Assembly: GCF_963576545.1 (NCBI RefSeq)
Contig: NC_083656.1
Span: forward strand, 8,064,811-8,128,810
Length of the DNA stretch: 64,000 bases
Direction: 5' to 3'
DNA from: Limanda limanda
Taxonomy: Eukaryota > Chordata > Actinopteri > Pleuronectiformes > Pleuronectidae
Every line of letters begins with the position of its first letter. Position 1 is the first letter of the stretch. The notes under the pieces were generated by a model. That model was not told where the DNA came from and ran no database searches. It was given only the letters and a program-made list of their open reading frames with translations. Below, in pieces: positions 1 through 64,000 of the stretch. Position numbers and translations under genes: made by a program.

Positions 1-3000
1 GGTTCATAAAGCAGAGGGGGCACATTTTCATGTAGGTTTGGATTGTGGACCGGAAAAACAAACAGGGCCTTTTGTTTCTCTCTTTCACGTCTTCATTCTG
101 TGATTTCTAAAGAACAGGTGCTTAGAATAATTGATTGATGGAATTTGGGCGAGATTTGGGACCATTATCCCTACTGACCTGGATCCTGCCAGGGTTTTTA
201 ACTCTGTCCAACATCAGGCAGCAGGTCACAGTCATGAAGAGTGACACACCTGTTATTGTGCGACCTGCTACCCATCTTTGTCCCGCTAAGTACAATGATT
301 AACGTATCAGGCCTTGGGGAACAAAAAACAGAGGAGACAGAATTGAGCTTTTGCATCAGCGTCTCACAGTTTCAGCCTTTGGCCTCCATGGTCATAGGGG
401 ATATTCCCCACTCCCTCTGGTGACGCTGCCTCACAGGGAGTGTCTTCAGACAGTCTACCACCCGTCTTTACCTATCAGATTAGGTGACATTATCTTGTGT
501 TTAATGACACCGAGGAGGCAGCCCTGAACCCGTAGGGCTTCTTCCTCCGTCATATTCTGTTACGTCTCCCAGACAATGGAGGCTATCAAATAGACAAAGG
601 CTAAATATCTCTTCGTTCATTCCTCTTCAAACTGCTGTATCTAAAACCACTCCAAAAATATAAATCTGAAGTTACAAAAAACAACAAAACAAGAGCATTG
701 GTCAAGGTTAACTTGAACGTTTTTTGCGGTTCAGTGAAATAAAGACTGTATAATAGCATTTTGTGTGTTGACATAATGTTTGTCTCCTATTTGGGACCAA
801 ACTTGAAATTTCGCCAACTTGACCTATTTCCTCCCTTGATTCTGACCAGATGCGGTGTTGTTGATTTAGCTACTGGGAGGACTTCAGCCTAGTATGACCT
901 TTCCTGAGCTGAAGGGAAAACTTCCCCGAGAAATCCGATAAAATCCAGGGCGCGGACCTCGGTAATTCGTCCGTCCACCTCACCACACTTCCGCGACCTC
1001 TTTTCCTTCAGCCACCCCCCACCAACCCCCAATCGATCTGCTTATCTCTCGAGATCAAAGCCTTGCACCGCCGTTGTACATTTAGCCTTGGCTGGGTCCT
1101 CCCACATCATGTCTAAATATTAATGATAATAAAGTCTCACACCCATCCCTGTGTCAGGCAATTACAGCCAACATTGATCCTCAGCTCTCTGCTCCAATTA
1201 GAACTCAACCCTCATAATGCGTCCTGGCACATCAAAGGGTAACAGCCATTGATCCACTCCTGGATCTTAACGTTTACCGTTAGGAGAGCAGGTGGGGGAT
1301 GTGGTGTGCTGTGATGGGGAGGAAGCAATATTCTGACTAGAGAAGAAGAGGGGAGAGAAAAAATCATTTTATCCAGCCAGTCAGGTGAAGGAAGTACTGA
1401 AACTCAGAGGGTGAGGCACGGCAGAGGGGGCTCAATAATAACGGACATTCTGACAGTTCAGAAGGCAACTAGCATCCGGAACCCTGGAAAGACTCCTTCA
1501 CAGCAGGGTGGCTGCACTAAACACTGGAAACTCTCATTTCTTTTAATTCTTACAGTTCAAAACAGAAGACAGAGGAAAAAAGCCTGATTTAACAAGCAAA
1601 GGTTTTCTTAAATGCCCTGGTGCTGAGGTAACTGCAGACACCAGATCCCAAAGAAGCAACTGAAAAGTCAATTTGTGAGTTCAGTTTAGGGACAACAAAT
1701 CCTACACTGTTGCCCATCAATAAAGTCTCACTGCCAGGTTTTCAGGATTACGCCTACTTCTTTATATTGAAGACCGAACTACAACCAAGCTTAATAAACA
1801 AGCAGGAATAAACTCCGGGAGTTTCTGATCGCGCTTATACAACACAGGTCTCACTAGGAGGCAAGAAAAGATTCAGCGAAACATGAGCTATCATGTCACC
1901 TCCCACATCTATGTCTTTAGGCCAACTTTCCTTGACAACTGACCTTTCTGACATCTTAAAGTTTGAGGAAAGAGAGATATTTTAAATAGACTACACTATA
2001 CCGTTCTACAACTCCACATGGAGAGAGATACAGAAACAACAACAGGGTAACAATCTGACCCAATGAGTCAATAGTCAGCGACACGTTACCATTAAACCAG
2101 GGACATTCCTTGTACAAATGAAGCTAAACAATCTCACTGTTGACACCATTATTAGACAGGGCTTGTTGTTATGTTCTCTCTCTGCTGGACTGATAGCTCT
2201 GATAGTCCTGGCCTGGGGCACGACCTCACAGCCGCCTTTGTCACAGAGCTGGAGGAAGGCTTGTCCATCGCTCGGGGCTACAATGATTCTCTTCATGGCA
2301 CAATAATACGCTGAAACGCTGTGCAACCCGGAATGCAACCCAGTGGTTTGTGTATCTACAATTAATTGACTGACTGTGGCTGGCTTTTTGAGGCTTGGCT
2401 GAAATATGTTGAGCATTAAGGTAACGGCGCAATTTTTTTTTTTTTTAAAACAGGCAAACAAAACTGCACCAATTTAATTAGTAACAACCTAATTATATTA
2501 CTGGCTTTAATGGTGAATTCTGAAATACATACGGAATGACTATAAATCCTTGGATAAAGAATCTTGTCGGTTGTCTTCATGTGTTGAGGTTCATTCAAAG
2601 GTCATGATAGAGACATTGTGTCAACTACTTCCATATTTATAGTATTCACAGTAAATGTGTTATCACTATAGATATGATATGAAATATGTCCATAAAGAAA
2701 CACAGAACAGGTGTTCATCTACAATTCAATCCAGTCATCTTCTAGGCCATAAGCAATTAATCTAAACCTTTTCTAAATGTTTCTGTAAACTCTTAACACC
2801 TTCAGCTTTCAAACAGGACTTGTTTGTGTACAATATTCGTCCCTTTTCTCGACCCACTGTCCTCTGACTGTGGTATCCCTCAGTATTATACGCTTTGCTA
2901 ACATGGTGCTTTGCTTCGACTCTGTACTTCAGTCCTCACCAAACGATGTAATTAAAGATTGGTGAAATGAAACCAGTGTTTAGAAATGGTTTATGTCAAG

Positions 3001-4030
3001 TCTGTTCTGAAACGCTGCACCACAGGGAAACTTTTAGATGGGATGGGTGTGCATCAACGTCTTGTTAAATAAAACAGAGTCTTGGCCTGTAGAGAAAAAC
3101 ATCTAACCGACAGAGCCTCAGTGTGAGCCAGGTCAAAGGACGAAGCCTGTGTACAATAGTAATGCAACGGTAACTGGTGGAAAACATTTGTTGTTGGCTG
3201 GGGTATCAGGCTCCTCACTCCTGTGTGATACTCGGTGATGCATTCAGGTCAGCTGAGGAGAATGAGGGGAACGGCGGGCTACACAAACAGGGCGGGAAAG
3301 TGACACTGGGATGTTAGGCCAAGACATCAATGTCCTCACAACTTCCCTTTAACACTGAAGCAATGTTAGCCCTGGCGCCATCAGAATATGGGGTTGGGGT
3401 TAAAGTTTACACGATGGCTGACAGGATGTAGCCATGTGACCGAGCAAACATTTGGACAATAAACAAAGCAGCTCTAAATTTGAAATGCAATCGTTTTCAG
3501 GGCTTTCAGTGATCTTTTAGAAATAATTGGATATTTGTGTATCTTTGTTGCTACCAGGATAAGATACAGATAGTTGCTGTGATACTTCAAATAAACCATG
3601 TAATTCTTAAACTAGTGAGACTTAAAGTAAATTACTATGATATACTTAATTCTGGTTATAAAGGAACACAAAGGTAGGGGGTGAGAGAACATGACCTGTT
3701 GTTGAAAGTTATCATCACAAGACCTTTTCATGACTTTTTGCAAATATATTAGTATACATGAATTCTGATTTAGCATTTATTGTCTGCTGTTACCAGTAGC
3801 ATAGGAAATAATCCTAAAAAATAACACTCCGGTGAAGAGCACGTTATGTTGTCAGCATTTTCCTTTCCACAGCCCTGCAAGAACTCTGGCAGATGGAAGA
3901 TGGGCAACTTAAATGTGGAGATAAAGTGCATATATGTATGTGTAAATAACACTAACATTGCCATATTACTCTTCAGGGTTATTCAGAGATGCAATAAAAC
4001 TTGAACTGAATAAAAAGGGGTCAGTTGTCT
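1..4030. other. Non-coding, intron or 3' side of vti1a
   Basis: Mostly AT-leaning unique sequence with no exon, RNA gene or repeat that I can support. A subtly CpG-richer patch lies near 900-1090. An ATTA/TAAT-rich stretch at about 1100-1260 could be regulatory but has no decisive mark. The short frames here are scattered on both strands without splice borders. Confidence 0.6.
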
Positions 4031-4610
4031 TAAATCCAGGCTTGTGTTACTGTCTGCAAAAGGCTGTTCCGTGAGCAAGGTTGTTCAAGCTGAGACGGAT
4101 CACGATGGGATGATGTTGACCCTCGAGGTGCAAACTAAGATCCCTGTCGCCACAGGGACGTGAGGATCGTGGTGTGAGCAGGGAAGTCTTCTCTCCAACT
4201 GGCAGCACGCCTGGCCTAGCACCAGGGTGCTCAGCCAACAGCTCCTTTCCTCTGTCAGACCCCCTCCCTCCTCCACCTCTTCCTCCACAGCCTCCTGGAT
4301 GCCAGTCTGCCTGGCTGGTGTGGGCCAAACAAGCCCCATCCATAGGGCCAAAGGGGCAACGGAACTCCTGCCAGCTGGGCCAGCACTTCACGGCCGAGCA
4401 CCACTCTCCAAACAAACAGTGCAGTGGGCCACAAGCCACGGGCAACATGGAACCTGTCATTACCAGCCGTGCATGGCTGGTTCACTCCCCAAAACCCAAG
4501 CCAGGCCAAGGGCTTGAATGTGTACTGCACTTGACTCTACCAAATTTCGGAGCCAGGGGACGTAACAAAGTAAGGGAATCCCATTTCAGAATTACGCTGG
4601 ATCGTTAATA
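4031..4610. other. GC-rich non-coding block
   Basis: GC-rich stretch with overlapping open frames on both strands (up to about 144 codons). They come from composition: proline/glycine-rich, no recognisable domain, no conserved-looking start. A vti1a terminal exon (IIQNR plus transmembrane helix) is not in it. It could be a regulatory block; nothing decides. Confidence 0.4.
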
Positions 4611-7170
4611 TATCGAGGTATGTGTGTCTATTTAACAGTGGCAAATTGTTGAATTTTTATTTTTCAACACTTTTTTAAGCAATAACAAGAAGAATTTAAA
4701 AGTCATGAATAATCAGTTCAAGACGTTTACACGAGTGGAAAGAAAAAGCCGGCCAAACAGTCTCTTGGGATTAACTGCATACCGTCTAATTATAAAACAT
4801 CTAGAAAACTTCCGATGGTCTCTGGGCTAAAATTGAATGTAATGGACATTGGAGTTCACTGGGGTTTTCTCCACTGATCAAGGCAGGATTTTGTGGCATA
4901 ACTCTGCTTTGTCCTTACGATTTTGGCTCCAACACATGATGATTTGAGGAATCCATCATAAAAACAGTCTTTTTAACATCACTACACATGAATCAGTCAG
5001 AGGGAGGACCATCTTAATTCAGTGTCCAACCATTGCTTCCAGTGGAATGCACCACTTAGACGAATGCATCTAAGAAGCCTCTCAGAGTAACCGAAGACCA
5101 ATGATGTTTGTTGTTTTGGGGTTTTACTTTAAATTTAGATATACATTTATATAATGAATTAACCTATGGTCTCTAAGTTTAGTGACATAATGCAATATGA
5201 GCAGTAATTTATAAGTTATGCTGCTTAAAAATGCAACATTTCCATCATAATTTAATAAAATTGTCTGCATGTCTGAAACTCTCTGAATCTTGTAACAGGA
5301 AGAGGTTAGGTGAGGTTATGGAAAACATACAATCGCTACTCTCACCACACTTTTACTACTATTTAAGTTTAAGGCATTCAAAGACTCGCATTGCATTGCC
5401 GACATTCAGTACATAGCCTGCTGGAGATGCAGTTTAAAATGATCTTGTATTTGTTTGAACATTAGTCATATTCTAAAAGGTCAATGACTAACCTGACTTG
5501 AGTAAACAACATCCAACTACAGCTCTTATTGATTTGCACTCAGGTCCACTCACTGGGACAAATACACTATGATACTAGACCACAGATCATTTAAAGATGA
5601 TGAGATTTAAACTTGTCTATAGTATTGTACACTATCAACTAAAGACGGTTCATCATGACCGTGGATTCATGGATTTTCAATACAGTGCAAGTAATGTTGT
5701 TTAAAAAATATGAAGGATTTTCCCCATTTACTGCTATTGACTAATACAATTTTGAAATGAAATGAGATGACTCAAGAACAAAAAGGCAAATTCTTTCTCT
5801 ACACTGTTTTATCTTTTCTTGTATTTTTTTAAGATGATTGTGTTCTGTCAGCAGAAAATCTCACCAATTTTCATATGAATTGAAAAAGAAATTGAATTTT
5901 TACAGTAGACAGAATTTTTAGGATTTGGCAAGAAACTTTCAAAGCTTTGTCTTCTACAGAACACAACTTGTCTTAACTGATTTACACATCCAGTAATTCC
6001 CTTCACAGCAAGCACCACCAAAGCAAAGTGGGGACGGGTGGAGTGATGGGGTCGGTCCCTTTGCCTTCCAGCCTTTGGGACAGAAAAAAATAAAGAACCA
6101 CAGAAATTCTATTTATGTGTTTAGTGTAAAAGCCCTCAAGGTTAGAAGATCTTTGTTTCGAAGAGGGACCAATCTGCTGTTGGAGTTTTCTGACAGGAGC
6201 TCCTCTTGAATCCTGATGTCTACAAATGCCTCGGCTTTCAACCTTTTATGCTTTCTTAAAAAAAAAAAAAGTGGTCCTCTTTTTATTGTTTTTGCCCATT
6301 GTGATAAAGGGGATCTTTTATGCCATCAACAACATGGCAACACTGTACTGCCTTTGTTTGATTGCACCATCCTGGGGGTCTGTTAGGATGAGATACAGAC
6401 AAACATAGGCACAGTAAATGATTGATGGGTTAGAAGAAAATATTAAAAAGGAGGGAAAAAAGCAGTCAAAAGTGAGCATTTGTAAATATTTCAAGCTCTT
6501 GCACCCTGCCAAAGAGAGATCTGAGCAGCAACAATAACAGCACAAACTGAACTTAACCATCTATCCTGACGCAAACCCGATCTTGATAGCTGACTTGTTT
6601 TGTTGAGACTATCACTGTTTTCAAAAACAACTGAGATATCTTTCAGAGGATGAAACCTATACACCCAAGGAATCTAACCTCGAGACCCACTAGACATGCA
6701 TGGTTATCAGCTGTAAAATGTGAATTCTGGTATTTAAGAACACATGGGAGCTGAGGTTTTCCCTTTCCACTGTTGAATGCTTGCGTATGGTCTCAACAAA
6801 GATGTTGAGTGGAAGAATTAAATGAGAGTTGACTGAAAGAGAAGGGAAGGTATGTATAGTACAAGTGTTTGGGCACAAGCCACTTTATCTTGGCAAGCAA
6901 TGAAGCCCGAGAGCTACTTATCATTGCAAAGGGATCCCGTGACCACGCAGGGTTCAAGATGGAATAGATGACATGCACGCATCGGTACAGAGCCTATTTA
7001 AAAGATATAAGTTACAGACTTGCCCCTTTTCTTCCCTGACACAAATAGTGGCACCCAGCATTACAGTGGCATTCCACAATATACCAGGCAGCTGTTGCAT
7101 AGTGTGCCAAGAAGTATGCACAATGGCTTGCTGGGAGGGAACAACAGTCAGAGAAGAGACAATATGATAG
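4611..7170. other. AT-rich intronic sequence
   Basis: Low-GC sequence with a few A or T runs. Nothing recognisable as gene, RNA or transposon was seen. Confidence 0.6.
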
Positions 7171-8330
7171 ATTCTAATTGCTTCAAAATGTCCTGAAGAA
7201 GGCCCCCTATTATCTATTTAAATCGGCTGATAATGGGAGGCTAGGAGGAGGAGATGGAGAAGGGAGGAGGAGGAGAAGGAAGAGGAGGGGGGGCATACTA
7301 GGCAGAGGGAGAAAGCTATCCTCTGCGCTGCTGTCGCCTCATTATTTTCCGTCTTGACGGACGCCCGCGCTCAACCCCTGGATGAATGGCCCTGTGCTGA
7401 ATAAGTTATCGCCAGACACACAAAGGGAAGAGTGCGCACCACAAACAACACAGCAGTACTGCAAAGCATGAATCTCCTTTTCCTCTCCTCCTCAGTCTTT
7501 TCTGCCCCCTCAAATCCCCCACCCTTCCCCCTGCTCCCTCTAGACGAAAGGCAGGCCCTGCCACAGACTGAGATCTCACCTGTAATTTCTACAGAAGCTC
7601 ACAGTAGGTGGGGGGAAATGTAAGGCAGGAAGGATACAGGCATCTATGTTTGCTGAAAAGATATATACTTCCATTCCTCCATTTTGTTTCATCTGTCCTT
7701 TTTGTTTGTGCAGCTCTTCAGTGAAGACAGGGACCTCCTTTGGACAGCATCTGAAGATGTCTGAGAGGATGTCCCTTTGTTCTTCTTAAGACAAGGCCCA
7801 CAGCATGATCAGTTGAAATGGTTTTGGTTATATCTGATGTTTATTTTGTTTTCTTCTCTGTGTTCTTTGGACTGCTGGGGCTTGGCATAGCAAATCATGA
7901 TCACCTCTATACAATGCTCCCATGAGGGGGTACATGAGAGGGTTCCCTATAGCTGCTAAACGGGAGCTGAGGAATAATGACAGGAACACGTCCATTCCTC
8001 GGTGGTTATGGCGATGGTTTTGGCCGCCAATCCCTCTCGCTTGCTGTCACTCAAAAGTAGCAGTGGAACTTTTGGACAGGAGAGCCTCTTTCCCCTCTGA
8101 CGGCAAAATCAGAGGGTGCCGTGGCCCGACAGGCGCTCGACGGCAGATCAAACAGGGCGGGTACCCTTGGAGTGACACCTGGAGCCACTTCAAGGGATGA
8201 GAGCGCCACTGATCTCCAGTCATCTCGTCAGAACGACAGTCTGTCAGGGTTAAAGGAGGGGGGGGGGAAGAAGCTCTATCAACCAGGATGGGATGAGCGA
8301 GGTTGAACGAAGCATCACCTCAATGTCGTG
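7171..8330. promoter_or_regulatory. Candidate cis-regulatory block
   Basis: Unique, GC-richer sequence. It has CTATTATCTATTTAAATCGG near 7208, TTATCG near 7405, and a CpG-denser stretch at about 8000-8220 that includes an AGATCAAA (TCF/LEF-like) site near 8146. These are weak composition and motif cues; function is a guess from the low repeat content. Confidence 0.25.
7256..7293. repeat. Homopurine tract
   Basis: About 38 bp of uninterrupted purine (GGAGGAGGAGAAGG-type) ending in a G run, next to a unique GC-richer block. Triplex-forming potential is possible. Confidence 0.85.
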
Positions 8331-8789
8331 GCTGGTTGACCCCAGAGCATTTGGAGAAGTGATGGTGTAAAAAAGCGTTTTGTTGGAATGCATTGATCTG
8401 GGGACAACGTGAGTAGATAATTCTGCTGATTTAGAAGATTCACTACAAAACAGGATTACCGTTTTCGCTTGTTATTCTTTGATGGTGAATGCCAGCTACC
8501 ATCAAATAGTTTAAAAAGAATATAAGACTATGTACGTTGGTTTCTAAACAATCTAAAGAATTTCTGCAGTCCACATTTGAAATAATCACAATTCAACCAT
8601 GTCTTGACCTATTGAAAAACAGAAGCTGCTGTGGGCTGGATAACAGAGTGAGGGAGAAATGTAGGGAGGAAAAAGGGGCTTTGGCAGCCAGTTAAGCGAG
8701 TCAGTCCTCAACAGACAAATGCATCCCTTATATAAAACAACAACACGTCTTTGCCCTTGTCAACAATCCTTTCCTCTGCAGCCCAGGCT

Positions 8790-8790
<1 letters not shown>

Positions 8791-8829
<39 letters not shown>
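8791..8829. repeat. (GT)n microsatellite
   Basis: About 18 GT units with one A interruption, running into TATATAT. A CA array of similar length lies 200 bp away at 9028-9059. Confidence 0.97.
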
Positions 8830-8833
<4 letters not shown>

Positions 8834-9026
8834 TTTCCTTTCTGCAAAAAACGTCCCATCAGCACTCTCTAATGGGCGAGGTGGAGGAAGAGAGAAAAAG
8901 ACGGCGATAAAGCAGGAGGGAGAGGGAAAGAGAGTGAGAGAGGTGGCAGTGGTGCTTGTTTGGCTCAGGAGCAGTGAGTAATGAGGCTGAGGCGCACCCT
9001 GTCATTGTCCCAGCAGCAGCCTGTAG

Positions 9027-9027
<1 letters not shown>

Positions 9028-9059
<32 letters not shown>
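9028..9059. repeat. (CA)~16 microsatellite
   Basis: Pure CA array. With the GT array at 8791-8829 it forms an inverted dinucleotide pair about 200 bp apart that could fold back in RNA. Confidence 0.98.
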
Positions 9060-11583
9060 AAAAAGTATCTTCTATCCCCAAACTTGGGAAAACTACAGAT
9101 TTTAAACGCGATTTAATTTGTGATTATCTGATACGAGAGCCTCCATTATATGAGATAATCCAATGTTAAGACAATTTCATGGGGAAGACCAACAGCTTCA
9201 ATCTCCAACATGGTGTAAAATGTCATATGACAATCAGAGTCATCAGCTCTCTCAAACTTGACATGATGTTACAAGAATGAGTTGTGGTAGAGTTGACTTT
9301 TGGATCCATGGATTTAGACAACTGAATGTATAATATATGGGTTTGCTGCTGTGCACATACTACATAGGGTGTCTGCGTGGGTGGTTGTAAGCATACAGTG
9401 ACCATGGTGACAAGTATACATTGTCCTGAAGAAACCTTTCTTTGCTTTCCTTACATAACAAATGGGCCTCAAAGCCAAGAAAGGAACCACTTGCATGCCC
9501 ACCAGAAGTAAGAACTACCATCATTAACATCTTTAACACTAAAGGCCGACAAAATAACCCATAATGTGCATGCATGAAAGTGCACACAACACCTGCGCAC
9601 ATGTTGATATAGATAAAGTTTAGTGAGCGGCTGCAGTGGGAACAAATACAATTTATGCTTTGGCACTTGGCTCCTTTGCCCGAATAAAAAAATCAGGCTG
9701 GACATAAAAGGCACAGAATGCCTCCATGGACGGGGGCAGAAAAGGCCAGGGGTAGGACTGACCCACAGGGAGGCAGCGGAATGAGGGTAGGGGGGGGTCG
9801 AGTGGGGTGGTAATGATGCCAGGCTGAACAAATTGCAAAGCAAAGGGAACGTGTTTAAATGTAGAACATGGAATTATCGTGGCAGCAACACGGAGGGGAG
9901 ATCAGAGAGAGTGAGATCCACTGGGAGTGAACCGCCACTCTCGGGACAGAAAATGCAAAGCTCGGCTATGGCTACTGTGATGAGTTCAGCTCTAATACAA
10001 AGTAAATGACATGGAAAAAATAGGGCAAAGATGTCTTACACAACGTCACAGACATGAAGTATTCACCAACCACGAGGAAGCAGAAGAGAAAAGGTAGAAT
10101 ATAGAGGCAGAAAACCTTCCACTGTGTCACTGTTCCACTGAGCTGATCCCTCCACAGCCCAGTGTGGCCCTAAACCCACCCCCTCTTTGCCCTCAAATGG
10201 CCCCCCCAAATAAATAAATGAATAGACAAAAAAAAAATGGAAAAGGGGGCAGAAGAAAAACATCTCAACTTCAATCTGTCCCATCTTTCAGCTTCAATTT
10301 GAAAAAATCAAATTTTTTGTTCAACTTCACAAGACGACTTCAAGAGGGCCCCAAGACTCCGATCCCAGCACTGCTCACTGGTAGAGTTGAATTCCATTAA
10401 TTATGTGACCTACATAATCTAGTTAATATTCCAGACAGATGGATAAAGGGAGAGTGTATATATTTGCCAATAGTACAAATGAGGCAAAACTTATAGATTG
10501 TAAGGAATCAAAAAATTATCTTTCTTCTGTTGCTTTTCCGGGACCGTGCTTTTTGTTCTGTTGGCTCATGACACTGTTTGCATGTTGGTTTATTGAGCCA
10601 AGTAAACAGGGAAAGAAACTCCCTGCGAATAACATGGGCAGCAAACTTTTGATTTACCCACAGGCAAGAATGACTTGTACCTATTCTCTCTCTGCCAAAT
10701 AGTCAAATGAGTAGGTCTCATTTCCATTCCAGGATTCAGACAGTTGAACTGGGTTGCCTTTGCTATATCGGCGTCAAACTTGCCACAAGAAAACTATTGT
10801 GCAAGATCAGAGCAATGAACTCAGCCACACATTAAGACAGCTTGTCAAAACAAATCTCAAGAAAGGGAGTTGGTGTCTTGGTAACAGTGTGGCTGCGTTA
10901 GCCTTTGAGCTACAGCGTCATCCTCACCACAGCTCCCGGGCTGATCTCTTAATCAGTGTCCAGAGTGTGCGTGAGTCCTCCTCTGAAGGCTGAGGCTCTG
11001 TCCATCCTGCCTGCCCATCGCTCCTGCCAGTTCCACCCATGAATATGGAGCTGTTCTGTGGCTGGGAGCTTGCTTATGTTTTCTGTCTGATATCTAGGCC
11101 CCATTCCCATTTCAAAGGGAGGTCCACCCGGGGCCTTGACTTTTTGATCTGCCTGGCGACTGAGTCGACCACCTGCATGTGGGATCAGCTGCCAGTGAGA
11201 GCAGACAACCCCTCTGCTTCAAAATATACATCCTCCCCCCCCTTCCGTCCTCCCTGCTTCATTGCCCTTCACTCTGCCCCCTCCTTCCGTGAAGCTGCCA
11301 GGAACCCCAGTGGTCCTAACTGGGTCTGGAGCTGCATCCCATTCCCAACTGTTTTGACTGTGGTGGGCGAGACGCTTGAGATGTTCAGTATAGCAGCAGG
11401 AAGGCTCACAGTACAGTCACAGGGTAATTTTGTATTTACGAGGAGCAATAGTGTAAATGTGCCATGGAAACAACAGAGACCTTGTGAAAGAAACAGCCCA
11501 CGGCTTCTCTAATCAGGGATGGTGATCCACATTGTGAGCTGTAATGCCTGTTAACATGTCAATTAGACTCGATAAAATTTAGG

Positions 11584-11956
11584 ATTACCTCTGCCAAGGC
11601 CTAATCGTCCCCCTTAAATTCAATCAAGTTGCACCAAATTGCACACAGTCATAGATATCAGTCCCCTGCTGGATTTATTTTCATCATCCATAAATTATTC
11701 CCTGGGAAATTGGTGAAAATGTTGGAAAAACACCCTATCTCACAACGGTAAAGAAACAATTCCTGGATCTGCCCTGATCCAGATCTGAACGAAAATGTCC
11801 AAAGTTGAATTGGTTCTTCTCTGACCCATAATGCATCCTTTGACCAAGTTTCACAATAATCCATCCAGTTATTTTGGGGAAATCTTGTCTCCAAAAAAAA
11901 CAAACCAACAAATTAACAGATAGGGGTGATAACATAAGGTCCTTGGTGGAAATGAT
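11584..11956. mobile_element. Degraded non-autonomous element with inverted ends, copy 1
   Basis: The left end reads ATTACCTCTGCCAAGG and the right end CCTTGGTGGAAATGAT, imperfect inverted complements (11 of 16 positions by eye). The interior shares blocks with a second copy at 54655-55010: ATATCAGTC, a TTCCCTGGGAAA-type core, GGTTCTTC-CTGACCC, ACCAAGTTTC, and AGGGGTGA-AACATAA near the right end. I recall many similar sequences, with a CCGCCAAGG end, scattered through teleost genomes. No coding capacity is seen, so it resembles an old MITE-like sequence. The transposase superfamily and target-site duplication could not be determined. It lies in the intron or 3' side after the last exon seen. 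Confidence 0.7.
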
Positions 11957-13370
11957 CCTCAGATTTTCGCCTGTCTGGATTAAATCCTTGCTCGTGTCCG
12001 TACTTCTTACAAACTTTGAAAGATAAAAACTACCAACTGCCCCGGTCATATTTCATAATTTGTTTAAAATCATATCCTACGAACTCAGAGTTTTATTCAT
12101 TGCCAGAGGTTAATCTTGTGTTTGATTGCAACATAGATTAAAAACTATTGTTCCTAAGGCCACTACTTCAAATGTACGTATGGGATTATGTGCTCTTTAT
12201 AGTTCGCATTTCTCTTTAACTAAAAATGACTTCTAATGTAACTTACACTATATATCAGCTTATTTTTCACTAAGGAGGGCAACAGGTCAAATTTTCTAAA
12301 ACTCCTGCAAGGCAACTTTTCTTTGTGGTCCAAAGAGTTGGTACTAACCAGCCGTTATAAAAAATGATATTAGATTGACGATCATAGATATTAATATAAT
12401 ATCAGGATTTTCCTTTCTGCCTCATCTGGGATCACGGTGCCTGTCATGGTATAATTAAAACCCAAAGGATTCCAGATGATTGAATTAAAAATTAAATGAG
12501 TGGATGCCCTGGATGCCAACCACTAGACCACTGACATCCACTATGTATGACTGGAGCTGACATGAGACTGCAGAGGCCGCGTTTGTGAAGCTAGTGATCA
12601 ACCTGCGACCACATCAAATCAATGGCACCTACAAACACTATTTATACTAATTACCCTCATTGGCATGTGATGAGTTTCACAGGCAGAACATTTGTGAGGA
12701 TGAAATTTCAAACAAAGCAACAGCTATTTAGGATGTGTGTGTTTCTAAACGTTTCTCACAATAAGTGATATTCAGAGTCTTTAAGTTAATTGGCTTTCTT
12801 GAACCCTGACAGCTCCATTAATATGTGTCTAATTGTGTCTCAGCTGGGGTGATAGCCCCGAGACCACAAAGACACTTCAGGAAGAGGTGTGAGTTAAAAA
12901 GGAACTACATCAACAATGGAAAATAAACCATTTATCCTGTTCAGCACAAGAAATACCTCCAATACTACACTTACATACTCAAGGCCATAGTGTTAGCTGT
13001 TCATGATCAACTTAAAATTGTTGCTCAGTGTTAAAGAAAAAAGATATATCACTGATAACAATGTAAAACACAAAAAGACAAAATATCAGCTTTCAAATTC
13101 CACTAATTGCTGCATTCACACAAAAGGAAAACCCCCCAAAAATGATGAAAGAAAAAATGCAAACATTCATCAACCTCAGAGTCTGCTTTGTGTAACAAGT
13201 GCAGAGATGGTGGAAAAATTAAACATTAAGGGTTAAAACTTCGCCGATCTGTGAGTTATTTTCATAATATAATAGATGCAATACTTGTATGCACAGACGT
13301 TAAAGAGGACGACAGAGCAGCCACCTCCACAAATGAAATCACAATTGCTCTGACACCGCACACAAATAAA
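11957..13370. other. AT-rich intronic sequence
   Basis: Nothing recognisable beyond A-rich stretches; no exon-like borders paired with an open frame. Confidence 0.6.
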
Positions 13371-14640
13371 CAATTAATCAAAAGCCAGAAAACCAGGGGG
13401 GACAAATAATGAAATGAGTAGGAGATGAGGGGGCGGAGGAGGGATACCAGTGAACCGTTCTGAACCCACTTCTTCTGCTCTCAGTTCTCTGTCTGTGGTT
13501 ATAAATGACTTCAGATTTGACGTTTCCAGCCGGCGACCTCACAACAAAACACTCGCTTTTATTCAAACAGTGACGGAAATAAAAGAAAACAAAAAAATGA
13601 CTTTTTTGATAAAGAAAGGCTGGAGGGGGGGTGTGTGTGTGTTGTGCTGCTCCCATCAAGCAGAAAGGCGGGTGGTAGTCGGTAGGGGCTCGCAGCCGGG
13701 CCCCACTTTGGAAAGCCCTCATAAATCCTGATTTGAGCGGAGCGCCTAACCAGAGGAGGTAAGGCACGTCAAGAGAGGGGGGGGGGTGGAGTGCTGGGAG
13801 GGGGGTGGTGGCAGCTTGCCTCTTAAAATGCTACGTCTGATTAAGTCTTTCCATTAGGTGACAGCTGAACTTTAACATTAATATGATAATATTGAAATAA
13901 GTGTGTGTTATTTACTTCGGCTCCGGAGGTGGGGACGGGAGGGGAGAAGAGAGGGAAGGAGGAGGGAATGATGAATGATTTCTGGACAGCTTTGGGTGAC
14001 ATGCCAGGCGAGCTGACCCCCCCCTCCTCCTCCTCCCATAATCAGACTTGACAAAATGGAGACATATGCAGAAATATTGGTTACAGTCGGCATCACAGCC
14101 CTGCTCAGGCCTTCCCTCTCTAGTAACCGCCGGCCGCCCCGCGAGCCGCCCTCCAAATTGTCTGTGGGCATTGAAGCATCTATTTCAATTGGCACTTCCT
14201 TCCTGGCCCCGGGATTTTACATTTAGTCTGTGTCATTTACATATTACTCTTAATCAAAAATCCACAGTGGGCGACAAGGGGAGGGGAAAAAAAAAGAAAA
14301 ACAAGAAAGAGGGAGCGAGAAACAAAACCGTGGCGTCACGGTTCAGGAGTAGGCACAGAGCACTTTATGAAATGGAGATGTGACAAGACATTACGGTGTG
14401 TGTGTGTGTGTGCGCCGGCTTGTGTGACTTGTGTGCATGTGTGTGTGTATTAGGAGGCAGTGCATTAGATAATGCAAGGCCTATTGAAATATTTGCGTGT
14501 GAATGCTTGTGTTTGTGCGATTGTCGGGGGCTGCGTTGTGCACGAAGCAGCCAGCAAGGGAGACAAAGGCTGCAAGTTGAATATGGGCTGTAATAAGGCT
14601 TGAAAAACAAAAGGCAAAGAGACGTCAAGAATGGAGACGT
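13371..14640. promoter_or_regulatory. Candidate cis-regulatory block 0.5 kb from an exon
   Basis: Unique sequence with contrasting segments: an AT-rich homeodomain-like stretch at 13820-13915 (TCTGATTAAGTC, CATTAATATGATAAT), a CpG-dense stretch at 14125-14150, and CATTTACATATTACTCTTAA near 14235. Such mixed unique sequence in a developmental-gene neighbourhood often marks a conserved element; conservation is not tested here. Confidence 0.3.
14396..14450. repeat. Interrupted (GT)n
   Basis: Two GT runs (14396-14412 and 14431-14449) separated by a CGCCGGCTTGTGTGACTT-type interruption. Confidence 0.95.
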
Positions 14641-15113
14641 GTACAGTGTGCACCGTCTTTTGCAGCTAGTTTCTACAGGGTGCTGTGCAGGGCCACTGCT
14701 TTCCTCAGTCCAACCAGACACTTAACAACAATGAATGCGTGTCACAAAGCACACATTCACACGGATTGATGAGTTGGTTTGTTTGCTGAAACGAACGTCA
14801 ATGTCGTATTGATGAAATATAAAAGACCCTCAAAAAGTGCAAATGCTGCATCTATAGAAGTTGAACCTTGATGAAGAGTACAAATTCATCCACACATTCA
14901 TTCATCCATATATTTAAGTGCTCTTTAGTGTATTTATCCATCCCCACCGGTGTTCTCTGGAAAACCAATGCTACACAGTGTTTGAGACCCTTTACAAATG
15001 GTACAAAACATAATTTAATTACAGACTTTATGGAACGGTGACAACTCACATCACTGTTAAGTGCACAACACGTACAGAGAGGTGCAGAAACAATGTCCCT
15101 ACCTTCCTCTTAC
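14641..15113. other. Intron immediately after exon 15114-15175
   Basis: Contains the GTAAGA donor at 15113-15108 (minus) and otherwise unremarkable unique sequence. Confidence 0.7.
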
Positions 15114-15175
15114 CTTCTCAGCATGCCGGTAAGGATGCGAGAACTCTTGCCCAGGTTGGCGTCTGTTTCTCGCAG
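15114..15175 (-). CDS. vti1a: vti1a exon: end of SNARE motif
   Basis: The minus strand encodes LRETDANLGKSS followed by RILTGMLR plus two bases of the next Arg, equivalent to residues 174-193 of mammalian Vti1a-beta and identical to it. This is the C-terminal, membrane-proximal part of the SNARE helix. The next exon should supply the IIQNR linker and the single C-terminal transmembrane anchor. The acceptor is a textbook pyrimidine tract ending in CCCCAG; the donor is GTAAGA. The exit phase is 2. If the donor is not used, the junction reads AGG TAA, giving an immediate stop after GMLRR. The following exon was searched for on the minus strand down to position 1 and not found. Very sure of identity. 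Confidence 0.97.
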
Positions 15176-15289
15176 CTGGGGAGACAGAAGGGGTGAGAGA
15201 CAGGTCTTAGTTTTCATTCTGATCCGACAGCTCTCAAGGTTATTAAACTCAGGCTATGTCTAGAGCGGTTCGAAATTAAATTAAAAGGA

Positions 15290-15610
15290 ATATCACTCCT
15301 CTTCTGACAAGCTGACCTTTTATGTCTCCATGCCAACGACAGCCGTAGCAGGAGGTAATGGGTTTATCAGGTTGTCCGTCCAAATGTCCTTTGTGAATAT
15401 GATATTCCATCTCCGCAAATTTCTTCAAATTTGCCAAAAAACGTTCACTTGGACTCAAGGATGGACTGATTAGATTATTATAGTTAATGGTAAAAGTTTA
15501 AGGTCACTAGGACTTCACAAAATATCTTTCTGACAGTAACTTTTCATTTATGCACAAATAATGACATTATTTCACACAAATGTCTAATAAAAGTGTTGAT
15601 ACTTAATTTT
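15290..15610. repeat. Diverged teleost interspersed repeat (resemblance from memory)
   Basis: The segment contains a chain of phrases I associate with an abundant teleost repeat: a CCATGCCAACGACAGCC start, GTTGTCCGTCC, TTCTTCAAATTTG, CACTTGGACTCAAGGATG, ACTGATTAGATT, AAGGTCACTAGGACTTCAC and TTTCACACAAATGTCTAA. No reading frame spans it. It begins about 115 bp upstream, in transcript order, of the acceptor of the 15114-15175 exon. The family name and exact ends are not established; the match is recalled, not searched. Confidence 0.5.
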
Positions 15611-17912
15611 TGGTGGCCACTTTGAAAATGTAGTGACTCTATATTTGAAACATTGCCTTGCTGACATGGTGACAACTTTGTCCTTAAGAATCAACTGTGA
15701 ACACAAACAAGGAATTTGCCTCTGTATTTTGTCAAAATATGTTTTATATATAATATATTTTCACCACATGAGTCTTTCTTATAACTTTTAGATCCCCAAG
15801 TCTATTAACTAGAGGCTTCAAGAGCTGTTTTGTTCTGACGGAAATAAAACATCTGTAACTGTAACTAATGGCCTTCTCCTCATGTTGCCGTGGATCAACA
15901 TTAAAATATATACAATAAGAATAAAGAAAAGTGACAAGGACAATTTACTTTTGACTTCCACTGAAAGCATAGAGAATCCTTGTAGACACAGTTAAAATAA
16001 TGATCACGGCCATTCAGTATATGCACTATAATATTTTTCTTTTCCTTGCCCCATCTTCTCTCTTTTCTTTCTCTTCGCCTTTTTTTCCACGGGGGTCATA
16101 TGAATGTTTCCTTCGCACTTTCTTTATCTGGAGTAGGGACTTTCACAGGGAGGGGGATTGGCGGAGATGTTGCCAGCGAGATGTGAGTGTGACTGCGGTA
16201 AAAACGCTGACACTGCACCGAGCGAGCTGCCACTAACGTCCACCTGTAGTCGCATTCCTAGAGGATGATGGGGGGGGGGGGGAGTGTGGGAAAGAGTCGC
16301 TGCTGAGAGTTTCTGTCTGGAGTCAGCAGGGAGTCATTCATCTTCTTCTCCCTCTGAGACAATAACCGCATTCCCAACAAAGCCATCCTCAGTCAGTTGC
16401 TTTTCATCAGCATATTAAATTGCGCTTTTAATTTCATAATTTTCACATCTCTCTCCTCCGGTTTCGGCATCACTCTTTTTCTTGTTTGTTCTGGCTCATC
16501 TCGCAGTCATGTCTCTTGCCTGCGCTGCTACTTTCTTCCTCTCCTTCCATCTCTCCTTCGTACCCTCTGGCAGCCTGGGCTGGTGCGATGCAGGTTGCCA
16601 GAGCCGAGGATACATGTGGTACAGTGGAGGAAGTCGGGGACCTGGGGTTTGGGCCCTCTGGCAAAGACAACAAGTCCTGCAGTAGCCTGATGTCTGCCTC
16701 TACCCGCAGATCTGTGCCCCCCCTAGACACTTCACACTTTCTCCCAAAATACACCTCTCTCTGAATCATTCCTTCTTTCCATTCCTCTCCCTCTCTTCAA
16801 AACCTCTCACCAAATCACGTGCTTTCCTCCTTAACCTAAAATGGAATGCAAGTGAAATTTCAGTGCAGCTGACTGTCTAAAATTCACTGTGCTTATCTGT
16901 ATAGGGAGAACGAGAGGAAGGTGTTTCTCACTCTTATTTTATTTTTCATGTATTTGTATCCATGTCCTTTCAATCATTAATTGCCAGAATAAGGTATTTA
17001 ACAAAAAAGCCTTGAGGATAGAGATGTAATTCTGTTTTCTGTTTCTAACTCTAAAAGGTTCTGAACAAGATAAAGGCAAATTAATTACTTCTTTATTACC
17101 ACTAATCCTAAAATATGAATAATCTCAGATGACTAAAGCATCCCCTCACCGCACTTGAACCCCTTAAAAGAGCAGTACGAAATAATGCAAACAGTTAACA
17201 TTAAAGTTGTAGCTTGTTGTTGCTATAGGCAGCAGGCTAGCAAGCAATGTTTCAATTTGAAGGCTACAGATGGACGATGAGATACAGAGGGAAGATGTGC
17301 ACCTGATCAAGAAAAACCTGAGTGGACAAATTGAATAAGTAGATAGTATGAGTAAGAAATTCAAGGAGTAGAATTATTCATTTGGGGGGGAAAATTAATA
17401 ATTTGTGCAGACAAATTGCTTATTTTGTTTCTTGAAACTACCCTTAAATGAATCATTTTATACACCTGAATTATTGATTCAAATATATATGTATAAATTA
17501 CTAATTTTAGGGAGTGACTTTATACTAAAACACGCCCCCTTACTTGCTGTCTGACTCTCTATGAATGAGCCTGGAGAAGGTTTAAAGCACTTTCTTCAAT
17601 CCACTCCGGGTTTCAGAGTTGGGAGCAAAGCGGTTTGACCCGGTGTGGAAACCTTCCACTGACTTCAATTTGTACCATAAAAGCTAAACAAAAGGCCACA
17701 CCTCCTGCTGCACGCAGGGGTTTGTCTGTAGGTGTGTGTGTATTTGTGTGTATACATTTATGTGTGTGCATGTCTGTGTCCACGTGTTGGAATTTATGCT
17801 AAAACTGCAACTACTTCTCCATTTCATTCATAAGAGCCGCTAACTGTCCCTGTGTCTTTACATCTTTGCATGATTTTACTTTACTTTTGCCCGACAAACT
17901 GCCTTTAAAGCC

Positions 17913-17915
<3 letters not shown>
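15611..17915. other. 3.6-kb intron, central part
   Basis: 15611-16000 is AT-rich and may hold more of the adjacent repeat. 16000-16850 is pyrimidine- and GC-richer, with overlapping chance frames. 16850-17900 is AT-rich with TG patches. No coding exon seen. Confidence 0.6.
16270..16282. repeat. G13 homopolymer
   Basis: Thirteen consecutive G. Similar runs occur at 50129-50140 and 55493-55505. These are prone to sequencing length error. Confidence 0.9.

Positions 17916-17986
<71 letters not shown>
17916..17986. repeat. (GT)~35 perfect microsatellite
   Basis: About 71 bp of pure GT in the 3.6-kb intron, some 0.8 kb downstream (transcript order) of the 18781-18851 donor. The transcript carries CA repeats, which are known hnRNP L binding sites. 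A looser TG-rich stretch at 17731-17780 belongs to the same neighbourhood. Confidence 0.99.
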
Positions 17987-17988
<2 letters not shown>

Positions 17989-18780
17989 GGGGGCTGAGCA
18001 AAGAAGACTCATGGGAAGAAGGGAGAGAGAGACAGAAAGCAAAAGAAAGAGAGAGCAGGTACTCTCAGTAGACACTGTCGACCGTTTTGAAAGGAAATGT
18101 TTGATTTCCTTTGAAATCGCCCGTGCGCGGCCCACTGCCATGTTGTGATCTTTAAGCATTCTGCGATGAGGGGGCCGACAGGGTTGGGGCCCCCTTCCTG
18201 TGTTTGGTCTTTTCTGTCTCTGCCTACCTGTCTGTTCGGCTGGCTGCCTGGATGTAAGGAGGGGCAGGGCTCAGGATAAAGACGAGGGGGGGGTGGGGGG
18301 GCTCTCTGAGGGGAATAAGCGAGAAGGAGAGAGGAAAACCGGAAAGGAATGCTGAGGAGCGAAGGTGAAGAAGGACGGCGGCTGGCAGCGTTCAGGTGAG
18401 GGAGGTCTCCATCTTCGGACAATATGCGAGCATGGCGGGAAAATATGCTCCACATTTTATTATTCCAACATTCACACTGAGGTGATACCGATCACTGAAC
18501 ACACTTGGATACAATACAGTGCAATCAATAAATAAGCACATTAACTCGCTTGTCAAAACCCCGGCGCCGACACTCTGTGTGAACAAGTGTGAGCAAACCC
18601 ACGACAGTGTGCGCGCCGTGTTTTTGTGTGCAGACTCGCATTTGTGTGTTTACTGAGCAAACCCAGCAGAAAGGGGTGAAGGCTGTCAATGTTGTTAACC
18701 AGTTGTAACGCCTCTACAGCCTCACAAACACGTGTTAGAATAGACAGATGAGTGTGTGCAGGTGGCGTGTGTGTACTCAC
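17987..18780. other. Intron next to exon 18781-18851
   Basis: Holds the GTGAGT donor of the neighbouring exon, then TG-rich sequence and, at 18200-18420, a GC-richer stretch with G runs. No further exon. Confidence 0.65.
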
Positions 18781-18851
18781 TCTTTCTCTGGCTCTCTGGA
18801 TCTTCTCACGGTCGGTGTGCAGGTTGGCAAGGATCTCCTGGCCCACTTGTT
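18781..18851 (-). CDS. vti1a: vti1a exon: centre of SNARE motif (zero layer)
   Basis: The minus strand completes Glu150 and then reads QVGQEILANLHTDREK followed by IQRARER, equivalent to residues 150-173. It covers the middle of the SNARE helix, including the predicted ionic zero layer. The aligned residue there is Asp (codon at 18811-18813) in the DREK context, as in mammalian Vti1a, where yeast Vti1p has Gln. Substitutions from human lie in I/V, M/I, E/A and SH/HT positions, a pattern of conservative drift that argues for a functional gene. The acceptor is CCCCCTGCAG after a pyrimidine tract and the donor is GTGAGT. Entry phase is 1 and exit phase 0. Very sure. Confidence 0.97.
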
Positions 18852-21800
18852 CTGCAGGGGGAAGAAGACAGAGTGTGAGGAAGATGGAAGTTTCCACCAT
18901 TTTACACAAAAAATGTGAAACAAATGCCAAAAAGTAATTTTACATTTACGTGTCATATGGTTGGAATGCCCACAATGAGCTCTAATGATTTCATGCTATT
19001 CATCCATGTTTCAACTATATGAAACACTTGATTCTCCATGTTTCTGTCTCAATTACCTCCCACCATCATGAACAAGTTAGAAATAATATGACATTTTTCA
19101 GTTTGAGTGAGCATTTTTAATTACAAGAGCATAATATTCCAAATAAAGTGATTGTGTGGTATTTTGCACGCTAACTAAGCAGCAACAACACTGTCTGGAG
19201 GGAGCGTGAGGCAGGCAGATATGAGAATATTGCAGCTGTGGGAAATGTTTTTTAAAACCCTCTTAAAAACTGAAGTAAACAGACATTAAGTTCTGGGCAA
19301 CAATAACCCAGCGTCCACCCTGCCAGTGGGGTCTACTCAGCCGATGCAATATTCATTGAGGCATTCCTTGTTGTCGTAAACACATTAACGCTCAGTTATA
19401 AAACATCTCTGACAAGCCACCTGACAAGCTCGTCAGTGTCATTTTTCTGTCCCACCGGTCAGGGACGAAAAAGGAACCAAAAGAATAACATAAACAAAAT
19501 AAGACCCCTCCACCACCCCTCCAAAAAAGACCCCTAACTGCTGCCGTCAATGTAACCACACTGCTTCAGCATTAGCGCCTAAAAAATGAGGGAAGCACAG
19601 GATGAATCAGGAAAAAAAGGGAAAGGAGTGAAGAATCTTTGCATGGATCAAAGACGGGCTTTCAAGCACACCAAACAAATCCGGAATAAACAACGCAGTC
19701 GCTGACTGTATTACACTACACAGGTGCCGCACACCAAAGGGCCCACGTGCTGAGCGCCTGTTTAGGGGGAGCAGTGCAAAAAAAATGGGCTACATCTGGC
19801 AGCTAAACAAGAGAAGAGAGAGAGAGAGATAGATAGAGAGGGAGAGAAATTGAGAGACAGAGAGAGAAAGAGGGAGAGAGAGAGAGAGAGAGAGGGGATC
19901 AGGGAAAAGTAGGAGTAAAAGAAAGCACTGTCAAATGAACGACATTCGTCTCCCATTCATCCCGTTTCTTTTACCCCCCCCTCCTTTGCACTGTAACTGA
20001 CTCAATGTGCCTCTTCCTGCCTTCATTAATTTCTAATCTGGGACGAGACAGATTGAAGGATACCCAGATTAAACAGTGCAGTCAGACAGTCACATCTGAC
20101 AAATAGGGCAGATTAAAAGGCTGAGTGCAGGTATTAATAACCATAAAAATACAAGCCCTCCCCCGTCGCCCATTGGAGAAGAACAAGGAATAAACAGGAA
20201 GGGAGTTGCGGCGGAAGTATTCGGTTAAAGAGCCAAATAAGCATGTCTATCCATCTCTGTCAGGGCTGTGGCTTCTTTTTTTAAATAAATGAGTGTGACA
20301 AGTACTGCAGCAGCAGAGTGTTTTCTGGCAACTGCATTATTGGAAAGGTTTGCAAAACCTAAAAAGATGGATGAGCTCGTGGGAGAAAAGGCCTCCAAAG
20401 ATCTTTTTAGCACTGAGCAATCATTACACACATCCTGCTGAGGTGTGTGCTGCAGGACAATCGTGGTTTTGTTGAGATTAAGATAAAGAATACAAACTAT
20501 TTTAAAAGAAGAGGATAAAATCATGAAAAAGCTTTTTTCAATGAGCTACTTTTCAATGGTCAAGAGTGGGAATGCATTGGATTCAGGTTTCTGCCTCTTG
20601 TAGGCGCTGTAGAGCTCAGAATGATATAAACCAGAAGAAATAAAACCCTCAGTTTATATATGAAATTAGTCTGAATACTTCTGGATATTTTACTTGGAAG
20701 CCGGGAGCAGCTGACTATGACATTTGGGAAAACTTCAGGAAAATGTCCACACTTCATTGCATAACCCTGAAAGTAGCTCTTGTTGTAGAGAGAGAGAAGG
20801 AGAAGTGTAATTATGCAAGATGATGACCGAGCTTTTAGCCTTTAAAAGTTATTACCAGGTATTGGAAAGAAAAACAAGTCTTGTGACGTTGAGGAAACCA
20901 AACCTCCTTAACGGTGGGATTTACTGGATACCCATAAGTCCCCAGGGAAACCGTGGTGTTCATTGTCTTTACCATGCATCTTTCCCTCGCATTACTCATT
21001 CTCTGACATGTATCTACATTTCCATTCATCGTATTTAAGTCCTGCTGGCCAGCGGTGTGTGAAGAAAACCTGTTAGATACTGCGGACGAGAGCTTATTGG
21101 CAGCAAAGGATGAAAAAAGGGGTGAGGACAACCTCCGTGAAAATACAATAACGTGTCTGTACAGTCATATTGCAGGTTAATGTTGATGTGGGTGTTTTTG
21201 GTAATAACGGACCTATCATATCATTTTTGGTTTGTAAGATTAACATGTTACATATTAGTGTTTTTAACTGGACGTATTTTTAAGAAATACAGAATTTATT
21301 ACTAAGACAAAAACATGGCCTATTAAAATGTCCAGTTGATGAAAACAATGCATGAGAGGAGAAATAATTTTCTATTAAAGCCCTCGACTTGTTGCTCGTT
21401 AGCGTGTAAAATATTCCCGTCCTGTTTAAACAGCTATTAACAATTTAAATAACCCTGGCCCAGAGGCCTTGTTCTGACTCACTTGTTAAAGATCTCCATC
21501 CCCAAAGGTCCATTTAACAAGCCCATTATTCCATTACATTACACTCACACCAGCACCACAGAGTCTTCATTTAACTCATTCCTCCGATGCAACTGGAGGA
21601 AAGAATGAGCACAGGAAAGTTGAAGGTACAAGGAAGAGATGATATCTGGATAAGAATTATTTCCTATAAACCCGCGGTCATGCTACTGGCAAAGCACAGT
21701 CAAGATCTCATTTATCTCAGCTCAACACATCACCATCTTGTAGATAATGATAAGGCAGTCAGAAAATATGCTGTATTTACTGCACAATTAACTTCATTCA

Positions 21801-22020
21801 TTCAAATCCCTGCTAAGTATATGTTATATAGCTGTAAAGTGTTTTGGAAAATAGGTCGTACATATAAGAAAAGCAATTATACGATTTTCAGGTTTTTCTC
21901 CGCTATTTTCTGCAAAAATAATTAATTGAAAATTACATTAATGTTTCGTGTCACTTTCCAACGACAGAAACTTTCTCCTCTTTTATCTTCTCTTCTCTTC
22001 TGCTCGACATATCATTTATA
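18852..22020. other. 35.2-kb intron, acceptor-side part
   Basis: Begins with the pyrimidine tract and CTGCAG acceptor of exon 18781-18851. The rest is unique, AT-leaning sequence with the GA tract at 19811. No gene is supported. Confidence 0.65.
19811..19896. repeat. GA-rich purine tract
   Basis: Imperfect GA array with GATA and GGGA interruptions, the plus strand being almost all purine. The minus-strand transcript carries CU-rich sequence about 1 kb upstream of the 18781-18851 acceptor. Confidence 0.95.
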
Positions 22021-23560
22021 AATTGTATATATATGTAAATATCATTAAGTGCCCGTGTCCACTGGGTTTGAGTCACGAAAACACACACAGCTCGGAAACA
22101 TTTCTGGTACGAGCCAAACTTCCCGAATGCTTCAACTTTCTCCACAGACACCGTTTAATTGGAGGCATCATTTATTTTTACAGGAGCTGTTTCAGAGCCG
22201 TTACACACTGTCTCAGAATCCCTGTCTCTCTTTCTGTGTTGCCTTTTCCTTTTTCTTTTTTTTTGTGCCTTGCTCCCTCTGTCCCCAGAGCTGAAAGGGT
22301 ACAAGACCTGACAGTGGTGAGCTGTGAGGCTCAGCACAGCTCCTTTTCATTAAGCAGTTGAGACCACTTTTTGAAGGTTACCACACACACTTATATCCGG
22401 ACACAAGCCACACACTCCAACAAACGGGGTATGGAAGCCCACGGGAGGGTCGGGGGGAGGTGAGGAGGAGCCGGAGAAATGTTGAACCATAAATTTCTCT
22501 CGCTCTGTCTCTCAACCTCTCTCTCTTTCACACACACGTACAAACATATGCACTGTACATACTGTGCACTCAGATACTTATATACCTGTGATTCCCAGTT
22601 GAATAAAGTTACCTGTCTCGGTACACTTCCCAGAGAAGCTTTTTTGTTTTATTTTTTTTAACTTCTCTAGTCTACAACCGCCTGGTGACATACTTTCATC
22701 ACCTCCATCAATGTTGTACCCACACTGGGATGTATTTATAATGCTGAGCCCACAGGCCATGAGGCTCACACCTTCTCACTAAGCTACAGCTCAAAATAAA
22801 GAGGTGCACAGTGCTATGTCACAGGGGCATCGGGCATCTCAGGACTTAACAACAAATTCTATTTCACGTTAAGTAACGTTTATTTCTCAATACAGGGCGA
22901 TGACGGATTTCAAAAACAGTCTGAATGATTAGTCGTGTTCCAGAAGAAGGGCATCGTCTTCAACCTTTCAGAAGAGGAACTGGTCTGATCTTGCAGGAGT
23001 CTAAGCTCTTAAAAGGCCCAGACCAAGCAACACACTGGGCAGGGTAAGGCTGGGCCAGCCGAGTCCATCCTGACTTAGCCCATGCATCAGCCCTTCCCCT
23101 TACATGAGTCTGAGTGGTGGTGGGCAGTCAGGGTGGATTTCTGGGGCCTTTCTTCACTCCGCCAGGCTCTGTTTTATTCATCGCCTGCGCCCTGACCCCG
23201 CAGAGCTCCTGTTCTGACAAATCACTTCTGATTAAGACAGATCTCTGTTAGTCAGCCACTCAACTTGGCCTATTCATCATTCCACAGAAAATATTCCTCT
23301 CTCCTCCCCCAGTCCTCCCCCTCCCGGCTCGTTTGCCTGTCCGTCAGACCGAAGCAAGGCGCAAAAGAAATTTCCGCTTCTGTTTTAAGTGGCTGATTAT
23401 AGACAATTGGTGGATGGAGAGACGCAAGAGCGTCTTATGGGTGATAAGACGCGAGTTTAATGGGTATAAATGACCAGGCCTGTAGGAGACCAGCTGGTAA
23501 TAGAACCATTTGTTTAAAGCTGAACCAGCGTGCAGAGAACTGAAAGCTGCACTTTCCCTC
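22021..23560. promoter_or_regulatory. Candidate regulatory sequence cluster
   Basis: Unique stretches free of recognisable repeats. Examples are 22120-22230 (CCGTTTAATTGGAGGC) and 23190-23500 (TTCTGATTAAGACAG, GTGGCTGATTATAGACAATTGG, AGACGC repeated around 23425-23455). Motif content resembles developmental enhancers; conservation and activity are untested. Confidence 0.3.
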
Positions 23561-24779
23561 TATTTGAGCTCCCCCTCCTCTTTTCCCTTCACCTCAGCCT
23601 CAAAGTCAAATTCTCAGATCACCAGATTTACATTTTCTTTTAAACAGCAAAGTCCCCTTCACCCTCATTCAATGAGAATTGATGAGGCTCAGAGAGGAAT
23701 AGCTTGTTTTACATTTATGAAATTACCTATACCTTCATGTCCCTGTGGACACGGCTGGAGACACGCTGCCACTCATGTATTAAACTGCTTTTCATAGGTT
23801 AGTAACAATGGAAACAAAATATTTACTGTGAGTGCACTAATACTGTCAGATGTCTGAGAGCATTCATATGCAAAGTTCGACCATAATAAACTACGGCTAA
23901 AATTTCTAAGAAGCCAGATTAAATTAACCTCAACAACAACCCTGCTGGTGGCAGCGGGCTGAGGGGCGGGCGGGGTGAGGAGAGAACGAGCGCTCCTACA
24001 AGCAAATTGCCTGGACTTAATCAACCAGTCTTACTGAACCATCCAAATGAAAACTAATGGACTCGGGTGCTTGCTGTGATTGCCCCGCATGCAACAATGT
24101 GCAGGCAGGAGCGTTGCTTTCTGAGGTCTTCATTAAAAAAACAGGGAATTTCTACAGACCGCTGGTCATTCGACACACAAATGGTTCCTGACTGGTCAAT
24201 TGTGAAGCTCAAACACGGCGGACTCATTAATTCCCCGTTTCCAGTGCTGGGGAAATTATTTTTTTATGTGTTGATTAAACTTGGTCAAAATCGTAAAAAA
24301 TGTATGAAGTGTAGAATTAAAACTCGTCTCTGAATGAGCTAATTTGTGAATGCATTATTCATATTGCTGACATTTGTGTCACACAATTGTGTCGGCCACA
24401 TTGAAAGTAAAATAGAAAAGAAAAAAATAGCACATGAATGGTAAAAAATACAGAAACAAATATTAAAAAACAGGAGTGCATCAAACTTTATTCAACCACA
24501 GGCAGCATAAATAATTAGAGTTTAAGTGTTTTACTCTGCAACTTAAATAATTTGATTTGCATATGAATATTGTAAAAACCTTATGACAATACCGAAGCTG
24601 AAGGTCAAAGCTATTTGAAGAATTAAATAGAAGCACAACACAACACACTGAGTAAATATGAGTGAATGATGGCATAATCAGGGAGATATGTATGCAGAAA
24701 AAAAACATGACAGTTGGTCCTAATCATACAAAACATCTGATTCAAAACCCCGTGGTTGAACTGACGGAGGAGAAAAGTT

Positions 24780-25620
24780 TGCCGGTTTTTCAGAAATGGA
24801 CGTGGGGCGAGAGACGTGTGCGGAGGCAGACGGGAAGAAGAAAGAGGGAAAACTTGACGTCGCTCTGGTTCATTTTCAACAGTTTAGGCGCGTTAATCAT
24901 CGCATTACCGCTGATTAAAAGCTTTCGCGTCTCTAATCAGGAAGTTGACAGGCAGATCAAAGAGCAATGCACAAATTTCTTGCCTTTTAATTATCTGTAC
25001 AACACCACACCTCGGGCAGCTCTTCCCTGCCTATCTCCTCAAACTCGGTGAAAGACGGAGAGGAGATCTAACACTTACAACAGTTCATTATCCAATAAAA
25101 ATTGGAGATTGGGAGAGGGGGGGGGGGATACACATGCTGACACACACAGTCGTGCCCACACACACACACAAGGCACGGAGGCGTCATGATTTTTGAAGAC
25201 CTGGGAGAGGCCTGCCGTCTCCTTTATTAACATGTTCTGAATTTGGATGATCTTAATAACGTTTGTCAAAATCGGACTCGGCTCATTTGCATGTTTTGAC
25301 AATGCCAGTAGGGAGCCTCCCTCTATTCTTCCTCAGGATGCTTCGGAGTGAGTGTTTAACACGTTTCAACACCCACTGATAATAGCTTCTCGCTGCTAAA
25401 CGAACAAAATAACTTGCTAAATGGGCTTTGTTAGATTCGCCCACTCGGCCCCTCCGTTTGGGAGTGAAAGTTACAACGGATGCAAACGCCGTCAGGCAGA
25501 CACAAAGAGGCTTCGAGACCGTCTTGATCAACGTTTGATCACCGCTCCTGTTCAAACCGACGAGGATATGACGCCTCCTGCAGCCCGACTGTTCCTGCCC
25601 AGCTGTTACCTGTCAAGTGG
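24780..25620. promoter_or_regulatory. Candidate enhancer with homeodomain, TCF and octamer sites
   Basis: Unique and CpG-richer than its flanks. It has TGACGTCG near 24857, three TAATCA-type sites at about 24894-24940, AGATCAAAG at 24954-24962 (consensus TCF/LEF), the octamer ATTTGCAT at 25285-25292, and TTGATCA repeated 11 bp apart at 25524 and 25535. The sites are seen directly. The regulatory role and target (vti1a or the neighbour expected from synteny, tcf7l2) are inference. Confidence 0.35.
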
Positions 25621-28600
25621 GTTTGGACATGAAAAGTCCATCCTACTTCAGGAGAGGATTTGGCATCGCTTTGGAGGTTCTCAAAAGTCCTCCACGCGCC
25701 TCGGTCTCTTCAGTGCTGGAACAGATTGCCTGCCTGACTCATGATCACATCCTATTTTTTTGAATAAAAGAAAGCAGTGGATCACTCTCTCCCTTCCCCC
25801 CCATTAACAGCTCACTAAATGAACCCTCGTTACGTCAATGATATGTAAAACAAGCATGGTCGAAAACAAACAAACAATCTGTGGGGACACAGGACTGTCG
25901 GCAGCAATTTAGAGATGGAGGAAAAGGAGGGCATGAAAGCGAGACATCAAACATTAGCCTGAATGGAAGGCGCAGGCCATTAGAAGTGGTTGCTCTGACA
26001 GGATCTGACAGTTGGAAACACTTAAAGATTATTTTCTTCAAACTTTGAATTCATTAATACTCATGAGCTGATGAAGGGCTCCCAAAACACAGCGCAAAAA
26101 AAAAGAGAGGGCCGGGTGCTGAAGCTAGCTGGAGAGTGATGGGATACATCAAGGAGGCCGGTTCACTTTCCTTGGTACCAGTTAGAACTTAAACTACAAC
26201 TTTAAACAAATCTGACCCACCATGTTCACTACTGGTGGCACATTCCATCACTTCCAATGTAAAAATGTAGAAGATTTTTTTTTCCGGGATTACCACGTCC
26301 AATTAAGAGATTCAGAGAATAGGTCTATACTGAAAATGTGTTTAGAATAACTCTGAACACTATAAAGGACATATTGTTTCCATAACCCCCGATGTCAGGC
26401 ATTAAGTTGTTAACCACAACTGATTGAAATAATGGCCACAGCCACACATTAAAGACTGAGATTGTAAAAACTTCCCTTTCAAGTTAAAGGAAGAAAGGCT
26501 TGTTAAACTTCGCTGCGTATGTATGAAAATAAAATATTCATCCTATGTTTGTCTCATGTTGAGGAGCTGAATATAAAATACTTCTTTCTTGTATTTCTGC
26601 ATAACTTTAACATATTTCCCATCTGCATTGCTGGCATGCATCAAATTGCTCGAGCGATTCACTGCAACAGGCACAGTTGCCCTCTTCTGTGCAGACGATG
26701 CATCAAATTGTCTTTGGCGAATCTAAGGTGCTCTGACAATTTCATTTGAGCGAGCAACAGTGCAGCCTGTTAACAGAACAGTGTGTCATTGTGGCTGCTC
26801 TGACAGCACAAACACAAGTTTGTGTTTAACTTTGGGGTAATACCATTGCACTTCCCCGCCCTGGTAAAAGGAAAATAATACTTCTATTATAGGGGGAATA
26901 CGAGGCACAGAGGGGACTCACAAAAGAGAGACACATCATGTGCGTCATTTAACAATGACCGGGGCCACGGAGCTGAAGACAGATTACTGTCAGCTGTCAC
27001 CATGAATACGCACAACATGGCACGACATGCGAGGGCATGTCAAAGCTCCTGTGTACAGTGAACATTGTTGGTTTGTTTTCTGCTTACTTTACATTGCTCC
27101 TTTAAATCATCGAGCCCCTTCCAAGCATTTCAGACATTCACAGAAGTCCAGACTTTTTCCGGACATTTTCTAGAGGGGCTGTGTAAAGGCCTTTTTTAGC
27201 AAGTTTTCCTGCCGACCCCTGATTAAAATGTCACAAGAGCTCACGTGAGAGTACGGCTGGAAAACAGTGAGCGAGTAGGCGTGTTGATGACGTTTCCAAC
27301 ACCCAACAGACATGAAACTAGAAAATAAAATATCTCAGGAAAAAAAAAAGAGACCTTGACAAAGAGATGGAGATGATTGTAGGAGACAAAATCTCATAAT
27401 GAAAGATCTATAACTGAACTACAGATTTTAGGCTTAAGATAACTTGAAGCTGTTTATTAAATACTCAGGTTCAGTCCTGCACATTGCATTACACAATGCG
27501 GGAGCGATAAATGGGATTTTTCCCTTAAGTGACATAAATGTAGTCGAACACTGTGCATCACTGCTGGGGTGACAGCGCATCTCCTTTTCCTCCTCATTAA
27601 CTAAAACAGGCCTAAGTGAATACCCAACCCACCTGCCACCGTCTTACACACTAATGAAGCATGTCTAAGTTTTCAGACATGGCAGAACTAATTTAATCTA
27701 CCTTCTAAGGGGCCTGAGCACCGTCAAATTAATTATTCATAAAGGACATGATATTGTAACTCAACTGTCAACTCGGTAGCTGGCCCCCTTTTTTCTAACC
27801 TCACTCTGCCTGTCGCTCTCTTTTGTCTGGGACCGTCTTTTCTTTGAAAGAAAGTCCTTCGCTTTTAATCTATAACTAAGAAATACACATTGTCATTAGC
27901 TGCTGAACAAAATCATTTCTTTCTTTGTGTTTTTGAAGTTGCCAATGAAGGTGACAATAGGCTAGGGGAGAGTTTCTGCAATTGGTGCGGCTCCCTGCGG
28001 GTTTTACAGTATGCTGATGAGGCCAGCTTCACCGCAGAGAAAAAAGAAAAGACACAAAGAGAGAGAGAGAGTCATCAAATCTGTAATAACACAACCTTAG
28101 ATACCTTTTATTTCTCCCTCATGAATAATGTATGCCATCTGGCAAAGCTAATCTTACCAGAATGTTGCTTAGACAGGTCGGCCACCAGGAGGTGGGGCAG
28201 CATTTCCTTTACACAGTGATTCTGTTGGCCAGGTGTCATTTTCTCCTCAGGGGCAGGACGATGGTATGCGACCCTGTCGTGACTGACAGGAACAGCAGCA
28301 GCCTGGCATTGCTACAAGACCCTATAGTGTGAAACTAATACTAATATGCTGATTCCTCACACAAGGAGTGCAAATCAGCAGGAGGTCCACGGCAGCCAAA
28401 AGAAAAATACTAATTCTTTCAGTGGGTCTATTTTGCCGGAGTATCCGTGCACAAGTTCAAACTTTGAACACAAGGTGCTACATGATCAAGCAACGCCACC
28501 GAACATGAAGCACTTGCACCAACTCTGTGACTCTCTGCAACTGGTGCTGTAAATGAGAAGATGTGTTTTTTTTATATTTGTCCAGAAAAACAACATGCAA

Positions 28601-31600
28601 GTAATTTCACAAACAAAGGATTAGTATTTTTAGGCGACAATGTAAGAATGCTTCGGGTTTTTAATGATAGAACAGTGCAAAAGAAAGAGAAAATCAATTG
28701 CCAGTGCGTCTGCAGCAAACACCATCTGCATGGGAGATGGGCTCAGATACAGTGCAGCCATTAGCGCTGCAATATGAGCAGCGACAGTGGGCAGCCTTTG
28801 CATGCTCCGTTCCCTGATTGTAATTGAGGCCGACGTGTGACAGCCCCCCATGTGCCCTCTCTGCAGTGGCCCGGGGCAGAGGGCGTGCTGACAGAAGAGG
28901 AAACGGAGACGGTGGCACAGGGTCCTGGCCTGGCACGGCCATGGCATGGTACCCTTAGGGGCACTGACCCTCCCCCTATCAACCCGCCGCAACTTTCGCT
29001 GCCTCACCTCTGTCACCAGGCATCTCGGAGGCTAACGAGAGGGCACCCGAGACTGCTTAACAATTCTACCACATCCGTTGGCTGGGTATGCAAGCAGCTC
29101 CTTTTCCCTCTCTTCCGTCAGTGTTCCTCTCCCCCTGCTCTGAGACCTTTAGTGAAATAAGTGTCAGCCTGAGGAGACAGGCGCTCATCAACACTTTATA
29201 CCTGGGAGGTATATTAATGCTGTGATGGTTTCCTGGAGGAGGGAAGGGAAAAAAAAGCTTTGTCCTTATAGAGCGAGATAAAGGACGAAGGCTTGGACAA
29301 CTTTTGAGGATGTTAACTTTGGCAGTGTTTATGTGAATATAATGTGAAAGGTATGAAAACACGAGACAGAAGCACAGACAGAAAATAATCTCAAGTATAG
29401 TCACTGGAAATACTGATAGTTGGCCAATGAGTTTCACAAAGAAGCTATATTTATCTAAAGTTTCTCTTGATCAATAACGTATAGATAGGAATAACATGAT
29501 GTGGGAGAGAGAGCAAGGGGATTTCAGGGAGAGAGCAAGCGTGAGAGAAGAAGAAAAAAGAAAGAGAAAGAGAAAACGCATTAGTTTCCTTGTAGAGATC
29601 CTCCCCACCAGGATCCGAGTTACAAATGAAACTTCACTTCCACAACAAGTGGAGCTGGAAGCCTACAGGGGCCTTCTGGTATCCAGTCGGAGATACATAA
29701 TTAAAGGAACACGGAGAGGGAGCATGTTATTACCAATGTTTTCATTAGGCCAAGTTAACACACTGGTCTCCCACAAGGCCCACATACAACAGGCAAGGAA
29801 GTGGATGCAATGGGATGCGGCCTATAGGGATTTCAAACTCTGTTCACGAACAGTTCACATTAGCACTGGTTCTGCACCATCCCACCCTGGCCATACCGCT
29901 ACTCTACAAATACATTTAATATTGACATCAGAAATATGAAGAAGCATGCACGGGCCTGCCTTTTTTTTTTCCTCTTCATGATATTTCACTCTTCTCCCCA
30001 ACATCCAGGCTTAAATTAGCCAGGATTTTTAAGATCAGGGACTGTTTTTTAGGCTATGAAAAATGGATTAAATGAAGAGGAAGTCTGGCCTAATGAGCTC
30101 CCTGGGCTACGGAGCAGCAGGGACCATGAGGGGAAAGAAGGGAGACGAGGCAAGCCTTTGAGGAAGAGGGGGCCGCAGCCATGCCCAAAGTGTGCCAGCT
30201 TCTCCTCGCTTTAGCGCCAATGGCACAGACGGCACCTGGGCAAGGCTCGGCCACCCTCGTCTGGTGCCAAAGGAGAAGAGAGGCAGAACAGCAAGTTTGT
30301 GTTGAACCTAAAAAGTTCTACTGGCCATTTTTAGTTTTATATTTCAATTTTTTCGCTGATGGCTCAGTCCTTGCTTGAGGAAATGAAATTATCTTTATTG
30401 TGTTTGAGCCTACACAGTCTGTACATTAATTGGCACAGACTATAAAAAAAAAGTAAGGAAAAGAGTTCTTTTTAAAAGGAAAAATATCGGATTCTGACGC
30501 ACTTTCACTCAACTGGCTCAACAGTGTGGTGTCCACTGAGGTAAATGCATCAGTTATGAATAGAGTGGCCCAGAGAGCAGACCCTCAAGTTATCAAGTTG
30601 TACTTTAAGTTTTCAGCCTCCTCTCTTTCCTCATTTTCCTTCTAGTTTGATTTCCTCCCTGATTAGATACACAATGTGGAATTTGGGTTCCACTCCAGTC
30701 GTGAGTCATCCTCGGTCTAGACACAACTACTGCTGGAATATTATCATTAACTGAAGCCAAAATATGTCTTGAAATGAGTTAAACGTTAAGGCAGCATGAG
30801 CAAAGACAAAATTTCTGATTAATACTAGTGACAAATAGAGTTTTGATATTATTTTTCAATGCAGCTCTATATTAAGCTTTGTTTTAACTATATATGTGTG
30901 TATTATTTGTAAGTATATATTATATTATTGTCCAATGCTACTGTCATTTTGTGGCAAGGTATTTTTGAATAGTGAAAACAATCAAAAGTCAATTCCCTTT
31001 TGATTCCCTTTATTATTCATCGGAGAACACGATGATTTCAAAACAGTGAGCCTCCAGAGATTTGATCAGAATAATAATTTAAATACTTCAGCGATTGTGG
31101 GAGAATAAAGAAAACAAAATGAAAGTAGATGTATGGTTACTAGGCAAGTGCTAATTTCACACTAATAAAACCCTTTCTTCCTTCCATTCATCTCACATTA
31201 AAGAATTAGCTGCAGCAAAGACACTAAACCGGGCAGACTGCCAATGACCATAGGACATTGGACGTTGAGTCTTTATGTCTTAGGAATGTCAACAACTGTC
31301 CACAGCCACAGAAAGAAGGAGGTGGAGTTCATGGACCGGGGCCGGGGAGGAGGAGGAGGAGAAGAGGAAGGAGGAAGGGATTACTCTGGCAGGTAGTGGC
31401 TCCTGGATGCCGGCCAAAATAAAGACAGAGGGGAAGAGAAAACAAAATAGTGGAAGACAAAGCTCCCTCACTCAACTTGGAGTAATACAGGTCAAAAGGA
31501 ACACGGAGAAAGACAGAGAGAGGCCGGCAGACAACGTAGAACAACAGCAACGAGAGAGGACAGGAAGGGGAGGAGGGGGGGTGTAGGGGGGTGTAGCTGG

Positions 31601-33000
31601 CACATTCTTCAGCTACTTTTCCTGACAGCGATTAGAACCTGTCAGAGCCTCTCAACCTGCCACTCCTCTGCACTCATAGGAGGCCTGTCATTACAAATAG
31701 CCCAGATTAAAATACCACACTCCTGGGACACAGGCCTTGACCCCCACCAACCCCACATTGCCAAATGTCTACCCACACAGTCGCCCACCCTGTCAAGTGG
31801 GAGGGAGGAGGTGGAGGGTGAGGGGAGGCTGGCAACGGTGAGTAAGCAGGAGGGCACTTAGGTTTAGAGATGTTAAAAAAACAAAATGGTTGGGAGGGTA
31901 ATGGGTCTTTTGGTTAGGAGTACAGGCGCTGACCTTAAAACACAAAGCATCGGAGGGAGAGAGAAGCTAAGACGTGCAAGGAGGAGCTAGAAAGAAACAC
32001 AAAGTGAGAGAAATAAATAAATAAGATAAACTGCGCACAAATACAAAAACGAACGCAATCTAGGGACAGAGGGCTCCGTCAATTTCCATATATGTATCTA
32101 ACATTGAGCAAAAATGAGCCTTAAATCTAATTGCTGCTAATAAAAAAAACATTAGGAAAAAAAGCTGAATATATTAGTTTTTGGTTTGTTTAGTTTTTTT
32201 GCGTGAATTGCTGGACAGTTTTTCCACACTTGTCCTGAACCCGAGATGACTATCAATGCAGTTTAATTAGGCTAATAGCAGCAAAGCACTGGGAAATATG
32301 ATGGGCTTTCAGCTCAGGCCTTTTGTAAACGTCAACATGTATTTCTGTGCGAAGCGGACGCATCGCAAAGAGAGAATAATGAGTCCAACGTGTCCTGACT
32401 CTATCTGGTGCCAACACGAATCGTCTGTCCTGACACTGAAAAATGACCTATCTCAGCAAGATTTGGAGAGCGGGTGTGTGTGGGGGGGCTGAGACGTGTG
32501 TGACAGTCGCCAGCACCATGCTGACAGCCCAATAGAGTTGAGGAGGAAGGCATCATTAGGATCACACACACAAATGTGGAGATGCACACATCGACGCGCA
32601 AATATTTATGTACAGAATACTCAAATGCACTCCATCAGACAAGACAAAAATGTGTGCATGCCTGCCTGCACAGAAAAAGAGAGCGAAACATCTCTCGACT
32701 AATATTTTGTAGCTCAGACAGAGCGTGACGTCGTGGCCGCTGTCATGTCACAGTGGCAGGCACACTGTGGCAGAGGCAGGCGAGGCTAAACACGACCAGA
32801 ACAGACAGGAGATACAGATTATGTGACATACCACATCTTAGTTATGCATAGCCTTAACACAAGCATAGACACATGGCTGAGCACAACTCCACCGGGCATC
32901 GTGTGATATGATACACACATAACTGTCACTAAATGTAATTAAAATAGATAAGCTTGAAATTACCTGACAGCCTTTACGAGTTACAAATCAACATCCGTGC
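25621..33000. other. 35.2-kb intron, unique sequence
   Basis: No exon, RNA gene or clear transposon. GC-richer patches lie at 28780-29060, 29560-29900, 30080-30290 and 31300-31860; the last is purine-rich with G runs. Open frames within them (up to about 147 codons) lack domains and splice borders. AT-rich sequence separates the patches. Confidence 0.55.
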
Positions 33001-34561
33001 GGTGTCATAAAAAAAAAAAAGAAGTACACACGGTGCGTGAGAAACCGATTCAAATCAGTGTGGATACCTTTCATTTGGTGGCTCGTAACAAAAGAGAGAA
33101 AACGGAAAATTAACCCACAGAGACTGATGTCACATTCATCAAATCAGACCCCGACCTGAAGCGCCTCTTTTGTTTTTCTCTCAAAATAGCAGTGAAATAC
33201 TCTTTGATACGTGGACAGCACGTGAGTCGGCCGGCCTGAAAACAGCATTAGCTCCCCGTGATGAATTTAAATGAGCAAACTTGGCGAGTTGACGGACTCG
33301 TCTTCCTTGTGAGCCCCGTCTCCTGAGAGGAGATGACAAGTGAATGATGTGCAATTAGGCCCATCACTTGCTTAATTGTGCAAACAAGGGCTGGGGGGGA
33401 AGCAAACAACAGGGATAATAGAGAGACTACATGCAAACCTTTTACATAAACACCTCAACTAAATCGCTAATAAAAGAAATTTCCGGCGAAATCCACCAGT
33501 AAAACATAGACGACTGGTCAGAGATCAACTGCTGCTCAACCAAACCTTTTCCGAGACACGTCGACCCAGCAAGCAACTAATTAGTTCCAAATATCCAGTC
33601 CATAATAATTTCTGCTGGGCTGCAGTTTGTGTTTTCATTCTCGCCAGCAAAAGCGAGAAACTTGCATTTGTATTGTACTGTATTGTGTTTTTTGTTTTTC
33701 AAGAAAAAGCTTGGGTTTTTATATTCTGTTGGCTGGTTCTCTATTCCTCTCATTACAGCGGAGGAAGCAAGGGGGCGAACAGAGGGAAGCAGGGATACGA
33801 GGAGGTGACAGAGAAAGACAGAGATCTCCAGTGACATGTTGAGACAGAAGCAGCTGATAGTTATCTGTGCACCGAGCCCAGGTTGTGCTGCTGCGAGTTA
33901 GGCTTACACCAATGATGTCTGGAACGGGAAAAACAAAATCCAATGACGTTTCATGACAGACAACCTTCTCTTCGCTGCTGCGGCGCTGTCAAGTGGCCAC
34001 CGCTAAGGAGTGGGTCATTCTGATTGAGGACTTTTTGAAACACTTAATTGAAAACAAATCCAGAAATGTTCACGACTTGATAGGACGACTAAATTTGCTT
34101 AAAGCATCCGCTGAGAGTTTCTTTACCACCGCGGAGATGACAATGTCCCAAAAAAGACTTGTATAGCGGAGATACAAAATCCAAAAGTGGCACGACCTGC
34201 ACAGAGGTGTGTCTCGGTTTGCAAGTCAGATTACCACACGGTAAGTTTCCGCCGAGAAGTGGGAACAACGCAACGCATCCTACAGCCTCTTTTCTCCTCG
34301 CAGGTCGTGCTCTCCGAAAAGTATGAAGAAAAAAAAAGAGCCCCTCACCTAATTAGAATAACAAACAAAAACCCTGGCTGCCAGCTGCACAGTATTCCTA
34401 CAGTATATCATACCTAGACAGTACAAGCATATAATGTATAATGTATAGGCCGCTCGCCCACCACATGTGAAAAATATGTACATATTCCAAAACAATGAGG
34501 TGGTACACAAGTGCAAGTGGCAAGAGGGAGAGGGAAGGAGTGTGTGCACGAGTGTGTGCAC

Positions 34562-34563
<2 letters not shown>

Positions 34564-34617
<54 letters not shown>

Positions 34618-34640
34618 GCGTGTGTGTGAGTGTGCGCACG
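34564..34640. repeat. (GT)n with GC interruptions
   Basis: About 25 uninterrupted GT units followed by GCGTGTGCG and GAGTGTGCGCAC. It is preceded by a 14-bp tandem duplication of the AGTGTGTGCACG type. Confidence 0.98.
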
Positions 34641-35635
34641 CAACTCCTGATAGTGACCCCGTACCTCATCTCCAGGGCATAAATAAACATGTGTGTGAGC
34701 GAGCCTGTGGATTATAATCAGAGAGAAAAGGGAATCAAATTTATTCTGCAGCTGTCATTAATATTTCAGGGCTGTTACTGTAGCCCATGTGAGAGAGCAT
34801 GAATGATTAATTTAGACATCACCTCTGTCACAATCCCTTACCAGGCCCGGCCCGTGATCCACCTTTGAGAATAGTAAACAAAAGGTGGGTTCTCCCTGGC
34901 TTTTTGTTGTGGTCTGGTTTGGGGCTGTTCCTGTCTGGCAAGCAGGATGGAGGGGGGGGTAAGGTGCCGCCTGGTGTTGTCAGACAAGTTGGCTGTCTCT
35001 GTGGTTTGCCTGTGACATTTAGGGCTTGTGAGAACAGCAGTGGCTGGGTGCTAGGGACCACATCCACACCTGCAAGTGAAACTTATTGCAAGATCACGCG
35101 TGAGTAAGAAGTTAACCTGGCGTTGGAGGGAGGGACGGCTGAGCTGAGTGAGCTCATCCACAGACAGACAGGCAACTACGTTTGGGCAAAATTAAAAAAT
35201 ACCAGAGCATCTTTTTTTTTTGTTTACAACACGGGAAACTGGCAAAACAAAACAGAGCAGAGGCCGCTACAAAAGCTCTGCTAATACCCCGTCTGTGTTT
35301 CTCATCAACAACAAAGCTGAAGATAACAGCACTGGCAGCGTACACCAAACACAACTGTTCAACCCACATACATCAATAGCCCAAACACTCTGACAGGCAC
35401 GTGTTAACACACTCATTCCAAGTCGATGGATGAGCATCTTAGCAGGTGATGGATGGGAAAGGCTTCCGCGAGGTCCTATCAAACTGACATGTGCCCCATA
35501 CCTGTGTTTTTTGATTTGTGTTTGGGCTTCGTGTGACGCTTGTCTGACAAGTGGAGATCACAAGGAGACAGGATCCATGTATCCGACCGCTGATGCCACT
35601 GCTGCCGTCTCCAGGGCCTGAGGGCGTGGTGGTGC

Positions 35636-35673
35636 ATGTGTGTGTGTACGTGTGTGTGTGTGTGTGTATATAT
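35636..35673. repeat. (GT)n to (TA)n microsatellite
   Basis: GT repeat with one AC interruption ending in TATATATA. Confidence 0.95.
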
Positions 35674-36189
35674 AATGGAGAGAAACTAAGTTTATGTAGA
35701 GTCTATAAATGTCTCTCAGAACACCGTTGACTATGTGCGTTTGTGTACGAGAGCAAATTCATATGTTTATGTATGTTTTAGATTATTATATAGTAAGTCA
35801 TAATGTGTGTGTGTGTGTTGTGTGGGGCTACCTGCTGTGCACTGAGCCCAGAGGGGCAAAGCGAGGAGGGATGACACTGATGCGATGTGTTGGCATGTGC
35901 CCTCGGGTGTTTTTGGTGTGGTTGTCATTTTGTTGTTTTCGTGCGGCTCCCCCCTTCGTCATACCCCGCATTATTCAAATAACGCGCCCCAAAGTTCCAT
36001 AAATAAATAATGAATTCAGAACTCGATGGATTGATGAACAGTGATGGAGAAGTATTTGTTTTTTAGGGGGGGTTTTTCCACAGATTTCTCATTGTTTGGA
36101 CAAAGTCTTTGACAGGCACTTTTCTCTTGGGAGGCTGAGCTTATCAGAAAGAGAAGTGCTGGGTTAGAAGGATGCTGTCTCGCTGAGCT

Positions 36190-36308
36190 CTGTGTGTGTG
36201 TATGTGTATGTGTGTATGTGTGTGTATGTGTGTATGTGTGTGTGTGTGTATGTGTGTGTGTCTGTGTGAGTGTGAACGTGTGTGTGTGTGTGTGTGCGTG
36301 CGTGTGTA
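36190..36308. repeat. Compound TG/TATG repeat
   Basis: 119 bp of TG units regularly broken by TA, giving TATGTG-like higher-order units, and ending in GCGTGCGTGTG. Confidence 0.97.
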
Positions 36309-37228
36309 GATTTATTCAAATTCAAACCATGGCTTAGCTTTTTAAAAAAAGAAATTCCACTCTAAAATAGTTATCTGGATAAACTGGCTGTGTCGGTCAA
36401 TAACTTGAAAGCCACAACCAAGTGTGTCAGGAGGTCAGACTCGACAAGAAGAGCACGAATGCACCATACATAATCCAAAACATACACCCTCTCCCTCTCC
36501 GTCTCCAGCACGTACACACAAAAATCACACACATATACAACAAAAAATTAACATGATAGAAGATTACATATGGGATCACAGACTCCTGAACTTTTTTTCT
36601 CACACATAAACATGTTACAACACCCCGATCTTTTCTCCAAACAAATCTCCATAGCTTATGAGACCTAAGGAGGTCAACATGCATCTGAAGGCATCCTTGT
36701 CTTTCCCCAGACAAAAAAATGTGTGGGACTTGAAAGCAGCGGCAACTCGCTGACTCTCTTCTCTATAGTTCCTACAGCCAATGCAGATCAATACGCAGCC
36801 ATACATACCACAACTGGAATAACTCCAGTCAAAGGTTACTTCTTTTTCTCTGTCTCTTCATTTTAGCAGGGTGGAGGAGGATGAGGAGATGGAGGAAGAG
36901 AGGAGACGGCTATGGAGAAGTAAGAGGAGAGCAAGAAAGATAAAACTAAAATGATCCCCTCTCTATAGTTGCGGAACTATGTGCTAATGGGTTTTGACAC
37001 ATCGCCAGCAGGCCAAAGAAAGAGGGGGCTGGGGGTGAGTCGATAGTGGTGCGCGACGGTGGCCAGAGGCGAGCAGCAGCGGCTAGGCCGAACCCCTGGT
37101 ACTAGCATTGGCTGGGGGCCTGACCACTAATCATTAGAAAGGCAATGAGTCCTCTAGTGCTTGCAGCTACCTTAGCCTTCCCAGGGAGCCACACCACCTA
37201 GTGAGGGCCCTAGTGTGAACATTCATGA

Positions 37229-37280
37229 ACACACACACACACACATATATACATATATATGAGTGTGTGCATGTGTGTGT
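37229..37280. repeat. CA, TATATA and TG patches
   Basis: Short CA run, then ATATATACATATATAT, then TG-rich sequence; a compound low-complexity patch. Confidence 0.85.
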
Positions 37281-37880
37281 CCAGCATACATGCCATGCCT
37301 TGATACAGATGCATATACGACCACTAGGCTTTAAGTCCACAAAACTGGACACATATGCAGGGAATAGATGTGCATGAAAACAACTAAGTGCAAAGTTACA
37401 TAGAAATACAGAACACTGACAAAAAGCTTGACACACACACAGACACACACAGTGTTTTATGATGTATGCCGTGTCAGCCAGCAGTCGTCTACAGCCTTTG
37501 ATGCGGTGGCTCTATTATTAAGTGCGGTCCCTTGTCCTGCCCCTGCACTGGAAACCGCCTCTCTGGAGACGCCACACAAACTACTCCCAGGTCACGCCGG
37601 GGCTCGGGCACCTCACCTGGACACCATGCATTTTTAAATGCCTCAAACTGATCCTGACACGCGGCTTCAGACTAGACTACCAAATGAGATGGAGCTCCTG
37701 TAATTGGCAGAGTCAAGTTTAAAGGAAAGTTTAGTGTAATAATACCACTGGTCTTGAGCTTCTAGTGTTTTCTATGAACGCAGTCTCACAGCTAATTGAT
37801 TAAGCAGTGTCCTGTTTGTTTCATCCATGGATGCACTGACAGGTGTTGAAGTTAATGAGTCATAACTGATTTGTTTTGTT

Positions 37881-37898
37881 AAAAAAAAAAAAAAAAAA
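37881..37898. repeat. A18 homopolymer
   Basis: Eighteen A after TTTGTTTTGTT. No adjacent retrotransposon body was recognised, so a poly(A) tail is not supported. Confidence 0.95.
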
Positions 37899-38079
37899 CA
37901 TGTTTAAGTATCAAGTATATGGATTTATCCCTGTAACTTAATGATGAATGCAGGTGATGGTTGATTGGTGGTTATTATTTGACTTGTTCTCATTGGATCA
38001 CATGTCAACACGGGCTGCTGCTGAAATACCTTCCTTGCATACTGCATTTTTAAATTGACGGCATGTTTGGAAACCAGTT

Positions 38080-38112
38080 AATGCCATTTCACTGTGCTGG
38101 TGAAATGGCATT
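38080..38112. repeat. Perfect 13-bp hairpin
   Basis: Arms AATGCCATTTCAC (38080-38092) and GTGAAATGGCATT (38100-38112) are exact reverse complements around the 7-nt loop TGTGCTG. A further six pairs (TTTGGA with TCCAAA) are possible outside an 8-nt left bulge. No known element was recognised. Confidence 0.8.
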
Positions 38113-40888
38113 TCCAAAGTAATTATATCAAGAAATTGGGAGAACAGATTGGGTTTTCTCTCGTAGTTAACTGTTGGTAGTGGTGCATTAAAACCGGCTT
38201 GATTCAACCATCGGAGTTTGTACCTGTTGATTGGTCATGCTGCTGTGCCCGCGTGTGTGCGTTTGCGTGTGTGTGTGCACATGTGTTGTGTGCATGTGTA
38301 CATATACGCCCACACTCCAATCAAACTTGTAGACAAAATGAAATGAGCTAACGCACTACAAATCCAAAATAAAATCCATTGCCTTACAGCCTCTTATCCT
38401 CGCTCTGATCAATATGCATGCAATCAAACTTTTTGCCAGCATTACCTCAACCACTATACCCATCGATTGAGTCCATTGATTCTAACGTTCAGCCTCCTTT
38501 TAGGAGCAGAGGGTATGGATATTTAGCGCTAGAGACCCCATCTGGCCATCTTTGTGAACTTTGACCTTCGTGCTAATCCTAAAACAAAAGATAGAACCAA
38601 TACAGTCAGACCTGGACTCGTCCCCGGGGGTTAGACACAAACAGCAGGGTGCCAGCAGACTCAGAAACTTAGGCTAATAGGCTCGTCTATTTGGGTGATT
38701 TGGAAATAAGAAGATCCAGTTTCATATGCAACTTCGGCACAAAGTCTGCATAGACACAGTTAACAGAAACACTGGTTTGAAATGAGAGAGATTAGATCAA
38801 GAGCAGGAGACATGAAGACAGAGCCGGACAGGGAGAAAGACGGAGTGACGCAGGGGTCAATTAGCGTGGGGCAGCCAGGACCGGGGTCTAGTGGGGGATT
38901 GGCGTTCAGTGAGGCAGCTCACTGATGTGCCGCCAGGCCCTTTGAAGGGATTATTAACACATTTTGATTACTCTGGTCCAGTTGTCACAAAAAATATAAC
39001 CTCCATCAGGACTATAAAAACTGGGCGGCCCTTTTCTTCTCTCGCCTCCCTCGTGTTGCTGCTCCCCTCGCTCCCCACAGTTCCTCCCATCGCCCTGGGC
39101 TGGACTGGCTCAAAGCAATCCACTAATTACAGCCTCAGACATCTTGACGAATGGACTAACACACTATCAGTCTAATAGAGAATAGACAGACTCTTCAACA
39201 CACAGAAAAAACTCTGTACTGGCAGTGTGAATGAAGTTTAAGAACATACACTGTGAGAGATTTGAAAACTTTCATCGTAATTGCCTGTGCCAATATGTAT
39301 TAACAAAACTAGCTTTACTGGTATTGACAAACCAGTTTTTACATTTTGATCCAGGTTTCAGGATCTTTGACTGTAAGAGTCTAAAGAGATCGATGGTTCA
39401 ATCCCCAAAATCCTCTATTAATACCACTGTATCTGACATATCCACCAATTCCCATTAATTGCCAGGTTTATCAAGCTACTTTTAACAATGCTGGGACACA
39501 TTCTGCTTTGCCTATTTATACAATATTGAATTGAGAACTAACGACAGGAAGCATTTTTATCAATATATATTTTTGTACCCACAGAAATGGGTTAGGACGA
39601 GAATTAGAAACCTCATGACTGAAGTGAGCACTTAAGTCCTTTAGTGGTGGTCTTATAATTTCATACTTACACCTAGAAATTGACATAATACAAACTTAAC
39701 ATGAGAAACCTGAGGGGAGTTCACAGAGGGTGTGCTCTCCCCTCACACCGTGATGACCATGTAGCACAGCTTTGGTGGCTGCAGATGGCCAAAAATAAAA
39801 AGGTCGGTAAATATGTCAGTTGCATCTATATTGAGCGAGCAATGCATTTTAGCAAAACAGGTTTCAGACTTGGGGAAACACTGTGTTCGAGGACTGTAGT
39901 AATTAAGACTACAGCCGGGGCTAAAGAATAAGGGAGACATTATTTAAAACTTCACCACTGTCATATTTTTCAATTTAAAATATCAACTATTATATCTATA
40001 TTATATATAGAAGTAAAGAAAATGACATGTAAAAAATACAAGTAAAATGTCAGTCAAATGGTAAAATCGAGCCAATTATATCTTCAGAACCAAGAAATAT
40101 AGAATTATATATTTTAGGGTGTAAGAGGTCAGGTGGCAAGTTTACACTAAAAGCCTTCACACCAGTTCTTCAATCGAAACCAGTGTGGATGCTAAAGGAT
40201 TATCACGTTCTGTTATATCTGTTCCATCAAAATGATCTGGTGTGATACTAAACTGACCGGAGAAACATGAATCCTGCTGATTTCCAGTATATTTTACCTT
40301 GGAAAAAAAATGGAGCAGCCGACTCTGTGTCTCGTTAGCGTTTGTGCTTTTGACTTCTGAGATGCGCACGCTTACCCAGCTTCACACCCTGTCACCTCAA
40401 GACTAAATGAAAACGATGCTAGCAGACAAGCAAACACACATTTCCTCTGTGAATAAAGCTTCTTTTCCAGGAACTGAGTTGAAAGATTTGGATAGGGAAA
40501 CAAAAGACATCAACAACAGAGAAATGAAAATAAACTCAGCGGCGTCTGGAAAAGAAAGGACAGAATCGAGTAAACGGAGGAGTGACTTTCAATTCGAACC
40601 TTAGCATCATTTACTGTGATAAGCACAGCTAATACATTAGAGGGAATGCTTCTCTTTGTAGACCATTAACTACATATCCTGTTTGTGAAATGTATATTCA
40701 TAAACAGACTGAGGACTGAGCAAATGGGCCATTTCCAAATACACACATGATCTGTGGAAAGGGCCAACATAGTTGACATCAAAGCGTCCAGAGTGTGAGA
40801 GGTAAAAGTAGGCCAGGCCACGGCCTGGGAGAGAAATGGAGAGGATACAGAGGGTAGGGAAAAAAAGAGAGAGGAGACCATGTACGGA

Positions 40889-40936
40889 TGAAGAGAGGGA
40901 GAGAGGGATAGAGAGAGAGAGAGAGAGATAGAGAGG
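40889..40936. repeat. GA-rich repeat
   Basis: GAGAGAGGGAGAGAGGGATA followed by a (GA)n run and a GATA end; homopurine on the plus strand. Confidence 0.93.
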
Positions 40937-41132
40937 TTGGTCCCAGGCTGGGAGGAGCTCAGGTGCGAGTTGTGAGGAGGCACCTTCTGTTCGTGGCTCT
41001 GAGGCCCCAGTGCGGACAGAAGAGGGGCCCAGACAGACATAGGCCCCTCTTGTTTGGCCCAAATAAATCCAGGTGGCTCAAGACGCGTGCCCTCGTCACT
41101 CAAGGCAACTTTGCCCCTTCTCACTATCTCTC

Positions 41133-41152
41133 ACACGCACACACACACACAC
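41133..41152. repeat. Short (CA)n
   Basis: About ten CA units with one CG interruption just before. Confidence 0.9.
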
Positions 41153-42130
41153 TTTAATTTGATCATATAATATCAAATGATTCTACTGAGTCACAAATAG
41201 TATATTAGTAAACAAATCTATCTCTTACCTGAGTTGTTTAACATATAAACCAGTTTAATGGACTTCCTTTGTTTTTGTATATTGCACTGATCTTCTCATT
41301 TTACTGCAGTAAAGTGGTTCCTTGCTATTTTATGGAACAGATGTAACATCCGAGCTTATGGTGTTGCAAAGGTAGCAACCAAAAAAAATCAAAGAAGAAT
41401 AAACACAATAACATTCATTGTACTTGAATCTCATCAACAAAAACTCATCAGTGAAAACCCAGCCCCACGAAAGGTAACTTGAAGAGATTAAACATGGCGA
41501 AGAACAAGATTCGCTTGAGAGGTGACCACTTTCCCAACAGTTTAGGATCAGAGGGCTCTTGGATTTCTGTTCCGCTGTTGACATTTACGATCATTGTACA
41601 ACCAGCAGGCATAGTGGGATGCTCCTCTCCAGTTTAGGATTGCACTGTGGCCACACACGTCTGTCCCGACTGTGGGATTTGGTTTTTCTGAAGGGCTTCA
41701 CTGCAGCTGACACAGAGAGGCAAGGGGAGCTGTTTCTTATGACGGACATTCAAGCACTAACAATACAGTGCAGATTATGTGAAACATGATGAAAGATAAT
41801 GACTTTTTTTTTTTTTAGCTTAGACTGTGACAGAAATGACCTGCATCCCTCTGAAGATCATCTTGACAGATGCACCAAAAATCTCAACTCCTCCATAAGA
41901 AAAGATGCTCAAAGCGCTCAAATCAATTACATCAAAGCCGGAGCTCACATATCGAGACTTGTTAAGTTAACTGTAGTCATATCACAAAGGTAGGGTGCCG
42001 GAGCCATTGCTGTCACTTGACGACGCTTGCGTCTAAATTGGGAGTGAAGGCCTCCCCAGGAGAGATGGGCCAACCTGTCACCGAAGACTGAGGGAGCAGA
42101 CACGCACACACACGCACACACACACGCGCA

Positions 42131-48170
<6,040 letters not shown>

Positions 48171-48179
48171 GGTGTCAAA

Positions 48180-48700
48180 GATAATGGCGATTTATTGCAG
48201 TGCGTGGCTTTCTCATTGCCCCTCCCGCACCCCTTTCCAATCGTCCCTCCACCCCTCCTCCTCCCTCAAACAGATTAAAATTAAGCCGTAAACATGTGAG
48301 GATGGAATTAACACATTTAGCGAGTCTCCTCTTCCCACATCCCATTTTCGCTCCAGAGCGGCTGATCCCCGCTGCCGAACGTGGGTGCAATTTTAATGAC
48401 TCGCAACGTTTTTGAAGTCCACATGAAAAAAGTGCCGCTCGCCGTTTGTGGCGGCGCTAGATATGGCTGGGCCATGGCCAACCATGATTGGGGGGACACG
48501 TGCCGCCGACTCGGACTCCAGGCTCTTCGATAGGATCGGTGTCATTTTCCTCTCCACGATAAGACGCCTTGCTGACAAGGTCCGATTAGGAGAGAAAAAA
48601 TCATTATTGCTACGCCTTTCATCCACCGGGGGTTTACCGATAAACAGCTCACCCACGGCTAGATATTCTGAGAGCAAGATGTTAGGCATTGAAGCATATA
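48180..48700. promoter_or_regulatory. CpG-dense block, candidate intronic promoter or enhancer
   Basis: About 20 CpGs by eye in 48350-48590, against sparse CpG in the flanks. Motifs seen: a C-rich Sp/KLF-like stretch and CCAAT near 48238, an ATTGG (reverse CCAAT) at about 48486, the E-box CACGTG near 48498, GTAAACA near 48289, and the palindrome GGCCATGGCC at about 48471. An open frame of 106 codons on the plus strand has no recognisable domain. Could be an alternative promoter, a noncoding-RNA promoter or an enhancer. Confidence 0.35.
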
Positions 48701-50120
48701 TATTTAGGAAATGTGGTTTCAGGCAGAATTTGGGGCCATTTTATAATAATTATTTTCCTTTAAAATAGCTATAGAGAAGAAAAAAACATACTTTTCCTTT
48801 AAAACATATTTTTAAGAAAGGCCTTCTTTCTCCACAGCTACAAACTCAAGCTGTGAAATATTTAAGTCCGAGATCTCGGCTCCATTAATCAAACAATTAT
48901 CAAATAACGTTATATTCTTTTTGAACACAATGCAACATGCCGATTGTATCAGCCTACAAAAAAGTGATTTATTATGCTATACCTCAAGGAAATCCACTTT
49001 AGCAAACTGTCCTTTAAAAGAGGGAAATAATAAGAGATGCTTAAAATATTCAAACTACATTGTAGAACAGAGGGAATAAACTAAAAATAAAGAAGCGAGA
49101 AAAGATTCTGCCACGTTTAATAGGAAAAGATTTACATTGCATATATACTGTATATATTTCTAAACATTGTTCATATGTGACTTAAATAAATACTTAACTT
49201 CCAACTGGTGTATTACCACTGATACAAGACCTAAAACTAATGATTCAAAACATGAGAAAACTGCTTTGTTAAAAAGCATGAAAATTAACCAAAAAGTTAA
49301 AATTACTTTAAAATGTCTTTATTTGTGACAAAGACTGTATTTACTTTAGTTGTTTTCAAAAAATTGTCATTCCAAAATAATCTAAGTTATATTTTAAAGG
49401 ATTTATTTGTCTTGATTATTTTATTTTATAAACGAAATTATAAGTATTATAATTTTAAAATACTTATTAAGATTATCTAAAAAAAAAAAATCCATTAGAG
49501 CTATTTATAGATTCTGCTTAAAATAACACTTGGGCTCCTTAAATGTGACTGATTATGTAATTTAAGTGTTCGCGTATGGATTTGAGGAGTGAGCTCCACT
49601 TTGGTGGTCCAGCACCAAAAGAATGATGGAGTCTGATCTTTGGAGGTAACAGGGAGAAATAAAGCGAGTGGGAGAGAAACAGAGAAAGATGCAGGGGGAG
49701 AGATAGAGCGTCGGGACAAACGTGTGCTGTGTTACTGGGCCACTCCAGCGCCCATGGACTCTCAGCAAGACTCAAAGCCACGCTCGGCTTCAAAAGGGAG
49801 CCATGAAGATTTTTTTTTTTTATGTTTACAAAAACATATTTATTTATTTCTCGTCACTCTGTCATTTATCTATTTATTTCTTGCTGTCCCAGAATCCCTT
49901 GCTCTGCCACTGGAATCATGTTCGATGACGCCGGCGAAGTTGCCCTCCCTCTCCCCCCCCCCCTTTCCCTTTTAATACCACGGCAGTTGAAAATCAAACT
50001 GCTCTAAAACAAACTGATGTACTCTTTAATACAGTCGTCACATCATCACAGGCTCCTCACGTGTCTGCCTTGGTGACAACTGCAGGGCTGCTTAGCTTAG
50101 CCCAGCGATCGCTGCCACTT
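48701..50120. other. AT-rich intronic sequence
   Basis: Very low GC at 48730-49500; the remainder is ordinary. Nothing recognised. Confidence 0.6.
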
Positions 50121-50169
50121 TGTTGGTCGGGGGGGGGGGGCGTGAGAGTGGGACGGGAGTGTAAAGGGA

Positions 50170-50470
50170 AGAGACAGAAAGAAAAGTCCCCTGGATCATG
50201 GTTGAGTCAGCAGCACCTTTGATTGACAAGGTCTAATCAGCTTATCTCCATCCTAATAAAGTTGCTAGCCTGCGGTGTTGCTCTCTACCTGGCATGGTGT
50301 GAACTTTGGGCTCGGCTGGGGCCCCCGAGGGCCCGGCTCAGACCCTCTCTGCTTATCTAAACGGCACTGAAATCAATCCCTAATGAGCTGTTTTCATTTT
50401 GCAGGATTGATTTCAGGCCCCTAAACACCAAGAACACTTGCCTAAGAAGTCGTCTCAGCCTCTTGCTGGC
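50170..50470. promoter_or_regulatory. Candidate enhancer with TCF, MAF/AP-1 and GATA sites
   Basis: Within about 60 bp: TGAGTCAGCA (50203-50212, AP-1/MAF type), CCTTTGAT (50216-50223, TCF/LEF consensus), CTAATCAG and TTATCT (50242-50247, GATA). A second TTATCT is at 50353-50358. The sequence is unique and follows a G12 run. Motifs are direct observations; activity is inferred. Confidence 0.35.
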
Positions 50471-53400
50471 CACCTTTAAAATGCAGAGCAGCAAGGCTTT
50501 TGTCTGTCTCCGGCTTTGTTTCATTTTGCCACCATTGCTAAAATATTTGTGTCGGCTGAACAAATATAAATGGGGATGAATTTTCAAAGTAAACTCGCTC
50601 CACATTCCCACTTCATTTAGTAAGTTGTAATATGTAAAATCATTGCCAATGAGATGCATTTGTAGAAACTGGTGATTGTTTTTTGTTCTATAAAAATAAA
50701 AGACTTTACATTTTCAGATCAAATGATTTAAAAATAAATGTATCAAACGTGAATGGTTCAAACTGCAGTGGTTTCTTGCAGACATAAAGCTATTGACCTA
50801 CAATCTAAGTTTAAAGTTCACAATGACAATTGCGTCCTAAAACAATTGCACATTTACAGAACAATCTGCAAACAGCTGCTCTATGCTGACACTACAAAGC
50901 AAATGTAATATAAAGCTGTTCAGTCATCAGATTTATGCTGGTAAACAACAAAAAATATTAATTAGCATAACTCTGAAATTTAGCAGGAGTTTGATGGAAC
51001 AATTTTTAGCCATGTTCCGTGTGAACTCAACTCAACTCTCTCTCCTTCCATGAATAATAATCAAAAAGGTGGAACAGCCAATCATTGCTACTCAGATGTC
51101 TTATCTGTCATGCAATCTATTTCTAAACAAGCAATCATAAATCATTCAATATCTTTTCAACTGCGGAGGGAAGGACTCAAATCTGGCATGTCTTTGATTT
51201 AACATCAGTCAAGTCTCCACATTTGGGCATTTCAAATGCCCCTGACTCAAATGTCTTTAAATTGGCTAACTGCATGCCCTCCCTTTTTATTTAGGGCCCT
51301 CTTTAACTGGGCTAGCCCCCATGTCTGCTTGTTGCTAAGTCTGGGGCTTTTAAGTCGCTGCTCCTCACTAATGAAGTTCTATACTTTATTTATGAGACAA
51401 ACAGAGGACCCTAGTTCTTGAGGAGTGCATGTGGTAAATAGCTCTGCATGTCCAGAGTCTCATCAATGCCCCCCTGAGGGCTTTCACAGCTTTTGGCAAG
51501 CTTTTGTTTTCACTAAAAACAATGGGAACATTGAGAATGGTAGAAAAAGAAATGCTAGATTTGATAAAAAATGCTACGATGTGAAGCTTTATCTATTCTT
51601 AGAGCTAATAACTCGTCTTTTTCCCCTTAAGTAGGACCTAGAAGCATCCTGGCTTTTTTGTTCCTGGTCATTAAGAGATATATTGTCGGCGCTGCAGAGA
51701 AAAGGAGCAAAACTGAGTTTCTACGCCATTTCTTTGTTCAGGATCTATCTCTTTGAAATAAAAATGTCTTTTAGTTCCACTTCCCCCATTGGTCAATGAC
51801 AGTTCTTAAGGACTGCTATGTCATTTTGGATAAAAGATGCAACTTTGAATTACTGCAAAAATAATGACGCTAAACTGCCCTTCGTGGAAAAAGTGCAGCT
51901 TAGAAGTCTGAGGAGAGTTGAGGTCTGTGGCGAGGAAAGCATTTCCAGTTTTACTATAGAGGGTCTGATTGGAGAAACACTTAACACTCTAATTATTCTT
52001 GTTTAACGGCTATGGATGCCACACCTCTGTGTTATAACTCAAAGCCTGTTCCTCGAACTGCCAGTGCCATTTTCATAATGTGCATGAATAAAGCGCGGAG
52101 CACTTCTTAGACTTTTGTTTTATTATTGTGCATTTGTTTGGTGTGAAAGAGAAGCAACGACAATAAATGCAGCCTTTGTTGGACGATGAAAGTAAACAAT
52201 TTAGCTTCTGCAAACACACAAGTCCCAGCCCTGGCTGCGCTGCATCCGAAAATATTATAAGAACGACGGCAGGACTAGGATCTGAACGGTGCAGGATTTA
52301 CCAACGATGTCTGAGAAAGTGTTGTGACGAGCCGCCGCGGAACCACAGGAGTAAATATATAGTTTGAGACGACTGAACAACACTAAATTAAAGAGCAAAC
52401 TGAATTTGGGATTGGATGGCAAACCCCAACAAACTTTGTGAAAACCCAATGGATAAATATGGCTTCCGAATGTTTGTGCCCAGTGTGTTTGTTAAATTTG
52501 AGTTTGGCGTACATAGTAATTAGTCTGGTGGAGGAGAGCATATGCGTGGCTTATCTATGCTCTTTGTGCAGACGTATTCTCGGGGTTTTAACCCAGAGAC
52601 ACTGCCATTTCAGGTTGTGCATCTGAGCGGAGGGTTGGTATCGACAGCAGAGTAAAGGAAGGGGTCATGGATTAAAGACGCAGGGGCGAAGCTTCCCCAC
52701 CAAACCACAAACACACCCCACAGCTGGTGTGGACCAAGCCAAGTGTGTGGGACCAAGGCAGGATAAACGAGTATTGTTCTTAGCTCGCCGCACACACGGT
52801 GGATGAGACAGCAACCGGTGACACCGGGTCAAGGGGCATGTGGCCGACTAGGGCGGGAGAAACTGCCGGGCCCAGGAGGTACTGAACACTGCTAAGCCAT
52901 GGCCCACATCTTAAACACCCTGCGTGCTGGGAGGAAAAACATCAAAATGCGCCCGCTCTAGTGGAAGATCCGACTGGATAGAATTAAAAATGTGTCGGCT
53001 GTCGCAGAATTTGACACAGTCGAGAAACTCGGATACCGGCAGGGATCATCTGAGACATTTGAACCAACATTTTTTAAGCAGAGAATGCAGATTGTATTTA
53101 TGAATTTGTGAATGCAAGTTACAGAGAACATCAAAAGCCGGTGGTCTGCGTGCGAACCTTCCTTGACTTGAATTATTAAATCTGTCGATGTCGCACATGC
53201 CAGCCACCCCGCGATTATAGTGTAAATTGACAAACTTTTTCAAAACTACAACGGAAGCCACAGAAAGCTGGTTGATGCTTCAAGAATGAGCTTTGATACA
53301 TCTCTGAGGAATACACTGTGCCTCGATAATGTGGGGACTGTCAGCGAGGAAGACAGGAAGGGAAGAAAATATGCTAACTGGTTAAATCTATTTAAGATCC

Positions 53401-53744
53401 CAATGAGCCTTTTTTCCTATTTTGAGATAATAATAAAACCCGTCCTTGATAATGAAGAAAATTGAGTTTGTGTGTGTTTTCGGATGATTTATTTAGAAAG
53501 TGATATTACGGGTTTTTCTTCTTCCTCCTGCAACCCTGAATTAAGAACTTCAGGAGGAACGCTGACGTTTATTTTCATAGACCCCCCCCCCTGTCTGTTT
53601 ATCTTTAAAAAATAAAATAAACACCACCCACCCATAACACATGCATACACAACACACACAGACGCACACAGATATATAGCAATGCATGAATTTTCTTCGG
53701 AAGCAGAGGAAGTGGAAGCGGAGCCCGATCTGTCGCCTCTACAC

Positions 53745-53788
<44 letters not shown>

Positions 53789-54025
53789 GGCTTGTCTTTT
53801 GATGTTCTCCCGAAAATGTCATCAGGCGTCAAGGAAAGAGGTTGCTTTTTTTTACACACACATACCCCCCCCCGCCCCCAAACACATATCAACCTACCTC
53901 GCATATGAGCAAGACAATTTGCTGTCGTTCACTCATCCTCACCACTATCTTGAACCCCCACCCCCCCACCCTCCGCCCAACACCACCCCACTCCTTCCCG
54001 ACCCAATCCAAAACAGAATACGCAC
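50471..54025. other. 35.2-kb intron, donor-side part
   Basis: Unique sequence. 51220-51420 and 52900-53250 look compositionally non-random but carry no decisive mark. The CT array at 53749 and C-rich stretches at 53865-53990 lie close to the exon 54026-54110 donor. Confidence 0.55.
53749..53785. repeat. (CT)~18 microsatellite
   Basis: Pure CT array on the plus strand, so the vti1a transcript carries GA repeats about 240 nt downstream of the 54026-54110 donor. Confidence 0.97.
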
Positions 54026-54110
54026 CAGTTTCCACTGCTATCTGGTAGCCGGCCTCCAGTCTCCGCGATGACCTTTCTATCTTCTCTGTGTTGTCCAACA
54101 GATGCGCTCT
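54026..54110 (-). CDS. vti1a: vti1a exon: start of SNARE motif
   Basis: The minus strand encodes 28 codons plus one base. They begin RAHLLDNTEKIERSS and continue RRLEAGYQIAVET, equivalent to residues 122-149 of mammalian Vti1a-beta. Mammalian Vti1a has RL where this protein has KI; otherwise the match is essentially exact. This is the N-terminal half of the Qb-SNARE helix. Vti1a pairs with syntaxin-16/syntaxin-6/VAMP4-type partners at the trans-Golgi network and endosomes. The acceptor is TTGTTGCAG after a T-rich tract. The donor is GTGCGT, with C rather than A at position +4. The phase 1 end leaves a G that joins AA of the next exon to make Glu150. A 35.2-kb intron follows. Very sure of identity and borders. 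Confidence 0.97.
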
Positions 54111-54654
54111 CTGCAACAAATAAGAGAAAAAAATAAATAAAGCCAGCGAAACAAACAAGGAGAAAAAAAAATTGATTGAGAGGGCTGGGAACCATTTCAA
54201 AGAAACACATCAACACTGTCACCTAAACAGACAGACCACATCCACAGCGACAACATAATGCAGCCAGGTTGGCAATAACCTTCATGGATGACAATGTGTT
54301 ATATGCTGATGGAATATCAAGCATATGCATGTTGAGGCTGACAATATCAGATGTGTTGCTGCCTTATCTTGGACATGAAAACAAGAACAACTTTGAGGTG
54401 TGTTGCCTCCTTGTATTGTTTCACAACAGAGCCTTCTGCTGCGCGTGGGGAAGAGTTAAGGCAGGAGGGTGCAAATCAAGATGAAATCACATTTAATTTG
54501 CAGCTTTCGCAGCAAGAGGAAAAATCCTGTTCAGGGGAAAGCTTTCACCTGGAGAAGGGAGTTAAGAGAAAATCAACCGTAACCCCCTCGACTGTAGACA
54601 ATAATGCAACATATAAAGTTAAATAAATAACCAGAATGGCACTCAGTAGAGCGC
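54111..54654. other. Intron upstream of exon 54026-54110
   Basis: Starts with the acceptor TTGTTGCAG and its T-rich tract (A-rich on the plus strand). Otherwise unremarkable up to the inverted-end element. Confidence 0.65.
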
Positions 54655-55010
54655 ATTCCTCCGCCAAGGCCCAACAGTCCCATTAGATTCATTAAAGCTG
54701 CGCTGAAATTCACACACTCATATATATCAGTCTCAGAGTGTTTTATTAAATCAAGAGCCATGAATCGTTCCCCGGGAAAATTGTAAAATATATATTAATA
54801 ACTATCTTGCAATAATAAAGAGAGTGAAAATAATTGATCTGGATCCACACCTAAATTTAATGGGTTCTTCCCTGACCCTTCTACCAAGTTTCTGGGGATA
54901 TGTGTTCAGGTTTTTTTGGGTATAATCTTGCTTACAACCAAACAAACATAGAAATCAAACAACAACCAACGTACAGGGGTGAAAACATAACCTAGTTGGC
55001 AGAGGTGATT
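54655..55010. mobile_element. Degraded non-autonomous element with inverted ends, copy 2
   Basis: A second, diverged copy of the 11584-11956 element, in the same orientation. The left end is ATTCCTCCGCCAAGG and the right end TTGGCAGAGGTGATT. Interior blocks shared with copy 1 include ATATATCAGTC, TTCCCCGGGAAAA, GGGTTCTTCCCTGACCC, ACCAAGTTTC and CAGGGGTGAAAACATAA. It is about 356 bp, non-coding, and sits about 0.55 kb upstream (in transcript order) of the 54026-54110 exon acceptor. Confidence 0.7.
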
Positions 55011-57747
55011 ATTTTTGAAAAACAAAAAAATAATGATGAACGTTGGCTTGAGTCGTCCTGCAGCGGCCTCGGTTTGATTCTGACCCGGAAAATAGTAGCT
55101 TCAAAAAGTAATAATAGTAATAATAAGGACATATCGGAGGTGTGAAATGTCATATAAAAAAATGTAAGCCCAAACAAAACCAGTGAATTCCCTTCCTGCT
55201 TCTTGTTTATCCACATTAGTGGACAAAAACAGTCATTCATGATGTACGAGTTAGCACATCCCCCCGTGGTTTACTCACAGCGATCAACAATTGACAAGCC
55301 TGCCCGCTGAAAGCACAGAGTTCAGAGAGCAGAGGTGTTCAAGAAAAGATGTGTTTCATAAAATATTAAATCAGCAACTTGATCATTTTTTTCAAAGTGG
55401 ATGTTTGTGAGTATCAAGGTGTTAGCTCGGGCTCTAATATCAAGTGTATACATATCAGGTGATAGCGCTTCTTTAGATACCAAGAGAGGGGTGGGGGGGG
55501 GGGGGTTGGTTCTTTTTCTACAGCGAAACAATTCATGTCTGACAAGCAAGGCGAGAACACATCTGATCTGTTGACTGATGGCCTTGGGTTCCATCTCGGG
55601 GCTCTCAAATATAGGAATCCTCCATTATGGGTTTATTTCATTGTGTTCACGTATCCAATTACCTCCCCGTATATTACAAAAACATACAGGCAGTAGCTCT
55701 GGAAAATCATTTAATATTCTATTATCTTTGTAAACACTGAACGGGTCAGGTCAGGTCAGTGTTCTCACACCTAAATAAAAATGTAAAAAGAGACTTATTT
55801 TTATTAGAAAATGCCACGTTTGTTCAAAAGCCTAAATTCACACAAATATATGTTGATCTATACCTGACAATTTGTATTGTTAGATGTAATGTACGCTTTA
55901 TTATCCAGATTTCAGTTTTCAGGAATATGTTGAGTCTTCTTCACACATGTAGTCAGTGATTTGGTTACTTGACAATGTTTTCCTGTTTGGTTTAAACATA
56001 ATTCTTTCCACTGTCACCATCAGGGGACCCGGAGCTTCATCTCAACTAACAGCTACAGTTAAACTCAATTTGTCACTGAGTAGTGGAAACCGTTTCACTG
56101 AGGAAACCAGCAGGGAATACTGACTTAAATCATTTTTTCAACGCTATATTTTTCATGACACTGCACAAATGAAGCTCGCCAACTATAGAAATTTTTTCCC
56201 CATTAAGATTATTTATGTTTTGGACATTAATGTTAGATTTTCTTTTAACAGAAAGCGTCACTTACCCATGACCTGCAACTGACGACTCTCAAATGCCATT
56301 GATCTCAAACCAGTTATTCTGACCTTATATGATTTACCATAATTTCACAGATCTAATAAACTCAGCCTCTTATTACAGGATTCCTGCGCACTGTATAACA
56401 AGTGAGTTAATCATTAAGGGCCTGTTTGATCTTCTTTGATATTTCAAGTAGTGCCTGGATATGAAACTTTACATTAAAGTCCTTTCATTACCTCCACCGA
56501 GGAAATGGTTAATTTACCCCCTGTCCTTTTGTTCTTGGTTGGTTTATTTGAAGGGGACTATAGGGCCTTAAATAGGTGGCTGGTTAAAATTACCTTTCAA
56601 CAAAAGACTGTGTAAACTCAATAACATCTGTTGTCAATCTATGTAACACACACGCATAGATTCAAACAAACCTACACAGCCCCATATTGTCCAATGTAGT
56701 GACTTCATTTGCGAGTTCAAACTGAAATCCAGCTTTTCATTAAATCCATACTGCCTTCAGAGGAGAGGATCACCAACCCCACATGCAAGACTTAAATGTT
56801 TACTCAAATGTTGTTGGTTTTGATGGCCGTTCTAATACGTTATGTTAAGAAGCCGATCAGATGCAACACATGTGACACTCAAAAAAACAACCCGATGAAT
56901 GGCAGCCGCCTCTTTGACAAGGGGTGCGTGCCCATCAAATGAGCGAGGGGGACAGGGGGAGAAGCAAAAATCTCCAGTTTTTGTCGGGGCTGTCAAAACA
57001 TGTAGCAGCTAATCACTCAGAGGAAATGAAAAATGTGGAGAAAAAGAAGGGAAGTCAATGACACGCTTTTCAAAGTTTGACAATAAGAGGGATGGGATGG
57101 GAGCAGGGAGGAGGAAAAACTCCCTCTGAACTCTCTCCTCTCCCCTCGCTTCCTCTTTCTTCGCGCCGCTGACAGATGTCATTTAAAAATTGCAGAGATG
57201 CTTTTTAATAGTTAAAGGGAGGGCAGGGGGATGATGGAGGGATATGGGTGGCAAAGTGGGGCTGCTCGTGAGAGAAAAAAAGATGAGGGGATGGCGAGCC
57301 GGGGCACGGGATGCAAGGTGTGGCGTGTTTTGACTGTGCTGGGGTGTGGCAGAGGGCGTTTGGGGAGGGGCTACACGGGCGTGGATGTGGAGACGGTGGC
57401 GGCGTGCACGTGGGAGAAAAATGGATACCAGGCTTGGTCTATAATGAGCCCCTATGGATCAGCTGTGATGGGGGGGGGGGCACGTATTGACATGCAACGC
57501 TTAAGCTAATACACCTAGACCATGGCTGCAGTGCCTGTGTGTGCCTGGGAGCATGAGGCAGCCGGGGATACTGACAGAGTAGCGCACTCCCCGGGTTCTT
57601 CAAAGAGCTCAAGTGATTAGTATGTTATCATTACCATTCGAAACGTGATTTTCCTATTCCCTCTCGGCAAAGGTGACACGTCTTGGGGAGACGGCCGGCA
57701 GACTCACTGCGATGGAAAGCCACTTCAAAGCTTTCTCCTCCTGAATT

Positions 57748-57776
57748 TCTCTCTCTCCCTCTCTCCCTCTCTCTCG
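57748..57776. repeat. CT-rich repeat
   Basis: CTCTCTCCCTCTCTCCCTCT-type imperfect array. Confidence 0.9.
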
Positions 57777-57821
57777 TTCTGTCTTCTTTTAGGGCCGGGG
57801 GGAGGGAAGGGTGTGTGGGTG

Positions 57822-57901
57822 GGTGTGTGTGTGTGTGCGTGTAGGGCGTTCGGGGGTGGTGGCAGTGGTGGTGTATTTATATATATGTGTGTGTGTGTGT
57901 G
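57822..57901. repeat. Two GT arrays around a G-rich spacer
   Basis: GT run at 57822-57842, a spacer with GGGGGTGGTGGCAGTGGTGG, then TATATATA and a second GT run at 57875-57901. Confidence 0.93.
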
Positions 57902-60900
57902 ATCATTAGAATAATGCGCCCCGAGTTTGACGGTGACAGAACCTGAAGGAAAGGGTGAGAGTTCAGCCGCTAAGGATCCAGTAATGGCACACTGTGATGG
58001 ACCCAATAATGAAACAATCCAGCCAGGAACACAGGATGACACAATGAAAAGGAACATGGTACAATTAAAACTAAACATCCCGCCATGCGTATAGTCACAG
58101 TCGAGGCTGATATAGAGATTATGCCCACAAACTTAATCTAAAGTGAGGAGCCTTAACTCTCCAGGAAAAAGCAATTTTGCTCCGATACACGAATGTCACA
58201 CAACGACCAAATAAAAAAAAAGGTGGATGTGTAGAAATGTTGAGCAAAGAAGCTTTTTCTGCAGTTAGCAAGCAAAATGCCAGACAAGTCCGTGTCAGCA
58301 TTTTTAATCGAGGGGAATGCAAAGTGGTTGGCTTTCCCCGACTGTGCTACAACGTCCCATATCAAGGGTTGACCCCTGTGGTTCTGGTATACGTCACCAC
58401 TGGGAGACCTGCAGGATGAGACACACCAACACCTTTTCAAGCTCAAATACAGGCTTCGCATTAAGACCTGCTATTTATCGACTGGAAAAAACAACAACTA
58501 AGGATGCCATTAAAAAACATATCAGAGTGTCTCATGGAGCCTTTTAGCAAAAGATTTAAACACAATGTATAATAAATATTGTGCATCTGTGAATGCACTC
58601 GTGGATCCCCCCCACCACCACAACCACTTCTCCCTATACATGTCTGCCGTTTCATCTGACACCTACATTTTGAACAAAGATCTTCTTAGGAACCACGAAA
58701 ATGGTGTTTTTTTGTTGTGCTTTTTTGCGTCAAGAAACACTCTTCAGTTGTGAGTTATTAACAGGGAGCCCCAGAACAATGCAGCTGTAGCTCAAACGAA
58801 ATCTCTCCCCTCTTCTTTCGCTCTCCTGCCTTTTTTCAATATCAAACACAGACGGTTACTATCACCACTTTCCAAAGTTCAGATGATTTCCTTATTATTT
58901 CAATAAGGGTGGGGGAGAGTCAAAGTGAATAATGATGACAGCTGTGATTCAGACTGACTGTGTGATCTTCTGTGCCGTTTGTTTGGGACTTGTAAGACGA
59001 GGAATTACAAGTGTCAAACAGCTGTGAATATGGGTGCTAAATATTTAAACATGTTTTTCAGCAGAAGATAAAAAAAAAGTATAGTTTTTTTTAAAAGCAA
59101 GGCTTAAGTGTGTATAAGCTGTGCCAGCCTTTGATTCGAATGCAGGAAGAGCAGAAGGGTAAAAGACTGCGGTGGAGGAGTGCAATGGCGAAGAGGGTGT
59201 AAAAAAAAAAATCCCCCTAGAAATCCAGCCCGATTACACAGATCGGACCACTCGTAAAGGGGGGGGGGAAACAGGTGAGGTAACTCGTGATGTCTTCTGA
59301 CCCTCAGGCTAAGAGGAAATGCCCCAAAAATAGAGGGGAAGAAAAGGGGGAAACAACGGTGCAGCTAAATAAAAGAAAAAAGCACGATAACATGGCACCT
59401 GGGCCAGTTGGCGTTTTGAATTATGAATAGGTGTGAACGGTGAAGCTCTGATAACAATTGAATCACTCGGCTTCAGCAGATGCTCCTTTGAACATAGAGT
59501 CACTCAGAGGCACGTTTAACAACAAGTTCAGCCAAGGACAAGAATATAAGGTGATGAGATAGAAACTGAAAAAAATCGTCCTCAATAGAGGAAAAAACTA
59601 AATTTAAATCATCATTTGCACGAGTAATAATCAAATATACCAATATAACAACTACTGAGTGTTCAATAATGTAATAAATATACATTAGCAGAAATCCACC
59701 TAACAGTTAAAGATTCATGACTTTAATAAAAAAACTATGATATTCTTAACAGTTCAACAACAAATGTTTAAAACCAAAAAGTCAACATACATATTCAAAA
59801 GATTACATGTGTTTTAAAGTGCACTTTACATATCAGTACCTTACCTTATATTTTACCCATTTGTATTGTTGTTTTGCACCATCAACCTTTTCATATGACT
59901 TCATGATAAGTATAAGAAATTGTGATGGCCGTCCAAAAATACAATTACTACAATGAGCTTCTTCAAATGACAGAGTAAATGAATTTGTACAATCAAAGTG
60001 AAGAATACAAAAACAACTGTTGCTAATGGAGCGAAAAGCAGGAAATATACTGTATATACAAACTCACAGTACTTGCATAGTAAAACAGTCGTTATTGCCA
60101 ATTGGCTAGAGGTTTTAATGTTGATATTAACTTAGCGTTATGGTAGTATTTTGTGTTTGGTTAGCTCATGTGCTAAGGAGAAAGCTAACTGTAAAGCTCA
60201 CTAAGCTGGGATGTGTATGGTGGCAAACAGAATCAAACATTTAATGTGTTACTTGTTCTTAAATCAAAACGACTCACAACAGCTTTAGGAATTTCTTTAA
60301 AAAAATATGTTTCTCTACATTTTTGATTCCCCTTTTTCATTAAATTGCACATGTGTGTTACGTTGCACACTGTATAGTGCGACCAATACAATATGTCAAG
60401 TTTGGCAATCGTGATGATGTTTTACGCAATGCAAAAGTGACAACACAACAGAAACAACACTACAGTCTTGCATATATCCCAAAGAATAGTTTCTCCCGGG
60501 TCCCTGCAGAGTATATCTCTGCTACTAGTTGCAGTCCACCTTAAAAACAATAAATATTTAAAGAGAAGCAACATATTTAGCCCCATTGAAGGGTGAGTCA
60601 ATGGTGCAGCAGCCATTCCCTCTTGAAACGAAGATGTTGAACTGCGTTGGTCCCAATAATCGAAGCTGCTCTAAGCCCTGCTTCGTTCCACAATATTAGT
60701 CTTCAAACAGGCCTATCGGAAATAATATCTTATCTTTACTTTCGGATATTTGAGGTAAGGGAACCTGGAGAAACTGGTCTTCAGTGAATTCATTATCTCC
60801 GGCTTGGCCTTTAAGCTGTTCAATCAGACATGTAAAATAGTGTACAAATGAGCTGATTTTCATTTTCTACGGGGAGAGAGAAGGGCAAATGGAAATTTCA

Positions 60901-60945
60901 GTGGGAAAGCATAATTTAAATTGTTAGGAGCAGAGAAGCACTTAC

Positions 60946-60966
60946 CTCTTCGCGTAACTTTATCAA
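60946..60966 (-). CDS. vti1a: vti1a 21-nt neuronal microexon (Vti1a-beta insert)
   Basis: Read on the minus strand this 21-nt exon encodes LIKLREE, identical to the seven-residue insert that distinguishes brain Vti1a-beta from the general form (residues 115-121 of the mammalian 224-residue protein). It is bounded by a TGATGCAG acceptor and a strong GTAAGT donor, and both borders are phase 0, so inclusion or skipping keeps the frame. The insert sits just before the SNARE motif, between the Habc region and the helix that enters the SNARE bundle. The next exon, at 54026-54110, begins with RAHLLDN, exactly as in mammals. Just upstream in the transcript are CU-rich runs and three UGC triplets, the pattern of neuronal microexons. 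Identity is very secure; brain-restricted use in this fish is inferred from the mammalian isoform. Confidence 0.95.
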
Positions 60967-61030
60967 CTGCATCACGAGAGCAAAAGCAAGAAGAGGGAAG
61001 GATGGAGAGAGAGAGAGTGAAGAAGAGATG
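60967..61030 (-). promoter_or_regulatory. Candidate splicing control region upstream of the microexon
   Basis: In transcript orientation this segment runs from a CUCUUCUUC and CUCUCUCUCU stretch (complement of the GA run at 61004-61017) into a second pyrimidine tract. UGC triplets follow at 60986-60988, 60980-60982 and 60969-60971, all within about 22 nt of the splice acceptor. CUCUCU/UCUU runs are known binding motifs of the repressor PTBP1. UGC between the tract and the AG is the known signature of SRRM4 (nSR100)-dependent neuronal microexons. The motifs are seen directly; their use is inferred. Confidence 0.55.
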
Positions 61031-64000
61031 TTTAAAAAGAAGATCAGTTATGTGGCAGGGTACAAAATTAACCTTGACGATTTATCTGTTTGCATGTTTA
61101 GCATTTTGAAATCACAAGACAAACACATTAAACGGAGCTAAACACGCCGCTCGCGCCGACTTTTTTGAACAAACAAAGATCAAGTCCTGGCGCTGTCACA
61201 TTAAACACGGAGGGGGAATGGATCGCTCCACTCGCAATATCAACTAAGATTATCAAGGAAGTCACATCACAGAAGTTGATATAGCAGGAGCAGAGAAAGA
61301 AAATGAGTCAAATATAGTGAGCACAGGTACAGTGTGTTTAAAAGATTTTGTATCTGTCGTTTTTTATTTTGCTGAATTCTCTGGAAGGAAAGATGGAAAG
61401 AAGAACGTGCCCAGTGGAGGAGAGGTGAAGAAATGCTGAGCCACTCCATTCCTGCCACTGTTTTATCAGTGCTGATGTCAATGTTTCCCTATGTGCATCT
61501 CGTGAAGGTGTTTGCTGTTCACACTGTGCAAGGAGAGTCATGTGAGGCTACCTTACATACAGTGCACTTTACAGCCACAGATCATGAAAAATGGATCTTG
61601 GCACAGCTATACATTTTTCATTAAACAGAATAGCATATTTAAAGTGGAGTAAATAAGAAATGTTATTCCTATTCCCAGTCCTGGGAAAATCGTGAATCTC
61701 TAATAATGAATTACACATTTGAAGGAGGGCAATAATTTGACTTGCTATTAATTATGACTGATTACAATTAAAAAGGTTGTTTCTATTGGCCTGTTATTAA
61801 CTGGGGGCTGTGGAGGAGGAGGAGAACGATGAGGGTTATTGAGGGAATTCAACACATTGGCCTGAAAAGGGGGAAGAGGAACTTTCTCAATATTCAAGCC
61901 TTTTAAAGGGGAGTTTTGTTTTTAATATACATATTTCTTGGCTAACATTAAAAGGTTAACAGATCCAAAGGGAGGCTTGGGACTACTTTGACTTTTGCCT
62001 GTTTAGTCCGGAATAATTTTATAATATAATATAAGATGAGTGGTCTGGGATCTTGAATCGCAAACTTGATTTCTAACTTTGAGGTTTAAAAAAAACGCTG
62101 GGAGAGTGTCCAAAAAATTATCTTTAGGTTAAAATTATTAAAAGCTCCTTCTACATGCGATAACGGGAATAAATGCAGAATTTACATTTAACAATTGCAT
62201 TTATTTTATATTGAAATCCTAAACAAAATAAAAAAACAATACTGTACTGCATCGTGTCATCTATTTATATTACACCAGTAGTAAACGCACTCAAAGAAAC
62301 GTGTCATATAATAAACAGAGTCAAGATAAAACTACGCTGCTAAAAAAAACACAAAAAAATATCTACAATCTTGCACAGATTTCTCCTTGTAATTTTAGAA
62401 GCATCTCAAAAATAGTTCCTGCATCATTTGTGTTTTATTTTATCCCAATTATAAAATACATCTATGACAGCTCTAGTGTTTTATTGCAAATAAAAAAGTT
62501 TAATATGCCAATATCAGTAACGTGGGAAGTAAACAAGTATATCTGTTGTTTTTCTCGAGAGCTCATACCCTTGGAAATGTCGGCAGTAACAAGACGCACT
62601 TTAGAGTGGAATCTGTCTTTTCTAACTTAAGTAACAGCTCCCCACTAGGAATGCATTATTGAACAGGCCAAAGTTTAAAACTACACCGTGAATGTGGTTA
62701 TTTGGGGCTTGAACAAACCCAGCAGATCCTGCGATCCCTCACCCCGGCTCTGCCATCAGTCAATGGATACCAAACAAAACTTGTTCTAGCTCATCTGTGC
62801 CGCTTGAGTGACTGCAAGTCCTCGAGGAGGATTTGTTAAAACTATATGAGGGGCATGTTGAGCCGTTTCTCGTTTCTTCCTGCCTAGCTTATTTTTTCTT
62901 TGGCAGCCATTCTTCAGTGATGCTCGCGTCGTTCAAGAGACACAGAGCAGCAAATACCGAATATTGTAAATCTCGTAATTACTCCTGCACGAGCGCCTTT
63001 CCCTGTGTTTTTGTGATGCCAGCCAGTATTCAAAATTGCACTGCTGCAATTTTTCTGTTATGATAATCAGCATTTTTTCTTTTTTTTTTCAAACAAAAGA
63101 TTTTTTTTTTATCCAATACGGAATTCGATACAAGTGGTAATCTGCTTCCTTTGTAGCCTCTAAAATCTGGTCCATGCCGGCTCAAACCAGCACAATCTCT
63201 TGTGGCCAAACCTTCTGCTGCGACTGAAATCGAAACTATTCCGTATAGTGTTCGTGTGTGAAAAATGTGTGTGCATTCCCTGCTTTGTGTGTGGCGGTGT
63301 GTGTGTGTGTGTGTGTGCCATCGAAGTGTTTGTGCGTGTACTGCATGCAGAGGAAACAGAAAGGGGGAAAAAATGTGCAATGGCAGCCTACCACATTATT
63401 AAAAAAACGAGTTGATAGTGCCAATTCAGTCTCTGTCCGTGCACAGATAACGAATAAATGCCGAACTCTATTAAATCGTCCTTTAGCCATTATCGCAGGG
63501 CCAACACGCCATTTTCAGAACTTATGACGGTTCCCTATTTACTTAGCTATAAATCCTTGCCATGTAACCAACAGATTTGTGACTGGTAATGATCTGCTCA
63601 GCCAGGGCTATATGAAATGATCCTGACCTCTTTCAGATCGTCAGGAATTAAATTGACCGATTTGCCCCGGCCCCCACCATCTTTTCCCCTCTCCTATCAC
63701 CGTGGTCTCGTTAGATAAAAAAAAAAAACTGAAGTTCCGAGTACTCCACTCACAGCCAGACCAAGACGAGTATTATCTCCACAAGTTTTAAAATGAAAAT
63801 GAGGTAAATACGGCACCTTGGGAAAAAAGAGGGGAATATATATCATCTATTTACTTTGCTTTTGCCCCCAGCATGAACTCTTTCTGTGCATGTGTGTGTT
63901 TGTGTTTAAAACATAAAATTATTATTTTCAAGTTTCATACTCTTATTGCTGTGTTCCAATGTAGATGATTTATAGCACACGTCTCAAACATATTTGAGTA
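61031..64000. other. Intron upstream of the microexon
   Basis: No exon ending in the expected GNSSENQ-type sequence was found, so the preceding vti1a exon is beyond 64000. The stretch 61640-61860 is unique and rich in TAAT/ATTA sites (GCTATTAATTATGACTGATT), a candidate conserved element. The rest is AT-rich with runs of T near 63070-63115. Confidence 0.55.
63297..63318. repeat. (GT)~11 microsatellite
   Basis: Short pure GT run in the intron upstream of the microexon. Confidence 0.93.

What the first reader, a model, noticed from the sequence alone, without database searches (positions are those of the whole stretch)
60946..60966. Neuronal 7-residue microexon of Vti1a preserved in a fish
The 21-nt exon encodes LIKLREE, exactly the brain Vti1a-beta insert of mammals. 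It has phase 0 borders and consensus splice sites. Perfect identity of an optional seven-residue insert between fish and mammals implies strong selection on a neuronal SNARE variant. It is too short for ordinary gene prediction and would be easily missed.
Basis: partly seen in the sequence, partly recalled or inferred. Interest (0 to 1): 0.8.

Follow-up and report, generated by a model that had tools for sequence, protein, structure and literature searches.

The report
Known Vti1a neuronal microexon in flatfish
The 21-base stretch is a real, well-conserved optional exon of the vesicle-fusion gene vti1a in what looks like a flatfish, but this brain-specific exon is already known in mammals and has already been deleted in zebrafish, so it is an ordinary (if neat) example rather than a discovery.

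Summary
On the minus strand, 60966-60946 reads TTGATAAAGTTACGCGAAGAG (LIKLREE), with AG before it, GTAAGT after it and phase 0 borders. Three further vti1a exons follow collinearly at 54110-54026, 18851-18781 and 15175-15114. The spliced translation of all four (79 complete codons) is found unchanged in Vti1a of Atlantic halibut and European flounder, and in no other of 231 Vti1a proteins held. The source is therefore very probably a right-eyed flatfish, and this is the Vti1a-beta microexon. Its flank has the layout of Srrm3/4-controlled microexons: a UC-rich tract and three UGC within 22 nt of the acceptor (layout from PMC12626420). The exon is not easily missed: 111 of 120 fish proteins listed by one search carry exactly LIKLREE, 100 of them from an NCBI source. 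It is not new: PMC12626420 credits its recognition to Antonin et al. 2000, and two zebrafish studies deleted it, with mild effects. AlphaFold2 models of other fishes' isoforms suggest that the insert lengthens the SNARE helix by one heptad; this is inference. Inclusion in this species was not testable.

The parts
60946..60966 (-). vti1a 21-nt microexon, LIKLREE, phase 0/0
   Evidence: identical insert in 111 of 120 fish Vti1a proteins
60967..61026 (-). 3' splice site region: UC-rich tract, UGC at -22, -16 and -5, acceptor AG (candidate SRRM3/4 enhancer)
   Evidence: 7 of 594 pyrimidine-rich AGs in the window have at least 3 TGC in 30 nt
60940..60945 (-). 5' splice site GTAAGT
54026..54110 (-). 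next vti1a exon (RAHLLDNTEKIERSSRRLEAGYQIAVET + 1 nt), 85 nt, donor GTGCGT
18781..18851 (-). vti1a exon (2 nt + QVGQEILANLHTDREKIQRARER), 71 nt, donor GTGAGT
15114..15175 (-). vti1a exon (LRETDANLGKSSRILTGMLR + 2 nt), 62 nt, donor GTAAGA

Best explanation
This is the alternatively spliced neuronal microexon of vti1a (the Vti1a-beta exon) in a teleost, very probably a right-eyed flatfish. In most cells the exon would be skipped, so that the upstream exon joins directly to the exon at 54110 (RAHLL...). In neurons Srrm3/Srrm4, acting through the UGC motifs in front of the acceptor, would bring it in (reported for zebrafish vti1a as a regulated microexon, inferred here). The added LIKLREE lies in the linker between the N-terminal three-helix domain and the Qb-SNARE motif. 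It probably lengthens the SNARE helix N-terminally by exactly one heptad (two turns), so the zipper register is kept while the N-terminal domain is set further from the zipper. That would tune assembly or partner choice on neuronal vesicles. Shown: sequence, exon structure, orthology. Inferred from zebrafish papers: inclusion and Srrm3/4 control. Inferred from predicted models of other species: the heptad mechanism. The confidence given is for the identity; I put the heptad mechanism at about 0.3.
For: Exon sequence, splice sites and phase. Collinear downstream vti1a exons. The 79 complete codons of microexon plus three exons occur unchanged in halibut P0138 and flounder P0153 (names). Pairs of isoforms with and without the insert are annotated in one species, for example Carassius auratus P0206/P0226 and Xyrauchen P0213/P0228 (names, insert state). 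UC tract plus three UGC before the acceptor is the layout that PMC12626420 calls canonical for Srrm4 targets. [quoted passage not shown] In AlphaFold2 models the insert (115-121) lies inside helix 111-197; without it the SNARE helix starts at 112.
Against: No RNA data for this species. The upstream exon is outside the window. UGC before an acceptor is not specific: 2 of the 3 downstream exons also have one at -5, though none has more. Model confidence is low in the linker (mean pLDDT 55 for residues 101-110 and 68 for 111-120; pTM 0.43), and the modelled proteins are from other fishes. AlphaFold2 tends to extend helices (recalled).
Confidence: 0.93

Rival explanations
1. The 21-nt stretch is a real vti1a exon but is included in most tissues of this fish, so it is not a neuron-specific switch.
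For: No RNA-seq was available. The donor GTAAGT fits the consensus. Many NCBI entries take the insert-containing form as isoform X1.
Against: Zebrafish vti1a is in the set picked for sharp neural inclusion and srrm3/4 dependence (PMC12626424), and the UGC/UC layout is present here. Insert-free isoforms are also listed for fishes (5 of 120).
Confidence: 0.05
2. A chance 21-nt match in a large intron, not an exon.
For: One other AG-21nt-GTRAG stretch lies in the same scanned stretch (55279-55299, ACQLLIA), so splice-site-like framing alone is not rare.
Against: LIKLREE is at the orthologous position, in the right order, strand and phase, and halibut and flounder carry the identical spliced sequence.
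Confidence: 0.01
3. It is the neuronal microexon, but the insert acts as a short linear docking motif (for a tether, adaptor or SM protein) rather than as a helix spacer. This rivals the mechanism, not the identity.
For: Microexons often modulate protein-protein interactions (statement in PMC12626424). The insert is charged and highly conserved.
Against: The model places it inside a helix with both leucines continuing the hydrophobic column, but a docking helix could look the same. Nothing tested separates the two.
Confidence: 0.35

Closest known systems
Vti1a-beta, brain splice variant of mammalian Vti1a (Antonin et al. 2000; paper not held, seen only as cited in PMC12626420 and PMC9197314)
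   Same: Identical seven residues at the same junction (SENQ|LIKLREE|RAHLL) in mammalian proteins returned by the search, e.g. P0001, P0015. A human retina peptide NELLGDDGNSSENQLIK spans the junction (PMC11450717); that peptide at first failed the authors' manual validation and was kept because an earlier study had seen it.
   Different: Species only; nothing in the window differs in kind.
Zebrafish vti1a microexon, VastDB EX0084665 (PMC12626424); a vti1a microexon was also deleted in PMC12626420
   Same: Same gene and same class of exon in another teleost. Cyprinid relatives in the search (Megalobrama P0150, Carassius P0206) carry LIKLREE.
   Different: The zebrafish exon has RNA and deletion data. 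The zebrafish letters themselves were not seen in any call.
SRRM3/4 (nSR100) neuronal microexon programme
   Same: 21 nt, in frame, UC tract and UGC motifs upstream, near-fixed peptide across bony vertebrates.
   Different: Regulation not shown for this species.

Membership tests
Vti1a (Qb-SNARE) | Coding exons orthologous to Vti1a | tested here: met
   79 of 79 complete codons (microexon plus three exons) unchanged in halibut and flounder Vti1a, which carry PF05008 and PF12352
Vti1a (Qb-SNARE) | Complete gene with N-terminal domain and transmembrane tail | tested here: inconclusive
   N-terminal and tail exons not found in the window, which holds only the middle of the gene
Neuronal microexon (SRRM3/4 class) | 3-27 nt, in frame | tested here: met
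   21 nt, phase 0/0; size range from PMC12626424
Neuronal microexon (SRRM3/4 class) | UGC plus UC-rich tract directly upstream | tested here: met
   UGC at -22, -16, -5 and a UC tract; layout from PMC12626420
Neuronal microexon (SRRM3/4 class) | Conserved peptide across vertebrates | tested here: met
   bony vertebrates only: of 231 proteins 151 exact, 8 with one residue changed, 69 without the insert, 3 odd; of the 120 fish proteins 111, 1, 5, 3
Neuronal microexon (SRRM3/4 class) | Neural-biased inclusion in this species | not testable with these tools
   no RNA-seq available
Neuronal microexon (SRRM3/4 class) | Loss of inclusion without SRRM3/4 | not testable with these tools
   a selection criterion of the zebrafish set that includes vti1a (PMC12626424)

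The most novel reading that the evidence does not exclude
The length of the microexon, exactly one heptad, is itself the conserved property. The neuronal isoform is a one-heptad helix extension of the Qb-SNARE that keeps the hydrophobic column continuous (L118, L125, L/I132, L139 ...). It would thereby move the N-terminal domain two helical turns away from the zipper in neurons without touching the SNARE core. Neither of the two solved Vti1 chains found by sequence contains it in the matched part; in 2nps_C (Vti1a) the match begins at the first residue after the microexon.
Probability: 0.3. Interest if true: 0.4.

Novelty: already known. Interest (0 to 1): 0.13.

Why it matters
It confirms that the Vti1a-beta switch keeps both its peptide and a recognisable Srrm4-type acceptor in another teleost lineage. 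That helps annotation and comparative splicing work but adds no new kind of biology. [quoted passage not shown]

Tried and rejected
Chance match: rejected by position, phase and orthology. An exon overlooked by annotation: rejected. Rfam at gathering threshold: 0 matches in the window. Full-text search for the letters LIKLREE: 0 papers. Antonin et al. 2000 (PMC6772562): not held, so its content is known only through citing passages. Origin of the exon outside bony vertebrates was not resolved: both protein searches list only the best 120 hits (of 957 and 926), the named ones all bony vertebrates, and no jawless-fish or invertebrate DNA was looked at. No structure-library search was run, because the fold is known.

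Errors of mine, mended: the query carried one wrong residue (V, read through a donor site, instead of L). In some searches the exon offsets and the joined peptide were set by eye; one search recomputed the exons from the DNA, and the coordinates reported are those. The per-column count gave 0 invariant insert columns, because a few aberrant entries (LFLCLLQ and others) break every column; the window-based count replaces it. The insert tallies missed entries with RSHLL or QAHLL after the insert; one search gives the recount used here.

Full report
What is there. The minus strand at 60966-60946 reads TTGATAAAGTTACGCGAAGAG, LIKLREE, between ...gctctcgtgatgcag and gtaagtgcttct. A degenerate LIKLREE pattern, searched with up to one mismatch, matches the 64-kb window once, with none; 100 dinucleotide shuffles average 0.01 matches. 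The exon is 21 nt and phase 0 at both ends. The framing alone would not be convincing: of the 21-nt stretches on the minus strand of 54111-64000 with AG before and GTRAG after, there are 2, this one and 55279-55299 (ACQLLIA). The coding content and position decide it.

The gene. The introns between the four exons are 6835, 35174 and 3605 nt. Joined, the four exons give 79 complete codons without a stop, and this 79-residue peptide occurs unchanged in Hippoglossus hippoglossus P0138 and Platichthys flesus P0153, and in none of the other 229 Vti1a proteins held (names). The EKIERS motif is likewise limited to these two. The source is therefore most likely a right-eyed flatfish, family Pleuronectidae (inference; family placement recalled). 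The upstream exons and the transmembrane tail exon were not found and presumably lie outside the window.

Conservation. Two protein searches returned 957 and 926 hits, of which the best 120 each were listed, giving 231 distinct proteins. Of these 231, 151 have exactly LIKLREE at the junction, 8 have a single-residue variant (5 frogs, 2 sturgeon entries, 1 goby), 69 lack the insert, and 3 have other sequence there (Oncorhynchus LMKLSEE, Nothobranchius LFLCLLQ, a Sinocyclocheilus entry). Of the 120 fish proteins listed (one of them, P0229, without an organism name), 111 are exact, 1 is a single-residue variant, 5 lack the insert and 3 are odd; 100 of the 111 have an NCBI source. Five further fish of the first list are outside that set: P0038, P0071 and P0097 exact, P0077 and P0078 LIKLRDE. 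In the 108 fish proteins of 224 aa the insert is exact in 97%. Mean exact 7-mer conservation is 69% in the N-terminal part, 79% in the SNARE part and 48% in the tail; 27 of 218 windows (the insert's own included) are at least as conserved as the insert. It is highly conserved but not exceptional within this protein. Both lists were drawn with queries that contain the insert, which favours entries with it.

Regulation. The 60 nt before the acceptor form a UC-rich tract with UGC at -22, -16 and -5. Three or more TGC within 30 nt precede 65 of 8243 AGs in the window (both strands) and 7 of 594 pyrimidine-rich ones (this exon is itself in those counts). Of the three downstream exons, two have a single UGC at -5 and one has none, so the UGC at -5 is not informative by itself. 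PMC12626420 (passages) describes UGC plus a UC repeat or similar tract directly upstream as the canonical layout in zebrafish, indicating Srrm4 control; the review PMC10551640 (passages) gives the mechanism. PMC12626424 (passages and sections 5 and 6; [quoted passage not shown]

What it does. PMC12626424 reports social-behaviour differences, called relatively minor, after deletion of the vti1a microexon. [quoted passage not shown] 2000) but its specific importance largely ignored. PMC13281805 (passages) examined a vti1a microexon line for sleep, within a set most of which had mild or no phenotype. [quoted passage not shown] AlphaFold2 models of a fish protein with the insert (P0120, alignment of 17) and one without (P0221, alignment of 11) show the SNARE helix beginning at residues 111 and 112 respectively, so the seven residues are added inside the helix. 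Read as heptads from the insert, position 4 is L, L, I, L, A, G, L, I, L, L, L. The insert therefore continues the column and keeps the register. By my recall of SNARE layers, layer -7 is about L139, so the insert lies outside the core, in the linker. Mean pLDDT there is 55 to 68 and pTM is 0.43 to 0.44; this is a hypothesis. The two solved Vti1 chains found (2nps_C, 1gl2_C) do not include the insert in their matched parts.

Verdict. The claims of easy oversight and, by implication, of novelty are not. Already known, low interest. The searches behind 'already known' were made, with the passages read; a search for the letters of the insert found no paper.

Noticed in passing
window 54026-54110: Ile in EKIERS is shared only with halibut P0138 and flounder P0153 among 231 Vti1a proteins, pointing to a right-eyed flatfish as the source.
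   Followed up: yes
window 55279-55299 (minus): A second AG-21nt-GTGAGT stretch (ACQLLIA) in the intron after the microexon; probably chance, no relative was searched for.
   Followed up: no
window 42100-42276: Long (AC)n microsatellite of about 88 copies inside the 35-kb intron.
   Followed up: no
P0216 (Oncorhynchus) and P0219 (Nothobranchius): Vti1a entries with altered inserts (LMKLSEE, LFLCLLQ): perhaps a relaxed salmonid duplicate and a wrong splice-site choice in annotation.
   Followed up: no
frog, sturgeon and goby Vti1a proteins (P0025, P0031, P0045, P0050, P0086; P0077, P0078; P0198): Single-residue changes of the insert (LVKLREE, LLKLREE, MIKLREE, LIKLQEE, LIKLRDE, VIKLREE), so the peptide is not absolutely fixed.
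   Followed up: partly
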